The notes under the pieces were generated by a model. It saw nothing but the letters and a program-made list of their open reading frames with translations, had not been told where the DNA came from and did not search any database. This document shows, in pieces, positions 1 through 64,000 of a stretch of DNA of 64,000 bases; the first letter of the stretch is position 1, and every line of letters begins with the position of its first letter. Position numbers and translations under genes: made by a program. Source of the stretch: Peptococcaceae bacterium BRH_c4a (GTDB lineage: Bacteria > Bacillota > Desulfotomaculia > Desulfotomaculales > Desulfocucumaceae); contig LADN01000068.1 of NCBI GenBank assembly GCA_000961585.1, positions 1-64,000 of the forward strand. The letters are read 5' to 3'.

Positions 1-137
1 GTGCTTTAATGCTTTAATGCGTCATATACTTTCCTTAACGATAAAAAAGCGCCCTGTAGGGCGCTTGAGAAACCAGAAGCCAGGAGCCAGAATAGTGGCA
101 GGCGGTGCCCTCAATAGGGCATATACTTTCCTAAACA
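1..137 (+). repeat. 3' end of a dispersed intergenic element plus a mini-copy
   Basis: Bases 1-48 match the 3' end shared by the larger elements at 4.9, 12.4, 18.4 and (inverted) 20.7 kb: an octamer-like run (GCTTTAAT twice), then CATATACTTTCC and an A-run. A hairpin (49-64) and three 7-nt units of the CCAGAAG type (73-94) follow, and at 115-135 a second CATATACTTTCC end. The stretch 49-137 therefore looks like a deletion derivative that kept both ends but lost the core. No coding potential is seen. The rest of the first copy lies outside the window. Confidence 0.7.
43..64 (-). terminator. Intrinsic terminator, minus strand
   Basis: GCGCCC (49-54) pairs with GGGCGC (59-64) around TGTA. Read on the minus strand it is followed by six T residues (43-48). 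It lies about 80 nt beyond the stop codon of the minus-strand gene ending at 143 and could end that transcript. It also forms the end module of the dispersed repeat. Confidence 0.6.
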
Positions 138-142
138 CCCTT

Positions 143-736
143 TTACTGCTGATATACCTTCACTACACATGATTTAATATGTCTGAACGTGTCTCTGAAG
201 GCATCCAGCATTGCCTGATAAATGGCCGAGGACTCCGGGGTGCAAATACCCTGGATGAACCTATCCTCATGCTGTCTGGTGAATTTTAAGCATTCTTCCA
301 TAAATTTACCGGCTTCTTTATCCAGGTCGAACCTGTTATATTCGTTGCACTGCTTAAGGTATGCAGCCAGACTTCTCAGGCTTTTCCTGGATCCGCTGAA
401 CAGTACGTCCAGTTCCTCCACAGCCCAGTTACTGAAAAGCACGCTATGGCTAACCTTGTCCTGGGTTGCCCGCATTATTTTTTCAAGGTTTACCCTGATA
501 TATTCCAAATCCCTCATGACTTCATATTTCCCGGCCATCTCTTTAACCGAGGTCCCCTTGATGAGGGGTATCTTAAGCACCGATTTTTTCATGGAACTTA
601 CCGTAGTGGCGCTTAACTTTTCCACCTCCGATAGATGTTCCTCCCGGTTGCGATAAAAATCCTGGGCTATCCCGTCCAGCATGTTTTCTAACTCCATGAC
701 CACATTGCAGAGATCGGCGCAACTCTTTTCATTCAT
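143..736 (-). CDS. Unrecognised helical cytosolic protein
   Basis: A protein of about 197 residues with no signal peptide or membrane segment. It is rich in charged heptad-like stretches and probably all-helical; the pattern loosely recalls PhoU-like bundles, but I do not recognise a family. I chose the ATG at 736 because an AAGGGGGAT Shine-Dalgarno lies about 10 nt upstream; a GTG at 823 would add 29 residues without a clear site. A possible promoter is at 865-892. The gene ends six bases from a repeat-element end. It is transcribed away from the ABC-F gene. Confidence 0.6.
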   Translation of the reverse strand: MNEKSCADLCNVVMELENMLDGIAQDFYRNREEHLSEVEKLSATTVSSMKKSVLKIPLIKGTSVKEMAGKYEVMRDLEYIRVNLEKIMRATQDKVSHSVLFSNWAVEELDVLFSGSRKSLRSLAAYLKQCNEYNRFDLDKEAGKFMEECLKFTRQHEDRFIQGICTPESSAIYQAMLDAFRDTFRHIKSCVVKVYQQ

Positions 737-864
737 GTTGAAGTAATCCCCCTTTCGTTTTTCCGGTTGAAGCGCATAAACTGTATTGTGTGACAACACC
801 CGGCCCCATGGAGCTTTTTTCACTGGATTAAGTATTATTTGTATTGCATCTGGTTTTATCTTTT

Positions 865-892
865 ATTATACCTCAGATTTTAGCTTTTCCAA
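865..892 (-). promoter_or_regulatory. Possible sigma-A promoter for the gene at 143-736
   Basis: On the minus strand TTGGAA (887-892) is followed after 16 nt by TATAAT (865-870). The -10 is perfect and the -35 matches four of six positions. It lies about 130 nt upstream of the chosen ATG. Confidence 0.45.
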
Positions 893-1071
893 CAATCAAC
901 TGATAAAAAAGAAAAATGAATATGAGAACAGTGCCCCATCAATACCCTGAGTATTTAACGCCGAAATCCTGCGAAAGCCAGAACATCCCTCTTGCCCCGG
1001 GGAATATTACAGGTTAAACTTGAATCGGACGAGAAATGGCGTTTATCAAAAAAATAATTGGAGTTGAGGAT

Positions 1072-3006
1072 ATGGTGGTTTTGCAGACCTCCAGGGTCTC
1101 AAAATCATATGGCATAAGAACCATTTTGGACGGTGCAAGCCTGACCCTTCATGCCGGCGAAAAGGCGGGGCTGGTTGGCCCCAACGGGGCGGGCAAGACC
1201 ACTCTGCTTAAAATACTGTCCGGCCATTTAACCCCCGATGGCGGTGAAATAATCAGACCCGGAGGAGTTACCCTGGGCTGCCTGGCCCAGGACGGCGGGC
1301 TGTCCTCCCAATCCACTGTTATGGAAGAAATGCTGTCGGTATTCACTCCCCTCATCGAACAGGAAAAAACCCTCAGGGATCTGGAATTAAGCATGGGGGT
1401 TACCCGGGATCCGGCAGCCTTTGAGGAGGTGTCGGAACAGTATTCCGTGCTTTCGGAGGATTTTAGGAACAGGGGTGGCTATGAATTCCGGGCCAACATA
1501 AAAGCGGTGCTGAATGGGCTCAAATTCGGGGAGGAGTACCACGGGAGAGTCACCGGAAGTTTGAGCGGCGGACAGAAAACCAGGCTGGCCATGGCCCGGC
1601 TTCTTCTTTCAGGCCCTGATGTTCTGGTGCTGGATGAGCCCACAAACCATCTGGACATGGAAACTCTTTCCTGGATGGAAAAGTATCTCCAGGCCTATTC
1701 GGGATCTATTCTGGTGGTTTCCCATGACAGGTATTTTCTTGATTCCCTGGTGGGTACCGTTTATGAGCTGGAAAGGGGACGGCTGAAGAAATTCACCGGA
1801 AACTACAGCAAATTCATTTCCCTGAGGGCCGGGCAAAAGGAATTGGAAAAAAAGATTTACCATAAGCAAAGGGAGGAAATAGCCCGAACTGAGGATTTCA
1901 TACGCCGAAATATTGCCAGGGCCTCCACCACCGGAAGAGCCCAGAGCCGGCAAAAGGCACTGGAAAAAATGGAACTGGCGGATAAACCCACCGAAATGAA
2001 AAGCGCCCGCTTCTCGTTCTCCACAGAACGGTCCAGTGGCCGGGAAGTACTGGCTGCCAGGGATCTTTCCATAGGCTACCGGGACAATACGCTGTGTGAA
2101 AGGATTGACCTCCTTATAGAGCGGGGAGAAAGGGTTGCCCTTATAGGCCCCAACGGCGCAGGCAAATCCACCCTGCTGAAGACGGCCGCCGGAATACTGA
2201 AACCCCGGGAAGGACATCTTACGCTGGGCTTCAATGTAAGCACAGGCTATTATGACCAGGATCAAACCCTTTTGGAGGGTTCTATCACAGTTCTGGAGGA
2301 GCTTTGGAACCGTTTTCCGCACATGGATGAAAAGGATGTGCGGGGGGTTCTGGGCAGCTTTCTTTTCAGCGGTGAGGATGTTCTGAAAACAGTGAATCAG
2401 TTAAGCGGGGGAGAAAAAGCCCGTCTGGTGCTGGCCGGACTGATGTTGAGAAAGGCCAACTTTCTACTGCTGGATGAACCCACCAACCACCTGGATGTAT
2501 ACAGCCGGGAGGTGCTGGAGGAAGCTTTGTCCCATTATGAAGGGACTGTTCTGTTTGTCTCTCATGACCGCTATTTCCTGAATAAGCTGGCCACCAGGGT
2601 TATTGAGATATCACCCTCGGGCGTCCGGGGCTTTTCAGGTGACTATGACAGTTTCCTGGCTAAAAAGGGATTATTTGAAGACACCCCGGACCGGTCATCC
2701 AGTCAGCCCACCGGGAAAGATAAGGCCCGCCTGTCATACCGGCAGGAAAAAGAGGCCCGGCGGCTGGAAGAAAAAAGGCTCAGGCAGATATCGGATCTGG
2801 AAAGATCCATAGAAGAAACGGAATCACTAATCACCTCCCTGGAGGCCGAGACCTACAGCCCCGAAATCTACCAGAACCTGGACCTGCTCCTGGAGAAAAA
2901 TACCCATCTGGAAAGGCTCAGAACCCGGCTGGACTCCTATTACACCCAGTGGGACTCGGTAATCAGCGGGGAATTTCCCGCCGATCAATGGGCCTCGAAA
3001 AAATGA
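1072..3006 (+). CDS. ABC-F family ATPase (YdiF/Uup type)
   Basis: A soluble protein of 644 residues with two ABC ATPase domains and no membrane segments, as in ABC-F proteins that act on the ribosome (translation factors or antibiotic-resistance proteins). First domain: Walker A GPNGAGKTT near residue 36, signature LSGGQ near 164, Walker B LLDEPTNHLD near 186. Second domain: GPNGAGKST near 358, LSGGEK near 444, LLDEPTNHLD near 466. A charged linker of about 80 residues separates them, and the last 100 residues are a predicted coiled coil as in YdiF/Uup. The ATG at 1072 has GGAG 8 nt upstream; an ATG at 1036 would add 12 residues. Resistance versus housekeeping role cannot be told from sequence alone. 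Confidence 0.9.
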   Translation: MVVLQTSRVSKSYGIRTILDGASLTLHAGEKAGLVGPNGAGKTTLLKILSGHLTPDGGEIIRPGGVTLGCLAQDGGLSSQSTVMEEMLSVFTPLIEQEKTLRDLELSMGVTRDPAAFEEVSEQYSVLSEDFRNRGGYEFRANIKAVLNGLKFGEEYHGRVTGSLSGGQKTRLAMARLLLSGPDVLVLDEPTNHLDMETLSWMEKYLQAYSGSILVVSHDRYFLDSLVGTVYELERGRLKKFTGNYSKFISLRAGQKELEKKIYHKQREEIARTEDFIRRNIARASTTGRAQSRQKALEKMELADKPTEMKSARFSFSTERSSGREVLAARDLSIGYRDNTLCERIDLLIERGERVALIGPNGAGKSTLLKTAAGILKPREGHLTLGFNVSTGYYDQDQTLLEGSITVLEELWNRFPHMDEKDVRGVLGSFLFSGEDVLKTVNQLSGGEKARLVLAGLMLRKANFLLLDEPTNHLDVYSREVLEEALSHYEGTVLFVSHDRYFLNKLATRVIEISPSGVRGFSGDYDSFLAKKGLFEDTPDRSSSQPTGKDKARLSYRQEKEARRLEEKRLRQISDLERSIEETESLITSLEAETYSPEIYQNLDLLLEKNTHLERLRTRLDSYYTQWDSVISGEFPADQWASKK

Positions 3007-3153
3007 CAGACCGGAAATCGACATTTTATCAGGGATAATTACCCAGAGTGCAAATTAATATGTATAAATGATTATTTAATGTATAATATTGACTGGGGTG
3101 GGCTAAATAATGCGCACCTCCAGGTGACGACCAGTTTTCAGGGGGGCATTTTT

Positions 3154-4350
3154 TTGAACGTCCTTGAAGAAATGAAAGCCAGTTACCTAGAGAACTACTC
3201 CAGCTACACCCTGGCTGCCGAGGCCATCGTTGACGAGCTGAAGGACTTTTTCGCCATGTTCAGGACCGGTCACAGGCTCCAGGTAAAACAGTACCCCCTC
3301 TACCGGTTTGAGGCCAGGGTAAAATCCTGGGAAAGCATAGCCGACAAGCTGGAAAGAAAGATTCAGTATAAAAACGCCACCTCACTGAACGATATGCCGG
3401 ATATTATCGGTATATACAATATTGTCGAGCTGGACGAAGACGTGGATAAGGTTGTCAGGCTCCTGGAAAAAGAGAAAAAGGAGCTGTTCAGATTCACCCA
3501 TATATCATCCCTGACCCATTACCTGACCAATCATGAAAACGGCAAGCAGACCCACCACTACGATGGGATATACACCTGGCAGGAAGACAGATTTAATTTT
3601 GAAATACAGATCCGCAGCGAAGTTGAGAATCTGTGGTCAAACATAGAACACATGTCCTTTTACAAAAACAAGTTTAAAAGCCGGAATGACAGAATACTGA
3701 ACAGGCTCAAGGAGCATTCCTACAACCTGCTTCTCCAGGCCGACGAGGTATTGAGCATACTGCGGCGGGAGAGAATGAAAAACGATATGCTTGACCTGAA
3801 GGAAAAGATGATGGACGCCCTGGAGAGCCTGTTCGACGGCATAAAAATACGGGATGTGGAGGCAATATCCGGCTACATGTACGAGTGCTGGGACATGGCC
3901 TTTGATAAGATGACGGTGGAGGACTTTGAACACTTTTTTGCCTCATCGGTAAAGGTTGATGAAAAGTCCGTGCTGGAGGTGCTGAATAGCCACAGTCCCG
4001 GCAGCACTCACCGAAGGCTGCACAGATATCTGAAGGAAAACCTGACCCTTAGTGACAATGTAATATTAAAAATTGGAATCGCCACCAACGAGCCCGATGC
4101 TGCGGTTGAGTACCTCCTGATGGATATGGAGGAGGCCTGCTGCAGTTCCTGCGGGGAGTGGGTGGACTACGACGACGCCGACTTTTTCGCCTCCAATGTG
4201 GATATGCGGGGGGACTTTTACTGCCGGGACTGTGCCCAAAAACATCTTAAAAACTGTGATGTATGCGGCACTGTGCTTACCAGCGATAAAACATGTCTTT
4301 CCTGCGCATCCCGCATCGCCAAGCAAAAGAAACTTACGGTGAGAAAGTAG
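3154..4350 (+). CDS. RelA/SpoT-like nucleotidyltransferase with C-terminal Cys-rich zinc-binding tail
   Basis: The first 200 residues carry RelA/SpoT synthetase landmarks: a basic helix (RVKSWESIADKLERK, near 53), a strand ending in DIIGI, and EIQIRS...W..IEH (near 150), equivalent to the family's ExQIRT...W..xEH. The usual Gly-Tyr-x-Ser-x-His loop is not recognisable, so alarmone synthesis is uncertain. A helical middle part follows. The last 70 residues hold four CxxC pairs (CSSC, CRDC, CDVC, CLSC), suggesting two zinc sites. There is no HD hydrolase, TGS or ACT domain. A TTG at 3154 with AGGGGGG about 8 nt upstream is the best start; ATG 3079 is an alternative. It could be a small alarmone synthetase, a toxSAS-like toxin or a tRNA-modifying relative. 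Confidence 0.7.
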   Translation: MNVLEEMKASYLENYSSYTLAAEAIVDELKDFFAMFRTGHRLQVKQYPLYRFEARVKSWESIADKLERKIQYKNATSLNDMPDIIGIYNIVELDEDVDKVVRLLEKEKKELFRFTHISSLTHYLTNHENGKQTHHYDGIYTWQEDRFNFEIQIRSEVENLWSNIEHMSFYKNKFKSRNDRILNRLKEHSYNLLLQADEVLSILRRERMKNDMLDLKEKMMDALESLFDGIKIRDVEAISGYMYECWDMAFDKMTVEDFEHFFASSVKVDEKSVLEVLNSHSPGSTHRRLHRYLKENLTLSDNVILKIGIATNEPDAAVEYLLMDMEEACCSSCGEWVDYDDADFFASNVDMRGDFYCRDCAQKHLKNCDVCGTVLTSDKTCLSCASRIAKQKKLTVRK

Positions 4351-4950
4351 GATAAAATAACCGCCTTGCCGGCGGTGCCGTCTTGCAGACGGCGGAATCC
4401 AGAAGCCAGGAGTCAGGAGTCAGGAGTCAGAATGGTGACAGGCTGCCTTAAAAGCGACCCTCAAGCGACCCCACAGCGACATGCAGTGAGGGGGAGTGAT
4501 TTAAGTCCGTGCGGAATGTACCGGAGGCTGCTACTGTCTCTTAACGACCGAGCCTACGAATTTGGAGGTTAGATGTTGGAAGTCGGAAGTCGGATTAAGC
4601 TAGAAATGGCTCTGAGGTCATTTCCTGCAAGTTTTCTAACCTCTAACCTCTGGCCTCCAACCTCCAAAATGGTCGGCATTCCGTTGGCGACCGAGTTTAG
4701 AGACAGTTGCAGCAGGAGGTAATGCAGGCCGGACTTAAATCGCTCCGCCTACCCATTAGCGACAATGCAGCGACCCTCAAGCGACCCCGGAGCGACCCCG
4801 GAAAAACTCTGGGCTTGCATAAAAATGCTTTGGTGCTTCAGTACTTCAGTACTTCAGCGCTTTAATGCTTTAATGTGTCATATACTTTCCTTAACGAAAA
4901 TAAATCGCCCTGACGGGCGCTTGGGGAGACAGGAGCCGGGAGCCGGAATG
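4351..4950 (+). repeat. Dispersed structured intergenic element, copy 1
   Basis: This stretch between genes holds the best-preserved plus-strand copy. From 5' to 3' it has hairpin CCGCC-N5-GGCGG; hairpin CCGTC-TTGCA-GACGG; 7-nt units (4396-4430); GCGACC-rich spacer; a long imperfect stem whose base pairs GGAGTGATTTAAGTCC (about 4491-4510) with GGACTTAAATCGCTCC (about 4731-4750); an internal loop with the GCGACCGAG motif on both sides; an apical part of inverted 7-nt units; hairpin near 4795-4812; octamer repeats (TACTTCAG); and the end CATATACTTTCC plus A-run (4880-4904). After the end come another small hairpin and more 7-nt units. Its 270-nt core differs at only about four sites from the inverted copy at 20.6-21.2 kb. 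Short open frames within it look spurious. Confidence 0.85.
4897..4920 (-). terminator. Intrinsic terminator at element end, minus strand
   Basis: CGCCC (4906-4910) pairs with GGGCG (4915-4919). The minus strand then reads into a T-rich tract (TTTATTTTC). It lies 80 nt past the stop of the DUF3231 gene and is suitably oriented for it. Confidence 0.55.
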
Positions 4951-5002
4951 GTGACAGACAACTTTAAAAGCGGTTTGCTTACAGACGTTACAGACTGGTT
5001 AT

Positions 5003-5473
5003 TTATACATTAGGGGGGTTTAACAGCCAGCCTTTTTTTCTTTTCAAATCAATCACTGCATCAAAGGCCTTCTTATCTTGAACAACAATATCCCAAACAA
5101 TTTTTTTGACGTCTTCCCTGGTAATTTCCATTAAACTATGAAAATCCAGGTAAAGCGATAACCTTAATATTTCCCTTAAGGATCTGGCAATTTGTTCGTC
5201 GTCAATTTTTTTCCTCGGAGCTATCGGGGGATAGGTCAAACCCTCTTTTTCCAAAAAATCCTGTAAATTCTTTATACCGGGCAATGTCACCGTTTCAATA
5301 CCAGTCTTTATAAACGCCTTCAGATCGGGATCAACGGCCTGTTCAAAAAACAGATCCAACACCGGCACTCCTATCACCTTGTTACGGCAAATATCCCACA
5401 GCCCTATGGCGCCTCCCCAGTGCAACCTTGGCGCCGGTTGGGAAAACATGTTTGTTATGTCTGTCATGTCCAA
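5003..5473 (-). CDS. DUF3231 family protein
   Basis: A protein of 156 residues resembling one repeat of the DUF3231 family of endospore formers: an N-terminal segment with a GxxxLW motif, a helix with VDPDLK, a TLPGIKNLQDFLEKEG-type helix, then a proline-rich link (TYPPIAPRK) into a second helical half. Such proteins are thought to be ferritin-like helical bundles, often linked to spores; the molecular role is not known. No signal peptide. The start is uncertain: TTG at 5473 or ATG at 5467, neither with a strong ribosome site. It stands alone, separated by about 110 nt from the response regulator on the same strand. Confidence 0.7.
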   Translation of the reverse strand: MDMTDITNMFSQPAPRLHWGGAIGLWDICRNKVIGVPVLDLFFEQAVDPDLKAFIKTGIETVTLPGIKNLQDFLEKEGLTYPPIAPRKKIDDEQIARSLREILRLSLYLDFHSLMEITREDVKKIVWDIVVQDKKAFDAVIDLKRKKGWLLNPPNV

Positions 5474-5581
5474 AGGAAAACAACCCCTTGAATTATTAGC
5501 AAGTTTGTTTCTTGCGTTTTTAGTATTTGCATTGCCACTGACAATAATACCGAATGCCCGGGTTATTGCCGGTCATTACTG

Positions 5582-6268
5582 TCAGCTTTGAAACTTATAG
5601 CCCACTCCCCAGACCGTTTTTATCAGTTCTGGATTTTCCGGTTTTTTCTCCAGCTTCTGCCGCAAGCGGCCTATTAAGACAGTCACCGTGGCCGGCTCTG
5701 ACTCGAAATCATCCTTCCAGACCAGATTCAGAAGTTGGTCGCGGCTGAAAACGCGATTGGGGTGGCCCACCATAATCCAAAGGAGATCAAATTCCCGGGC
5801 TGTCAAATCAATGGTTCTTCCTTCCAGTTTCACCGTCCGGCTGCCACGGTCAATAGACAGGCCCCGCAGCATAACCTGTTCCTGGCGGATTACTTCTGCA
5901 TGTTCCCGAACCCGCCTCAGCACTGCGTTTACTCGCAAAACCAGTTCTGTCGGGCTAAAAGGCTTGGTGATGTAGTCGTCAGCCCCCAGGGTGAATCCGG
6001 CCACCTTGTCCGCCTCCTCGCAGCGGGCCGAAACAATGATTATAGGGACTGATTTTACCTTGCGCAGTCGCCGGCATACTTCAAGCCCATCTATTCCCGG
6101 CAGCCTCAGGTCCAGTATTACCAAGTCAGGCGACTCCGAATGGGCTTTCAGCAAGGCATCCTGGCCGTCGGAACTGCTGGAAACCTGATATCCTTCCTTC
6201 TGTAGGGATTCAATAATTATTTTTTGTATTTTGATATCATCTTCCACTACAAGAATTTTGTATATCAT
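5582..6268 (-). CDS. OmpR/PhoB-family response regulator
   Basis: A response regulator of 228 residues. The N-terminal receiver has the acidic pair (VVEDD), the phospho-acceptor Asp in LDLRLPG near residue 53, a Ser in the Thr/Ser switch (IIVSAR) and the Lys in TKPF. A winged-helix DNA-binding domain starts near 130, with a TAREFDLL helix and VWGVGYKF at the C-terminus. GGGGGT lies 7 nt before the ATG. It follows the heme-motif kinase by 15 nt, so the two form one operon and presumably a cognate pair. The nearby nrfHA and cytochrome assembly genes are its most likely targets (inference). Confidence 0.9.
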   Translation of the reverse strand: MIYKILVVEDDIKIQKIIIESLQKEGYQVSSSSDGQDALLKAHSESPDLVILDLRLPGIDGLEVCRRLRKVKSVPIIIVSARCEEADKVAGFTLGADDYITKPFSPTELVLRVNAVLRRVREHAEVIRQEQVMLRGLSIDRGSRTVKLEGRTIDLTAREFDLLWIMVGHPNRVFSRDQLLNLVWKDDFESEPATVTVLIGRLRQKLEKKPENPELIKTVWGVGYKFQS

Positions 6269-6283
6269 GATTCTACCCCCGGT

Positions 6284-8035
6284 TTATAACATTTGTTCTC
6301 TCAATGGCAGGGCAAAGTGAAAGGCACTGCCGCAGCCCGGTTCACTTTCAACCCAGATCTCCCCCCCGTGGATCAGCACAAGCTCTTTGGCTATGGCCAG
6401 TCCCAGGCCAGCCCCCTGTTCAGGCCTGCCCAGCTGATAAAACTTCTCAAAAATGACCTCCTGATCCCTTGGATCAATACCAATTCCGTTATCGGTGACA
6501 CTGACCACCAGGCATTCCATTCCCCCCTCATATCCGGTCTCCGGCTGATCTTTGAATTCAGGCTTAGGCCCATGGGACCGCTCACTATCATTGCACGGAC
6601 TCCTATCCAGTGAAATAGCAATCCTTCCCCCTTCCGGGGTAAATTTTACGGCATTGTTTAACAGATTGTTCAGTACGTGCCTGACCTTGGCCCGATCGGC
6701 CAGCACCCACCATTCCCCTCCAGCCGATGGAAACAACAACTGTATGTTTTTCTTTTCAGCCAGAGTTTGCAGACGGGAAATACTGTCAGAAATAAGTTCA
6801 ACCATCTCAAAGGGTTCAAGGGCGAGTTCCAGTTTTCCGGCTTCAAAACGGGCCATCAGCAGCAGATCGGATACTTCCATCAAAAGCTGGCGGCTGCTGT
6901 CGGTAATGTCTTCAAGGTATTCCCGCTGCTTTTGGTTGAGCTGTCCGTTGGCCGGGTTCAGAAGCATTTCAGTAAAGGCAATGATGGCGGTTAGCGGTGT
7001 CCTAAGCTCGTGGGATACATTGGCCAGCACTTCGGATTTAAAGCGGCTGACTCTTTCCAGTTCTTCATTGGCTTCCGAAAGCTCTATGGTACGCCCCTTC
7101 ACCTTTTCCTCCAGTGTATAATGGGACTCTTTAAGCTGTTGGGCCACCTGCTCAAGGATCTGGGACAGCACCCGGATTTCCCCGGCGCCCGAAACCGGTC
7201 GTACGGCTTCCCAGTCCCCTTCCCCCAGTCGCCGGGCCATGTCCGCCAGTCTCCGCAAGGGTTGGGCCATTAGCCTGCCAGTCAGGCGGGCAATAATCCA
7301 GCGGGTGGCCAGGAAGAAACCAAAGGCAATGACAATCCTTCCCCAGATGCGTAACTGTAAAGCTTTTTGGTAGCCCTCCATGGGCATCCCCAGGCTGATG
7401 GCCCCCGCCATTGTGCCCAATTTCAGCCCTTCCATGGGGTAACCGGAAATATCCTTTGCGCCGGCCGGATCACCATGACATGAAAGGCATGACTCTTCGG
7501 TATAGATGGGGATCATGTACCGGAAGTACCAGCCTTCCCTTTGGAATTCCTCCCGCCAGATCTCTGACAACCGGGGTGAATCAACCAGCTCCTGCAGCAT
7601 TATGACTTCGGTGGGATCGGGCTCGTTGGCCGGGTTGCGAACGTTCAGGCGTGTTTGCTTGAGGGAGAACTGCGTGGCTTCATTAAAAACTGTGGCCACC
7701 TGACGGCCCACCGAGGCCGGGTTCAAATGTTTAAACTGAACATTCCCGGTCACCGGGTCGGTGTTGATTTTTTCCTGGTTCTGGGCAATTACGGCACGTA
7801 AGGCGATGAGTTCCTGGGTGACCAACCGGGACCTATGAAGCATCTCCTTTTCAGCCTCCCGGCGGATGTCATAAATATCCCAGGCCACAATGACAGCGGT
7901 AAAGGTAAAGATTACCATGCCTATTCCCAAAAGAAGGCGTGTACTTAGAGATAATGAATTTGACCAGCTCCGCAGGCGGGAAAGGATGTGGCGGGCGCCA
8001 AAACCTTCCTGTTCAGGATTAAAGTATACCGGCAA
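6284..8035 (-). CDS. Sensor histidine kinase with external c-type heme (DUF3365/Tll0287-like) domain
   Basis: A membrane kinase of about 583 residues. A membrane helix (about 30-50) leads into an extracytoplasmic domain of about 170 residues of the DUF3365/Tll0287 type that contains CLSCH at about residue 183, a covalent heme-attachment motif. After a second membrane helix come a HAMP segment, a HisKA domain (NVSHELRTPL, His near 341) and an HATPase with N, G1 (DNGIGI) and G2 (GAGLGLAIAK) boxes. The TTG at 8035 follows AGGTG by about 8 nt; a TTG at 8062 would add nine residues without a site. The heme suggests redox, NO or nitrite sensing, which fits nrfHA next door. Its response regulator is directly downstream. 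Confidence 0.9.
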   Translation of the reverse strand: MPVYFNPEQEGFGARHILSRLRSWSNSLSLSTRLLLGIGMVIFTFTAVIVAWDIYDIRREAEKEMLHRSRLVTQELIALRAVIAQNQEKINTDPVTGNVQFKHLNPASVGRQVATVFNEATQFSLKQTRLNVRNPANEPDPTEVIMLQELVDSPRLSEIWREEFQREGWYFRYMIPIYTEESCLSCHGDPAGAKDISGYPMEGLKLGTMAGAISLGMPMEGYQKALQLRIWGRIVIAFGFFLATRWIIARLTGRLMAQPLRRLADMARRLGEGDWEAVRPVSGAGEIRVLSQILEQVAQQLKESHYTLEEKVKGRTIELSEANEELERVSRFKSEVLANVSHELRTPLTAIIAFTEMLLNPANGQLNQKQREYLEDITDSSRQLLMEVSDLLLMARFEAGKLELALEPFEMVELISDSISRLQTLAEKKNIQLLFPSAGGEWWVLADRAKVRHVLNNLLNNAVKFTPEGGRIAISLDRSPCNDSERSHGPKPEFKDQPETGYEGGMECLVVSVTDNGIGIDPRDQEVIFEKFYQLGRPEQGAGLGLAIAKELVLIHGGEIWVESEPGCGSAFHFALPLREQML

Positions 8036-8235
8036 AGCAAAACACCTCGTTTTTGTTTGCAATTCACACGCTTCCCGATTCTCCGGACGCTTGTTTTTGT
8101 ATAGTTCGGGAGATATACAACAATGTCCTGCCGGGCGCGGGGTGACGTATGAACTGGTAGTTACTCATGCTACCAGCGGTACCACCAGATGATGAAAATA
8201 GAATATTTGTTCTGTTTTCTCTGTGACCTCTGGCT

Positions 8236-8266
8236 AATATAGCTTATAGCTTATAGCTTATAGCTA
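8236..8266. repeat. Tandem 7-nt array (AGCTTAT unit)
   Basis: At least three and a half exact tandem copies of the 7-nt unit AGCTTAT sit between the kinase start and the nrfA terminator. It is one of many period-7 arrays of differing sequence in this window. Confidence 0.8.
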
Positions 8267-8273
8267 TTTTCAG

Positions 8274-8329
8274 GGCAGTCAAAAAAAGACTGCCTCCACA
8301 CTCCCTCAGGGCGCGAAAGCAGTCTTTTT
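8274..8329 (-). terminator. nrfA terminator with an overlapping alternative hairpin
   Basis: AAAAAGACTGC (8283-8293) pairs with GCAGTCTTTTT (8319-8329), and the minus strand then runs into seven T residues, so it should end the nrfHA transcript about 100 nt after the stop. GGCAGTC at 8274-8280 can instead pair with GACTGCC at 8288-8294 across an A7 loop; the two foldings exclude each other. Confidence 0.75.
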
Positions 8330-8430
8330 CTGTGTAGTTGCCCATGCCGGGCACCCAATTAACCTGCACAATCAATCAAGCAAGCAAATAAGGAATACCC
8401 TAACCATTCTGTCTCCTGTATTCTGCTTTT

Positions 8431-9840
8431 TCAGTACTTCTTGTCAGAAACCAGCTCCATGTTCAATTCAGGCTTGTAAGGCAGTCCCTTGGTTCCCCGT
8501 TTATCGTATTTCTGCAGCTCAAGGTCGAATTTATCGGGCAAATTAACCCCGGCCTTGATCAGCGCCTCCCTGGCCTTGATCAGGGACTGGTCGGCGTAAT
8601 ATAGTCCTTCGCCCAAAACCCTCATGGCTTCTTCCGGGTTATGGAAGCCCATGCTGTTTTCAGCGGTGACAAAGTTAACCCGGTAATATGCTTTTTCATA
8701 AAGTGCCTTTGCATCGGCCAGAAGCTTTTGGTCAATACTGGCTGTCTTATTGGCCAGCTCGATGGCCTTGGCCGCCTGGGCGTTCTGGTTGCCGGCCCGG
8801 GTGGCTATACTGTTGGTGCGGTCCTGGATAAGGGTCACCTGGTCCCGCAACCACTGCGGGCTCTGGTTGTGGCACTGCAAGCAGGCCTTCATGTCTTCTT
8901 TCAGAGGGCTCTGCGGCTGGTGAGAAGATATTTTGCTGCTTCCCACCCGCTCATAGGGCATATGGCAGTCGGCGCACGATACACCCGACTTCCAGTGGGT
9001 GCTGCCGTTGGAATACAGCTCAAATTCCGGGTGGCGGATCTGACCAAGCTTGACATCGGTAATCTTGCTCTTCCACTCCAGGTTGGCCGGGTCGGACTTG
9101 ATGACGGCTTCAATATCCTCAACAGATATTTTGCCCCACTGGGATTTCTGCCAGGGCAGGAATAGACCCACCGGCTTCATATCCTTATCCCGGGGAATTA
9201 CGTAGGTATTGTGGCACTGTGCGCAAACCAGGGTTCTTTTTTCCTGCCTGGTCAGGCTTTGGGGGTCCTTACCCGTGGCTTGAATGGCGTCATTCATGAA
9301 CCAGCGGCTGAATTTAAGATCCATGGAATCCGGTTCATGACAGTCTATGCAGGCCAGTCCCTGATTGGCGTGATTCTTGGGAATCTGGGCGTGAACCTGA
9401 TCATAGGGCTTCTGGAAATAATCCAGCCCCATTTTTTCTTTTAACTGCGGGGCATAGGGTGTTTTGCAGCTCAGGCAGACCCCGCCGGGCTTTCTGCGGG
9501 AGGGATCGATATCCAGTTGGTCAGTAAGCATGTAAAAATGGCCGCGCGGTTCGTTAAATTCCACACCGAAACCCCAGCCATCCAGTAAAACCAGCTGGTA
9601 AGGGTATTCACTCAATTTATCTTTGAGGTCCGAGCCTTTATACTTGCTCAGACCCTGGCCCCCTTCCCTGGTTTTCATGAAGCTCTCGTATTCCAAGGGA
9701 TAGACCTTGCCCCAGACGGCAGGATCAATCTCCCCCGCCGGTATGGAGGCTGTTTTTACGGGCTCAGCCTTGGGTGGGGCACAGCCTGCCAGCGAGAGAA
9801 GATAAGCAGCCACTATTATTACCCACCAGTATTTTTTCAA
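8431..9840 (-). CDS. nrfA: Cytochrome c nitrite reductase, catalytic subunit
   Basis: A pentaheme enzyme that reduces nitrite to ammonium with six electrons, outside the cytoplasmic membrane. It has 469 residues. The lipobox LAGC (Cys20) marks it as a lipoprotein, as expected without an outer membrane. Heme motifs: CLSCK at 122-126 (the Lys-ligated catalytic heme), then CIDCH 164, CAQCH 206, CADCH 289 and CLQCH 320. Active-site residues can be assigned by motif: Arg99 (EPRGH), Tyr213 and His282. A TTG start is preceded by GGGAGGT. nrfH lies 27 nt upstream in the same operon. Confidence 0.97.
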   Translation of the reverse strand: MKKYWWVIIVAAYLLSLAGCAPPKAEPVKTASIPAGEIDPAVWGKVYPLEYESFMKTREGGQGLSKYKGSDLKDKLSEYPYQLVLLDGWGFGVEFNEPRGHFYMLTDQLDIDPSRRKPGGVCLSCKTPYAPQLKEKMGLDYFQKPYDQVHAQIPKNHANQGLACIDCHEPDSMDLKFSRWFMNDAIQATGKDPQSLTRQEKRTLVCAQCHNTYVIPRDKDMKPVGLFLPWQKSQWGKISVEDIEAVIKSDPANLEWKSKITDVKLGQIRHPEFELYSNGSTHWKSGVSCADCHMPYERVGSSKISSHQPQSPLKEDMKACLQCHNQSPQWLRDQVTLIQDRTNSIATRAGNQNAQAAKAIELANKTASIDQKLLADAKALYEKAYYRVNFVTAENSMGFHNPEEAMRVLGEGLYYADQSLIKAREALIKAGVNLPDKFDLELQKYDKRGTKGLPYKPELNMELVSDKKY

Positions 9841-9867
9841 GTATAATTACCTCCCTTTTTAAGGAAA

Positions 9868-10350
9868 TCAGGTATGAGACACCGACCGGTGGCATTCCCA
9901 GCAATTCCTGTCGTCATGGTCAACCTTCTCCATTATATTACTGTGACATCGCAGACAGTTTTCACGGACTGTCTCGCTGCCGCGCTGGCTGATGCGGATG
10001 GGCTCCGGCACTTGATTGGTGTGGAAGCGATAAAAGTCCCAGATTCCGTCGACCCCTTTTCCGGCCAGTTTAACCGCCAGGTTTTGCTGCGGCACATGGC
10101 AGTCGCCGCATTTGGCCTGCATGTGATGGGCTGAATGGAACCAGCTTTCATATTCTTTTTCCATAACGTGACAACTAATGCAAAATTCCGGACGGTCGGT
10201 ATAACTTAAAAGGGCCTTTGTTCCGAATGAAAATATAAATAATAACGACAAAGCCACCCCCAACAAGTGTATAGGGCGAGGGCGCCAGCGGATAAATGCG
10301 CCTTTTTTTGCCGGAGGCGTATTCTGAAGGCCTTCTTGCAATGCCACCAC
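9868..10350 (-). CDS. nrfH: Cytochrome c nitrite reductase membrane subunit (NapC/NirT family)
   Basis: A tetraheme quinol dehydrogenase of 160 residues that passes electrons from menaquinol to NrfA. An N-terminal cytoplasmic tail, one membrane helix (about 29-49), then four heme motifs: CISCH 57, CGDCH 81, CLRCH 132 and CWECH 150. The start cluster is ambiguous: GTG, GTG and TTG codons all lie within 12 nt behind AAGGAGG. It is the first gene of the nrfHA operon and is divergent from resB, whose product helps attach the hemes. Confidence 0.95.
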   Translation of the reverse strand: MVALQEGLQNTPPAKKGAFIRWRPRPIHLLGVALSLLFIFSFGTKALLSYTDRPEFCISCHVMEKEYESWFHSAHHMQAKCGDCHVPQQNLAVKLAGKGVDGIWDFYRFHTNQVPEPIRISQRGSETVRENCLRCHSNIMEKVDHDDRNCWECHRSVSHT

Positions 10351-10660
10351 CTCCTTCCCCGAATTTCCGGCTGCATAAAAAGCAGAATGGTATTTATTAT
10401 CAGTTTATCAAACATATCTAACAGTGAAATAAATATAAAATAACAAAACCATAAAAGAAATGTAATAATTTATTTATAATCTGTTTGGTTTTTATTTACT
10501 ATAATTGATTATGCTATTAAAATATGGTTTATGTTTAACCCGTAAAACCTCCGGAGCTCTATAGTTCTTAATTAGGAGGATTATATCGAAAAAAAACTTG
10601 AATTAGAAAGCAAATATTTCAAAGGAGGAGTCGCCTTCCCCCGCTGCAGGCGCAATAAAA
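10351..10660. other. AT-rich divergent control region between nrfH and resB
   Basis: This 310-nt gap between divergent operons is strongly AT-rich (10400-10540) and must hold promoters for both. I see no FNR-type TTGAT-N4-ATCAA site and no confident -10/-35 pair. Two AGGAGG sites (about 10575 and 10624) precede no usable start codon in a long frame; the second lies about 30 nt before the resB ATG. Confidence 0.5.
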
Positions 10661-11989
10661 ATGTCCACAAGCAATAATATTTCAGCTCAAAAGCTTTGGA
10701 AATGGCTTATCTCCATGCGGCTAAACCTTTTTCTGTTGATCATAATAGCCGGGGTTTCGGTGTTCGGGAGCATTATCCCCCAGGGGGAGGACCCGGCCTT
10801 TTACCGGCAGTCATACGGCCCGCTGAGAGCCGCTGTGATTAACTATCTCCAAATGTCTGATATCTTTCATTCATGGTGGTTCTTAGTTCTTTGTTTCTTT
10901 CTGACCGCCAGCATTCTGGCCTGCAGCGCCAACCGCCTTTTGCCCCTCTGGCGTCTTACCATGTCCTTCCGGCAGCAATACGGGGAAGATTTTTATACCG
11001 GCTCCTCAATAAGGGATCAATCCTATTCCCCAAAGAGTGCCGGGGAAGCGGCAAATATTTTGATGGCCGGTCTGCGAAAGAGGCATTACCGTGTTTTCAG
11101 GGAAAACCGTCAGGAGGGTTTCTACCTTTATGCCGACCGGGGGCGGTTTGGCTCCTTTGGGTCCATGTTGGTTCACTTAAGCCTGGTATTAATTGTAACC
11201 GGGGCCCTTTACGGTCGCATGGAAGGATTTAAAGGCTACGTCAGCATCCCCGAAGGCGGCCTCTCCGAGATTCAAAAAGCCGGGTTTTCGTTACAACTGG
11301 ATAGCTTCCGGATAGACTATTATGGTGATTACACTCCCAAGCAGTATTATAGCGACTTAAAGGTTATAGACCAGGGCCGGGAGGTGATCAAAAAGGTAAT
11401 ATCGGTAAACGATCCTTTGACATATAAGGGGGTAACATTCTACCAAACCAGTTTCGGTTGGGTGATAGACGGTGTGGTAATAAGCGGCGGGAAGGAGACA
11501 AAAATTGACTTGATGGAACGGGAGGCTGTTTCCCTGGGAGGGGGCCTCAGTATCAAAATTATGTTTTTCCCCGACTTTTATATTAACGAATCGGGGCATC
11601 CCGGCACAAAAAGTCCCCTGCCCAATAACCCCCGGGTTTTTTATGTGGTATACCAGGGGTCCAGGGCCATGACTTATAATTTAGCAAGTCTTGCTGAACC
11701 TGTACAGATTGGTGACGCCATGACTCTCACCTTTTCCGGTTACCGCCGGTATACCGGTTTGCAGTTTGCCAGTGACCCCGGCATTCCTGCCGTATATTTG
11801 GGATCGGCCCTGATGATTTTAGGGCTCTTCTTAAACTTTTATGTTATACCCCGCCGTATCTGGTTCATGGTGAACAATGAAACATCCGGCTGCCGGATAC
11901 TGGCGGCCGGGTCCTCTCCCCGTTTCCAGGCGCGGCTGGAGGAGGAGATCGGTGTTCTTGCGGCGGAGGCGGCCAAGCCGCCTGCATAA
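10661..11989 (+). CDS. resB: System II cytochrome c biogenesis protein ResB/Ccs1
   Basis: A membrane protein of 442 residues that works with CcsA/ResC to carry heme across the membrane and attach it to CxxCH motifs. Membrane segments lie near 20-40, 70-90, 165-187 and 370-393, with a large extracytoplasmic domain between the third and fourth, as usual for ResB. The N-terminal WLISMRLNLFLLI and FGSIIPQ segments are typical. Its partner gene follows on the same strand but is separated by a 470-nt repeat element. The last residues (after about 435) and the stop codon lie at the element's 5' edge, so the natural C-terminus may have been altered. The ribosome site is weak (GCAGGCG). Confidence 0.93.
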   Translation: MSTSNNISAQKLWKWLISMRLNLFLLIIIAGVSVFGSIIPQGEDPAFYRQSYGPLRAAVINYLQMSDIFHSWWFLVLCFFLTASILACSANRLLPLWRLTMSFRQQYGEDFYTGSSIRDQSYSPKSAGEAANILMAGLRKRHYRVFRENRQEGFYLYADRGRFGSFGSMLVHLSLVLIVTGALYGRMEGFKGYVSIPEGGLSEIQKAGFSLQLDSFRIDYYGDYTPKQYYSDLKVIDQGREVIKKVISVNDPLTYKGVTFYQTSFGWVIDGVVISGGKETKIDLMEREAVSLGGGLSIKIMFFPDFYINESGHPGTKSPLPNNPRVFYVVYQGSRAMTYNLASLAEPVQIGDAMTLTFSGYRRYTGLQFASDPGIPAVYLGSALMILGLFLNFYVIPRRIWFMVNNETSGCRILAAGSSPRFQARLEEEIGVLAAEAAKPPA

Positions 11990-12455
11990 AATAACCGCCT
12001 TGTGGGCGGTGCCGTCTTGCAGACGGCGGAATCCAGGAGCCAGAAGCCAGAATCCAGAATCCAGAATCCAGAATCCAGAATAAGCAAGCGTGACCCTCAA
12101 GCGACATGCAGAGAGGGGGAGGGGTTTTAGTCCAGGCGGATGTTCCGGAGGCTGTTATCTGGCTCTTGGCGACAGAGCCGTACGGACTGCCGAACCGGCT
12201 GCAGGACGCAGCCGGTAGCCGGAATCGACGCATGGACGCGGCGTTGGAGGCGGTCGGCAGTCCGTTAGGCGACGAGCTTAGAGCCAGTTCAGCCGGAGGA
12301 TAAGTAGATCGGACTCAAACCCCTCCACCGGCCACAGAGTGACCCAGGAGCGACCCCGGAAAAACTCTGGGCTTGCATAAAAATGCTTTGGTGCTTCAGT
12401 GCTTCAGCGCTTTAATGTTTTAATGTGGCATATACTTTCCTAAACGATAAAAAAT
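11986..12455 (+). repeat. Dispersed structured intergenic element, copy 2
   Basis: Fills the gap between resB and ccsB. It begins with ATAAAATAACCGCC and ends with CATATACTTTCC plus an A-run. It has hairpin CCGCC-TTGTG-GGCGG, hairpin CCGTC-TTGCA-GACGG, about seven 7-nt CCAGAAT-type units (12029-12079), then a long stem with base GGAGGGGTTTTAGTCC against GGACTCAAACCCCTCC. The internal loop again has GGCGAC..GAG on both sides, capped by GGACTGCCGA/TCGGCAGTCC. Compared with copy 1 the stem bases differ but pairing is kept, including an A-T to G-C change. Being inside an operon, it is probably transcribed. Confidence 0.85.
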
Positions 12456-12484
12456 ATTCTTTTACAGAAAGTGAGGTGTAAAAA

Positions 12485-13315
12485 ATGATCAGCCACTGGG
12501 AAAACAACCTCTTTATCATGGCTGTGATTGTCTACCTGGCGGCCATGACACTTTATTTTATCTCGGTCGCTCTGCGCCGAGAAAAAGCCGGCAGGCTGGC
12601 CTTTTTTGTAACACTGGGGGCCTTTGCCCTGCACACTGCGGCCATGGCCGTCCGGACCGTAGCCGCCGGGCGTTTGCCATTCAGCAATATGTACGAGTTT
12701 ACTTCACTTTTTGCCTGGGGAATAGCTCTAATCTTTTTATATGTGGAAAGGCGTTTTGCCATAAGGGTCTTGGGCGCCATAATCACACCGCTGATTTTCG
12801 GACTGATCGGCTACGCCTCGGTACTGCCCGGTGACATAAAGCCGCTGATGCCGGCCTTGCAAAGCTACTGGCTGCAAATACACGTTATTACCGCAATACT
12901 GGCCTATGGGGCCTTTGGCATCTCCTTCGGCCTGGGAGTCCTATACCTCGTGCGGGAAAAAATGGAGACCGCCGGTAAGGCTGGGGGCGGACTTTACAGC
13001 CTGCTGCCCGGCCTGAAGGTGCTGGATGAACTGAACTACGGGTCCATAACCTTTGCCTTCCCTTTTATGACCCTGGTTTTAATCACCGGAGCCATTTGGG
13101 CCGAACGGGCCTGGGGCACCTACTGGAGCTGGGACCCCAAGGAAACCTGGGCTCTTATTACCTGGATCATTTATGCCGTCTATCTCCATGCCAGATTTAC
13201 CTATGGCTGGAAGGGCCACCGGGCTGCCTGGCTGTCGGTCATCGGTTTTCTGGCCGTTCTCTTCACTTATTTCGGGGTTAATCTCTTACTGTCGGGTCTG
13301 CACAGTTACGTTTGA
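12485..13315 (+). CDS. ccsB: System II cytochrome c biogenesis protein CcsA/ResC
   Basis: A polytopic heme-handling protein of 276 residues with about eight membrane segments. The heme-binding tryptophan-rich WWD motif is WGTYWSWDPKETW near 209-221, and conserved histidines flank it (for example LQIHV near 137 and LHARF near 237). With ResB it forms the cytochrome c synthetase needed by NrfA, NrfH and probably the heme-motif kinase. GTGAGGTG lies just upstream of the ATG. It should be cotranscribed with resB through the intervening repeat unless it has its own promoter. Literature names vary (ccsA, ccsB or resC). Confidence 0.93.
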   Translation: MISHWENNLFIMAVIVYLAAMTLYFISVALRREKAGRLAFFVTLGAFALHTAAMAVRTVAAGRLPFSNMYEFTSLFAWGIALIFLYVERRFAIRVLGAIITPLIFGLIGYASVLPGDIKPLMPALQSYWLQIHVITAILAYGAFGISFGLGVLYLVREKMETAGKAGGGLYSLLPGLKVLDELNYGSITFAFPFMTLVLITGAIWAERAWGTYWSWDPKETWALITWIIYAVYLHARFTYGWKGHRAAWLSVIGFLAVLFTYFGVNLLLSGLHSYV

Positions 13316-13317
13316 CA

Positions 13318-13373
13318 ATGGTAATTGGTATTAGGTAATTACTGGTGTCTTATAACCTATAACCTATAACCTC
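13318..13373. repeat. Two tandem 7-nt arrays between convergent genes
   Basis: GGTAATT-type units (three) are followed by three exact ATAACCT units. They fill the 58-nt gap between ccsB and the convergent aacS gene. No ordinary terminator is visible here. Confidence 0.75.
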
Positions 13374-15318
<1,945 letters not shown>

Positions 15319-15326
<8 letters not shown>

Positions 15327-16191
15327 ATGGCACCCCTCCTGAATTATTTTTACGCACCGGAAGGCAGGCCATACCCACCAGCCCGGGCCCGGTATGGGTC
15401 CCCACCACCGGCCCCAGCCTTCCGGTCAATAATTCTGTACACTGAAAATTCTCCACCAATCCCTTTGTTACCTCATCCATCCCTTCCGGAAAATTGCCGT
15501 GGGTAACCCAGCACTGAATTCTGCTACCCTGGCCGAACTTCTCCTTTAAAATGGAGGTAAGGCGGGCCAGTGCCCTGGATCTGCCCCTTACCTTTTCATA
15601 GGGATGGATCTGTCCATCGAGACTTAGAATGGGCTTTACATTGAGAAGGGTTCCCAGAAAAGCCTGGGCTTTACCTATACGGCCTCCCCGCTGCAGATAG
15701 TCCAGGGAGTCCACCATAAAATAAACCTCTATATCCCTCTTCATTTCCTCAATCATGGCCATTATCCCGGATTTGGGCAAACCCGCCTGCACAGCCCTGG
15801 CGATGTTTAATACCATCAGTCCCAGTCCCGCGCTGGTCACCCCCGAGTCCACCACTTCCAGGTCCGGATAATTCAACATGGTTTTGGCAAGGTTGGCCGA
15901 CTGCACCGTTCCGCTCAATTGTCCGGAAATATGAATGGATATTATTTCATCTCCGGCATCGGCCAGGGGCCTGTAGCTATCCACAAATTCAGCCGGTGAC
16001 GGCTGGGATGTGCTGGAGATTTCCCCGGCAACCTGCCGCTGGAAAAAAATGTCCGGCTTAATCTCAACCCCGTCCAGAAATACCTCCTGCCCGAAAAAAA
16101 CTTTCAGGGGCACCACCGTTATATTATACTTTTTGGTTATATCCTCAGGCAGCTCTGCCGTGCTGTCAGTAACAATACTTATCTTACCCAT
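15319..16191 (-). CDS. DegV family fatty-acid-binding protein (FakB-like)
   Basis: A cytosolic protein of 290 residues with the DegV fold, which buries a free fatty acid and presents it to the FakA kinase. Typical features: VTDSTAELP at the N-terminus, the STSQPSP loop near 60, ISGQLSGT near 90, a LQRGGRIG segment near 165, and a Thr-Gly-Pro-Gly segment near the C-terminus. ATG at 16191 is 8 nt after a GGGGGG run; a GTG three codons earlier is less likely. It lies 17 nt behind the fakA-like gene and overlaps aacS, so the three form one operon. Confidence 0.9.
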
Positions 16192-16208
16192 AGCGCACAC
16201 CCCCCCGT

Positions 16209-17825
16209 TTATTCCGCAGATACTATCAGCTGGTAATGCGGCTGCCCCCCGAAATGTGTTTCAATCTCCAGGCCGCCGTATTCCTTCCCCAGGCTTTGCG
16301 ACACTGACCGGACCTCGTCCCAGGACATGTCGGCGCCATAATACAGTGTCAGTATCTCGGTATGGCTGTCCACAATGCCGTCCACCAGCGACTTCACCAC
16401 CGGGTATAGATCCGGGCCGGACTCCAGGATACGGCCTTCCGACAAAGCAATATACTCTCCGTAATTTATATGGCGGCCTTCTGACGTTGTATTCCTGACG
16501 GCTCTGGTTATTTCCCCGGACCTGATTCCCCCGGCCGCCCGGATCATCCTGCCGGACACCTCCTCCAGCTCCCCGTAAGGGTTATGGACCAGCATGGCGG
16601 CAAGCCCCTGAGGAATATTGGTGGTTTTTATCACCCGGATCTCCTTCTGTGACAAGGAGGCTGCCTGTTCCGCGGCCATTATTATGTTACCGTTATTGGG
16701 AAGCAGCAGTACCTTTTCCGCCCTGGACCGGTTAACAGCTTCCAGTATGGACTCGGTGCTGGGATTCATGGTCTGCCCCCCGGGAATAACGGCATCGGCC
16801 CCCAGGCTTTCCATTATGCTGATTATACCGCTGCCTGCCCCTACACTGACAAGGCCCAGGTTTTTTTCAGGACCTGGGGCCTGGCGAAATTCCTTTTGCT
16901 GTTCCTCCATGTTATTGATCTGAACACTGTGCAGTTCTCCGTATTTAAGGCAGCACTCCAGCACCAGCCCAGGATGATTGGAATGTATGTGCACCTTGGC
17001 GGTCAGGTCGTTGCCCACCACCATCAGGCAGTCACCATAGGGAGAAAGCTCGGACCGAATCCGGTTCAGGGGCAACCCCCCGCCCCTGACTATCATTTCA
17101 GTGCAGTAGGTGTATTCAATAGACTGGGAAACATCCCTGGCCCTGGCTATGAAATCCTTTTGCTGGCTGGCGGCTATATCGAACAGCTCCAATTGCTGCC
17201 TGGCTGCAGCCGTCTTCAGGGCGTGCAGAATTCCCTCCAGTATAACCACCAAACCCATACCGCCGGCGTCCACAACCCCGGCCTCTTTGAGCACGGGCAG
17301 CATTTCCGGTGTCTCGGCCAGCGCCTGCTGAGCCTGCCTGTATGCGTGCAGCATGGCCTTGAGCATATCGTAACGCCTGTCCAGACTCTCTGAAAAGCTG
17401 ACTGAAAGCCTTTTGCACACCGTAAGCATGGTGCCCTCGACGGGATTCATCACTGACCTGTAGGCGGCTTTTGTCCCCCCGGCGAAGGCCCGGGCAACAT
17501 CGGCCGTACATGCCCTCCCCTTGCCTTCGAACGCACCGGCAAAGCCCTGCAGTATCTGCGAAAGTATTACCCCGGAATTTCCCCTGGCCCCCAGAAGGCA
17601 TCCCTGAGCCATGGCGGCCGCTATTTCCCCCACCGGAGCCCCCTGCCTTTCCCTGGCCTCCCTGACCCCTGCCAGGAAGGTATGGTACATATTTGTCCCG
17701 GTGTCCCCGTCGGGTACAGGGAAAACATTTAGGGCATCTATTTCTGAACGGCGTTTTGCCAGTAAATTGGCGCTACCCACCATCATCATGAGGAATTCGG
17801 TTCCGTTGAATGACTCAAACCGCAT
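16209..17825 (-). CDS. Fatty acid kinase-like protein (FakA/YloV, DhaL-DegV type)
   Basis: A protein of 538 residues of the YloV/FakA type. FakA phosphorylates FakB-bound fatty acids to acyl-phosphate for lipid synthesis. The N-terminal DhaL kinase domain has metal-binding PDGDTGTN (38-45), GARGNSG near 99 and a second glycine-rich DAGGMG near 190; the rest is the central and C-terminal DegV-like part. GGGGGA lies upstream of the ATG. In many Firmicutes this gene sits with asp23, rpmB and recG; here it heads an operon with fakB and acetoacetyl-CoA synthetase, so the usual neighbours are absent. Confidence 0.9.
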   Translation of the reverse strand: MRFESFNGTEFLMMMVGSANLLAKRRSEIDALNVFPVPDGDTGTNMYHTFLAGVREARERQGAPVGEIAAAMAQGCLLGARGNSGVILSQILQGFAGAFEGKGRACTADVARAFAGGTKAAYRSVMNPVEGTMLTVCKRLSVSFSESLDRRYDMLKAMLHAYRQAQQALAETPEMLPVLKEAGVVDAGGMGLVVILEGILHALKTAAARQQLELFDIAASQQKDFIARARDVSQSIEYTYCTEMIVRGGGLPLNRIRSELSPYGDCLMVVGNDLTAKVHIHSNHPGLVLECCLKYGELHSVQINNMEEQQKEFRQAPGPEKNLGLVSVGAGSGIISIMESLGADAVIPGGQTMNPSTESILEAVNRSRAEKVLLLPNNGNIIMAAEQAASLSQKEIRVIKTTNIPQGLAAMLVHNPYGELEEVSGRMIRAAGGIRSGEITRAVRNTTSEGRHINYGEYIALSEGRILESGPDLYPVVKSLVDGIVDSHTEILTLYYGADMSWDEVRSVSQSLGKEYGGLEIETHFGGQPHYQLIVSAE

Positions 17826-17982
17826 TGCTGAAATCCCCCAAAAAAAATGTTCTTAAGCAGGGATTATTCGCCGTTTTTTATGCAAAACCTCTTTCACATG
17901 AAGTGCCGTTTAAGGAAAGGGGACACACCTCTCCAGTGTGACTGCCTCTGGGGGTCAGAGGAATGTCCCCGATGCTTAGACG
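17826..17982. other. Upstream region of fakA with a long hairpin
   Basis: GGGGACA (17919-17925) pairs with TGTCCCC (17964-17970), and inside it CCTCT pairs with AGAGG. It borders the 5' end of repeat copy 3. It has no T-run, and I could not assign a promoter. A gene of about 650 nt could fit in the whole gap to 18475, but no convincing frame is present. Confidence 0.5.
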
Positions 17983-18397
17983 ATAAAATAACCGCCTTAT
18001 CGGCGGTGCCGTCTTGCAGACGGCGGAATCCAGAAGCCAGAAGTCAGAAGTCAGAAAAAGCAAGCGTGACCCTCAAGCGACATGCAGTGAGGGGGAGGGG
18101 TTTTAGTCCAGGCGGATGCTGGAATAGTCGTCAGTCGTAGGACTTCAGACGTCGGAATAGTTTCATTTTACCTCTGGTCAAAAGACTTTAAGACCTACGA
18201 CTGAAGACTGACGACCGACGACTGATACAGCCAGTTCAGCCGGAGGATAAGTAGATCGGACTCAAACCCCTCCACCGGCCACAGAGTGACCCAGGAGCGA
18301 CCCCAGAAAAACTCTGGGCTACATAAAAATGCTTTGGCGATTTAGCACTTTAATACTTTAATATGTCATATACTTTCCTTAACGATAAAAAAACAAA
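17983..18397 (+). repeat. Dispersed structured intergenic element, copy 3 (variant core)
   Basis: Starts ATAAAATAACCGCC and ends CATATACTTTCC plus an A-run. The paired hairpins (CCGCC-TTATC-GGCGG and CCGTC-TTGCA-GACGG), 7-nt CCAGAAG units and the outer stem GGAGGGGTTTTAGTCC/GGACTCAAACCCCTCC match copy 2. The upper stem is replaced by inverted 7-nt arrays (GTCGTCAGTCGTAGG against CCTACGACTGAAGAC; 18126-18227). The hairpin CCCAGA-AAAAC-TCTGGG near 18302-18318 is perfect here. Confidence 0.85.
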
Positions 18398-18435
18398 CCT
18401 CTTAACCAGGTCATATGAATGGCCCGGTTAAGGGG
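18391..18435 (-). terminator. Terminator of the coat-protein genes
   Basis: CCTCTTAACC (18398-18407) pairs with GGTTAAGGGG (18426-18435) with one mismatch, and on the minus strand it runs into GTTTGTTTTTTT. The T-tract is also the end of repeat copy 3. It lies about 40 nt past the stop of the gene at 18476. Confidence 0.75.
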
Positions 18436-18475
18436 ATGTTTTCATTCAAAGTAAAACTTTTTACCCATCCCGGCT

Positions 18476-18910
18476 CTACTGCTGTCCGGGTTGGATTAGG
18501 GGCATGCTCTGCCCCATTGTATAGGGGTTTAAACTCTGTTGTCCCATCCAGGAGGGACCGGTACCCATTCCCCCGCCCAAGGCAGCAGATCCCATTGCGC
18601 CCATAACTCCGCCGGCCGCCGGCCCCATGTTCATGGTGGCGCCCATGGCCTGATTGGCCGCCATTCCCTGCATACCGGCCTGCCGCCAGGCCGGTATGCC
18701 TCCGGACGCCGGTTCCACCTGATAATAGCCCCGGTTTTTCATAAGGTCAAACACTACCCTGTGGGAAGCCAGCTCATCGCTGTGTATCTGCGTCAGCACA
18801 TTGCGGACCCTGTCGCTGGCCGATTCCAGCACGGCATGATGATAACCGGTGGAAATAAACTTGGTGTCCAACAGGAGGTCCATCAAAATATCCCGGTCAC
18901 TGAAATTCAT
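18476..18910 (-). CDS. Coat F domain spore coat-like protein with Met/Gly/Ala-rich tail
   Basis: A protein of 144 residues. The first 65 are a short helical CotF-type domain (DRDILMDLLLDTK, then a DELASHRVVFDLM helix), related to spore coat proteins and a ferritin-like fold. The remaining 80 residues are a low-complexity tail rich in Gly, Met, Ala and Gln, with MNMGPAAGG and MGQQ stretches. The ATG at 18910 follows GAGGGGGAT; a TTG two codons earlier is less likely. It lies 26 nt after a small coat-like partner gene. A role in the spore or forespore is inferred from the family. Confidence 0.8.
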   Translation of the reverse strand: MNFSDRDILMDLLLDTKFISTGYHHAVLESASDRVRNVLTQIHSDELASHRVVFDLMKNRGYYQVEPASGGIPAWRQAGMQGMAANQAMGATMNMGPAAGGVMGAMGSAALGGGMGTGPSWMGQQSLNPYTMGQSMPLIQPGQQ

Positions 18911-18935
18911 TTGCAAATATCCCCCTCATAGTTAT

Positions 18936-19157
18936 TTAGTGCCCCGAGGCACCTGTAAAACCGGCCTCCTGCATTAGGCCATTCAGGGCTGATATATGCC
19001 GGTTTCCCCTGTCCATAGCCTGCTGCAGCACACCCTGCACCGCCGGGTCCCCAGACTGGCTCATGTACCTCTGCACTTTCCGGGCGCACAGTTCCTCAGC
19101 CTTTAAAAGAGCCTGTATCTGCAGCTTTTCCATTTCGCTCATGTTCATTCCGTACAT
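18936..19157 (-). CDS. Small coat-associated helical protein
   Basis: A protein of 73 residues with two helices, starting with Met-rich MYGMNMSEMEK. The pattern KAEELCARKV..YM...DP....LQQ....HI..L is like the short partners that often precede CotF-type genes in spore formers. Strong GGGGAGGTGAGGG Shine-Dalgarno. It is first in a two-gene operon with the Coat F protein, 55 nt after hflX on the same strand, and could be cotranscribed with it. Confidence 0.75.
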   Translation of the reverse strand: MYGMNMSEMEKLQIQALLKAEELCARKVQRYMSQSGDPAVQGVLQQAMDRGNRHISALNGLMQEAGFTGASGH

Positions 19158-19212
19158 TCCCTCACCTCCCCTGTTTTCACTCAGGAGATAGTATTGTTAA
19201 TTTCACCCTTCT

Positions 19213-20487
19213 TTATGCAGAGGGATCTCTCAGCATAGACTCCAGCCTCGCCGCCCATACCTCCTCCAGCTCAACATCCACTGTAATGCCCCCGGGCCCG
19301 TGGTCCTGCTTTATAACCAGGCCCTTTTGGTGCAGCAGAGGCAAAAGGCCGGATCTGTCAAAGGGCAGGAAAAACCGCCTCCTCACCCTTTTTATGGCCG
19401 CCACCCGGGCTATCCTTTCCAGCAGGGCAGCCATTCCATACCCCGACAGGGCGGACACCTGAACCGGATCATCTCCGTAATCAGGAATGGGAGGCTGATC
19501 CTCGGCAACACGATCAATTTTGTTATAAACGGTTATGATGGGTTTTTCCCCGGCCCCCAGGGAGTCCAGTACTTTAATAACTGTTTGGGCCTGTCCGCAA
19601 GCATTGGGATGGGATATATCAATAACGTGAACAAGCACATCGGACTCCGCCACCTCTTCCAGGGTTGCCCTGAAGGCAGCCACCAGATGATGGGGAAGGT
19701 TATTGATAAAGCCAACGGTATCGGTAAGGAGAACGATTTCATTATTGGGCAGATCCACACGCCGGGTGGTGGGGTCCAGTGTGGCAAAGAGTTTGTCTTC
19801 CACCAGAACATCGGCCCCGGTAAGCTTTTTTAAAAGGGTTGACTTGCCCGCATTGGTGTATCCCACCAGGGAAACCTGGGGCAACGGAACATCCTTCCTG
19901 CCTCTGCGCATTATCTCCCGGTGGCGCCTGACCTCTTCTATCTCCTTTTTAAGATCTGATATGCGTTTCCTTATTCTCCTGCGGTCCACTTCCAGCTTGG
20001 TTTCCCCCGGCCCCCGCGTGCCAATGCCTCCGCCCAGCCTGGAAAGAGCGATTCCCTTCCCGGTAAGCCTGGGCAGCAGAAAATTGAGCTGGGCCAGTTC
20101 CACCTGGAGCTTTCCTTCCCGGGTTTTAGCCCGGCAGGCGAAAATATCCAAAATCAAGCGGGATCGGTCGATGACAGAGACACCCGCCAGATCTTCAAGA
20201 TTTCTGGTCTGGGCCGGTGACAGCTCCCGGTCGCATATAACCAGGTCGGCCCCTGTTTCCCCGCACAAATCAGTCAATTCCCGGGCCTTACCCTTCCCCA
20301 GGAAGGTGGAACCGTCGGGCCTGCTTTTCTTCTGTATTATCCTGCCCGCCACCTCGGCCCCCGCCGTATCGGTGAGACGCTCCAGCTCTCTCATGGATTC
20401 CTCCGCCGAACGGGAGTCATCACCGGGTAACTCTATGCCCACCAGCACAGCCCTTTCAATCCTCTCGCCGTTGTCATTCCGATGCAT
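19213..20487 (-). CDS. hflX: Ribosome-associated GTPase HflX
   Basis: A GTPase of 424 residues that splits or rescues stalled ribosomes, particularly under stress. The N-terminal HflX domain is followed by a glycine-rich GGGIGTRGPGETKLE segment near 150 and a coiled-coil (RRRIRKRISDLKKEIEEV). The G domain has G1 GYTNAGKST near 207, G3 DTVGF near 257 and G4 NKID near 322. ATG has AGGAGGA 5 nt upstream. The usual partner hfq or miaA is not next to it. Upstream there is a 930-nt gap filled mainly by an inverted repeat element. Confidence 0.95.
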   Translation of the reverse strand: MHRNDNGERIERAVLVGIELPGDDSRSAEESMRELERLTDTAGAEVAGRIIQKKSRPDGSTFLGKGKARELTDLCGETGADLVICDRELSPAQTRNLEDLAGVSVIDRSRLILDIFACRAKTREGKLQVELAQLNFLLPRLTGKGIALSRLGGGIGTRGPGETKLEVDRRRIRKRISDLKKEIEEVRRHREIMRRGRKDVPLPQVSLVGYTNAGKSTLLKKLTGADVLVEDKLFATLDPTTRRVDLPNNEIVLLTDTVGFINNLPHHLVAAFRATLEEVAESDVLVHVIDISHPNACGQAQTVIKVLDSLGAGEKPIITVYNKIDRVAEDQPPIPDYGDDPVQVSALSGYGMAALLERIARVAAIKRVRRRFFLPFDRSGLLPLLHQKGLVIKQDHGPGGITVDVELEEVWAARLESMLRDPSA

Positions 20488-20644
20488 AAATTCCTCCTGT
20501 CCCCGGACCTGTTAGCGGGGTCTTAACTAGTTCTGGCATCTAAAAAACACTCTGTACCTATAGATGCAATTGGGCAATAAACCTTAAGGAATGCCTTCGC
20601 CATTCTGGCTTCTGGCTTCTGGATTCCGCCGCCTGAAAGGCGGC

Positions 20645-20667
20645 AACGCCCGCAGGGCGTTTTTTTA
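20645..20667 (+). terminator. Terminator-like end hairpin of element copy 4
   Basis: AACGCCC (20645-20651), a GCA loop, GGGCGTT (20655-20661) and a seven-base T-run make a textbook intrinsic terminator on the plus strand. No plus-strand gene lies immediately upstream, so it is probably part of the element. Confidence 0.6.
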
Positions 20668-21164
20668 TCGTTTAGGAAAGTATATGCCATATTAAAGTGA
20701 TAAAGCGCTAAATCGCCAAAGCATCTTTATGTAGCCCAGAGTTTTTCTGGGGTCGCTCCGGGGTCATTTGAGGGTCGCTGCGTTGTCGCTAATGGGTAGG
20801 TGGAGCGATTTAAGTCCGGCCTGCATTACCTCCTGCTGCAACTGTCTCTAAACTCGGTCGCCAACGTAATGCCGACCATTTTGGAGGTGGGAGGCCAGAG
20901 GTTAGAGGTTAGAAAACTTGCAGGAAATGACCTCAGAGCCATTTCTAGCTTAATCCGACTTCCGACTTCCAACATCTAACCTCCAAATTCGTAGGCTCGG
21001 TCGTTAAGAGACAGTAGCAGACTCCGGTACATTCCGCACGGACTTAAATCACTCCCCCTCACTGCATGTCGCTGTGGGGTCGCTTGAGGGTCGCTATTAA
21101 AGCAGGCTGTCACTATTCTGGCTCCTGGCTTCTGGCTTCTGAATTCCGCCGTCTGCAAGACGGC

Positions 21165-21188
21165 AACGCCCGTCAGGGCGTTTTTTTA
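21165..21188 (+). terminator. Terminator-like end hairpin of element copy 4, other side
   Basis: AACGCCC (21165-21171), GTCA loop, GGGCGTT (21176-21182) and a T-run to 21187. It mirrors the hairpin at 20645 and points the same way, insulating the downstream kinase gene from upstream transcription. Confidence 0.6.
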
Positions 21189-21428
21189 TAGGACCCCCTA
21201 AGACAGCCGGCATCATAAGTATATACATATAAGGTTTTTTCTGCAAAAGCCAAATAAGAAGTATTTTAATTAAATAATTTCACAAATTACTTTAAACAAT
21301 ATCATTTCCACTTGCAGGAAATGACAATTTTCTGCAGAAAGATTAGGACAGGCTCACAAAACAAGGAACCGCAGACCCAGCAAGACACCCTGTTATAATA
21401 TAAAAATAATGGATACGCGGTGAAAGCA

Positions 21429-22568
21429 ATGGTTTCTGACATGGGCAACCTGGACAAGATTATAAAAGAAACCGTTTCCGCCGTGGAGGCAGGAAAAAGA
21501 CAGGTATTTGAAATCGCCGAAAGTTCGCAGTTAGAATACTGCCGCTTAAAAAAGGAATTTGAAGAGGTTCGGCAACAGGTGTCCTCAATGGTGAATGAGG
21601 TGGACACCATTACCGTCGAAGAGAAAAAAGCCCGGACGCGCCTGGCCGAGGTCAGTAAAAACTTCAAAAAATACACCGAGCAGGATATAAAAAAGGCCTA
21701 TGAGGACGCCCAGGAAAAACAACTGAAACTGGCCAACCTGAGGGGAAGCGAAAGACTTCTCCGTTATAAGAGAGACAGCATGGAACAAAGCCTGCGCAGG
21801 TTGGAGGGCATGTTAAACAAGGCCGAAAACCTTGCCTCGCAACTGTCCATTGTAACCAACTACCTGACCGGAAATTTAAAGGATCTGTCCCAGAAGATTG
21901 ACGATATGCAGCAGGTACAGCTGCTGGGTATCAGCATCATCAAGGCCCAGGAAGAAGAGCGCCGCCGCGTGGCCAGGGACATCCATGACGGTCCCGCCCA
22001 GCTTATGGCCAATATAGTGATGAGGGCGGAATTCTGCCTGAAGCTTATGGATGTGGATCACAACAAGGTCAGGGAGGAATTGCACGATCTCCAGAATCTG
22101 GTGCGCCAGAGCCTGCAGGACGTTAGGAAAATCATTTTCGATTTGAGACCCATGGTGCTGGACGACCTGGGTCTGGTGCCCGCAGTCAGGCGGTATGCGG
22201 AAGATTTTCAGGCGCAGTACGATCTGCCTGTTGAAATAGTGGTCATCGGAACAGCCCGGAGGTTCCCCATAACCATAGAGGTAGCCCTTTTCAGGATACT
22301 TCAGGAATGCCTCAGCAATATAAGAAAGCATGCCAGAGCAAACCGCATAATGATTAAAGTAGAGATTCTCACCGGAAAAATAAACGTGGTGGTGAAAGAC
22401 GACGGAATAGGATTTAACCTGGATCAGATCAAGAATGCGGGCAAGAGAGAGTGTTTCGGTTTGTTGGGCATGAGGGAAAGAACACAGATCCTGAAAGGTG
22501 AGATTACCATCAACTCCTCTCACGGACAGGGGTCCGTGATAAGCGTTTCGGTGCCGCTGGAAGACTGA
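21429..22568 (+). CDS. Soluble DegS-like sensor histidine kinase
   Basis: A kinase of about 379 residues with no membrane segment. The first 150 residues are predicted coiled coil, as in DegS. A HisKA_3 domain follows with His in ARDIHDGPAQL near 186 and a FDLRPMVLDDLGL helix, then an HATPase with DDGIGFN and GLLGMRER motifs. It presumably phosphorylates the NarL-type regulator 37 nt downstream. ATG at 21429 has GGTGA upstream; a GTG at 21420 is the alternative. The pair sits directly before the Tad pilus genes, so control of pilus expression is likely (inference). Confidence 0.9.
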   Translation: MVSDMGNLDKIIKETVSAVEAGKRQVFEIAESSQLEYCRLKKEFEEVRQQVSSMVNEVDTITVEEKKARTRLAEVSKNFKKYTEQDIKKAYEDAQEKQLKLANLRGSERLLRYKRDSMEQSLRRLEGMLNKAENLASQLSIVTNYLTGNLKDLSQKIDDMQQVQLLGISIIKAQEEERRRVARDIHDGPAQLMANIVMRAEFCLKLMDVDHNKVREELHDLQNLVRQSLQDVRKIIFDLRPMVLDDLGLVPAVRRYAEDFQAQYDLPVEIVVIGTARRFPITIEVALFRILQECLSNIRKHARANRIMIKVEILTGKINVVVKDDGIGFNLDQIKNAGKRECFGLLGMRERTQILKGEITINSSHGQGSVISVSVPLED

Positions 22569-22605
22569 AACCCAGCCGCCAAAAAGTTATATCGAGGTGA
22601 AAGCA

Positions 22606-23262
22606 TTGTCTACCATCAGAGTATTAATAGCTGATGACCATGTTCTGGTAAGGGAAGGAATAATGAAAATACTTTCCCTGGAGGAAGACTTTGAAATTGC
22701 CGGTGAAGCCGGTGACGGTCAGGAGGCCTTCAGGATCGCGCTGGAAAAGGATGTGGACATAGCCCTGCTGGACGTGAACATGCCCATAACCGATGGCATA
22801 GAGGCCTGCAGGATGATCAAAAGGGTAAAACCCCAGATCGGGGTCATCGCCCTGACCATTCACGATCAGCAGGAATACCTGTTTGAGTTTATACGGGCCG
22901 GAGCCTCGGCCTACCTTCTCAAAGACATAAGCCCCGGGCAGCTGGTGGAAACCATCCGGGGTGTGGCCAGTGGAAATTCATACATTCCACCCAGATTGAT
23001 GTCCAATGTCTTTGAGGAAATCAACAGGATGTCGGTAAATCATACTTCACGCCAGCATAATAAGGACCAGCTTACTTCAAGGGAAGTGGAAGTATTACAG
23101 CATGTGGCCCAGGGTGATTCCAACAAGCTAATTGCCATAAAACTGTTCATAAGTGAGAAAACCGTAAAAAATCATCTTTATCGAATATTCCAGAAGTTAA
23201 ATGTGGATGATCGTACCCAGGCAACCCTTTACGCACTAAAACATAAAATTGTGAACTTATGA
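22606..23262 (+). CDS. NarL/LuxR-type response regulator (DegU-like)
   Basis: A regulator of about 218 residues. Receiver: acidic pair ADDH, phospho-acceptor in LLDVNMP near residue 55, Thr in ALTIH and Lys in LLKD. C-terminal LuxR helix-turn-helix from about 150 (LTSREVEVLQHVAQG, then SEKTVKNHLYRIFQKL). TTG at 22606 has GAGGTG 6 nt upstream; GTG at 22597 overlaps that site and is less likely. A terminator follows 28 nt after the stop, so the kinase-regulator pair is its own transcription unit ahead of the flp gene. Confidence 0.9.
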   Translation: MSTIRVLIADDHVLVREGIMKILSLEEDFEIAGEAGDGQEAFRIALEKDVDIALLDVNMPITDGIEACRMIKRVKPQIGVIALTIHDQQEYLFEFIRAGASAYLLKDISPGQLVETIRGVASGNSYIPPRLMSNVFEEINRMSVNHTSRQHNKDQLTSREVEVLQHVAQGDSNKLIAIKLFISEKTVKNHLYRIFQKLNVDDRTQATLYALKHKIVNL

Positions 23263-23290
23263 TTTCTCTGTCAAACCAAATATTTTATAA

Positions 23291-23328
23291 AAACACTGGG
23301 ACTTTAAGTAAAGTCCCAGTGTTTTTTT
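23291..23328 (+). terminator. Terminator of the DegS/DegU-like pair
   Basis: AAACACTGGGACTTT (23291-23305) pairs perfectly with AAAGTCCCAGTGTTT, followed by a T-run to 23328. It separates the regulators from the pilus genes. Confidence 0.92.
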
Positions 23329-23452
23329 GAGGACTTAAGTCCCGGCAAAGTTAGGTCCAAAATGACTCTGCTTTTTAAGCCTTTTGTAAGATGTGATCTA
23401 TTGTATGAAATGGTAAAATTTTGACATAAAATACTTGGGAGGTGCCACGAAA

Positions 23453-23629
23453 ATGAATAAAATAATGATGGATTTATGGAATGATGAGAGCGGGCAGGGC
23501 ATGGCTGAGTACGGACTTATTTTAGCTCTGGTGGCGGTGGTGGCCATCGCAGGATTCCGGCTTCTGGGCTCAGGCGTTTCCAAGCAGATTAATGCGGTAG
23601 GCACTGAAATTTACAATACCAACCCCTGA
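23453..23629 (+). CDS. flp: Flp-family type IVb pilin
   Basis: A small pilin of 58 residues, the major subunit of the Flp (Tad) pilus. The short N-terminal leader ends at Gly14; the mature protein would start QGMAEY, giving the conserved Glu5-Tyr6 pair, and continues with a hydrophobic helix (LILALVAVVAIAGF). Strong GGGAGGTG 8 nt upstream of the ATG. The gene is followed by a 12-bp hairpin and then by its prepilin peptidase gene. Extremely short C-terminal part after the helix, as in other Flp pilins. Confidence 0.95.
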   Translation: MNKIMMDLWNDESGQGMAEYGLILALVAVVAIAGFRLLGSGVSKQINAVGTEIYNTNP

Positions 23630-23677
23630 TTGGATAACTTCACCAGTACATACAGCCATTTCAGCTTCAACAACCTG

Positions 23678-23705
23678 GGCCCTACTTAATTCTTTAAGTA
23701 GGGCC
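23678..23705 (+). promoter_or_regulatory. Perfect hairpin after flp without T-run
   Basis: GGCCCTACTTAA pairs with TTAAGTAGGGCC across a 4-nt loop. There is no T-run, so it is more likely an mRNA-stabilising or processing hairpin than a full terminator. It could let the pilin message accumulate above the assembly genes. Confidence 0.65.
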
Positions 23706-23731
23706 ACTCATTACTGAAAGGTAAATCTTTT

Positions 23732-24289
23732 ATGGAAAACATAAACAAACTGGAATTGGCTTTTCCCGATTATCTCCTTCTCCTGCTTCTAATCATTTGC
23801 ATAATCACTGACCTTAAAAGCAGGCGCATTTACAATAAAATTTTGATCCCCTTCCTTATCACCGCTCTGTTGGCAAGCTTTCTCACCGGGGGATGGCAAT
23901 ACCTGCTGAATAGTTTCCAGGGAGCTGCGCTGGGACTGGCCATGCTGATCATTCCCTTTACCAGGGGCGGCATCGGTGCCGGTGATGTCAAACTGCTGGC
24001 GGTAATAGGCGGCATCAAAGGATCGGCCTTTGTGGTCAACACCTTTCTGGCCGGAGCCATAGCCGGTGGGGTTTTCGCCCTGGTCATACTGGCCGTCAGC
24101 CGGCAGCTTCCGGCAACGTTGTCCCGCTTACTGGGGGCGGTCTCCGGGGTGCTGTTAAGGTATGGCGTCACAATAAGGTCCGGAGTTCGCCAGGAAGATG
24201 TGAGGCCCCTGTATTTCCCGTATTCCCTGGCCATAGGGACCGGCGCCGCCGCCGCATATACATTTAACCTGCAAAACCTGTTGAGGTGA
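23732..24289 (+). CDS. tadV: Prepilin peptidase (TadV/CpaA, A24 family)
   Basis: A membrane aspartic peptidase of 185 residues that removes the Flp leader. The two catalytic Asp residues are in CIITDLKSRRI (near 27) and GIGAGDVKLL (near 89, the GxGD motif). About five or six membrane helices. There is no N-terminal methylase domain, as normal for the short TadV/CpaA type. AAAGGT precedes the ATG. Second gene of the tad locus. Confidence 0.93.
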   Translation: MENINKLELAFPDYLLLLLLIICIITDLKSRRIYNKILIPFLITALLASFLTGGWQYLLNSFQGAALGLAMLIIPFTRGGIGAGDVKLLAVIGGIKGSAFVVNTFLAGAIAGGVFALVILAVSRQLPATLSRLLGAVSGVLLRYGVTIRSGVRQEDVRPLYFPYSLAIGTGAAAAYTFNLQNLLR

Positions 24290-24293
24290 TACG

Positions 24294-24689
24294 ATGAAAC
24301 GACTTTTAATGAGAGATGAGCGTGGCCAGGCCATGGTTGAACTGGCCCTGGTGCTGCCGGTGCTGCTGATGCTGTTTATGGGAACTGTGGAGTTCGGGAG
24401 GATATTCCACTCCTACCTTGTCATTACCAACGCCTCCCGGGAGGGGGCCAGGGTAGCCGTACTGGGCGGCGCCGACACCGCTGTCTCCGGCAGAGTGGAA
24501 CAGACCACCGCCAGCCTTGACTCCGCCAGGCTGCAGACCACCGTGACCCCGGCTTCCACCGACAGAAAATCCGGTGTGCTGGCCACCGTGGAGGTACGCT
24601 ACCGAATACCACTGATATTCCCCCTTTTTGACGTATTCATCCCCAACCCGCTGCCGGTCACATCCAGGACCACCATGCGGGTTGAATGA
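24294..24689 (+). CDS. tadE: TadE-like pseudopilin
   Basis: A protein of 131 residues with a TadE domain: a short cytoplasmic N-terminus (MRDERGQAMVELALVLP) leading to one membrane helix (near 15-35) and a small external domain. The Glu in QAMVEL corresponds to the pilin-like Glu5. GAGGTGA lies 5 nt before the ATG. It lies 4 nt after tadV. Confidence 0.9.
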   Translation: MKRLLMRDERGQAMVELALVLPVLLMLFMGTVEFGRIFHSYLVITNASREGARVAVLGGADTAVSGRVEQTTASLDSARLQTTVTPASTDRKSGVLATVEVRYRIPLIFPLFDVFIPNPLPVTSRTTMRVE

Positions 24690-24703
24690 AGGGAGATCAG
24701 GCC

Positions 24704-25624
24704 ATGACCGTTTTTATAAAGAGGATTGTTAAAGATCAGAGGGGCTTTTCATTTTTCATGGTCGGCATAGGAATAATGAGCCTTTTCGGCATGACCGCCC
24801 TGGTGACAGATTTCGGCCGCATCTCCCTATCCCGCCAGCGTCTGGTGAATGCCGTGGACAGCGCAGCCATTGCCGCAGCCCGGGACTTTGTGTTCATTGA
24901 GGATCCCTACACCAGGGATATGACCGCCCGTCAGAGGGCGGTGGATGTGGCCGTATCCAACGGGGCGCCCATAGGCGGCATAAGTGTTGACATAGTCAAT
25001 AACAAAATTTCTGTAACCGCAGAGCAGTCAGTCAGCCTGATCATGTCCAGAGCCTTTGGCGTAAGCCAAAGGGCAGTCCGGGCCCACGCCGCGGCAATGG
25101 TGGGAAGCATCACTTCTTACAGGGGAGTGGCCCCCCTTACTATCAAGGAGCAGCCTTTTATATACGGAGAGCTTGTTACCCTGAAATACGGTTCCCCGAA
25201 CTCTCCGGGCAACTTCGGAGCCCTGGCCCTGGCCGGCAGGGGCAGCCGTAATTACAAGCACAATCTGATCAACGGTTTTTCAGAAGTGGTAAAGCTGGGA
25301 GAAACACTGGATACAGAGCCCGGCAACATGGACGGCCCCACCGACGGCATTGACGAGAGGCTGGGCCGCTGCACCAACGGCTGCACCTATGACAATTTTG
25401 AGCCTGACTGCCCTAAAATACTGGTGATACCAATTCACAGGGATGACCCCCAGGGGCGGGATAGTATTACAGTTACCGGGTTTGCCGCCTTTTTTGCGGA
25501 CAGGGAGGCCACCGGCAGCTCCGGGGATGAAATAAAGGGGTATTTTGTCCGCATGGCCGCCGAGGGAGATCCGGATTTTTTTAATCCCGTGACCAGTCTT
25601 TATGGCGCCAAACTGGTTGAGTAG
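24704..25624 (+). CDS. tadG: TadG-like pilus-assembly protein
   Basis: About 306 residues. The N-terminal segment DQRGFSFFMVGIG leads to one membrane helix, then a TadG-type region (DFGRISLSRQRLVNAVDSAA). The external part has a cluster of Cys residues (GRCTNGCTYDNFEPDCP near 235), possibly disulfide-bonded. ATG at 24704 follows GGGAG by 9 nt; an upstream ATG at 24686 overlapping the tadE stop as ATGA is the alternative. It probably forms a minor pilus or anchoring component. No VWA domain is evident. Confidence 0.8.
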   Translation: MTVFIKRIVKDQRGFSFFMVGIGIMSLFGMTALVTDFGRISLSRQRLVNAVDSAAIAAARDFVFIEDPYTRDMTARQRAVDVAVSNGAPIGGISVDIVNNKISVTAEQSVSLIMSRAFGVSQRAVRAHAAAMVGSITSYRGVAPLTIKEQPFIYGELVTLKYGSPNSPGNFGALALAGRGSRNYKHNLINGFSEVVKLGETLDTEPGNMDGPTDGIDERLGRCTNGCTYDNFEPDCPKILVIPIHRDDPQGRDSITVTGFAAFFADREATGSSGDEIKGYFVRMAAEGDPDFFNPVTSLYGAKLVE

Positions 25625-25659
25625 TCGATTATATAAAGAACTAACCGGGAGATGAAGCA

Positions 25660-26361
25660 ATGAGAGGCAGAATAAACATAATCCTCATAGCGGCCGTGAT
25701 TTTCGGCATGGCGGCGTCATGGGGAACATACCAGTATCTAAAGAACATGGAAAACACCTATAAGTCCTCCGGAAATTTCGTTCCGGTGGCCGTGGCCAAG
25801 TTAAGAATACCCGCCCGCTCGATTATAAACGAACAGATGGTGGACTTCACCGAGATGCCCTCCAACTATATCAATCCGGCAGTCCTGGGAAAGCCGGAGG
25901 ATGTCATCGGCAAGATTTCCAAGACAGATATTTATCCGGGAGAGCAGATATTAAGAAATAAAGTGGCCAGTTCCAACGACCCCGGAGAGGGCCTGGCGGC
26001 TCTGGTGGAACCCGGAAGAAGGGCCATGACGGTGGCTGTAAACGATGTCACCGGGGTGGCCGGAATGCTTAAACCCGGTGACAAAGTTGACATTCTGGGA
26101 ACGGTGGTGGTGGGCAAGGAAACCCTCACATCACTTGTAGTTCAGGATATTAAAATACTGGCGGTGAACAGGACTACGGCAAACTTATCTGCTGAAAAGC
26201 AGCCCCAGACCGGAACCATCACCCTGTCATTAAACCCCTGGGAGGCTCAGCATGTTACCATAGCCTCGGAAAAAGGCAGCATCCGCATTCTGCTCCGCAC
26301 ACCCGCCGATGAGGCAAAAGTACAGGTACCGTCTACAAATATCAACCACCTGGTCAGGTGA
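25660..26361 (+). CDS. cpaB: Flp pilus assembly protein CpaB/RcpC
   Basis: A protein of 233 residues with one N-terminal membrane helix and an SAF domain (about 45-110), then an RcpC/CpaB region. In Gram-negative bacteria CpaB works with the secretin; here no secretin is present, so it must act at the membrane or wall. GGGAGATG lies upstream of the ATG. Followed after 15 nt by the TadZ-like gene. Confidence 0.92.
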   Translation: MRGRINIILIAAVIFGMAASWGTYQYLKNMENTYKSSGNFVPVAVAKLRIPARSIINEQMVDFTEMPSNYINPAVLGKPEDVIGKISKTDIYPGEQILRNKVASSNDPGEGLAALVEPGRRAMTVAVNDVTGVAGMLKPGDKVDILGTVVVGKETLTSLVVQDIKILAVNRTTANLSAEKQPQTGTITLSLNPWEAQHVTIASEKGSIRILLRTPADEAKVQVPSTNINHLVR

Positions 26362-26376
26362 TTTGGAGGTGAAATA

Positions 26377-27606
26377 ATGATCGGCGCCATAACTGTTCTT
26401 ATTGCGGACGACATCCCCGGCACCAGGGAGGACATCAAGAGGCTCTTATATTTCGAGGATGACATAACCATAGTGGGAGAGGCCGGTGACGGCGATGAGG
26501 CAGTGAAGTTCTCCGAGACCTTAAAGCCAGATGTTATTCTGATGGACGTGAACATGCCCCGGATGGACGGCATCAAGGCCTCTGAGCTTATAACCGTTAG
26601 AAACCCGGACTCTGCCATTGTAATTATTTCCATTCAGGGTGAGCAGGAATACCTTCGCAAGGCCATGGCCGCCGGGGCCAGGGACTACCTGGTGAAGCCC
26701 TTCAGCAGCGGCGAGCTGGCCGAAACCATCAGGAAGGTAAGCGACTTTTCCAGGAGGAGGCGCCTTCATCTGGTGGACGGAGGCAGCTATACACCGGCGG
26801 TCCCGGTGAGGGATCCCGGAAAGGTAATAACCTTTTTCTCAACCAAGGGCGGGGTGGGGAAAACTACCGCCGCCTGCAACCTGGCCATAAGCATGGTGCA
26901 GAAAACCAGAAAAAAAGTGGCCCTGGTGGATATGGACCTCCAGGGGGGCGATGTCTCCATATTTATGAATATTTCAAGTAAGGGCGGGCTGGCCGAGGTG
27001 GCCCAGGAAACGGAATACACCGACCCCTCCCTGCTGGAAACCTATTTATGCCCCCACATGTCCGGGGTAAGGGTGATGCCGGCCCCCGGATCCCCGGAGC
27101 AGGCCGACCTGATCACCCCGGCCCACGCCGAAGGCATACTGAAGGCTTTAAAAGAATCCTACGACTATATCGTGGTGGACACTGCGGCCGCCTTAAACGA
27201 AATTACCCTCACCTGCCTGGAGGTATCCGACCAGATTCTGGTGATGCTCAACCAGGATCTCCCCACCCTGAGACATGCCAGGGTCAACATGGAAATACTG
27301 GAAAGGTTGAACCTTACCTTAAAAACCCAGCTGATACTGAACAGATTTAGGAACGACGGCATAAAGATCAAGGACCTGGAAAAAAACATCAATTCATCCA
27401 TAACCGGAACGCTGCCTGAAGATACCGAAACCGTTTCAGGTTCCATCAACAAGGGCCACCCCTTTGTACTCACCCGGCCCTCGGCTGAGATAACCAGATC
27501 CCTGAACGAACTGGCATCCTCTCTATCGGCGCCGTCGGATGTTACCGGAGAAGAACAGGCGGCAGCTCCCAAAAAGTCCATAATAGGGAAAATATTCAGC
27601 TTCTAG
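26377..27606 (+). CDS. tadZ: Receiver-domain TadZ/CpaE ATPase
   Basis: A 409-residue localisation ATPase. Residues 1-125 form a complete receiver with phospho-acceptor Asp in MDVNMPRMDG near 57, a Thr/Ser position in IISIQG and Lys in VKPFS. A MinD/ParA-type ATPase follows: deviant Walker A KGGVGKTT near 157 and DMDLQGGD near 185. Many TadZ proteins have only a degenerate receiver-like domain; here the acceptor is intact, so direct phospho-control of pilus placement is possible. GGAGGTGA lies 6 nt before the ATG. Confidence 0.92.
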   Translation: MIGAITVLIADDIPGTREDIKRLLYFEDDITIVGEAGDGDEAVKFSETLKPDVILMDVNMPRMDGIKASELITVRNPDSAIVIISIQGEQEYLRKAMAAGARDYLVKPFSSGELAETIRKVSDFSRRRRLHLVDGGSYTPAVPVRDPGKVITFFSTKGGVGKTTAACNLAISMVQKTRKKVALVDMDLQGGDVSIFMNISSKGGLAEVAQETEYTDPSLLETYLCPHMSGVRVMPAPGSPEQADLITPAHAEGILKALKESYDYIVVDTAAALNEITLTCLEVSDQILVMLNQDLPTLRHARVNMEILERLNLTLKTQLILNRFRNDGIKIKDLEKNINSSITGTLPEDTETVSGSINKGHPFVLTRPSAEITRSLNELASSLSAPSDVTGEEQAAAPKKSIIGKIFSF

Positions 27607-27624
27607 TGGTCGGAGGTGTGGAAA

Positions 27625-28989
27625 ATGTCATTATTAAAAAGACTAAAACAGCAGGCCGGGGAAAATGATCCTCCGGTGGTCCGGAAGTTGCCTGAAAGGC
27701 CTCTGACCCCGGTGTCCGGCATCTTCCCCAGGAAGGACCCCTACCAGGATCTCAAAAACAATTTGCACAAGAAGGTTATTGCCGAGCTGGCCCCTGACAA
27801 CGATATGGAAAAGACCTCTCAAAAAATAGCGGCCCTGGTAAATGAACTGCTGGACAAAGAGGGAGAGCATCTCCCCCGCCATGAAAGGCAGCGCATAGCG
27901 GCTGAAATAGTGGACGAGGCCATAGGCTTTGGCCCCATCACCCCCCTTTTAAGAGACCCCGCCATAAGCGAGGTGATGGTTAACGGCCCCCACCAGGTAT
28001 ACATCGAAAGACAGGGAAAGCTGGAAAAAACCGATGTATGCTTTCGGGATAACAACCACGTTCTGCACATTATAGAAAAGATAGTGGCCCCCATCGGCAG
28101 GCGTATCGATGAAAGTATGCCCATGGTGGACGCCAGGCTGCCGGACGGATCCAGGGTTAACGCCATCATCCCCCCCCTGGCGTTAAACGGACCATCAATA
28201 ACAATAAGAAAGTTTTTCCGCGACCCTCTCAGTATTAACAACATGATTAACTTTGGCAGCCTTACCGAAACCATGGGCTATTTTTTGGAGGCCAGCGTCA
28301 GGGGACGGATGAATATTGTGGTTTCCGGAGGTACCGGAAGCGGTAAAACCACCACCCTGAATGTGCTGTCCTCCTTCATCCCCAATGATGAAAGGATCGT
28401 CACCATAGAGGACGCAGCCGAATTGCAGCTCCGCCAGGAACACCTGGTGACCCTGGAAAGCCGCCCCCCCAACCTGGAGGGCAAGGGCGCCGTCACCATC
28501 AGGGACCTGGTGAGAAACTCCCTGCGCATGAGGCCGGAACGCATTATAGTGGGGGAAGTTCGTGGGGGTGAAGCCCTTGACATGCTTCAGGCCATGAATA
28601 CCGGCCACGACGGCTCACTCACCACCGGCCATGCCAATACCCCCAGGGATATGCTTTCCAGGCTGGAGACAATGGTGCTGATGGCCGGAATGGATCTGCC
28701 AGTTAGAGCCATCAGGGACCAGATATCCTCAGCCATCGACCTGATCGTACAACAGAGCCGCTTCCGTGACGGATCCAGAAAAATAACCCACATCACCGAG
28801 GTCCAGGGAATGGAGGGGGATGTAATAGTGTTACAGGATATATTTGTTTTTAAACAAACCGGGGTGGACGAGAACGGAAAGGTACAGGGAAGATACATAG
28901 CCACCGGCATACGGCCCAAATTCTATACCAAACTGGAAGAAGTGGGAATAAAATTAGACCACACCATTTTCGTCCCTTCCATGGTCTGA
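27625..28989 (+). CDS. tadA: Flp pilus assembly ATPase TadA/CpaF
   Basis: A secretion ATPase of 454 residues that powers pilus extension (and in some TadA systems retraction). N-terminal helical domain, then the core with Walker A SGGTGSGKTTT near 236, an Asp box (IEDAAELQL), Walker B (PERIIVGEVRGGEA) and His box (TGHDGSLTTGHANTP). ATG at 27625 with GGAGGTG 6 nt upstream was preferred to an earlier GTG at 27616. A 278-nt gap with 7-nt arrays separates it from tadB. Confidence 0.95.
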   Translation: MSLLKRLKQQAGENDPPVVRKLPERPLTPVSGIFPRKDPYQDLKNNLHKKVIAELAPDNDMEKTSQKIAALVNELLDKEGEHLPRHERQRIAAEIVDEAIGFGPITPLLRDPAISEVMVNGPHQVYIERQGKLEKTDVCFRDNNHVLHIIEKIVAPIGRRIDESMPMVDARLPDGSRVNAIIPPLALNGPSITIRKFFRDPLSINNMINFGSLTETMGYFLEASVRGRMNIVVSGGTGSGKTTTLNVLSSFIPNDERIVTIEDAAELQLRQEHLVTLESRPPNLEGKGAVTIRDLVRNSLRMRPERIIVGEVRGGEALDMLQAMNTGHDGSLTTGHANTPRDMLSRLETMVLMAGMDLPVRAIRDQISSAIDLIVQQSRFRDGSRKITHITEVQGMEGDVIVLQDIFVFKQTGVDENGKVQGRYIATGIRPKFYTKLEEVGIKLDHTIFVPSMV

Positions 28990-29236
28990 AAATAGCTGTA
29001 AGCTATAAGCTGTAAGCTTTTTTTGCCGCAGAGAACACGGAGATTAAAAAGAATACAAAGTATCAAATAGTATGAAAAGCCCTATAACACAAGCCAATTC
29101 AGATTGCTTTCAGCTATAAACTTCTCTGTGTTCTCTGTGCCCTCTGTGGCTAGATCAGGTTTTCATTCTCCTTGGTGGCCGCATGTTTGCGGCCCGGATG
29201 TCTGGATTCTGGATGTCTGGATTCTGGATTCTGACG
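28986..29236. repeat. Intergenic repeat patch inside the tad locus
   Basis: Three short-period arrays: AGCTGTA-type 7-nt units (28994-29018); an inverted pair of period-9 units (GCAGAGAACACGGAG near 29029 against TTCTCTGTGTTCTCTG near 29121); and GGATTCT units (29198-29236). No open frame is convincing. It splits tadA from tadB. Confidence 0.7.
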
Positions 29237-29267
29237 GGAGAGCATTACAGTATTAGAGGTGTTTTAT

Positions 29268-30245
29268 ATGTCATCGGAGTTAGTAAGCCTGTTATTCCTG
29301 ATATTCGGTTCCTGCAGTCTGCTGGTAATAGGTTTTCAGTACTCTGTCGGCGGACAGAACCGGGAACTGAGCAGGCGATTGAAAAACATGAACAGGGAGA
29401 ATGCCCAGCCGGAGCCCGTCAGCAGCAGCACCCTCACCCCATCCCAGCGGCTTCTGGCCTCGGTGTCCCGATCTGCCATTAAGTTCGGCCTTTTTAACAG
29501 GCTGGCCCGGGTGGCGGAAAAAAACCTCAGCGGGGCCGATATACCCCTTAAAAGCGAGGAGTACATCATACTCACCGCCGGGGCTTCACTGCTGGCAGGC
29601 CTTCTGGCAGCTCTAATAGCCATGAATATCTACCACGGCATGCTGTTTGGATTATTGGCCGTACTCTTCTCAATAATCTGGGTCAAAAACGCAAAGACCA
29701 GGCGCCTGGCCAAATTCAACGCCCAGATTGGCGATGCTCTGGTGATCATGTCCAACTCCCTGCGATCAGGATTCAGTTTTCTACAAGCCATGGACATGGT
29801 CAGAAAGGAACTGCCCAACCCCATAGCCAGAGAATTTGGCCGTACCTTCCAGGAGATGAATCTGGGCACACAAACCGAGTACGCCCTGGAAAACCTGAAC
29901 GCCCGGGTGGGCAGCGAAGACCTGGAACTGGTCATCACAGCCGTAATGATACAGCGTCAGTTGGGCGGCAACCTGGCTGAAATACTGGACAATATAGCCA
30001 ACACCATAAGAGAAAGAATACGCATCAAGGGTGAGATAAAGACCCTCACCGCCCAGGGAAAGATGTCCGGCATAGTCATCGGCGTACTTCCCCTGGTGCT
30101 GGCCGGAGTGCTGTCGATCATGTCCCCGGACTACCTGAGACCACTCATCACAACCCCCATGGGCATGGGGATGCTGGCCGCCGCCCTGGCGCTGGAATTA
30201 TTGGGAATTCTGCTGATTCGCAAAATAATTAACATTAACGTGTAA
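29268..30245 (+). CDS. tadB: Flp pilus inner-membrane protein TadB
   Basis: A platform protein of 325 residues of the T2SSF family: N-terminal membrane helix, two helices near 110-145, the T2SSF cytoplasmic domain (about 160-285) and C-terminal helices. The family motif LRSGFSFLQAMDMVRKE lies near 165. ATG at 29268 with GAGGTG 6-7 nt upstream; a GTG at 29259 is less likely. It lies 15 nt before tadC. Confidence 0.92.
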   Translation: MSSELVSLLFLIFGSCSLLVIGFQYSVGGQNRELSRRLKNMNRENAQPEPVSSSTLTPSQRLLASVSRSAIKFGLFNRLARVAEKNLSGADIPLKSEEYIILTAGASLLAGLLAALIAMNIYHGMLFGLLAVLFSIIWVKNAKTRRLAKFNAQIGDALVIMSNSLRSGFSFLQAMDMVRKELPNPIAREFGRTFQEMNLGTQTEYALENLNARVGSEDLELVITAVMIQRQLGGNLAEILDNIANTIRERIRIKGEIKTLTAQGKMSGIVIGVLPLVLAGVLSIMSPDYLRPLITTPMGMGMLAAALALELLGILLIRKIININV

Positions 30246-30259
30246 TCAGGGGTGAGAAA

Positions 30260-31177
30260 ATGTATATTGTCACCGGTTCCATCTTCCTGTCCGTATTTTT
30301 TGCATTCCTGGCCTTTTATCTGATAATGTTCGGAAGCAAACTGGAAATTTCCCAAAGAGCCGTTGATGTTATGGGAAAAAGGAATGTATCCATAAGAGAA
30401 AAGGAATTAAGCGAGCCCATCTTCAAAAGGGTGCTGAAACCTCTGTTAAACAGAGTATTCAAACTGGCTGCCCGCATACTGCCCTCGGAAAAGGAGGCCC
30501 AACTGTCCAGGAAACTGACCATGGCCGGCAAGCCAGGGGGGCACGGCCCCAAAGAATTCATGGCGGTAAAACTGATACTGGCGGTGACCTTTCCAGGAAT
30601 TATGATTTTAGCCGAGCCCCTTTTGGGACTGGAGTACACCCGGTGGTTAACGCTTACCGGGGCCTTTGCCCTGGCCGGATGGTCACTGCCGGACTTTTAC
30701 CTGCGACAGAAGATACTGGAAAGGAAAAACGAGGTGGAAAAAAGCCTTCCGGACGTACTGGACCTGATCACAGTCAGCGTGGAGGCCGGCACCGGATTTG
30801 ACGGGGCTCTTTTGAAGGTGGTTGAGAAGGGAAAGGGGGTTTTGGCAGCTGAATTCTACATGGTGCTTCAGGAGTGCAAGATGGGCAAAAGCCGCATGAA
30901 CGCCCTCAGGGATATGGCCGGCCGTCTGGACGTTGATGACTTCTCCACCTTCGCCGGGTCAATAATAATGGCCGATCAACTGGGAATAGGCATAGGCAAT
31001 GTAATGAGGCTGCAGTCCGACCAGATGAGGCGCAAAAGGAGGCAGAGGGCCGAGGAAAGGGCCATGAAAGCCCCGGTGAAAATGATGATACCCATGGTGA
31101 CCTGCATCTTTCCCACCATTTTTGTGGTTCTGCTGGGACCGGCCGCCATCAGCCTGTACCAGGCCTTTATGCTATGA
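30260..31177 (+). CDS. tadC: Flp pilus inner-membrane protein TadC
   Basis: A TadB-like partner of 305 residues with a T2SSF domain (about 165-290). The segment SVEAGTGFDGALLKV near 175 is the family motif. Four membrane helices flank it. GGGGTGAG lies before the ATG. The stop is followed closely by the small DUF192 gene, so the operon continues. Confidence 0.92.
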   Translation: MYIVTGSIFLSVFFAFLAFYLIMFGSKLEISQRAVDVMGKRNVSIREKELSEPIFKRVLKPLLNRVFKLAARILPSEKEAQLSRKLTMAGKPGGHGPKEFMAVKLILAVTFPGIMILAEPLLGLEYTRWLTLTGAFALAGWSLPDFYLRQKILERKNEVEKSLPDVLDLITVSVEAGTGFDGALLKVVEKGKGVLAAEFYMVLQECKMGKSRMNALRDMAGRLDVDDFSTFAGSIIMADQLGIGIGNVMRLQSDQMRRKRRQRAEERAMKAPVKMMIPMVTCIFPTIFVVLLGPAAISLYQAFML

Positions 31178-31190
31178 GGTGAAAAATAAG

Positions 31191-31541
31191 TTGAAAATTT
31201 ACAACGTAACCCGGGATCGTTGCCTGGCGGACACCGCCATCATGTCCGACAATTTTTTTTCCAGACTAAGGGGCCTTATGGGCAGATCCAGTCTGCCGTC
31301 AGGATGTTGTATGGTGATAAAGCCCTGCCGGTCAATACATACAATGTTCATGAGGTTTTCCCTGGACGTTCTTTTTGTAGACAGGCGGAACAAGGTTGTG
31401 GCCATGGTATGTGACCTGTCCCCTTTCAGATTCTCAAGATACATAAAGCAAGCCTGCCTGGCCATAGAGTTTCCGGCCGGCTCCCTGAAATCCACCGGAA
31501 CAGTCCCCGGGGATTTAATTGAGATCATGATGCATAAATAA
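31191..31541 (+). CDS. DUF192 protein in the tad operon
   Basis: A protein of 116 residues of the DUF192 family. Typical features: FFSRLRGLMGRSSL near 21, then SIHTMFMRFSLDVLFVD near 50 (in place of the family's IHTxxMxxxLDVxFLD) and PAGSLKSTG near the end. TTG at 31191 with GAGGTGA 9 nt upstream gives the expected family length. Function is unknown; DUF192 genes recur near Tad loci and on their own. It has no signal peptide or membrane segment. Confidence 0.8.
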   Translation: MKIYNVTRDRCLADTAIMSDNFFSRLRGLMGRSSLPSGCCMVIKPCRSIHTMFMRFSLDVLFVDRRNKVVAMVCDLSPFRFSRYIKQACLAIEFPAGSLKSTGTVPGDLIEIMMHK

Positions 31542-31563
31542 AAACCAAGGGGTGAATTGCGGT

Positions 31564-32544
31564 ATGAGTAAGAAAATCAGCACCAGAACCATAACTTTCA
31601 AAATGGGACTTTACATGTCCCTGCTGATCACCTTTTTAATGGTTGCGGTGGGTTACGGTAACTACTACAGCACCAGGGAAACCATGAAGATTCAGTCCCT
31701 GGAAAAGGGATGGAGCATAGTCCGCAGCGGCACGGCCTTTGCGGCTGAGCACCTGCAGGCCGGAAACCCGGACCTCCTCATTGAGCACGTGCAGAATATA
31801 AGGGCCAATGAAGATGTAAGCTACGCGGCAATAATAAACGCATCCGGTAAAATAGTGGCCCACACCTTGCAGATCCAGGTGGGCCAGACGGCTGTCTTCA
31901 GAGAAGGTCCCCCCACCCGGAACACCGTCAGCCATTACACCGACTATAAAGGCAACCCCCTGGGCAACAACTTCCTTTCACCCATCATTACAAAGGGCGG
32001 AAGCACCATAGGCTATTTCCAACTGGGGCTGGACAATTCCAGGTATGAGGCCCTCTTAAACGACATTCTGTTTAACATGCTGCTGCTGTCATTCGCCGGT
32101 GTGGTGGCCGGCATCATGTTGGCCAGGGTAATGGCCGGGCGGATACTGAGAAAACCCATTGATGACCTTAAAGAGGCCACCGAGCACATCGCCTCCGGAA
32201 ACTTCGCCCACCAGGTGCCGGTTCGCCAGATGGACGAATTGGGAGGGCTGGCCTCGGCCTTTAACTCCATGACCGGCCACCTGGCCAACCTGTTCATGTC
32301 GGTGAGGACCAGCGCCACCGAGTTGACCAGATCCAGCCAGGTAATACTGAGCCGGTCGGAGGATATCAAAATTGCGGCGCAAAAGTCCAATCAGGATACG
32401 GCCAAAGAAACGGGTGACGCCGCCCAAACCGAACTGGAATCCAGAAAGCAAATGGAAGCCCTCCAGGAAATAACCTCATCGGCCAGAAAAATGGCCCGGC
32501 TGGTGGACCGTCTGAACAGCCTGTCGCTGCAGTTTAAGCTTTAA
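31564..32544 (+). CDS. Membrane sensor with HAMP domain and no output module
   Basis: About 326 residues. Membrane helix 1 (near 15-35), an external single-sensor-like domain (about 40-160, with SYAAIINASGKIVAHT), helix 2 (about 170-195), a HAMP domain (about 195-250) and a C-terminal coiled coil of 75 residues. It resembles a chemoreceptor or kinase cut off after HAMP: no methyl-accepting hairpin tip, HisKA or GGDEF is present. ATG at 31564 with GGGGTGA upstream. Last gene of the tad run. It may signal through a partner, for example the soluble DegS-like kinase (inference). Confidence 0.8.
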   Translation: MSKKISTRTITFKMGLYMSLLITFLMVAVGYGNYYSTRETMKIQSLEKGWSIVRSGTAFAAEHLQAGNPDLLIEHVQNIRANEDVSYAAIINASGKIVAHTLQIQVGQTAVFREGPPTRNTVSHYTDYKGNPLGNNFLSPIITKGGSTIGYFQLGLDNSRYEALLNDILFNMLLLSFAGVVAGIMLARVMAGRILRKPIDDLKEATEHIASGNFAHQVPVRQMDELGGLASAFNSMTGHLANLFMSVRTSATELTRSSQVILSRSEDIKIAAQKSNQDTAKETGDAAQTELESRKQMEALQEITSSARKMARLVDRLNSLSLQFKL

Positions 32545-32571
32545 TGCCAATTAGAGAAAATCATCCTGTCA

Positions 32572-32640
32572 GAATACAGAATTCAGGAGTCAGGAGTCAG
32601 AAGAAAAACTATTATCCGGATCCTGTCTCCTGTCTCCTCC
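32572..32640. repeat. Inverted pair of 7-nt arrays between convergent genes
   Basis: Units of CAGGAGT (32583-32600) and, after a 25-nt loop, TCTCCTG (32621-32640) can pair with two T-T mismatches. They fill the gap between the HAMP gene and convergent ychF and may serve as a bidirectional transcript end. Confidence 0.7.
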
Positions 32641-33731
32641 TATACATTGAATCTAAAGTTAATGATATCCCCGTCCTGCACAACGTACTCCTTGCCCTCC
32701 AGCCTGGCCAGACCCTTTTCCTTCAGCCTGGCCATGCTCTTCAGCTCCGCCATGTCTCTGTATCCGGCCACCTCGGCCCTGATAAAGCCCCGTTCAATGT
32801 CAGAGTGAATTTTTCCGGCCGCCTTCCTGGCGTCGGTGCCCCGATCAATGGTCCAGGCCCTGACCTCATCCTCACCCACCGTGAAAAAGGAGATCAGCCC
32901 CAATGAGTCATAGACCGCCTGAGCCAGACGTTCAGATCCCAGTGAGTCGATTCCCAGGTCGGCCGTAAACATATCCCGGTCCTCCGGGGGAAGCTGGCTT
33001 ATCTCCATTTCCATCAGCCCGCACAGCTCAATCAGACCAATCCCCCTACGGGCGGCCAGACCGGCCAGCTCCTTTTTCCCGGGATAATCACCGGCCCTGA
33101 ACTGCTCCTCATCGGTGTTCACCACCAGTATCACCGGCTTGTCCGTGAAAAAGCTGTAATTGACCAGCAGATCCTTCTCCTCCCCGCTAAGTTCAATGCC
33201 TCTCAGCGGTATTTCATTTTCCAGCCCGGCCAGAATCTTTTTCATCAGCGCCAGCTCCGAGGCATTTTCCCTGGTGACCTTTTTGCCCCCCTCTATGCGC
33301 TGTATCCTCTTCTCCACAAAATCCATATCGGCCAGGAGCAGCTCCAGATCAATGGTCTCCACGTCCCTCAGGGGGTTGATGCTCCCCTCCACATGAAGCA
33401 CATCCGGGTTATCAAAGGCCCGGACCACGTGAACCAGCAGGTCGGCCTGCCTGATCCCGTCCAAAAAGGCGTTCCCCACACCCTTACCCTGGCTGGCCCC
33501 CCTAACCAGTCCCGGCACATCGCTGAATTTCACCTGGGCGTATATGGTCTTCCGGGGCTTATAGAGGGCCGAAAGAAAATCTATCCTCCGGTCAGGAACT
33601 CCGGCCATACTGACATTGGTATCGGCCTTCCCGCTAAGAAACTTGGAAGTCTGGGCCCCGGCGTTGGTCACCAGGTTAAATATGGTGGTCTTCCCCACCA
33701 TGGGAAGACCTATCAGTCCCGCTGAAAGCAA
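32640..33731 (-). CDS. ychF: Ribosome-binding ATPase YchF (Obg family)
   Basis: A protein of 363 residues, the usual YchF length. G1 is GLPMVGKTT (residues 6-14), with Met in place of the usual Asn; G3 is DVPGLV near 73; the TGS domain at the C-terminus ends in FRFNV. YchF prefers ATP and has roles in translation and stress. The TTG at 33731 lies 7 nt after GGAGTG and gives the classic N-terminus MLSAGLIGLP; earlier ATG codons at 33758 or 33791 would add non-conserved residues. Monocistronic between convergent repeats and the BKACE gene. Confidence 0.93.
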   Translation of the reverse strand: MLSAGLIGLPMVGKTTIFNLVTNAGAQTSKFLSGKADTNVSMAGVPDRRIDFLSALYKPRKTIYAQVKFSDVPGLVRGASQGKGVGNAFLDGIRQADLLVHVVRAFDNPDVLHVEGSINPLRDVETIDLELLLADMDFVEKRIQRIEGGKKVTRENASELALMKKILAGLENEIPLRGIELSGEEKDLLVNYSFFTDKPVILVVNTDEEQFRAGDYPGKKELAGLAARRGIGLIELCGLMEMEISQLPPEDRDMFTADLGIDSLGSERLAQAVYDSLGLISFFTVGEDEVRAWTIDRGTDARKAAGKIHSDIERGFIRAEVAGYRDMAELKSMARLKEKGLARLEGKEYVVQDGDIINFRFNV

Positions 33732-33849
33732 ACAAAAACACTCCAATCGGCAATGCATATTATCGTGACGCCACCTGCTATATTCTAGCAAATAAAATGC
33801 ATTATCTCAACCTTTTACAAGTCATATCCAAAGGCGCCAGGATTACTCA

Positions 33850-34776
33850 CTAGAAGCCGACCTTATCAAGGCCCTTGAGTCCCAATATTTTCCTCGCCTC
33901 GTCGGGATTAGCCGGCTCACGACCCAGCTCCCTGGCTATGCGCACTATTTTGGCCACCTGTTCTGAATTGCTTTTGGCCATTACGCCCCTCTCCAGGAAG
34001 AGATTATCCTCCAGGCCAACCCGGACGTTACCACCCATCAGCAGGGCCGCCGCGCACATATTAATCTGGTGCCGGCCTGCCGCGCACACCGACCATTTAA
34101 AGTCACCGATGGTATTCCTGGCGGTTTGGTAGAAAAACATAAGATTTTCCAAGGTGGCCGGGGCAGCGCCCAGAATGCCCAGCACAAACTGGATGTATAC
34201 CGGTTTCTTTAGGTAGCCCCTTTCCAGCGCAAAAGCCACGTTGTTGATCATGCCCAGATCATAGACCTCCAGTTCTGGTTTGGTTTCGTTTTCATTGAAA
34301 TACCGGCAGAATTCACGGATTGTTTTAAAGGTGTTGGGGAAGATAAAATCCTCAGTCATGCCAAGGTATTGCTTTTCCCACTGGTACTTGAATTCAATGC
34401 CTTTGTTGCCCAGCACATGAAAAAGGGCAAAATTTATTGATCCAAAGTTGAATGAGGCCAGCTCGGGCTTGAAAGTAGGCACTACCTTTACCCGATCTGC
34501 AGTTGTTGCCCCCAAACTGCCCCCGGTGGTAAGGCAGAGGATTATGTTGCACCGGCTCTTGACCTCGGTGACCACTTCTCTGAAAAGATCCATGTCTGAA
34601 ACCGGCAGACCGTTTTCAGGGTTGCGCACGTGAATGTGGGCCACCGCCGCACCCTTTTCATATGCCCTGACTGCCTCATCGGCGATTTGCCTGGGCGTGA
34701 TCGGCAAATAGGGGCTCATGGACGGAGTGTGAATGGCGCCTGTTATGGCGGCTGTTACAATAACCTTGTTGGGCAT
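33850..34776 (-). CDS. Beta-keto acid cleavage enzyme (BKACE/DUF849)
   Basis: A TIM-barrel protein of 308 residues of the DUF849 family, which joins a beta-keto acid and acetyl-CoA to give acetoacetate plus a CoA ester. Metal ligands: His47 and His49 in AHIHVR, and Glu in VGLEDN near 256. The founding member, Kce, works in lysine fermentation, but the family uses many substrates. GGGGGAG lies 5 nt before the ATG. It is last in a run cyclase-BKACE after the TrmB regulator. Acetoacetate made here could feed the acetoacetyl-CoA synthetase in this window (inference). Confidence 0.88.
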   Translation of the reverse strand: MPNKVIVTAAITGAIHTPSMSPYLPITPRQIADEAVRAYEKGAAVAHIHVRNPENGLPVSDMDLFREVVTEVKSRCNIILCLTTGGSLGATTADRVKVVPTFKPELASFNFGSINFALFHVLGNKGIEFKYQWEKQYLGMTEDFIFPNTFKTIREFCRYFNENETKPELEVYDLGMINNVAFALERGYLKKPVYIQFVLGILGAAPATLENLMFFYQTARNTIGDFKWSVCAAGRHQINMCAAALLMGGNVRVGLEDNLFLERGVMAKSNSEQVAKIVRIARELGREPANPDEARKILGLKGLDKVGF

Positions 34777-34851
34777 TTGAACTCCCCCTGAAACTTTATT
34801 TCATAGATTACAAAACTATTTAAAGAATCCCGATGTCAATGCCGGAGTGTC

Positions 34852-35628
34852 TCATTCCACTATTGCAACGGCCCGGACCCAGCCCGCGCTGGCCGCTTTG
34901 ATCTTCACCGGAAAGCAGGCAATCTTAAACCCGGTGGGGGGCAGTTTATCGAGGTTGGCCAGTTTTTCCATGTGGCAGTATCCTTTTTCAATACCGGCAA
35001 AATGTCCTTCCCAGATAATTGAGGGATCTTTGTATTTTTCAAAATCCCTGGCGATTAAGCCCAGCGGACGGTCCCAGCTCCATGCGTCGGTGCCTGTAAT
35101 TCTGACTCCCTGGTTTAATAACCACAAGGTTGCCTCCCTCCCCATACCGCATCCTTTAACCAGGTACTGCGGCGTGCCCCATGCACTGGAGGCGCCGGTG
35201 TAAACAAGGACTATATCCAGGGGTTTTATGGTGTAACCTATTTTTCTGACAGCTTCCTCCAGGTCCTCTGCCCGGACAAGATAACCATCGGGTTTATCGC
35301 TTAAATCCAGCATCACCCCGTCACTGAAGCACCACTCCAGCGGGACTTCGTCAATGGTGAAGGCCCTGGTGCCGTCACCATCCATGGTGGGGTGAAAATG
35401 CCATGGAGCATCCAAATGGGTCCCGCTATGGGTTGAAATTCTCAAAAACTCAATGGTCCAACCCAAACCCTTCGGAAGATCCTGCCTGGTTGCGGTAGGG
35501 AAAAAAGTAATCATGCTATCGGCGCCCCGGTCGTGATCCCAGTATTCGATCCTGGGTATCATAAATTCGGGATCGCAGGGCAAGCCTCCTTCGATGGCTA
35601 CTGAAAGGTCGATAATCTTTTTTGCCAT
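34852..35628 (-). CDS. Cyclase-family metal hydrolase (kynurenine formamidase-like)
   Basis: A protein of 258 residues of the cyclase family (PF04199). The metal-binding motif is HSGTHLDAPWH (67-77). The family hydrolyses N-formyl or cyclic amide substrates. GGAGG lies about 9 nt before the ATG. It lies 75 nt upstream of the BKACE gene in the same direction, so the pair probably handles one catabolic substrate; which one is not clear. Confidence 0.88.
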   Translation of the reverse strand: MAKKIIDLSVAIEGGLPCDPEFMIPRIEYWDHDRGADSMITFFPTATRQDLPKGLGWTIEFLRISTHSGTHLDAPWHFHPTMDGDGTRAFTIDEVPLEWCFSDGVMLDLSDKPDGYLVRAEDLEEAVRKIGYTIKPLDIVLVYTGASSAWGTPQYLVKGCGMGREATLWLLNQGVRITGTDAWSWDRPLGLIARDFEKYKDPSIIWEGHFAGIEKGYCHMEKLANLDKLPPTGFKIACFPVKIKAASAGWVRAVAIVE

Positions 35629-35651
35629 TCCTCGTCAACCTCCTTCGGGCA

Positions 35652-35903
35652 CTAACTATGGGAATCAGTCTTAAGGGCGTCCGTGATTTCGGACATATAA
35701 CTCAAGGCGGCCGGCAAAGCCTTTAACAGAAAACCGTACGCCGCGGTAGTGGGCAGTTTGCCCACCGGGGCGAAGAGCAGAATAAAGGTAAGAACACTGG
35801 GATACTTCAGGCTCAAAACCGGTACCGACGCACCCTTTATACCTGCTGTCCAGTAGTCCGGCCCGGGCCAGTTTTTGGCCAGCCATTCCCCTCCCCCGTA
35901 CAT
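35652..35903 (-). CDS. Possible small membrane protein or permease remnant
   Basis: An 83-residue frame between the TrmB and cyclase genes with an even hydrophobic segment (VLTFILLFAPVGKLP and on to ALPAALSYM). No good ribosome site precedes the ATG, and I do not recognise a family. It may be a real small membrane protein or the decayed end of a transporter for the cluster's substrate. The overlapping frame 35671-35937 has a shadow-like composition. Confidence 0.3.
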   Translation of the reverse strand: MYGGGEWLAKNWPGPDYWTAGIKGASVPVLSLKYPSVLTFILLFAPVGKLPTTAAYGFLLKALPAALSYMSEITDALKTDSHS

Positions 35904-35937
35904 ATTGAAATAAACAGCGGACAGCCCACATATTCAA

Positions 35938-36732
35938 TCAGATATTGAGAAGTTTTTCAAGATTCTGGCCGTACTCCTCGAAAATAACGGTATCAAACCT
36001 TTCGATTATTTTGTTGACGTAGATGTCATGTCTGATGTAATTGGTTACCATTTTTATTACTCCTGGATTACTGGTCCAGTAACCTTCCCATTCGCAACCG
36101 GGTATCAAGTTCATAAAAAAGCCGTATTTGCCGTCCGCCACCAGACTCATTTCATTACCGTGCCTTTCGTACGCCGTGTCTAAAAGTATGTGCCTGTAAA
36201 CCGTGCCCACGTCAACAACCCTGCGTCCGAACTGCAAACTGATCACCTTGACATTGCGAAACGTCGCCCTTTCCAGTAACTGCCCAATATCCTTTGCCTG
36301 TTCCTCCCAGAAGCTTATCAGCACCTCCTTTTCACTGTTGTTTATTATCTCACCCGCCTTGGCCATTAGCGCTTCATAACCCCGGATGTGCCAGATAAGA
36401 TGCGGGCTCTCACTGGTATTCAGTTTGCCGAGGTTTTCCTTTATAAACTGGCTGTTATTTTTTAGCTCCATTTCTTTATGCTTTAAGAACTCAATGTAAG
36501 GAAGGGGCTCGTATGTGACTGGGTCTGTTTCCAGGGGTACCACCAGCCCCTTTTTTGCCAGCCTGTCAAGCGTTTCATAGATTTTTGGCCCCGGAACCCC
36601 GGATGCCCGGCTGATTTCATTACCATTGGCCGGGTGCTGCTGCAGAATGGAAATATAGGCCTTGGACTCGTATGCGGTAAGACCCAGCTGCGACAAAGCC
36701 TTTATTAACTGAATTATAAGAGTTTCAGACAT
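35938..36732 (-). CDS. TrmB-family transcriptional regulator
   Basis: A 264-residue regulator. The N-terminal winged helix (about 10-75: LGLTAYESKAYISIL, then SGVPGPKIYETLDRL) is typical TrmB. A coiled linker follows, then a C-terminal effector region (about 110-260). GGGGGA lies 6 nt before the ATG. A palindrome (36750-36765) lies between its promoter and start, so autoregulation is likely. It heads a run with the cyclase and BKACE genes, its probable targets. TrmB proteins are more common in archaea but occur in Clostridia. Confidence 0.9.
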   Translation of the reverse strand: MSETLIIQLIKALSQLGLTAYESKAYISILQQHPANGNEISRASGVPGPKIYETLDRLAKKGLVVPLETDPVTYEPLPYIEFLKHKEMELKNNSQFIKENLGKLNTSESPHLIWHIRGYEALMAKAGEIINNSEKEVLISFWEEQAKDIGQLLERATFRNVKVISLQFGRRVVDVGTVYRHILLDTAYERHGNEMSLVADGKYGFFMNLIPGCEWEGYWTSNPGVIKMVTNYIRHDIYVNKIIERFDTVIFEEYGQNLEKLLNI

Positions 36733-36749
36733 ACACGTCCCCCGCTTAT

Positions 36750-36765
36750 TACTACCTTTGTAGTA
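36750..36765. promoter_or_regulatory. Palindromic operator candidate for the TrmB protein
   Basis: TACTAC-CTTT-GTAGTA is a perfect 6-bp inverted repeat in the untranslated leader of the TrmB-type gene, downstream of its predicted promoter. Binding there would block transcription. No second copy was seen before the cyclase gene. Confidence 0.6.
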
Positions 36766-36783
36766 TGCATATTTTCTGGTTAC

Positions 36784-36812
36784 AATTTATATTCATTCGA
36801 CAGATAAGTCAA
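36784..36812 (-). promoter_or_regulatory. Sigma-A-like promoter of the TrmB gene
   Basis: On the minus strand TTGACT (36807-36812) is followed after 17 nt by TAAATT (36784-36789), or after 15 nt by TATAAA. It lies about 50 nt upstream of the start. Confidence 0.55.
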
Positions 36813-36894
36813 GCTTTTTTTGTATAAGTTACCCATTTTACATTAAGATACCCGCAGCCTGGCAACAACCATATCCTGCCACGTGCGCCAAAAG

Positions 36895-36929
36895 ATCAAC
36901 CCCACCCTGACGATCCGGGTGGGGTTGAT
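36895..36929. other. Strong hairpin between divergent promoters
   Basis: ATCAACCCCACCC pairs perfectly over 13 bp with GGGTGGGGTTGAT. The gap 36733-37107 lies between divergent genes, so no coding transcript should need a terminator here, and the T-run is weak. The rest of the gap is AT-rich; a TATAAT at 37032-37037 could serve the kinase gene. Confidence 0.7.
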
Positions 36930-37107
36930 TTGAGTAATTCAAGGTTTAGAGATATAATGCAAAAATCTTTAGTATTGTAATCATTTGATCCTTATCAGAA
37001 AGGAAAAATGTCGGCAATCAATAATATATCTTATAATATAAATGATGTCCGTCATATATCGCTGTTAATGCAGCAATTATTGTCAAATAGAAATTGAGGT
37101 TTTTTTA

Positions 37108-40100
37108 TTGTTACTGAAATCCAAAAAGGTTATTATTCTCCTTTTGATTATCGCAACCGCCATAATGATGGTGTTTTACTTTTTACAAAAAACTCCTTCC
37201 GCCGACCTGCCTGTCGCAAAAAACGGCTTTATTGACCTATCAGATTGGAATTTTGACAAAGATGGCAATATCAAGCTTGACGGAGAATGGGAATTCTATT
37301 GGGGCAGCCTTCTTACGCCAGATGACTTTGCAACTGCTAAACCAAACTCATCTATATACCCGGATGGATATATCAAGGTGCCGTCTCCCTGGAAAGGCAA
37401 AATAGGAAACGCCCAACTGTCCGACAATGGTGTTGCTACCTACAGACTAAAGGTAAGGCTGGGGTCTGTGAATACCATGTATGGGATAAAAACCACCAGT
37501 ATCCGCATGTCAAATAAAATATTTATTGACGGCTTTGAGGTGGGAAAAAGAGGGAATCCGGCAATGTCTTACAAGGATGGCTATATTATGGCGAATACGC
37601 CATATGTTACATTCTTTCATCCAAAAAGCAACGAGTTGGAGGTTATCGTTCAGGTTGCCGACTTTGATTACAGGGCAGGGGGCATTGTGCAAAGCATATA
37701 CCTGGGAAAGCGGACTGACATATTTGTGATGGCTGGACGTTTTAACTTTTTTAACGGGTTTGTGGCGGCCTGCCTTTTAATTACCGGGATTTATTATCTG
37801 TTTGTCTACCTTGGCAGGCGTAAGGATTTGAGCCTGATGTATTACAGCGCCTACGCCATAACGTTTTCTTTTTTTGAGCTGGCTTATGGCGAAAAAATTC
37901 TCAATCAAATGTTTCCTGATATTCCAGAGGTTATTATAACTAAGGTGCTGAATATATTGCTCTATGCCAGCATAATATTTATATGTCTTTTTATTAAAAG
38001 TATTACGGGAAAACTTCTGCCAGACTGGTTTACTCGCACTGTGGTCATAGTTATGGGGGGATACATTGTATTATTATCAGTACTCCCTATCAAAATGTCT
38101 TTAAGTGTTCAAGATATATTTCTACTGTTTGGAATGACGGTATATGTTTTTATTTTAGCATTCCTTGTATTTGCGGTTGTTCAGGAGCAATATGGGAATT
38201 TGGGAAGAAACGGATTCATTCAGCTGATTATTGCGTTAACCTGTGTATTGATATATTTTGCTGATGGAGTAATTTATATAAATAATATGAAAAACGATAA
38301 TTACATTGGGTATGCAGCTTTATTGTTATTTATAGCAATGATTTCCAGCATGCTTTCACAGCAATATAACAATGCTTACAATACCATTGAAAGGATGAGC
38401 GTTAAGCTCTTAGAATCGGACAGGCTCAAGGATGAATTTCTGGTGAATACCTCCCATGAATTGAAAACGCCCCTGCATGGAATAATTAACATCACCCGGT
38501 CGGTTTTGGAAAGCGCTTCAGGCACTATTGCGGAAAAGCAAAAGGAGAGCCTGAACTTTGTAGTTACCATTGCCAAAAGGCTGTCCAGTCTCATCAATGA
38601 CATCATCGACTTCCAAAACCTGAAAAATCATACCCTGCATATGGATATAAGGGTATTCGACCTCCATGCGCCTGTACAGGTGGTGCTTGAGGTGCTTAAA
38701 TATATGCGGGCAGAAAAAGAACTCTCCCTGGTAAACAGAATCCCGCCCGGGACTTTTTTCGTAAGGGCAGATGAAAACCGGCTGCGGCAAATTATCTACA
38801 ACCTTGTTGGTAATGCCCTGAAATACACAGAAAGGGGCAAAGTTGAGATAATGGCCTGGGCTGATGAGAACCGTATTGTTGTCAGTGTGGAAGATACCGG
38901 AATGGGCATCCCTGAAGCATCGCAAGAAAGTATTTTCCTTCCCTTCGATCATACTGGCAACACCGGTGCCTCAGAATACCGATCTTCCGGATTGGGACTC
39001 CCCATTTCACGCCGGCTTGCCGAGCACATGGGAGGAAAACTCCTACTGGATTGGTCTGTGCCAGGAAAGGGATCCCGGTTTATCTTCACACTGCCATCCG
39101 ACTCCGGTAAGGAAGCTGCTGATAAGTCAGCGGCCGCCGCAGCATATTTACAATACGGCGCAGATACTGAAGAAGCTGCGCAAAAGTCTGCACATTCCCG
39201 TTTTTATACCATTTTGCTGGTTGATGATGAGGTATCCAATATCCGCGTTTTAACCGATATGTTCCGTGAAGAAGACTACGAAACGGTGGTCGCCTATAAT
39301 GGCGGGCAAGCTCTGGAAATGATCCGTCAAAACAGGAACATCTCGCTGGTGCTTCTGGATGTCATGATGCCCGGGATGTCGGGATTTGAAGTATGCCGGA
39401 AAATCAGGGAAGAGTATTCCCTCTCCGACCTCCCTGTCCTTCTTCTGACGGTTCGTAACACCCCGCAAGACATAGAAACAGGTTTTAAGGCCGGCGCCAA
39501 TGATTTTGTCGCCAAGCCCTTCAACGCCAGAGAACTGCGGGCGCGGGTAAGTACATTGATCATGCTCAGAAGGTCGGTGGGCGAAGCGGTGGCCAATGAG
39601 ATGGCCTTCCTGCAATCACAAATTAAACCTCATTTTTTATATAACGCCCTGAGCACCATCATGAATTTATGTTATACCGACGGTGAAAAAGCAGGAAATC
39701 TTCTCGCTTCACTCAGTGAGTATCTGAAAAAAAGCTTTGACATTGATAGTACAGCATGCTCTTCAAGCCTGGAAAGCGAGCTGGAATTGACAAAAGCCTA
39801 CACTGATATTGAACAGGCAAGATTCAGGGAACGTCTGAAAATGGTCTATAGAATAGATAGCAGCTTGCCGGAATTGAGAATACTGCCTCTCACCATCCAG
39901 CCGTTGGTGGAAAACGCCGTGCGGCACGGCATAATGCCCAGGGAATCGGGGGGAACTGTCACCCTCTCTGTTCAAAAGGCGGGAGAGTTTGTGGAGGTAT
40001 GCGTGGAAGATGATGGCGTTGGTTTTACTGATGCGGAAGCGGTGCTGAAGAAAGAGGCTGGAAACAAAAAACAACGTAACGGTGTGGGACTGTCCAACAT

Positions 40101-40236
40101 TCAACGCAGGCTGGTGAATTCATACGGCTCCGGGCTATGGGTCAATAGCTCAGAGGAAACGGGGACAAGAGTAACTTTCCATATTCCTTTGGATATGAAG
40201 GACCGGAACCATGAGCATGAAAATAATGGAGAATAA
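37108..40236 (+). CDS. Hybrid sensor with 7TMR-DISM input, HisKA kinase, receiver and second LytS-type kinase
   Basis: A signalling protein of 1042 residues. One membrane helix, an external jelly-roll domain (about 40-205) and a seven-helix membrane domain (about 215-415), as in 7TMR-DISM proteins. Then a HisKA domain (NTSHELKTPLHG, His near 449) with HATPase (DTGMGI, GLGLPISRRL), a receiver (LLDVMMPG, Asp near 751) and a His_kinase/HATPase pair of the LytS type (QIKPHFLYN near 840, DDGVGF near 970). Two full kinase modules in one chain suggest an internal relay. TTG at 37108 follows GAGG by about 10 nt. Four nt separate the stop from the regulator ATG. Confidence 0.92.
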   Translation: MLLKSKKVIILLLIIATAIMMVFYFLQKTPSADLPVAKNGFIDLSDWNFDKDGNIKLDGEWEFYWGSLLTPDDFATAKPNSSIYPDGYIKVPSPWKGKIGNAQLSDNGVATYRLKVRLGSVNTMYGIKTTSIRMSNKIFIDGFEVGKRGNPAMSYKDGYIMANTPYVTFFHPKSNELEVIVQVADFDYRAGGIVQSIYLGKRTDIFVMAGRFNFFNGFVAACLLITGIYYLFVYLGRRKDLSLMYYSAYAITFSFFELAYGEKILNQMFPDIPEVIITKVLNILLYASIIFICLFIKSITGKLLPDWFTRTVVIVMGGYIVLLSVLPIKMSLSVQDIFLLFGMTVYVFILAFLVFAVVQEQYGNLGRNGFIQLIIALTCVLIYFADGVIYINNMKNDNYIGYAALLLFIAMISSMLSQQYNNAYNTIERMSVKLLESDRLKDEFLVNTSHELKTPLHGIINITRSVLESASGTIAEKQKESLNFVVTIAKRLSSLINDIIDFQNLKNHTLHMDIRVFDLHAPVQVVLEVLKYMRAEKELSLVNRIPPGTFFVRADENRLRQIIYNLVGNALKYTERGKVEIMAWADENRIVVSVEDTGMGIPEASQESIFLPFDHTGNTGASEYRSSGLGLPISRRLAEHMGGKLLLDWSVPGKGSRFIFTLPSDSGKEAADKSAAAAAYLQYGADTEEAAQKSAHSRFYTILLVDDEVSNIRVLTDMFREEDYETVVAYNGGQALEMIRQNRNISLVLLDVMMPGMSGFEVCRKIREEYSLSDLPVLLLTVRNTPQDIETGFKAGANDFVAKPFNARELRARVSTLIMLRRSVGEAVANEMAFLQSQIKPHFLYNALSTIMNLCYTDGEKAGNLLASLSEYLKKSFDIDSTACSSSLESELELTKAYTDIEQARFRERLKMVYRIDSSLPELRILPLTIQPLVENAVRHGIMPRESGGTVTLSVQKAGEFVEVCVEDDGVGFTDAEAVLKKEAGNKKQRNGVGLSNIQRRLVNSYGSGLWVNSSEETGTRVTFHIPLDMKDRNHEHENNGE

Positions 40237-40240
40237 AGAT

Positions 40241-41368
40241 ATGTTGAGAGTGGTAATTGTAGATGACGAGATTCCCGCCATTGAATTAATGAAGAGGCTT
40301 TTTAATAAGGTTGATCAGTGCCAAATGGTGGGCGCCTTTTCCCTTCCTTCGGAGGCTTTGGATCAAATCCCAAAGCTTAGGCCTGATGCAGTGTTTTTGG
40401 ATATAGAAATGCCGGGTATGAACGGCATTGAGCTTGCAGAAAAACTGATTCAGCAGGTTGAGGACCTGCAGGTGGTTTTTTCCACCGCTTACAACCAATA
40501 TGCGCTGGAAGCCTTCAGGGTCAACGCTCTGGACTACATTATGAAGCCGGTGACCGCTGACGCACTGAACAAAACTGTAGCAAGGCTTATTAAGCTGAAA
40601 GAGTTAAAACCAGAAAAAAAGAACCGTGAAAACAAAAAGCGAATCCGGTGCTTCGGAGACTTTGAGGTTTTCAGCGAAAGCCAGAAACCTGTAAAATGGC
40701 TGACAAGGAAGGTAGAGGAGCTTTTTGCCTATTTCATTATCCACAGGGATGCCAAAATAGACAAATGGGCCGTAGGAGAAGCCCTCTGGCCCGATGAGGG
40801 CGCACAGAAGGTGACAAGCAATCTTCACACCACCCTGTACCGTCTGCGTAAAACTCTTCAGGAGATGGGCATTCCGGTGGAAATCGAGTCTGAAAAGGGT
40901 GGGCGCGGCGGTTACCGTTTCAGTCTGGGCGATATCTCCTCTGATATCTCCCAGTTTGAAGAATTCATCATGGGGCGTCATATTGTAAATGAAAAAAACA
41001 TAGAAGAGTTTGAACGCATCTGCTCCCTTTACCGGGGAGACCTCTTTGCCCGTCAAGACTATGTCTGGTGTGCTGGGGAAAGGGAACGGCTGATGAAATA
41101 CTATACAGCTTTTACAAGGAATATGGCAAGGCACTACATGAAGGCTGGAGATTATTTAAAGGCCGCCGAAACCATACAGCAGACCCTTAAAAGGACCCCC
41201 TATGACGAGGATGCCCATCAAATTCTGCTCCATGCCTATTCCGGCCAGAAGGAAAGGAGTTCGCTGGTACAGCATTACACCGCCATGGAAACCCTGTTCA
41301 GGCAGGAGTTGGGTGTGGAGCCCCTGCCTGCCACCCGCCGAATCTATGAAGAGCTTTTGAGAACGTAA
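40241..41368 (+). CDS. Response regulator with winged helix and BTAD (SARP-type) domain
   Basis: A regulator of 375 residues. Receiver with acidic pair VVIVDDE, acceptor Asp in FLDIEMPG near 54 and Lys in MKPV. Then a Trans_reg_C-like winged helix (about 130-215) and a bacterial transcriptional activation domain (about 220-375), ending in FRQELGVEPLP, the SARP hallmark. SARP proteins bind direct heptamer repeats 11 bp apart just upstream of a -10 box; such a site lies at 41505-41537. The ATG at 40241 follows GGAG by 9 nt; an ATG at 40211 inside the kinase gene is less likely. Cognate of the hybrid kinase. Confidence 0.92.
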   Translation: MLRVVIVDDEIPAIELMKRLFNKVDQCQMVGAFSLPSEALDQIPKLRPDAVFLDIEMPGMNGIELAEKLIQQVEDLQVVFSTAYNQYALEAFRVNALDYIMKPVTADALNKTVARLIKLKELKPEKKNRENKKRIRCFGDFEVFSESQKPVKWLTRKVEELFAYFIIHRDAKIDKWAVGEALWPDEGAQKVTSNLHTTLYRLRKTLQEMGIPVEIESEKGGRGGYRFSLGDISSDISQFEEFIMGRHIVNEKNIEEFERICSLYRGDLFARQDYVWCAGERERLMKYYTAFTRNMARHYMKAGDYLKAAETIQQTLKRTPYDEDAHQILLHAYSGQKERSSLVQHYTAMETLFRQELGVEPLPATRRIYEELLRT

Positions 41369-41429
41369 ATTTGCATTGATCAAATAGGTCGTAGAATTTC
41401 TTTAAAAAGTTGTTTCGACATAAATTATA

Positions 41430-41476
41430 AACCCTTGAAGTCCTTAAAAATAAGGATTTTAAGGGTTTTGTCTTTG
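41430..41476 (+). terminator. Terminator of the kinase-regulator pair
   Basis: AACCCTTGAAGTCCTT pairs with AAGGATTTTAAGGGTT, with a short mismatch, followed by TTTTGTCTTT. It separates the two-component genes from the pel operon. Confidence 0.8.
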
Positions 41477-41504
41477 TCGTGATTTGATAGTTTATTGATT
41501 GTAA

Positions 41505-41537
41505 TGTAAGAGGTTTGTAAGAATGAAGGGATAAAAT
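41505..41537 (+). promoter_or_regulatory. Candidate SARP-activated promoter of the pel operon
   Basis: TGTAAGA (41505-41511), four bases, TGTAAGA (41516-41522), nine bases, TAAAAT (41532-41537). The repeat period is 11 bp and the -10 box lies 8-9 bp after the second repeat, as in SARP-type promoters. No good -35 box is present, which fits an activator-dependent promoter. The first gene starts 57 nt downstream of the -10 box. Confidence 0.65.
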
Positions 41538-41594
41538 GAGGATTAGGCTGTCCAAGGCTTCATTTCAAACTGAAAAAAATCCCGGCACAAGTAG

Positions 41595-41987
41595 GTGATA
41601 ACTATAGCCATCGCTGTAATGGTAGACGAAAATACAGAGTCGCTGCAAGAGACCCTTTCTCTGATAAGCAAAATAAGTATATTTGACAAGGTTTATGCCT
41701 ACAGCGATCCGGCGGAGGCTTACCGTTGCATACGAAAGCAGGGCTGTGACGTGCTGTTTACAGAGACTGATATGAAGAGAATGCATGGCTTTACGCTGGT
41801 AAAAAGGCTGTCTAAGCTGCTGCCCAACCTGCTTGTCGTGTTTGTCACCAGCAAAGGTGAGTATGCCATGGAGGCTTTTCAGAATGGAGCACTGGACTAC
41901 ATACTTAAGCCGTTGAATTCCAGCAGACTGGACAAAACAGTGAAAAAGCTACGGGTTCATGGCTGCTTATGCAGAGATTTGAGGTAG
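41595..41987 (+). CDS. Stand-alone degenerate receiver domain (Asp to Glu)
   Basis: A 130-residue receiver that ends where an output domain would begin. It has the acidic pair (MVDEN), Thr (VFVTSK) and Lys (LKPL), but the phospho-acceptor is Glu (LFTETDM near 54) where the neighbour at 40241 has Asp (FLDIEM). The similarity to that neighbour suggests duplication and loss of the DNA-binding part. Glu may mimic the phosphorylated state. The GTG start has a weak ribosome site. The stop is 4 nt from the epimerase-PelD gene, so they are cotranscribed. Confidence 0.8.
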   Translation: MITIAIAVMVDENTESLQETLSLISKISIFDKVYAYSDPAEAYRCIRKQGCDVLFTETDMKRMHGFTLVKRLSKLLPNLLVVFVTSKGEYAMEAFQNGALDYILKPLNSSRLDKTVKKLRVHGCLCRDLR

Positions 41988-41991
41988 TTAT

Positions 41992-44181
41992 ATGGATATA
42001 CTTGTTACGGGTGGCTGCGGCTTCATCGGATCCCATGTGGCAGAAAGATTTTATAAGGAAGGCCATAATGTTTTTATTATTGATAACCTGACTTCCGGTT
42101 TGCGCAGCAATATCAATTTCAAGCATAAGTTTTATGAAATGGCTGTTGAAGATATGCGGTGCGAGGACATTTTCTGCATTAACAAATTTAACGTCGTTGT
42201 CCATCTGGCAGCACAGACCAGTGTTCCCGCTTCCTTTGAAAACCCCTATAAAGATACTGTGTCAAACGTAACGGGTCTTATTAATATGCTTAGCCTCTCC
42301 GAAAGGTATGGTGTAAAGAGGTTTATTTTTATATCTTCGGCCGCTGTATATGGGGACCCCGATCAACTGCCCACTGATGAAGATACGGAGACAAATCCCA
42401 TGGCGCCTTATGGAATCAGTAAACTGGTTGGTGAAATGTACTGCCATAAGTGGCATGAAATATATGGATTGAGCACAGTATGCCTGAGATTGTCCAACGC
42501 GTACGGCCCGAGGCAGGCCGCAAAGGGAGAAGGCGGAGTTGTATCGGTATTTATGAAGCAAATCCTTGACGGGCAGAGTTTAACAGTTTACGGAGATGGA
42601 AAACAAACGAGGGATTTTATTTATGTGGAGGACATTGCAGACGCTGTGTACAGATGCGTCGAAAGTGGTTTTTGCGGTGTAATGAACCTATCCGCAAATA
42701 CCGAAATAAGTATCAATGATCTTATAGATACCTTGGCTCATCGTGCGGATATAAAAGAAGCGTTGCATAAGGAAAAAAGAAGCGGAGACATATCCAGGTC
42801 ATCGATGGACAATTCAAGGATAAAGAGGGAACTTAACTGGTTGCCGAAATACAACTTTGAAGAAGGACTCCAAAAGACCTTCGATTGGTATGCGTCAATA
42901 TATAAAAAACAGGAAAAGGAGACAGAGGCCAGCAAAAAAAGCGAGACAACAAAGCCCCGGAGTAAGTTGGCGGATTATGCAATACCCTTTGTTGAGAGTT
43001 TATTAGGTTTTATAGCAGTCATATTTATTGAGAGATTATTTAACAGAGGCGATCATTTCTTTATAGACTTAAAGCTTTTGTATATTATACTTATGGGCAT
43101 TGCTTATGGAACAAAGCATTCAATCATGGCAGTGGCACTATCATCCAGTTTGTTCATTATTTCCAATGCAGGTTATGGAAGAGATCTAATATCATTATTT
43201 TATGATCCAAACAGCCTGTTGCATATTGCCTATTATCTATTTGCCGGTTTTTCTGTAGGATACACCATTGATATGAAAAACAGAAAAGTAAAATCACAAG
43301 ATTTGAAGATAGAAGCAACAGAGGAAAAGCTTGAATTTGTAACTAAAGTGTACGATGAAACCAGAATCGTAAAGAATGAACTGCAAAAGCAAATAATGGC
43401 ATCGCAGGACAGCTTTGGCAAAATATACAGCATTATTAAGGAATTGGATACGTTTGAACCTGAAGATGTTTTTAGTTCAGCCGTTCAAGTGATGGAAAAA
43501 ATACTGAAGGTAAACAGCATCGCTATACATGTCATGAGCCGAAACGGACTGTTTGCAAGACTTGTTGCAAATTCCGGCAGCCTTTCTTGGCATATAAGCA
43601 AGTCCATGAAAGTGGAAGACAGCCCTGCGTTAAAATATATTATGGAATCAAAGGAAATATTCGTTAACAAGAAGTTAGATCCTTCCCTCCCTATAATGAT
43701 GGCCCCTATTACAGACAACGGTAAAACAGTTGCGATCATTTCTATCCTGGAGCTGGACTTTGATAATATAAACCTGTATTATCAAAACCTCTTCAAGGTG
43801 GCTTCAGACATGATTTCTTCTTCGCTTTCCAAAGCCCACAGGTACCAGGAGGCAACCAATGACAGCAGATACATAAGCGGTACTGCCATACTTAACAGGG
43901 ACAGCTTTGAAAAATTACTGCACGGCAAGATGCAAACAAAGGAAAAGGAAATGGCAAATTATGTACTGCTGTGCGTAAACGCCGCTGACCCGGCAGATAA
44001 TTTGGAACATAGGATTTCCAACACGATACGCGATCGGGATTACATAGGTTTAGGCAAAGATAACAGATTATACATACTGCTTTCAAACACCAGTGAAAAA
44101 GAAGCCGGCGCCGTAACCAAAAGGTTGACGGACAAAGGAATTTCCACATCTATACCAGCAGGAGCTGATTTGATTGCATAG
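41992..44181 (+). CDS. Fusion of sugar-nucleotide 4-epimerase (PelX/GalE-like) with PelD-like c-di-GMP receptor
   Basis: A continuous frame of 729 residues. Residues 1-310 form a short-chain epimerase: NAD site GGCGFIGSH (7-15), catalytic Ser in SSAAVYGD near 118 and YGISK (140-144). A charged linker leads to about four membrane helices (325-435), a coiled coil, a GAF domain (about 475-620) and a degenerate GGDEF domain (625-729), the order of PelD. The GGDEF signature is lost (KDNRL), but RDRD at 680-683 keeps the RxxD c-di-GMP inhibitory site. The epimerase would supply the UDP-GalNAc-type precursor; the PelD part would switch on polymerisation. GAGG lies 7 nt before the ATG. Confidence 0.88.
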   Translation: MDILVTGGCGFIGSHVAERFYKEGHNVFIIDNLTSGLRSNINFKHKFYEMAVEDMRCEDIFCINKFNVVVHLAAQTSVPASFENPYKDTVSNVTGLINMLSLSERYGVKRFIFISSAAVYGDPDQLPTDEDTETNPMAPYGISKLVGEMYCHKWHEIYGLSTVCLRLSNAYGPRQAAKGEGGVVSVFMKQILDGQSLTVYGDGKQTRDFIYVEDIADAVYRCVESGFCGVMNLSANTEISINDLIDTLAHRADIKEALHKEKRSGDISRSSMDNSRIKRELNWLPKYNFEEGLQKTFDWYASIYKKQEKETEASKKSETTKPRSKLADYAIPFVESLLGFIAVIFIERLFNRGDHFFIDLKLLYIILMGIAYGTKHSIMAVALSSSLFIISNAGYGRDLISLFYDPNSLLHIAYYLFAGFSVGYTIDMKNRKVKSQDLKIEATEEKLEFVTKVYDETRIVKNELQKQIMASQDSFGKIYSIIKELDTFEPEDVFSSAVQVMEKILKVNSIAIHVMSRNGLFARLVANSGSLSWHISKSMKVEDSPALKYIMESKEIFVNKKLDPSLPIMMAPITDNGKTVAIISILELDFDNINLYYQNLFKVASDMISSSLSKAHRYQEATNDSRYISGTAILNRDSFEKLLHGKMQTKEKEMANYVLLCVNAADPADNLEHRISNTIRDRDYIGLGKDNRLYILLSNTSEKEAGAVTKRLTDKGISTSIPAGADLIA

Positions 44182-45067
44182 TTTTCTTGTGGTGCACTTA
44201 CTACTGTGTTTTATTTATGCCATCTTCATGTATAAGAAAAGAGGCCAGCAGGCAGTATACTGCTTTGTTGTTGTCTTTTTAATGCCTATAGCCGGTTTCT
44301 TTTTCCTTTTCATTCTGAACATGCTTAAGTCGTCTGGACGTGACATTGACTTTGGAATATTCAATACGGATGAGGCAGCCTTCATTCCAAATATTGGATT
44401 TGTCAAAATGGTTGATTACGAGAGAGAAGTGAATATTGTACCGATTGAAGAAGCGCTTCTTATCAATTCGGACGATGTCAAAAGAAAATTGATCATTGAT
44501 ATATTTAAAGAGGATGCTGTATCCTATATTGATTTTTTGGAAAAGGCGCTAAACAACCGTGATACTGAAACATCACACTATGCTGCAGCGGCTGTATCAG
44601 ATATATACCGGAAATTTTCCCTGGAACTTCAGAGTTTTTCTGTAAAATATGAGATGGACCGGAGTAACACTGATGTGTTGATTCCATATGCAAAAGTGTT
44701 GAAGGGCTATCTTTCCAGCACGCTGCTTGATAAAAAAAGTCAGAGAAAATACAAATATGCTTACTCACAGGTAATGGCTGATCTTCTGTTAGTCAATCCA
44801 AAAGAGGAGTACTTTATGGAAAAAATCAACTGCGATATTAATCTAAAAGAGTTTGACCAGGCAAGACATTACTGTGAAACCTTTCTCTCTATGTATCGAT
44901 CTATTGAGGCGCCTTATCTCATGTTTCTAAAGTATTATTACATTATGAAGGACAATAGTGGCTTTTATAAGATGCTGTCTGACTTAAAGAGCTCCTCCGC
45001 GAGGTTTTCCAATAAGGGACTGAGCATCGTAAGGCACTGGTCGGAGTGCACATATGAATATCAGTAG
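44174..45067 (+). CDS. pelE: PelE-like membrane protein
   Basis: A protein of 297 residues with two N-terminal membrane helices (about 3-18 and 25-48), then a soluble helical part of TPR character (about 100-290). In Pel systems PelE links PelD to the synthase. Sequence similarity is weak, so the call rests on topology and on the place between PelD and PelA. TTG at 44174 overlaps the PelD-fusion stop by 8 nt and has AGGAG 9 nt upstream. Confidence 0.7.
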   Translation: MHSFLVVHLLLCFIYAIFMYKKRGQQAVYCFVVVFLMPIAGFFFLFILNMLKSSGRDIDFGIFNTDEAAFIPNIGFVKMVDYEREVNIVPIEEALLINSDDVKRKLIIDIFKEDAVSYIDFLEKALNNRDTETSHYAAAAVSDIYRKFSLELQSFSVKYEMDRSNTDVLIPYAKVLKGYLSSTLLDKKSQRKYKYAYSQVMADLLLVNPKEEYFMEKINCDINLKEFDQARHYCETFLSMYRSIEAPYLMFLKYYYIMKDNSGFYKMLSDLKSSSARFSNKGLSIVRHWSECTYEYQ

Positions 45068-46898
45068 GAAAAAAATACTGGTCATTCTTTTTTTATTAAT
45101 GGTCCTTGCGCTATTGATCCAGCTTGCACGGTCGCATTATATATTTTCCATTCAAAGAAACAATGCATTAGCTATTGAATTGGATGGCCGGATGATTTTT
45201 AATGCGCTTCCCGAAGATATGATCAACAGAAAAGAAAGGGACAGCTACTGCGTCCTGTTCGACTCACGGGAACCTAACAGTGTGGTTCTTAAAGACAATA
45301 TTATCCGGATGATTGATTTGATGAAGAAGGATTATTCCTTGTCTGATATTAGCAAAGTTAATAAATTGGATCTGGCGGCCGATACGGCAATCATATGTCT
45401 CAAACGCCTAAGCGATATTCCGGATATGGACTACCTGATGGACTTTGCCGAGCAGGGCGGTTCTGTTTTTTTTGCAACAACCCCGGAACTTGGAGATAAT
45501 TTTTATAAAATATATAGAAAAATAGGAATCCATGAGGCCAATGAACATGTATATACAGAGGGCATAACAATGCTAAACAACGTAATGTTGGGCTCCCAGG
45601 GGTTATCCGTGGGAAGTGACTTTATTAATAACACATCCCTTACCGTTGTACTGGATGACAGGTGTCGGCTGCATGCAGAATCATTGGATAAAATACCGTT
45701 GCTTTGGGATGTACCCTATGGAAAGGGCAAAATAGTGGTTTTTAATGGCACAATGCTGAATGTAAAGGGAAGCAGGGGACTTATTGCAGGCACACTCAGC
45801 CTATTGAAGGAAGATTACTTATACCCTATCATGAATTTTAAGGTGGTGTTTATCGATGATTTTCCTGCACCTTTTCCTGAAGGATATATTGATTCGATTT
45901 ATAAGGAATATGGGCGAAGCACAAAAGGATTCTTCAGGGATGTGTGGTGGCCGGATATTCTAAGAACTGGTGCACTTTATGATATTAAGTATAGTGGAAT
46001 GATAATTAGCTCCTATAATAATAATGTAAAACCACCCTTCATCCCTAAAAGTGGTCAGGATACAACAAATTTGATTCTGTATGGGCGGGAGCTTCTAAAA
46101 AATGGCGGCGAGATGGGAATTCATGGATATAACCATCAGTCCCTTATATTAAAAGGCGAGCCTATGGAGCATTACGTTACCTCAGTGTTGGAATATAATG
46201 TATGGGAAACCTGGGAGGATATTAAAAAATCCCTTGATTCTTCTATGCAATACTTTGAGACCGCATACAAGGATTACGTTATTGCCAGCTATGTACCTCC
46301 TTCCAATGTCCTCGGACCAACCGGGAGAAGCTTACTGAAGAAGTCAATTCCTGATCTTGAGACAATTGCATCCATCTATTTTATAGACAACGAAGCGGAT
46401 GCTTATGTACAGGAGTTTGAAATAGCAGAAGATGGGATTGTGGAGTTTCCAAGGCTGACATATGGTTATACCAATGATGATATAAACACCTGGCGTATTA
46501 TAAACGGTATTACTTCTATGGGAATTGTATCCCATTTTATCCACCCTGACGATGTACTTGACATGGAAAGAAACAAGGACAAACCATGGAGTGATCTATC
46601 CAAGGAGTTCGAAGCCTTTTTCAAAAAGGTATGGGACAGTTTTCCGTGGCTCAGGAGTATGACTGTTACGGGTGGGAGCAGAGAGGCCAGGAAGTTTATT
46701 GAAAGCCGCACCTATATAGAATATGAGAGTAACGGTATCAAAGGCTACATCAACGGCTTTTCGGGAGAGTCCTATTTTATTCTAAGGACGGGTAAAAAAG
46801 CCTCGGCTGGAGAGAACTGCAGTGTTAAGTCAATTGATAAGGGCGCTTATATTGTTTGTGCAAAAAAATCGGCTTTTAGCATCGCACTAAGTAGGTGA
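45054..46898 (+). CDS. pelA: PelA-type polysaccharide deacetylase (DUF2194)
   Basis: A 614-residue protein anchored by one N-terminal helix (about 8-25). An N-terminal glutamine-amidotransferase-like region (about 60-255) precedes a metal-dependent deacetylase region: IDDFPAP near 267 supplies the Asp, and GIHGYNH near 355-361 supplies two His residues. The PelA glycoside hydrolase domain is absent, as reported for Gram-positive Pel clusters. It would deacetylate the polymer outside the membrane. GGAGTG precedes the ATG, and the gene overlaps pelE by 14 nt. Confidence 0.85.
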   Translation: MNISRKKILVILFLLMVLALLIQLARSHYIFSIQRNNALAIELDGRMIFNALPEDMINRKERDSYCVLFDSREPNSVVLKDNIIRMIDLMKKDYSLSDISKVNKLDLAADTAIICLKRLSDIPDMDYLMDFAEQGGSVFFATTPELGDNFYKIYRKIGIHEANEHVYTEGITMLNNVMLGSQGLSVGSDFINNTSLTVVLDDRCRLHAESLDKIPLLWDVPYGKGKIVVFNGTMLNVKGSRGLIAGTLSLLKEDYLYPIMNFKVVFIDDFPAPFPEGYIDSIYKEYGRSTKGFFRDVWWPDILRTGALYDIKYSGMIISSYNNNVKPPFIPKSGQDTTNLILYGRELLKNGGEMGIHGYNHQSLILKGEPMEHYVTSVLEYNVWETWEDIKKSLDSSMQYFETAYKDYVIASYVPPSNVLGPTGRSLLKKSIPDLETIASIYFIDNEADAYVQEFEIAEDGIVEFPRLTYGYTNDDINTWRIINGITSMGIVSHFIHPDDVLDMERNKDKPWSDLSKEFEAFFKKVWDSFPWLRSMTVTGGSREARKFIESRTYIEYESNGIKGYINGFSGESYFILRTGKKASAGENCSVKSIDKGAYIVCAKKSAFSIALSR

Positions 46899-46902
46899 AG
46901 GA

Positions 46903-48309
46903 ATGAAAATTTGTATTATAGCCGAAGGCAGCTATCCTTTCATAACCGGCGGCGTTTCAAGTTGGATACAGATGCTCATCAGGAACTTTCCGGAGCATCA
47001 GTTTGTAATCTATGCCATCGGCGCAGAGAATAAAAACAGGGGGAAATTCGTTTACAGCTTGCCATCTAATGTTATCGGAATCACGGAAGTGTTCCTTGAC
47101 ACCTTCCTGCACGAAAAGGGGAAATGGGGAAAACGGTTTAAATTGAGCAACAGTGAAGGGATTATTTTTCAGAATCTTCTAAATGGAAGGGACTTTAATT
47201 GGGATGAATTATTCAGCATCTTGGCAAGATTTGATTCAATGACGGACTTCATTTTGAGCAAGAGCTTTTATGACATTCTTTCCCAAGCATATGCCGTAAA
47301 GTTCTCTCAAACCTCCTTCGTTGACTATTTTTGGTCGGTGCGCGGCATGGTGCTGCCGCTCTTTAATATCGTCAGACAGCCTATACCTGAAGCCGATCTT
47401 TATCATAGCGTATCTGCAGGATATGCCGGAGTGGTTGGCGCCCTTTGCGCATACTTAACCAAAAAGCCATATATACTGACGGAGCATGGCATATATACCA
47501 GGGAGAGGGAGGAAGAAATCATTAAATCCCAGTGGTTGAAGGGATATTTCAAGGATATGTGGATTGATTTCTTTTACAGCATGTCAAGGAGTGCTTATAG
47601 TAAGGCGGATCGAGCCATATCGTTATTTGGCAGGAACAGGGAGATCCAGATTGAGTTGGGCTGTCCTGCGGAGAAAATTCAAGTCATTTCCAATGGCGTA
47701 AGTCTGGAAGAATATAATCAAATTGCCAATGAGCCCAGGGATAAAGGCGAAATAAATATTGGCGCCATTGTTAGGGTCGTTCCTATAAAGGATATCAAGA
47801 CCATGATTCACGCCTTTGCACTGGTTAAAGAGGAAATCCCAAATGCCGGCTTTTATATCATGGGGCCTACCGATGAAGATCCCTTATACTTTGAAGAATG
47901 CATGCGATTGGTAGAGCTTTTAGGTGTTAAGGATGTAATGTTTACAGGCAAGGTTAATATTAAGGATTATATTGGGAAGATAGATGTAATGACGCTGACA
48001 AGCATCAGTGAAGGGCAACCGCTGGCAATACTGGAGACCATGGCGTGCAAAAAACCGTCTGTGGCCACCGATGTGGGAAGTTGCAGGGAACTGCTGTACG
48101 GTAACAATGACAATTACGGTGAGGCTGGGATTGTCGTACCGGTCATGGATTATGTAAAAATCGCCCAAGCCATTATTGAACTCTGCAAGAACAAGGGACT
48201 TCGCGATATGATGGGTAAGAATGCATATAATCGGGTTGCGGGCATTTACACCCTTGACATTTTCATAGATTCATACAGGAAACTATATAGCAGCCTGGGA
48301 GGGGTATGA
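46903..48309 (+). CDS. pelF: Pel polysaccharide glycosyltransferase PelF
   Basis: A cytosolic GT-B glycosyltransferase of 468 residues (family 4-like), the Pel polymerase subunit. The N-terminal EGSYPFITGGVSSW is a PelF hallmark, TEHGIYTRERE near 192 is the acceptor-site region, and SISEGQPLAILE near 366-378 is the nucleotide-sugar EX7E-like motif. AGGTGAAGG lies before the ATG, 4 nt after pelA. Confidence 0.95.
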   Translation: MKICIIAEGSYPFITGGVSSWIQMLIRNFPEHQFVIYAIGAENKNRGKFVYSLPSNVIGITEVFLDTFLHEKGKWGKRFKLSNSEGIIFQNLLNGRDFNWDELFSILARFDSMTDFILSKSFYDILSQAYAVKFSQTSFVDYFWSVRGMVLPLFNIVRQPIPEADLYHSVSAGYAGVVGALCAYLTKKPYILTEHGIYTREREEEIIKSQWLKGYFKDMWIDFFYSMSRSAYSKADRAISLFGRNREIQIELGCPAEKIQVISNGVSLEEYNQIANEPRDKGEINIGAIVRVVPIKDIKTMIHAFALVKEEIPNAGFYIMGPTDEDPLYFEECMRLVELLGVKDVMFTGKVNIKDYIGKIDVMTLTSISEGQPLAILETMACKKPSVATDVGSCRELLYGNNDNYGEAGIVVPVMDYVKIAQAIIELCKNKGLRDMMGKNAYNRVAGIYTLDIFIDSYRKLYSSLGGV

Positions 48310-48310
48310 C

Positions 48311-49798
48311 ATGGCAGGAATTGGATTTGAACTGAGAAAATTATTTACCGGAAAGGGATACCTTGATAGTATAAAAGCATACTTCGTATCCTCCCTGGTG
48401 ACGGTTGGTCCCATGATTCTATGTATTACGCTTATGACGGTGCTGCAGATACTCCTTATGTACGTAGGCGTGGACTTTTCGCAAAGAGAGCTGTTTTTGT
48501 CAGCGATGGTTTATGCCTTTGTTTTTTCGCTTGTGGTGGCCAGCATCTTCATTATGCTTGCTTCCAGGTATATCGCCGATATGGTTTTTATCAAGGACTA
48601 TAATCGGATTATAGCGTCTTTTTACGGGGTTATTGTGGTCTGCCTCCCCATCGGAGGTCTTTTGGGAGGGATTTTTTACCAGAGGTCCCCCATTGATTTG
48701 CCGTTTAAGTTGGCAGCTTACTTGTTTTATATGGAGCTTATTGTTATATGGATTCAGGCTATTTACATATCGTTGTTCAGGGATTATTTTAAAATACTGA
48801 TAGGGTTTTTGACAGGGGTTGTCACTGCAATTATATTGTCATGCGTTGCCCTGCTTTTTACCGAGGTAAGAGCAGTACTGGGTCTTTTAATATCCATTGA
48901 CATAGGTTTTTTTGTTATTATGGTATCCTATATGCACTATCTGAAGAGGTTCCTTCCAGATACAGACAGGAATATTTTTAACTTTATATCCTATATTGAC
49001 CGATATCCATCATTGATATTTATATGCTTTTTTTACAATCTGGGAATGTATTCCCATAATTTTGTATTCTGGTTAAGCGAATATGGGGTCAGGGCGGCAG
49101 ATACATACAGTTTTGCTCCTTTTTATGATGTTCCTATGTTTTATGCCTATTTCACCATCGTCCCGACCCTGGTGCTTTTTGTTGTTACAGTGGAAACATC
49201 TTTTATAGAGAAATATAAAAACTACTACGGCAATATTAATAACGGTGGAAATTACCAGGAGATCGAAATGGCGAAGAAGGAAATGTCGGTGGTTTTAGCT
49301 CAGGAAATAAGCTATATCATGGAAGTACAGCTGTTTTTTTCGATCATTTCACTGCTTATAGGGAGAAAACTGCTGCCGAAAATAGGGATGACCGGGCTTT
49401 CCATAGATATATTCAGCATCCTTGTGCTGGGCTGTTACGTGTTTGTCTTGATGTTTGTCATTATACTGATACTGCTGTATTTTGACGATAGAAAAGGCGC
49501 ACTGATTACAACCTCGTTTTTTCTTCCCAGCAATATCCTTTTTAGTATGCTGACCTTGCAATGGGGAGAAGCTTACTTTGGACTGGGCTTTTTTATGTCA
49601 GGTTTTTTCTCGCTGCTGATTGGACTTGGCAGGCTCATATATTATATCAGGAATATAGATTACTATACATTTTGCTCCCAGCCGATACTCTATAAAGAAC
49701 AAATTGGTTTATTTACCAAACTCTCACGGCTGCTTGAGGGGGACAGGAGGACAACATCTCCGGCAGGGAAAGACCCAGCCCCTTTTCCTGGCACATGA
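48311..49798 (+). CDS. pelG: Pel polysaccharide export membrane protein PelG
   Basis: A 495-residue membrane protein with about 12 helices, related to the Wzx/MATE-like polysaccharide transporters. The first residues MAGIGFELRKLF are the PelG signature. It forms the synthase-export complex with PelD, PelE and PelF. GGAGGGG lies 6 nt before the ATG, 1 nt after the pelF stop. It is the last pel gene; no pelB or pelC (outer-membrane parts) follows. The C-terminal tail after about 475 is proline-rich and less conserved. Confidence 0.95.
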   Translation: MAGIGFELRKLFTGKGYLDSIKAYFVSSLVTVGPMILCITLMTVLQILLMYVGVDFSQRELFLSAMVYAFVFSLVVASIFIMLASRYIADMVFIKDYNRIIASFYGVIVVCLPIGGLLGGIFYQRSPIDLPFKLAAYLFYMELIVIWIQAIYISLFRDYFKILIGFLTGVVTAIILSCVALLFTEVRAVLGLLISIDIGFFVIMVSYMHYLKRFLPDTDRNIFNFISYIDRYPSLIFICFFYNLGMYSHNFVFWLSEYGVRAADTYSFAPFYDVPMFYAYFTIVPTLVLFVVTVETSFIEKYKNYYGNINNGGNYQEIEMAKKEMSVVLAQEISYIMEVQLFFSIISLLIGRKLLPKIGMTGLSIDIFSILVLGCYVFVLMFVIILILLYFDDRKGALITTSFFLPSNILFSMLTLQWGEAYFGLGFFMSGFFSLLIGLGRLIYYIRNIDYYTFCSQPILYKEQIGLFTKLSRLLEGDRRTTSPAGKDPAPFPGT

Positions 49799-49847
49799 AT
49801 GACTTTTTAATGGCCTTCCTGGCCTTGATTACCTTGGAAATAGGACG

Positions 49848-50681
49848 TCAATATTTCAGCGCAATTCCGTAAAGATCGGTGCGCCTGTGTTCCAAAAGGG
49901 GCAGCTCACGCCTGACCCTGTCGATTCTTTCCTGGGAGATATCCCCGGTTATTATCTCTTCTCCGTCCCCGGCACGGGATATAACGTCCCCCCAGGGATC
50001 AATGATCATGGAGTGGCCGTAGGACACGTAAGAGGCGTCAGTGTTCCGGGCCGGCGAGGCGGCTATTACATAAACCTGGTTATCCACCGCCCGGCAGCGG
50101 TAAACCATGTCCCAGTGGGCCGGGCCGGTGGTCATGTTAAAGGCGGCGGGTATGACTATGACCCTGGCCCCGCCCAGCGCCATCAGCCTGATTAATTCCG
50201 GAAACCTCACGTCATAGCAAACGGCCACGCCTATATCACACATCTGGGTTTTTATAACGGTAGGCTGGCCGCCCGCCCCCAGGGTGCTGGATTCCATAAC
50301 CCTTACACCCCCGGGAAGATCAACATCAAAAAGATGCATTTTCCTGTGCCTGCCCAACAATTTACCATCCGGCCCGAACATAAAGCTGCTGTTGAAGGTG
50401 CTGCCTCCCTCCCGCTCTGGCACAGACCCCCCCACCAGGTATATTTTTTCTTCGGCGGCGGTCTCCGACAGCATGGCGAAGGTTTCCCCGCCGGGATAGC
50501 TTTCGGCGTACCGGGGAAACTGCCTGGCAACATACGGGCAGTTGAACATTTCGGGCAGCACCACCAACTTTGCCCCCTGGTCCGCCGCCCCGGTGATCAT
50601 ACTGCGGGCGGTGGCCAGGTTTTTTTTCTTATCTTCCACCACTGCCATCTGGCATACCGCAGTCTTAAAATTTTGCACCAA
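49848..50681 (-). CDS. Nitrilase-superfamily amidohydrolase (omega-amidase-like)
   Basis: A carbon-nitrogen hydrolase of 277 residues. Catalytic triad: Glu44 (LPEMF), Lys113 (HRKMHLFD) and Cys154 (VCYDVRFPE). The sequence is close to Nit2/omega-amidases, which hydrolyse alpha-ketoglutaramate and related amides. The start is TTG 50681 or GTG 50678 behind GGAGG. It follows the floA-hypothetical gene run on the same strand and is convergent with pelG; the gap of 49 nt has no obvious terminator. Confidence 0.9.
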   Translation of the reverse strand: MVQNFKTAVCQMAVVEDKKKNLATARSMITGAADQGAKLVVLPEMFNCPYVARQFPRYAESYPGGETFAMLSETAAEEKIYLVGGSVPEREGGSTFNSSFMFGPDGKLLGRHRKMHLFDVDLPGGVRVMESSTLGAGGQPTVIKTQMCDIGVAVCYDVRFPELIRLMALGGARVIVIPAAFNMTTGPAHWDMVYRCRAVDNQVYVIAASPARNTDASYVSYGHSMIIDPWGDVISRAGDGEEIITGDISQERIDRVRRELPLLEHRRTDLYGIALKY

Positions 50682-50739
50682 GCTTACCGCCTCCCGGTTG
50701 GGAATCGCCAGTCATAAATGACCTGTCATCGGTTATGTT

Positions 50740-51306
50740 CTAATACCTTCTATACTGACGCCCGACGACTGACGACTGACGTCCATTCCTGCCTCCCCTG
50801 CTCCCCAGCACCTCGGCCATAATTATTCCCGCGTATATTCCCGACGGTGAAAAAAGATGGTTCAGCAGTGCCCTGGGGTGGCCCGAATCGTGGCAGTCAT
50901 TGCCATTAGGCCTTTCTTCACATACTGCTTCCCGGGGACATTCAGGTATAGCCCTCTGTTCTGTGACGGCATCCTCCGGCTCCCTGCTTTTAATTTTAAA
51001 GCTGTGCCCGTGAACCACCGGATTGTTTTCCGGGTCCTCCCGGCGGAGAGTGGAAACTTCCCGCTCCGGGTTCCACTGGTTCGGCTTGGGCGCGTCGTCA
51101 TAATCACTCCGGCTTCGGTTGCCAGCTTCAGCCCCTCTGCCGGGAGAATCATTACGCCCCGGAAGGGATGCGTCATCATATTCATTCCGGCTCCCGTAAC
51201 CTGCTTCAACCTCTTCGCCGGGAAAATCATTCCGTTTCGGGGGGGCCTCCATCGGCCTCCGGCTCCACGGCCCCGACAGGGGCCGGTCGTCGTCAATTCT
51301 GTTCAT
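50740..51306 (-). CDS. Low-complexity hydrophilic protein of unknown function
   Basis: A 188-residue protein rich in Arg, Asp, Glu, Pro and Gly. It has an imperfect internal duplication of about 22 residues (near 25-70, with RNDFPGEE/RNDSPGRG and YDDA repeats). Only near 145-165 is there an ordered-looking segment (ALLNHLFSPSGIYAGIIMAEVLG). The last residues are encoded by a 7-nt tandem array (50746-50785). The gene lies between floA and a nitrilase on one strand. It is not a recognised family and could be a disordered partner of the FloA/NfeD membrane platform (speculative). Confidence 0.5.
   Translation of the reverse strand: MNRIDDDRPLSGPWSRRPMEAPPKRNDFPGEEVEAGYGSRNEYDDASLPGRNDSPGRGAEAGNRSRSDYDDAPKPNQWNPEREVSTLRREDPENNPVVHGHSFKIKSREPEDAVTEQRAIPECPREAVCEERPNGNDCHDSGHPRALLNHLFSPSGIYAGIIMAEVLGSRGGRNGRQSSVVGRQYRRY
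50746..50785. repeat. 7-nt array overlapping a gene's 3' end
   Basis: GACGACT-type units (three to four) encode the C-terminal residues of the low-complexity protein, so here the array reaches into a frame. Confidence 0.7.
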
Positions 51307-51345
51307 CTATTCACCACCATGATGGGAATTATTTTTCCGCCTTAT

Positions 51346-52338
51346 CTACTGGGATTTACCCGGTCGGTCCGAACCCTGACCCACCGTAGAAATACCATCC
51401 CTCATCTTTGTATCGGCCAGTATGTTCTGCATGTTATAGTAGTCCATTACCCCCAGCTTGCCCTGTCTAAGGGCATCGGACAGAGCTTTGGGCACCTCGG
51501 CCTCGGATTCCACCACCTTGGCCCTCATTTCCACCACTGCAGCCTTCATCTCCTGCTCTCTGGCCACCGCCATGGCCCTTCTCTCCTCGGCCTTGGCCTG
51601 GGCAATGCGCTTGTCGGCCTCGGCCTGGTCGGTCTGAAGCTGCGCCCCTATATTCCTGCCCACGTCCACATCGGCTATATCTATTGAGAGTATCTCAAAG
51701 GCCGTCCCGGCATCAAGGCCTTTTCCCAACACGGTCTTGGATATGGAATCGGGGTTCTCCAGCACTTGCTTGTGGGAGTTCGAGCTTCCCACGGTAGTAA
51801 CCACTCCTTCCCCGACCCTGGCCAGTATGGTTTCGGTGCCTGCGCCGCCCACCAGGCGGTCGATATTGGCCCTCACCGTCACCCTGGCCATCACCTTGAC
51901 CTCGATGCCGTCCTTGGCCACGGCTGAGATCAAGGGAGTTTGTATAACCTTGGGGTTTACGCTCATCTGAACGGCCTCCAGCACATCCCTGCCGGCCAGG
52001 TCTATGGCCGCCGCCCTTTCAAAGGGAAGGGGTATGTTGGCCCTGGCTGCGGCCACCAGGGCATTCACCACCCGGTCCACATTGCCTCCCGCCAGGTAGT
52101 GGGCCTCCAACTGGTTCACGGTTATTTCCAGGCCGGCCTTGACCGCCTTGATCAGGGGGTTTACTATCTGGGCCGGCGGCACGCGCCTAAGCCTCATGCC
52201 TATCAGTGTAATGATGCCTATGCGCACTCCGGCGGCCATGGCGGAAATCCACAGCCCCACCGGAATGAAGCTTAGAATTACGGAAAAACCGACCAGAATA
52301 AGCAAACCAAATATTAACGTTGACAGAAAAGTAGTCAC
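51346..52338 (-). CDS. floA: Flotillin-like protein FloA
   Basis: A membrane-associated scaffold protein of 330 residues, the usual FloA (YqfA) length. N-terminal hydrophobic hairpin (about 3-48), SPFH-like domain (about 60-230) and an Ala/Glu-rich coiled coil ([18 protein letters not shown] near 240). FloA organises functional membrane microdomains. A GTG at 52338 follows GGAGGTG by 10 nt and gives the family length; an ATG at 52377 would add 13 residues. It follows an nfeD gene, as in the Bacillus yqeZ-yqfA pair. Confidence 0.95.
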
Positions 52339-52421
52339 CTGTACAAAACACCTCCGAATTTTACTTTTATTTCCCATTACTATTTTAACCGGAATGGCGA
52401 CTTTTAGATAGTGAGTCTTTT

Positions 52422-52922
52422 TTAGAGTTTTGTAATGGCCCTGACCACAATCCTAACCCCCACCACCCTGGTAACCTCAATGGCGGTTCCTGCCGGTATG
52501 AATTCTCCCTCGGTGATTACATCGATCCTCTGCCCGAAAATATCCGCAACGCCGGAAGGCCTCAGGGTAGTCAGGGCAACACCGGTCTTACCGATGTGCA
52601 TTGACAGTTCAGACTGCGGGGCTACGTATCCCGCCTCGTTTTGCTGCTTGGTTCTCAGTGTCAGCCTCTGCCATATGTCCAGCCTTTTGAACAGCTTCAG
52701 CGCCAAAAATATAAATGCCACCGTGGCTGCCAGCGCCCACGCCAGCGCCATGGTGGCCTGGGTAAAGTCAACGGCCAGCAGCATTATCCCCCAGACAAGG
52801 AATACTATCCCCGCTATTCCGGCAATCCCGAAACCGGGCAGGATAAAAATCTCCATAATCAGCGCAGCTATCCCCAGAAACAAAAGCAGCACAGAAGCCC
52901 AGACAAATAATTGGGGAGTCAT
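52422..52922 (-). CDS. nfeD: NfeD-like membrane protein
   Basis: A 166-residue protein with three or four N-terminal membrane helices (about 5-85) and a C-terminal OB-fold NfeD domain (about 100-166: [14 protein letters not shown] and [14 protein letters not shown]). It lacks the ClpP-like serine protease domain of long NfeD. ATG at 52922 follows GGAGGT by 6 nt. It is partnered with floA 83 nt downstream. Confidence 0.92.
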
Positions 52923-52949
52923 TTCAATACCTCCTGTTTTCAGTATAGC

Positions 52950-52975
52950 TGACGGCTGATTGCTGACAGCTAGCT
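52950..52975. repeat. Short GCTGACN 7-nt array
   Basis: Four imperfect 7-nt units (GCTGACG, GCTGATT, GCTGACA, GCTAGCT) lie next to the rpsU terminator. Confidence 0.6.
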
Positions 52976-53006
52976 TAAAAATGCCCGGCGCTGTTACGCC
53001 GGGCAT
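52976..53006 (-). terminator. rpsU terminator
   Basis: ATGCCCGGCG (52981-52990) pairs perfectly with CGCCGGGCAT (52997-53006). The minus strand then reads TTTTT. It lies 60 nt beyond the rpsU stop and before nfeD. Confidence 0.88.
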
Positions 53007-53066
53007 TCCCTTATTGTGCCAGATAACTGATTTTTGATCTTACCCTCACAGGGGACACCTCGGTCT

Positions 53067-53243
53067 TTAGTGAAACTTGCGCTTCCTGGCGGCTTCGGAC
53101 TTCTTCTTCCGTCTTACACTTGGCTTTTCATAATGCTCGTGCTTTCTGGCCTCTGCCATTACACCCGCCTTTTGACAGGTGCGCTTGAAACGTCGGAGGG
53201 CGCTGTCCAGTGTCTCATTCTTACCGACACGTACTTCTGCCAT
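53067..53243 (-). CDS. rpsU: Ribosomal protein S21
   Basis: A 58-residue basic protein reading [19 protein letters not shown] at the N-terminus and ending RKRKFH, clearly bS21 of the small ribosomal subunit. An AGGGAGGG Shine-Dalgarno lies upstream. The gene lies between the HIT gene and its own terminator. The order mtaB-HIT-rpsU is common in Clostridia. Confidence 0.97.
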
Positions 53244-53352
53244 TCATTATCCCTCCCTCCGCCATACCGTAAACCTCTAACATCAATTAATACACCCCGT
53301 TGCCAAATTGCAAACACCACTTCATTATACATCCACGGATAAATGTAGTCAA

Positions 53353-53694
53353 CTAGCCCGGAGGCCAATGCAGGGTACGTCCAGCCATCAAATGGTAGTG
53401 TATGTGGAAAACCAACTGGCCGGCATCCTGATTACAGTTGGAAACCAGGCGAAACCCCTTTTCCAGACCCATTTCACGGGCCACATGGGCCGCTGCCAGG
53501 TGCAGGTCCCCTAATGGTCCGGAATCCGCTTCCTCCAAGTCAAAAAGTGTAGGTATATGTTTCTTTGGGATAAGCAGGAGGTGGACGGGGGCTGACGGCT
53601 TGATGTCTTTGAAAACAAGTACATTGTCATTTTCATACACGATTTCAGCCGGTATTTCTTTATTAACTATTTTGCAGAAGATACAGCCCTGCAA
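53353..53694 (-). CDS. HIT-family nucleotide-binding protein (HinT-like)
   Basis: A hydrolase of about 113 residues acting on nucleoside phosphoramidates or AMP conjugates. N-terminal CIFCKIVNKEIPA is typical of HinT; the catalytic histidine triad is HIHYHLM near 96-102. TTG at 53694 has GGGAGGTG 5 nt upstream and gives the standard N-terminus; an ATG at 53724 would add ten residues across the ribosome site. The gap to mtaB is 78 nt on the same strand. Confidence 0.93.
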   Translation of the reverse strand: MQGCIFCKIVNKEIPAEIVYENDNVLVFKDIKPSAPVHLLLIPKKHIPTLFDLEEADSGPLGDLHLAAAHVAREMGLEKGFRLVSNCNQDAGQLVFHIHYHLMAGRTLHWPPG

Positions 53695-53772
53695 GTTAAC
53701 ACCTCCCCCCGGAGAAGTATACATACTGCCTTTTGGATAATTTATTCAACAAAGGCACCTTCAAATCCTTCA

Positions 53773-55137
53773 TTATTTTAAATTAATCTGACCTTCTAAT
53801 ATATCACCGTGAAGGATTTCGGCCCTCACCGGAATAAATCTTCCCCTCATGGCCTCATTTCCAGTAAAGACCACCCGGAGATAATTGGCGGTATGGCCCT
53901 GCATCATGAGGGGCATACCCTCAGCATCCCCCTCCACCAAAACCTCAACATCCCTCCCCAGATAGCGGGAAGCAAACCGGCCGGCCATTTCTTTTCCCAG
54001 TGCAATCAATTTTTTGCTGCGGTCCTCCTTCACTCCGGGAAACACCTGTCCTGGAAAATCCGCCGCCGGTGTTCCCTTTCTGGGTGAGTATTTAAAGATA
54101 TGCAGACCGGAGAATTTCAGTTCCTCGATAAAACTATATGTATTCAGGAAACTTTCATCATCTTCTCCCGGAAAGCCTGCAATTACATCAGTGGTAACCG
54201 AAACATCGGCAATCCTGTCCCTGATGCAGCCCACCAGATCCCTGAAATGGCCGGTGCTGTAGCTCCTCCTCATGGCGGCCAGTATTTTATCGTCACCGCT
54301 CTGCAGGGGTATATGCAAGTGCGGGCAGAAGGGGGGACCCAGTGCCACCAGGGAAATCAGCTCCTCTGTAACGTCCATGGGCTCCACCGAACTAAGCCTG
54401 ATTCTGGCCAGTCCCTTTATTCCGGCCATCCGCCTCATCAGTCCTGCCAGATTTATCCCAACCGATTTATCCTTCCCGTAAGCTCCGGTATGTATGCCGG
54501 TCAGCACAATCTCCCTGTAGCCTGCACTCACCATGCTGGAAGCCTCTTCCAGCACCTTTTCCGGATCCCGGCTTCTTAAGGGTCCCCGGGCATAAGGCAC
54601 TATGCAGTAAGAACAAAAATTATCGCAGCCCTCCTGTATTTTCAGGAATGCTCTGACCCTGTCGGTGGAGGCTACAGCGGGAAGTTCCTCAAACTCCTTC
54701 ATCCCGGACCGTTCCAGTACGGCGTTAAGTTTCTGGCCTTTTCTCAGTCCTTCCACCCTGTCCACTATTCCCGACTTGTCGGTCGTTCCCACCACCATGT
54801 CCACACCGGGAATCTCCAGCACCTCCCCGGGTGAAACCTGGGAATAGCAGCCGGCCACCACCACCAGGCCCCCGGGGTTGGTATTCACCGCCCTCCGTAT
54901 CAACTGCCTGGATTTGCGGTCTCCCATGTGGGTAACGGTACAGGTATTGATTACATAAACATCGGCCCTGTCTTTAAAGTCCACCACCCGGTAGCCCCTG
55001 GCCCTGAATATCTCTGCTATGGACGACGACTCATACTGGTTCACCTTACACCCCAGAGTGGTTATAGCCACAGTCTTTCCACCGTCGGGCGGCCAGCATT
55101 CAAGAACGTATCCGGTTGTCCGGGATTTTTTATCCAT
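53773..55137 (-). CDS. mtaB: tRNA t6A37 methylthiotransferase MtaB
   Basis: A radical-SAM enzyme of 454 residues that turns t6A into ms2t6A at position 37 of tRNAs reading ANN codons. The N-terminal UPF0004 domain has TLGCKVNQYES with its Cys, and further Cys residues in NTCTV and AGCYS for the auxiliary Fe-S cluster. The radical-SAM motif is CDNFCSYC. A C-terminal TRAM domain follows. ATG at 55137 with AGGAGGG about 9 nt upstream; a GTG at 55146 overlaps the spacer. Next to rsmE. Confidence 0.95.
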   Translation of the reverse strand: MDKKSRTTGYVLECWPPDGGKTVAITTLGCKVNQYESSSIAEIFRARGYRVVDFKDRADVYVINTCTVTHMGDRKSRQLIRRAVNTNPGGLVVVAGCYSQVSPGEVLEIPGVDMVVGTTDKSGIVDRVEGLRKGQKLNAVLERSGMKEFEELPAVASTDRVRAFLKIQEGCDNFCSYCIVPYARGPLRSRDPEKVLEEASSMVSAGYREIVLTGIHTGAYGKDKSVGINLAGLMRRMAGIKGLARIRLSSVEPMDVTEELISLVALGPPFCPHLHIPLQSGDDKILAAMRRSYSTGHFRDLVGCIRDRIADVSVTTDVIAGFPGEDDESFLNTYSFIEELKFSGLHIFKYSPRKGTPAADFPGQVFPGVKEDRSKKLIALGKEMAGRFASRYLGRDVEVLVEGDAEGMPLMMQGHTANYLRVVFTGNEAMRGRFIPVRAEILHGDILEGQINLK

Positions 55138-55185
55138 CCGGGGCACCCTCCTATAATAGAACTCAGAACTCAGAATAATTACAGT

Positions 55186-55923
55186 CTATCCTAAGTCTCC
55201 CCATTTGTGCATTACCAACGCCACACAAACCGGCCCGGCAGTCTCGGTCCTTAATATCCTGGGCCCCAGAGAAACGGTAATAACTCCCCTCTGACGGGCT
55301 TCCTCCACCTCATGTGATTCGAAACCACCCTCGGGGCCTATAAATATGTAGACCGTGCCCGGGCTATCCGGCGGCAGCGCTTCTCTCAGGGAGCGGTTTT
55401 TTTCGTCCTCCCAGGGCATATAGGCTGCAGCACCTTCCGGTATTGAAGCCAGCACCTGGCCCAATTTCTGGGGGGCGGATACCCCGGGAACGGCTGGACG
55501 GCGGCACTGCTTGGCTGCTTCCATGGCCACCCTCTGCCAGCGTACCTGCTTTTCGGAGGATTTTCCGCCTTCCAGGCGAACCACCGACCTGTGGCATATG
55601 GTGGGGATTATCCCGGACACCCCCAGCTCGGTACACTTTTGAATGGTCAAATCCATTTTTTCGCCCTTTGCCAATCCCTGAACCAGTATAACTTTAAGGG
55701 GAGGTTCACCACCGGGATTAAATTCCTCAATCTTACGGCAGGTCACCTCATCCTTGCCCAGGCTGTGAATAACGGCCCTGGCCGCCCTGCCGGCTCCGTC
55801 CAGTATTTCCACCGGATCGCCGGGCTTAAGGCGTAAAACCTTGACCATGTGTTGCACATCCGGGCCCCTTACCACAGGGTTGTCCTGATTAAACTGATCC
55901 GGGGATATAAAGAAACGATGCAT
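55186..55923 (-). CDS. rsmE: 16S rRNA m3U1498 methyltransferase RsmE
   Basis: A SPOUT methyltransferase of 245 residues. N-terminal PUA-like domain (MHRFFISP start, then HMVKVLRLKPGD), and a C-terminal knot with FIGPEGGF near 195 and LGPRILRTETA near 225 binding SAM. AAGGTGG lies about 10 nt before the ATG at 55923. Its usual neighbour prmA lies upstream, with a 140-nt repeat patch between. Confidence 0.95.
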   Translation of the reverse strand: MHRFFISPDQFNQDNPVVRGPDVQHMVKVLRLKPGDPVEILDGAGRAARAVIHSLGKDEVTCRKIEEFNPGGEPPLKVILVQGLAKGEKMDLTIQKCTELGVSGIIPTICHRSVVRLEGGKSSEKQVRWQRVAMEAAKQCRRPAVPGVSAPQKLGQVLASIPEGAAAYMPWEDEKNRSLREALPPDSPGTVYIFIGPEGGFESHEVEEARQRGVITVSLGPRILRTETAGPVCVALVMHKWGDLG

Positions 55924-55934
55924 GATACACGCCA

Positions 55935-56075
55935 CCTTGGTAGTTGGTAATTGGTAATTGGTATTTTGGTAATAGGTATTTGGTATTTGGTATTTGGTAT
56001 TTGGTCGTTGGTCGTTGGTCGTTGGTCGTTGGTAAAAGCTTACAGCACATAACCTATAACCTACAACCTATAAAC
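55935..56075. repeat. Large patch of 7-nt arrays between prmA and rsmE
   Basis: In one patch: GGTAATT-type units, four GGTATTT units, four GGTCGTT units and ATAACCT-type units. The unit changes along the patch while the 7-nt period is kept. Confidence 0.85.
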
Positions 56076-56998
56076 TACGGCTTTCTCGCCAGAAAAGCGG
56101 TCCATTCCCCTTCATTGAGAGTTTTAATGATGGTGAGTCCTGATCCCGTCAGAGCCCGGTCCATTTCCTCCCGTCTGTGGGATATTATGCCCGAGGTTAT
56201 AAATCTCCCGCCCGGCTTTAACAGAGTACAGGCCCGGGGTAAGAGCGTCAGTATTATATCGGCCACAATATTGGCCACAACTATATCCGCCGGCATGTCA
56301 ACACCATCCAGGAGGTTGCCTTCCCAGACTTCAATCCGGTCCTGCAGGCCGTTTTGTTTTACATTCTCCCTGGCCGTCCTAACGGCCACGCCGTCGAAGT
56401 CCATGGCCAGCACCCGGGCTGCCCCCAGTCTGGCCGCAGCTATGGCCAGTATTCCCGACCCGGTGCCCACGTCCAGCACGGCTTCACCGCCCCTGACCGC
56501 ATCTTCCAGCAGGGTCATGCACATGGTGGTGGTGGGGTGTGTTCCGCAGCCAAAGGCCATTCCAGGGTCCATTTCGATCACTAAAAGTCCCTTATCCTCC
56601 CCGGCGGCCTCCCAGGTAGGCCTGACCAGGAAGCTTTTACCTACTCTCACAGGATGATAAAAATCCCTCCACCGTTCCAGCCAGTTGCTGTCCTCCATTT
56701 CAACGATGCAAAGGCCCGACGGGTAGGAAGAGTTGATACTGCCCAGGGCCTCCCGCAATTCCTCCAGCCTTTCCCGGATCTTCCCGTCATCCGGGAGATA
56801 CCCTTTAATAAGAGGAGGATCCTCTGGATTTACAGTCACATCCATGGCTATCGTTTCACTGTTCCCCTGACTCAGCAGATCATAAATTAGGGCGGGGTCC
56901 TCTATCACAACCCCGCCTGTTCCAATAAAATCAAATATGCAACTAACTGCGTCCATATCATCACGATTGACGCATACCGTTATTTCCATCCATTTCAA
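56075..56998 (-). CDS. prmA: Ribosomal protein L11 methyltransferase
   Basis: A protein methyltransferase of about 307 residues that trimethylates L11. N-terminal substrate-recognition domain, then a Rossmann SAM domain with VLDVGTGSGILAIAAA near 175 and the NIVADI motif near 240. The start is TTG at 56998 or ATG three codons in; neither ribosome site is strong. It belongs to the heat-shock/ribosome-modification run after dnaJ. Confidence 0.93.
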   Translation of the reverse strand: MKWMEITVCVNRDDMDAVSCIFDFIGTGGVVIEDPALIYDLLSQGNSETIAMDVTVNPEDPPLIKGYLPDDGKIRERLEELREALGSINSSYPSGLCIVEMEDSNWLERWRDFYHPVRVGKSFLVRPTWEAAGEDKGLLVIEMDPGMAFGCGTHPTTTMCMTLLEDAVRGGEAVLDVGTGSGILAIAAARLGAARVLAMDFDGVAVRTARENVKQNGLQDRIEVWEGNLLDGVDMPADIVVANIVADIILTLLPRACTLLKPGGRFITSGIISHRREEMDRALTGSGLTIIKTLNEGEWTAFLARKP

Positions 56999-57027
56999 GG
57001 CATTTTACCCACCTATAATAGTAGTAA

Positions 57028-57118
57028 GTCATCGGTCGTCAGACGTCAGACTTGTAGACATTTGACTTTTATCAAACGTTTTTTATAACTGACGTCCGAC
57101 GTCTGACGACCGATATCC
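57028..57118. repeat. Hairpin built from inverted 7-nt arrays
   Basis: GTCAGAC-type units at the left (57028-57055) pair with GTCTGAC-type units at the right (57090-57118) around an AT-rich loop. Located between dnaJ and prmA. Confidence 0.8.
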
Positions 57119-57122
57119 TGTA

Positions 57123-58244
57123 TTACCCCATGAAGGCGCCCTTGACCTTCTCAAAGAAGCCCTTTTCGCCGGGAGCTGGGTTCTCATTGCCCAGTTTGGC
57201 GAATTCCTGCAAAAGCTCTTTTTGCTTTTCGGTAAGCCTTGTGGGTGTTACCACCTTTACCCGCACATGCTGGTCACCCCGGCCGTGGCCGTGCAGATCG
57301 AGTATTCCCCTTCCTCTCAGCCTGAACACCGACCCGCTCTGGGTTCCCTCGGGAACCTTGACCCGGGCCTTGCCGTCCAGGGTATCCACCTCTATTTCAT
57401 CCCCCAGGGCCGCCTGGGAAAAACTCACGGAAATCTCTACTATAACATTGTTGCCTTCCCTACGGAAAAATTTGTGGGCCTTTACATATATATAAACATA
57501 AAGATCCCCCCTGGGCCCGCCCCTCAATCCGGACTCGCCCTCTCCGGAAACCCTCAGCCTGGTGCCGCTGTCAACCCCGGCAGGTATCTTTACGTGTATA
57601 CTTCTGGTCTTCCTGACCTGACCGGCCCCGTGGCAGGTGGGGCATGGCTTCTCAATTATCTTTCCGGCCCCCCGGCAGCGGTCACAGGTCCTTGATTGCA
57701 CCACACGGCCAAAGGGAGTGTTCTGGGCGTACTGTATCTGCCCTGACCCGTTGCAGGCCGGGCAAGCCTGGGCCTTTGTCCCGGGGGCGGCCCCGGCGCC
57801 GCCGCAGGTACCGCACTCTTCGTTCCGGGGTACTTTTATGTCCTTTTCCAATCCGAAGGCTGCCTCTTCAAAACTGATTTCCATGTCCAGCCTCAGATCT
57901 GAGCCCTTTTCCGGACCTCTCCTGCCCCTGCCCCCGCCTCCGAAAAACATGTCGAATATATCACCTAAACCATCGCCAAATCCTCCAAAGCCCCCCTCAA
58001 ACCCACCGAACCCCTGTCCGTTATTGGCCGCATGACCGAATCGGTCGTAATTTGCCCGCTTCTCAGGGTCGTTCAGTACTTCATAGGCCTCGGCAATCTC
58101 TTTGAATTTCTCTTCGGCATCCTTCTTGTCCGGGTTGGCATCGGGGTGGTACTGGCGGGCCATCTTCCTGAATGCTTTTTTAAGTTCGTCGGCGGAAGCC
58201 TGCTTGGAAACCCCCAGCACTTCGTAATAGTCACGTTTGGCCAT
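57123..58244 (-). CDS. dnaJ: Chaperone protein DnaJ
   Basis: A type I J-protein of 373 residues, DnaK's co-chaperone. J domain 1-70 with HPD in YHPDANP near 32-34, a Gly/Phe-rich region (75-110), and four zinc-binding CxxCxGxG repeats ([32 protein letters not shown]; 145-210), then two client-binding domains. GGGGGTGG lies upstream of the ATG. Third of grpE-dnaK-dnaJ; 134 nt with 7-nt arrays separate it from dnaK. Confidence 0.97.
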
Positions 58245-58300
58245 AAAAACACCACCCCCTGGTCAAAACATTTCACCTAACAGAATAACACAGTATCTGG

Positions 58301-58379
58301 ACAGAATCCAGAATTCAGAATCCAGAATTTAAACCCCTATCGCCAATAATATTCTGTCTCCTATCTCCTGTCTCCTGGC
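58301..58379. repeat. 7-nt arrays between dnaK and dnaJ
   Basis: CAGAATC-type units (58302-58330) and CTCCTGT-type units (58348-58378) lie within the operon. They must be transcribed if dnaJ depends on the hrcA promoter. Confidence 0.8.
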
Positions 58380-60217
58380 TATTTTTCCTCTTTAACCTCA
58401 TAATCAGCGTCTACAACATTTTCGTCCTTCTTTCCATCCTTGGCCGCATCACCGGCCGGATTTGCGCCGGGCTGCTGCTGTTCCACCTTTTGCTGGTACA
58501 AAAGGGTGGTCAATTCGTACAGGGGCTGGGTCACCGCTTCCAACTTCTGCTTGATTAACTCCATGCCGCCGTCCTTAACGGCCTCTTTCAGTTCTTCAAC
58601 GGCCTTATTTACAACATCAACTTTTTCCTTGTCGGCCTTGTCACCAAGCTCCTTGACGGTTTTTTCCGCCTGGTATATTACGCTGTCGGCCTGGTTGCGC
58701 AGCTCCACTTCCTCTTTGCGCTTGAGGTCGGCCTCGGCAAAGGACTCAGCCTCCCTGACCATCTTATCGATTTCCTGATCAGAAATCCCGCCCCCACCGC
58801 TTATGGTTATGCTCTGGGCCGTTCCGACGGCCATATCCTTGGCCGAGACATTTACAATTCCGTTAACGTCTATATCGAACTTGACCTCTATCTGGGGAAT
58901 GCCCCTGGGCGCCGGGGGTATTCCGGCAAGGGTGAACCTCCCCAGTGATCTGTTGTCCGCAGCCATTGCCCTCTCACCCTGCAGCACGTTAATCTCAACT
59001 GTGGTCTGCCCGTCTGCGGCGGTGGAGAATATCTGGCTCTTGGAGCTGGGAATGGTGGTATTCCTTTCAATGAGCTTGGTGAACACCCCGCCCAGTGTTT
59101 CAATTCCCAGGGAAAGGGGAGTCACGTCCAGCAAGAGAACGTCCTTCACCTCTCCGGACAGCACCCCGGCCTGGATGGCGGCGCCAACGGCCACGCACTC
59201 ATCGGGGTTGATACCCTTGTGGGGCTCTTTGCCCAGGAACTTACGGATTGCATCCTGCACGGCCGGAATCCTGGTGGAGCCTCCCACCATCAGCACCTTG
59301 TGAATGTCCTTGGGGTCAAGCCCCGAATCTGACAGCGCCTGCCTGGTGGGGCCCATGGTTTTTTCCACCAAATCGGCTGTCAGCTCGTCAAATTTAGCCC
59401 TGGTGAGACTGATGTCCAGGTGTTTGGGGCCGTTGGCGTCTGCTGTTATAAAAGGCAGGTTTACATTGGTGCTGGCCACGCCGCTCAGCTCGATCTTGGC
59501 TTTTTCAGCCGCCTCCTTAAGCCTCTGCATAGCCATGCGGTCATTTCGCAGGTCAATACCGGAATCCTTTTTAAATTCAGTTACCAGCCATTCCATCACC
59601 CGCTGATCGAAGTCGTCCCCGCCCAGGCGGTTGTTGCCGCTGGTGGCCTTGACCTCGAATACGCCCTCTCCCAACTCCAGTATGGAAACGTCAAAGGTTC
59701 CCCCGCCCAGGTCAAAAACCAGTACCGTCTGATCCTCTTCCTTGTCCAGCCCGTATGCCAGGGCAGCGGCGGTAGGTTCGTTGATTATCCGCAGCACTTC
59801 CAGCCCGGCAATTTTCCCCGCATCCTTGGTAGCCTGGCGCTGTGAGTCGGTAAAATAGGCAGGTACTGTGATTACCGCCTGTTCGATCTTCTGACCGAGA
59901 TATGCCTCGGCGTCCGCCCTCATCTTTTGCAGCACCATGGCTGATATTTCCTGGGGAGAGTAATTCTTTCCGTCTATATCCACCTTGTAATTGGTGCCCA
60001 TATGGCGTTTAATGGAACTTATAGTGCGGTCGGGGTTGCTCACGGCCTGCCTTTTGGCCACCTGACCCACCAACCGTTCTCCTGTTTTTGAAAACCCCAC
60101 CACCGAAGGGGTTGTGCGGCCTCCTTCAGCATTGGTTATAACCACAGCCTCCCCGCCTTCCATTACGGCCACGCAGGAATTGGTGGTGCCCAAATCAATA
60201 CCTATTACCTTACCCAT
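58379..60217 (-). CDS. dnaK: Chaperone protein DnaK (Hsp70)
   Basis: An Hsp70 of 612 residues. The ATPase domain starts with [13 protein letters not shown]; phosphate loops and DLGGGTFD near 170 are intact; the linker [13 protein letters not shown] precedes the substrate-binding domain (about 365-). A helical lid follows, and the tail ends in charged residues. GGGAGGTT lies before the ATG. It is downstream of grpE by 95 nt and controlled through CIRCE/HrcA at the head of the operon (inference). Confidence 0.98.
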
Positions 60218-60312
60218 TGGAACCTCCCTTTCACGACTAGAATTTATATTTAAGATTGTTTTATTCTACGCTTATTCTGAACAGTAAAGGTCTTTTGACG
60301 CCTGAAGCCGGT

Positions 60313-60912
60313 TCAGACGGCCACCTTGACCATGGCCGGCCTGATAACTTTCCCCTTCAGGGTATAGCCCTTCCTGAATTCCTCAATAACTGTGTTTTCA
60401 GGCTGATCGCTGTTTTCTTCTCTCATTACCGCCTCATGCACCTCGGGGTTAAACTGCTCACCCACGGACGGGATTGGCTCCAGCCCTTCCCTTGTTAAAA
60501 TATCCTGTATCTGCCGGCTGATCATTTCCACTCCTTCGGCCAGCTTTCCGAGGTCATTGTTTTTGGCCCCCAGCGCCCTTTCAAAATTATCCATTATGGG
60601 TAACAGTGAGGCAATAACCTGCTCACCTGCATATTTTAGGAGATCTTCCCTCTCCCTGGCCACCCGCTTCCTGAAGTTGTCAAAATCCGCCTGCAGCCTT
60701 GCCAGTCGGTTAAAATAATCTTCTGACCGTGCTTTTTCCCGGGTCAGCAGCTCCATCAAATTTTCCTGATCCTGACTCTCCTCCGGCCCTTCTCCTCCAC
60801 CGGAATCCCAGGCTTCTCCGGAATCCTCCGGCGGATCATTTACATACTGCTCCTCTTCATGAAGGCTGTTTTCTTTTCCGGCCCCCACTGCATCAATCTC
60901 CCTTTCCTGCAT
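60313..60912 (-). CDS. grpE: Nucleotide exchange factor GrpE
   Basis: A 199-residue exchange factor for DnaK. Acidic, disordered N-terminus (1-55), a long coiled coil (about 55-110: RLQADFDNFRKRVARER) and a C-terminal beta domain (ending near GYTLKGKVIRPAMVKVAV). GAGGTGGG lies upstream of the ATG. It follows the chaperonin gene by 54 nt rather than hrcA directly. Confidence 0.96.
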   Translation of the reverse strand: MQEREIDAVGAGKENSLHEEEQYVNDPPEDSGEAWDSGGGEGPEESQDQENLMELLTREKARSEDYFNRLARLQADFDNFRKRVAREREDLLKYAGEQVIASLLPIMDNFERALGAKNNDLGKLAEGVEMISRQIQDILTREGLEPIPSVGEQFNPEVHEAVMREENSDQPENTVIEEFRKGYTLKGKVIRPAMVKVAV

Positions 60913-60966
60913 ATAATTCCCACCTCGCTGTTTGGCTTCAATTTACAACTGTACCGGGGCTAACTG

Positions 60967-62520
60967 TCAGTTTTCCCTCTGATCCCGCTCTTCACGCTTT
61001 TTAATAATGGTATCTATCCTTAAAATGGCCTCTGCAATTTCACCGGCGGCCTTCAAGGCATAGGTTTTCACGGGTGCGGGGTCGGTTACCCCTATCTCAT
61101 ACATGTCTTCTATTTCACCGGTATCGCAGTCCACCGCCAGGGAATCCTTCCCTGTTTCGGTCTGGGCCGCAATAACATCCCCCAGCTTTTCCAGGGGATT
61201 GAACCCGGCGTTACTTACTATCTGAGACATAGGCCTCTTCAGGGCTTCCACCACACAGTCCACACCATAAACCGACATCCCGCGGGTACCGGATCTTATC
61301 TTTTCAACATCCAGGGCAGCGGCCAGTTCCACCGATCCCCCGCCCGGAACAACTCCGCCCCTTACCGCTGCCTGTACAGCGGCGGCGGCATCCCTGGCAA
61401 TACGCTGGCGCTCACCAACCACCTCGGCGGTGGCGGCGCCCACCAGCACCGTGGCCATTGATTTGCCCACACCGTCCTGCACCCAGACCTGCTCCAGTTT
61501 CTCATCGTTATACACCCTGCGGGCCTGCCCCAGAAAACTCCCCAGTTGCGCAGAATCCTTTCTGAGCCCGTTTCTCTTAATCATGCGGGCGCCGGTATGA
61601 TCAGCAGCCTTGCGCAGATCACCGGACAATACCCTCTGTATTACCATAATGCCGGCATCGGTCAGTATTTCCTCGGCTGCCTCATCCACCCCCCGGTCCG
61701 CCAGCACCACTTTCACGCCCATTTCCACTATTTTATGAATGTTGTCCCTGAACTGGTTTTGCAGTTCCATATAGCGGGCAAAGCCAGCCTCGGTGGACAG
61801 CGCCTCTTCCTCTATCTCCTCTGGCTCCAGGGCGTCATCCACCACAAGAATGAGGGCGTCTTCCGCCTCCACCGGCATTTGCCGGTTCATCCTCTCTTTA
61901 CCGATAATTACTCCCCTGAATACCTGGTTTTCTGCCCCTTCTTCGGAAACCACGGTATCCGCCAGCCTGAAAGCGCGGTCCATAATTTTTTCCCTGCCCA
62001 CCATTTCGGCGGCCTGCACCACAAGATCGGCTATATCCTGATGCCCCCTGCCGGCAATCAGCGCCACCTGTTTGACCATGGGATCCCGGATGTCTTCAAT
62101 GGTCCTAACCCGGCTTTTTATAGCGCCAATTCCAGCCTGGATCCCGGCCTTTAATCCCTCGATAACCCGGGCCACCGGCACACCCCTGGATACCTGCTCA
62201 ACACCCAGGCCCACCAGCGCCCCCGCCAGAACGGTGGCTGTGGTGGTGCCGTCGCCTATTTCCTCCTGCTGGGCCCTGGCAATGTTAATAAGCATCCTGG
62301 CCGCCGGGTGATTGGCTTCCATCATTGTCAGTATAGTTACACCATCATTGGTTATAACCACTTCCCCGAATTTATCCACCAGCATGGTGTCCAGTCCTTT
62401 GGGCCCCAGTGTTCCCTCCACCGCAGAGGCAATGGCCCTGATGGCGCTGGCGTTGGAAATCAAGGCGGCCATGCGCTCGTTCACCTCTGACCCGGTGCTG
62501 GCCTGCTGTTTCAGACTCAT
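60967..62520 (-). CDS. Archaeal-type (group III) chaperonin in the dnaK operon
   Basis: A protein of 517 residues that aligns with thermosome/CCT subunits, not with GroEL. Motifs: GTLGPKGLDTMLVD near 37-50, TNDGVTIL near 58, GDGTTTATVLAG near 88-99 (ATP site), and GGVVPGGGSVELA near 375. It has a built-in lid region and needs no GroES. Group III chaperonins of this type have been described in a few Firmicutes such as Carboxydothermus. ATG with GGAGATAA upstream, 4 nt after the hrcA stop, so it is under the same CIRCE control. Confidence 0.95.
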   Translation of the reverse strand: MSLKQQASTGSEVNERMAALISNASAIRAIASAVEGTLGPKGLDTMLVDKFGEVVITNDGVTILTMMEANHPAARMLINIARAQQEEIGDGTTTATVLAGALVGLGVEQVSRGVPVARVIEGLKAGIQAGIGAIKSRVRTIEDIRDPMVKQVALIAGRGHQDIADLVVQAAEMVGREKIMDRAFRLADTVVSEEGAENQVFRGVIIGKERMNRQMPVEAEDALILVVDDALEPEEIEEEALSTEAGFARYMELQNQFRDNIHKIVEMGVKVVLADRGVDEAAEEILTDAGIMVIQRVLSGDLRKAADHTGARMIKRNGLRKDSAQLGSFLGQARRVYNDEKLEQVWVQDGVGKSMATVLVGAATAEVVGERQRIARDAAAAVQAAVRGGVVPGGGSVELAAALDVEKIRSGTRGMSVYGVDCVVEALKRPMSQIVSNAGFNPLEKLGDVIAAQTETGKDSLAVDCDTGEIEDMYEIGVTDPAPVKTYALKAAGEIAEAILRIDTIIKKREERDQREN

Positions 62521-62524
62521 TTGG

Positions 62525-63568
62525 TTATCTCCATCCCTTGAACATTTTTTCCAGGGTGTCAGACAGATTCCTGGTCATGTGCTCAACAACGCTGATCACC
62601 CAGGCGTAGTCCATTCTGGTGGGTCCAAGCACACCCATGGCGCCCACCGGCTTGCCATCCACGTGGTAGGTGGCCACCACTACGCTGCACTCCTTAACCT
62701 CTTCCGCGTTCATCTCACTGCCAATGCAAACAGTAACGCCTTCCCCCGAGGTGCTCCTTTCCAGCAGATTGCGCAGCAAATCCTCGTGCTCCAGGAGTCC
62801 CAGAAGGCTTTTAACCTTTTCAATATTGTGAAATTCGGGCTGATTCAGTATGTTGAATACTCCGCCCATGTATATTTTATCTTCCCTGTTCAGGGTCAGC
62901 CCCTGCTGTATCAGGTGCATGGCCAGATCAAGAATATTCTTGTGCCTGGAAAGCTCGAAATAAATCTCTCTGATCAGGGTAAGCTTTATTTTGTCAATGG
63001 TAAGCCCCTGCAGCTTGGCGTTAAAAACCTCGGAGATGGTGTCCAGATCTACCTGGGTAACCTCCCCTGGCACCTGGATCATGTTGTGCTGCAAAGCCCC
63101 GGTGCTGAGAACCACAATGATCATTGCCTGCCCCTGGCTCATCAGCACCAGCTTTATATGCTTGAAAGCGCTGGTGTCGGCCCTGGGTGTCATGATCATG
63201 GAGGCAAAATTGGTCATCTGGGAGAGTATTGAACTGGTGCGGTTTACCACCTGCCCGATGTCCTTAATTTTTTTTTCGTATCCCCTACGGATGGTCTCCT
63301 CTTCCTGGCTGGTTAAATCCTTTTTCTTCATCAGAAAATCCACATAATACCGGTAACCCTTCTGGGATGGAATTCTACCGGCCGATGTATGGGGCTGCTC
63401 TATATAACCCAGATCTTCCAGGTCCGACATCTCATTCCTAATGGTGGCAGGACTTACTCCAAGATCGAATTTCCGGGCAATGGTCCGTGATCCCACCGGT
63501 TCGGCGGTGGAAATATAGTCCGCAATAATGGCCATCAATACCTGCTGCTTACGGATATCCATTTTCAT
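62525..63568 (-). CDS. hrcA: Heat-inducible transcription repressor HrcA
   Basis: A repressor of 347 residues that binds CIRCE. The N-terminal winged helix has GSRTIARKFDLGVSPATIRNEM split over 22-43, with the typical LEDLGYIEQPHTSAGRIPS segment following; the GAF-like dimerisation domain follows. GGTGATC lies before the ATG. A perfect CIRCE lies 20 nt upstream, so it represses itself and the chaperone genes behind it. Confidence 0.97.
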   Translation of the reverse strand: MKMDIRKQQVLMAIIADYISTAEPVGSRTIARKFDLGVSPATIRNEMSDLEDLGYIEQPHTSAGRIPSQKGYRYYVDFLMKKKDLTSQEEETIRRGYEKKIKDIGQVVNRTSSILSQMTNFASMIMTPRADTSAFKHIKLVLMSQGQAMIIVVLSTGALQHNMIQVPGEVTQVDLDTISEVFNAKLQGLTIDKIKLTLIREIYFELSRHKNILDLAMHLIQQGLTLNREDKIYMGGVFNILNQPEFHNIEKVKSLLGLLEHEDLLRNLLERSTSGEGVTVCIGSEMNAEEVKECSVVVATYHVDGKPVGAMGVLGPTRMDYAWVISVVEHMTRNLSDTLEKMFKGWR

Positions 63569-63587
63569 GCCGGATCACCATCCCTTG

Positions 63588-63614
63588 TTAGCACTCTCTT
63601 GCATCGAGTGCTAA
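63588..63614. promoter_or_regulatory. CIRCE operator
   Basis: TTAGCACTC-N9-GAGTGCTAA is a perfect match to the consensus, lying between the predicted transcription start and hrcA. It is the binding site of HrcA. Confidence 0.97.
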
Positions 63615-63626
63615 TCCTATACGTAA

Positions 63627-63655
63627 AAAATAGCACCCGATATATAATTTGTCAA
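63627..63655 (-). promoter_or_regulatory. Sigma-A promoter of the hrcA operon
   Basis: On the minus strand TTGACA (63650-63655, perfect) is followed after 17 nt by TATTTT (63627-63632). CIRCE begins about 13 nt downstream of the -10 box. Confidence 0.85.
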
Positions 63656-63719
63656 GCGTAACCGCAAACAAAAAAATGTTGTACACTTAATTAGGATAAC
63701 CTGTTTGCCTTAAAAAATA

Positions 63720-64000
63720 TCACCCCACAAACTCTCCGAACACCATATTTCCAAGCATCAGCCCCCTTTGGCTGAGGCGGATTTTCTGGCCTGTAATTTC
63801 AATGAGTTTGAGTCCTGCCAGGCGCTGTATTTGATCAGGGTAAACATCTTCAATGTCCAGGCCGAACCTTTCCCTGAATTTCCCGGTATCCAGGCCCTCA
63901 ACCAGACGCAGGCCCAGAAATACCGTTTCAGACATTTCCGTTTTCAAATCAATTATCTCTTCCCAACACTGGGGAAGAATACCTTCCGAAAGGCTGGCGG
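63720..64000 (-). CDS. hemW: Radical-SAM protein HemW, C-terminal part
   Basis: The frame is open to the window edge, so only the last 93 residues are seen. The HemN_C segment MSETVFLGLRLVEGLD, then RFGLDIEDVY, is typical of HemW (heme chaperone, formerly called HemN-like). A winged-helix-like end (RLAGLKLIEITGQKIRLSQRG) follows. HemW upstream of hrcA is the standard order in Firmicutes. The start and the radical-SAM core lie beyond 64000. Confidence 0.9.
   Translation of the reverse strand, partial: ASLSEGILPQCWEEIIDLKTEMSETVFLGLRLVEGLDTGKFRERFGLDIEDVYPDQIQRLAGLKLIEITGQKIRLSQRGLMLGNMVFGEFVG

Follow-up and report, generated by a model that had tools for sequence, protein, structure and literature searches.

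Direct repeats with the geometry of a SARP-type promoter precede a Gram-positive pel operon and follow the gene of a receiver-BTAD response regulator

The regulator and the hybrid kinase

In the window, the whole 64,000-nucleotide stretch of DNA that was analysed, a hybrid histidine kinase gene (37108-40236), a regulator gene (40211-41368) and a pel operon follow one another on the forward strand. Pfam assigns to the kinase a 7TMR-DISM sensor, a HisKA-HATPase module, a receiver and a second His_kinase/HATPase module. As an observation in its own right, the HisKA-HATPase and LytS-type His_kinase-HATPase modules flank the one receiver. The end of the kinase gene (40236) overlaps the start of the regulator gene (40211), and the true start of the regulator may be 40241 (MLRVV). 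The initial annotation had placed a receiver-BTAD protein directly 5' of the repeats described below, and the Pfam matches to Response_reg and BTAD identified the product of this gene as a REC-wHTH-BTAD (SARP-type) response regulator. It meets the criterion for a SARP-type protein, an OmpR-type winged helix followed by BTAD, and its receiver meets that for a response regulator, with D64 in VFLDIEMP, the DD pair, T and K all intact. The SARP part aligns full-length to EmbR (2FEZ) and partially to AfsR (8HVR). A Foldseek search with the regulator model returned EmbR at ranks 1, 2 and 4 and AfsR within the top 11; the model was built from a three-sequence input, has low confidence, with a mean pLDDT of 61, and lends weak support only. 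The recognition helix of the window protein, NLHTTLYRLRKTL, aligns as T..YR.RK, with the positions of T, R and RK conserved in TTLYRLRK. Helix 3 of AfsR contacts DNA through T88, R94 and K95, and R92 makes a base contact (PMC10936776); the helix TTLYRLRK was matched to these contact residues by eye, without a solved structure.

A search of its own genome found this regulator to be the sole REC-BTAD protein; the one other BTAD match lies inside a 1091-aa frame. The hybrid kinase is proposed as its partner, and in relatives, kinases sharing the N-terminal motif DGEWEFYW stand 5' of the REC-BTAD genes. The literature searched, which covered few subscription journals, yielded no described receiver-BTAD regulator in Bacillota.

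The pel operon

The first gene of the operon (41595-41987) encodes a single-domain receiver of 130 aa, recognised by Pfam (Response_reg), by alignment and by its occurrence at the same place in relatives; its acceptor Asp is replaced by Glu, with T and K retained in the alignment. Next come PelD (41992-44181), composed of an N-terminal epimerase domain, a membrane part, a GAF-like part and a degenerate GGDEF, PelE (44174-45067; 30-43% identity to PelE in other pel operons), PelADA (DUF2194; 45054-46898), the glycosyltransferase PelF (46903-48309) and the exporter PelG (48311-49798). The order pelD (epimerase fusion)-pelE-pelADA-pelF-pelG satisfies the criterion for a Gram-positive pelDEADAFG operon. 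Hence the earlier statement that the repeats lie in front of a pel operon holds for the operon downstream, with the correction that its first gene is a receiver gene and not a pel gene. Towards the C-terminus of PelD, RDRD stands before the degenerate GGDEF and may form a c-di-GMP I-site, thus c-di-GMP control probably persists on top of any transcriptional control. A loss of the c-di-GMP domain from PelD was considered and dropped since RDRD is kept, though no Pfam domain was assigned there.

We found no other pel in the genus, family or order of the source organism. PelG remained without a match when 112 other genomes of the order were searched, which makes acquisition of the operon probable; the nearest relatives identified for it belong to Paenibacillus (44-47% identity). 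As the order offers no other pel, the comparison had to proceed via REC-BTAD loci and distant pel operons. The pelDEADAFG operon of Bacillus cereus and relatives contains the same core genes and the same epimerase-PelD fusion, and its known control is exerted by c-di-GMP through PelD (PMC7112168). A term search of PMC7112168 revealed no two-component or transcriptional regulator of B. cereus pel. The window operon, unlike that of B. cereus, is joined to a REC-BTAD system and a receiver gene.

The direct repeat and the promoter

Between the regulator gene and the operon lies the direct repeat TGTAAGA-GGTT-TGTAAGA (41505-41522, forward strand), with half-sites at 41505-41511 and 41516-41522 and GGTT between them, which we propose, in the absence of binding data, as the binding site of a REC-BTAD dimer. 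Nine nucleotides, ATGAAGGGA, separate the second TGTAAGA from the -10 hexamer TAAAAT (41532-41537), a spacing that is fixed in relatives; transcription is predicted to start near 41544. The promoter scan detected no acceptable -35 hexamer 16-18 nt 5' of TAAAAT. An intrinsic terminator (41429-41468; 18-pair stem, 4-nt loop and T-rich tail) follows the regulator gene and stands between its transcription unit and the pel promoter. Taken together, the missing -35 and the terminator make it most likely that the pel genes form their own transcription unit. The initial annotation had described TGTAAGA-N4-TGTAAGA with an 11-bp period, 9 nt before TAAAAT, in a promoter without a good -35 box and with the geometry of SARP-activated promoters; the sequence read and the promoter scan agree on each of these points. 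SARP promoters are defined by direct repeats with an 11-bp period, a distance of about 8 bp between the 3' repeat and the -10, and a poor -35, and here the period is 11, the distance from heptamer to -10 is 9 nt (8 if the repeat unit is counted as 8 nt) and the -35 is lacking.

Short two-copy repeats are common, and the similarity could have arisen by chance in AT-rich DNA, with read-through or a different promoter accounting for pel transcription. When up to 3 mismatches were allowed, the pattern was not commoner than in shuffles, and near matches were not enriched in the own genome: the 18-mer pattern occurs exactly once in the window and once in the 3.49-Mb genome, while with up to 2 mismatches 18 genome matches were obtained versus 13 for the reversed control, hence the exact TGTAAGA motif has no regulon in its own genome. 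Nevertheless, on both strands of the window only one 7/7 repeat combines the 11-bp period, the 9-nt gap and a -10, and shuffling of the 226-nt intergenic region produced a comparable site (7/7 repeat, period 11, gap of 8-10 and a -10 of at least 5/6) in only 15 of 20,000 cases. Moreover, the geometry recurs in relatives, as described below, and the terminator argues against read-through into pel. We therefore regard a chance origin as scarcely credible and treat the repeat as a putative operator.

One of the closest known counterparts is afsS, where a side-by-side AfsR dimer occupies two repeats of 11 bp and takes over the -35 contact (PMC10936776). AfsR/afsS and other Streptomyces SARP promoters share with the window a pair of tandem 11-bp units, each of 7 conserved bp and a 4-bp spacer, immediately 5' of the -10, the poor -35 and a protein with wHTH and BTAD. 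In contrast to the Streptomyces SARPs, the window protein, from Bacillota, has its SARP domain as the output part of a two-component response regulator, and its proposed target is an exopolysaccharide operon with the half-site TGTAAGA. A receiver with SARP-type output, control of exopolysaccharide and biofilm, and promoter binding in EMSA are also known for GSU1771 of Geobacter sulfurreducens, which differs in being a global regulator with repressed targets that is not linked to Pel (PMC10599522). In the passages of PMC10599522 consulted, no direct-repeat operator is given for GSU1771. Several targets of GSU1771 are repressed and its loss raises exopolysaccharide (PMC10599522), so the REC-BTAD protein on the repeats might likewise be a repressor, or bind independently of the kinase, as for part of the GSU1771 regulon. 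However, at afsS it is the activator that occupies such a position, just 5' of a -10 without a -35 (PMC10936776), and a dimer there would substitute the -35 contact and not block RNA polymerase. Repression or kinase-independent binding thus seems very unlikely to us, and activation remains the preferred reading.

Related REC-BTAD loci

Sixteen other REC-BTAD loci from the same order were compared with the window. In 10 of them, heptamers 11 bp apart lie 9 nt before a -10 and no more than 400 nt after the regulator gene. The consensus is xxxxAGx-N4-xxxxAGx-N9-TAnnnT, with AG at positions 5-6 of both heptamers in the 10 loci, and the shuffle mean was 0.01 against the 10 observed. An offset scan found repeat periods other than 11 near background. 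The sequence of the box differs by group (GTTTAGT or GTTAAGT, TGGGAGA, GTTCAGA, and TGTAAGA in the window); a metagenome-assembled genome of Clostridia (L102) has TGTAAGA/TGTCAGA. The box type tracks the type of the recognition helix (permutation 1/5000), to which shared ancestry contributes. The loci are akin to varying degree, so neither the counts nor the correlation of helix with box can be treated as independent observations, and the AG core itself was recognised in some of these data, from sites of the same family; consequently the very low shuffle values make the independent evidence look stronger than it is. The offset scan and the genome-wide contrast given below are the cleaner tests.

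Three loci (L052-L054) had no box after the REC-BTAD gene. Three others (L059-L061) carry GTTCAGA-AATT-GTTCAGC-N9-TATAAT approximately 100-140 nt 5' of the REC-BTAD gene, and this location suggests autoregulation in that family. The genes 3' of the box in the same order include some for SLH and other large secreted proteins. Two genes of locus L074 were tried as signal peptidase W and TasA and rejected, as the likeness had no Pfam support. As in the window, a single-domain receiver gene lies 3' of the box in L011-L013, L056, L057, L102 and L103, and CheY-like receivers occupy this place in L124, L125 and L129. The acceptor of the opening receiver is Glu in the window, Arg in L011, L012, L013, L056 and L057, and Asp in L102 and L103. 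Separately, in L103 (Paenibacillus antarcticus) two TGTCATT-N4-TGTCATT boxes with a 9-nt gap to the -10 follow the REC-BTAD gene, at 2690 and 3154 on the reverse strand, and the first precedes a receiver gene.

Other pel operons and genome-wide occurrence of the box

The box also stands 5' of the first gene, in an identical register, in nine of 33 pel operons from other Bacillota (Paenibacillus, Cohnella, Metabacillus, Lysinibacillus and others), with carriers in each of the four genera named. The box of P. mendelii, for instance, is GTTCAGA-ATTT-GTTCAGA-N9-TATAAT. With the -10 set at -12 to -7, the Bacilli GTTCAG puts TTCAG at -38 to -34; in afsS, TTCAGC occupies -38 to -33 (PMC10936776), and judged by the numbering of that paper the half-sites would share one register. 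A REC-BTAD relative (a match to the P. oceani protein at E below 1e-80) is encoded in the genomes of all nine boxed operons versus 8 of the 24 unboxed ones (Fisher P 0.0009). Since 24 of the 33 operons had no recognisable box, its link to pel is not a general feature of Pel. The pel/REC-BTAD linkage is tight in the window and loose in P. oceani, where the REC-BTAD gene lies about 1.5 kb 5' of pel with a divergent gene between, and in Lysinibacillus, where it lies 3' of pel; near the other pel operons no REC-BTAD gene was present within the flanks examined. The initial annotation had advised a check of other pel operons with linked BTAD genes for the same repeats; this came out positive, with the box in 9 of 33 and a linkage that is mostly loose or absent.

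In ten genomes picked for a pel box and a REC-BTAD gene, GTTCAGW-N4-GTTCAGW-N9-TANNNT with up to one mismatch gave 26 matches and the reversed pattern 2. Four pel-bearing genomes without a REC-BTAD match contained no GTTCAGW box; they encode 13-28 OmpR/PhoB-type (Trans_reg_C) proteins. The genes after the GTTCAGW boxes include pel and genes for SLH proteins, sortases, a collagen-binding adhesin, an HD-domain protein, an MHYT protein and single-domain receivers. In L122, L130, L114, L112 and L128, whose hosts are Paenibacillus, Cohnella and Lysinibacillus, the genes directly 3' of such boxes encode sortase, collagen-binding adhesin and S-layer proteins, and they may constitute a surface and biofilm regulon.

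Tandem repeats of 11 bp are not exclusive to SARPs, being also bound by PhoP of Mycobacterium (PMC4832192) and Streptomyces (PMC6988585). The repeats in front of pel could thus belong to another regulator of the OmpR/PhoB type, e.g. PhoP under phosphate limitation, with the REC-BTAD gene adjacent by coincidence or its product acting elsewhere. The winged helix of this type also recognises 7-bp repeats with 4-bp spacers, and pho boxes near the -35 region are built in this way; PhoP of M. tuberculosis binds 7-4-7 repeats (PMC4832192), and the Streptomyces PHO boxes are 11-nt repeats with GTTCACC, where PhoP and AfsR compete at afsS (PMC6988585). OmpR/PhoB-family regulators, however, lack BTAD, whereas boxes of the window type track REC-BTAD genes: they recur beside 10 of the 16, their sequence varies with the REC-BTAD recognition helix, and the GTTCAGW box is missing from the four genomes without REC-BTAD despite their many Trans_reg_C proteins. 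In addition, none of the three PstS-like genes in the own genome was seen to be preceded by a TGTAAGA repeat, and one of them has an ATGTTAT repeat 5' of it, but this comparison is weak because the PhoP site in this genome is not known. We consider binding by such a regulator unlikely, and the adjacent REC-BTAD protein the better candidate.

Proposed regulation of pel

Given that the same spaced repeat stands before surface and biofilm genes beside related regulators in many Gram-positives, the repeat looks like a real regulator site. It is, in our judgement, highly probable that it is the operator of a SARP-type promoter through which the hybrid kinase and the REC-BTAD protein switch on the pel operon. 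The comparative data support the earlier proposal that the receiver-BTAD protein encoded just 5' acts on a SARP-activated promoter. The site and where it lies, the protein domains and the recurrence of the geometry beside related regulators and before pel operons are direct observations, while binding, phosphorelay, activation and signal are inferred. A signal perceived by the kinase (37108-40236) would lead to phosphorylation of the regulator (40211-41368), a step deduced from gene linkage and the intact receiver residues. Two regulators might then sit side by side on the same helix face, one per TGTAAGA half-site, where sigma region 4 needs a -35, so that the dimer would replace the missing contact and recruit RNA polymerase to TAAAAT. 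The six-gene operon of the single-domain receiver and pelD-E-ADA-F-G would thereby be expressed, with Pel output probably also needing c-di-GMP binding by PelD. A feedback role of the opening receiver is a guess.

A mobile regulatory module seems to carry Pel as one of its cargoes. A further reading, whose chances we regard as evenly balanced, is that of a portable Bacillota cassette made up of the hybrid kinase, the REC-BTAD activator, the SARP box promoter, a single-domain receiver that is expressed from this promoter, often lacks its acceptor residue and feeds back on the kinase or activator, and an exchangeable surface or matrix cargo, which would be Pel in the window and, in other genomes, S-layer or other secreted proteins.

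What is known of SARPs comes mainly from Actinobacteria, where they switch antibiotic clusters. Our data indicate that, across Bacillota, two-component regulators rely on the SARP promoter grammar in front of pel, S-layer, sortase, adhesin and receiver genes. For a large class of response regulators that is mostly uncharacterised this provides a readable operator code, and Gram-positive Pel, whose described control is c-di-GMP, gains a transcriptional input; both can be examined in culturable Paenibacillus. Elsewhere in the window, a TwoAYGGAY RNA (RF01731) was detected at 12143-12301 above the gathering score.
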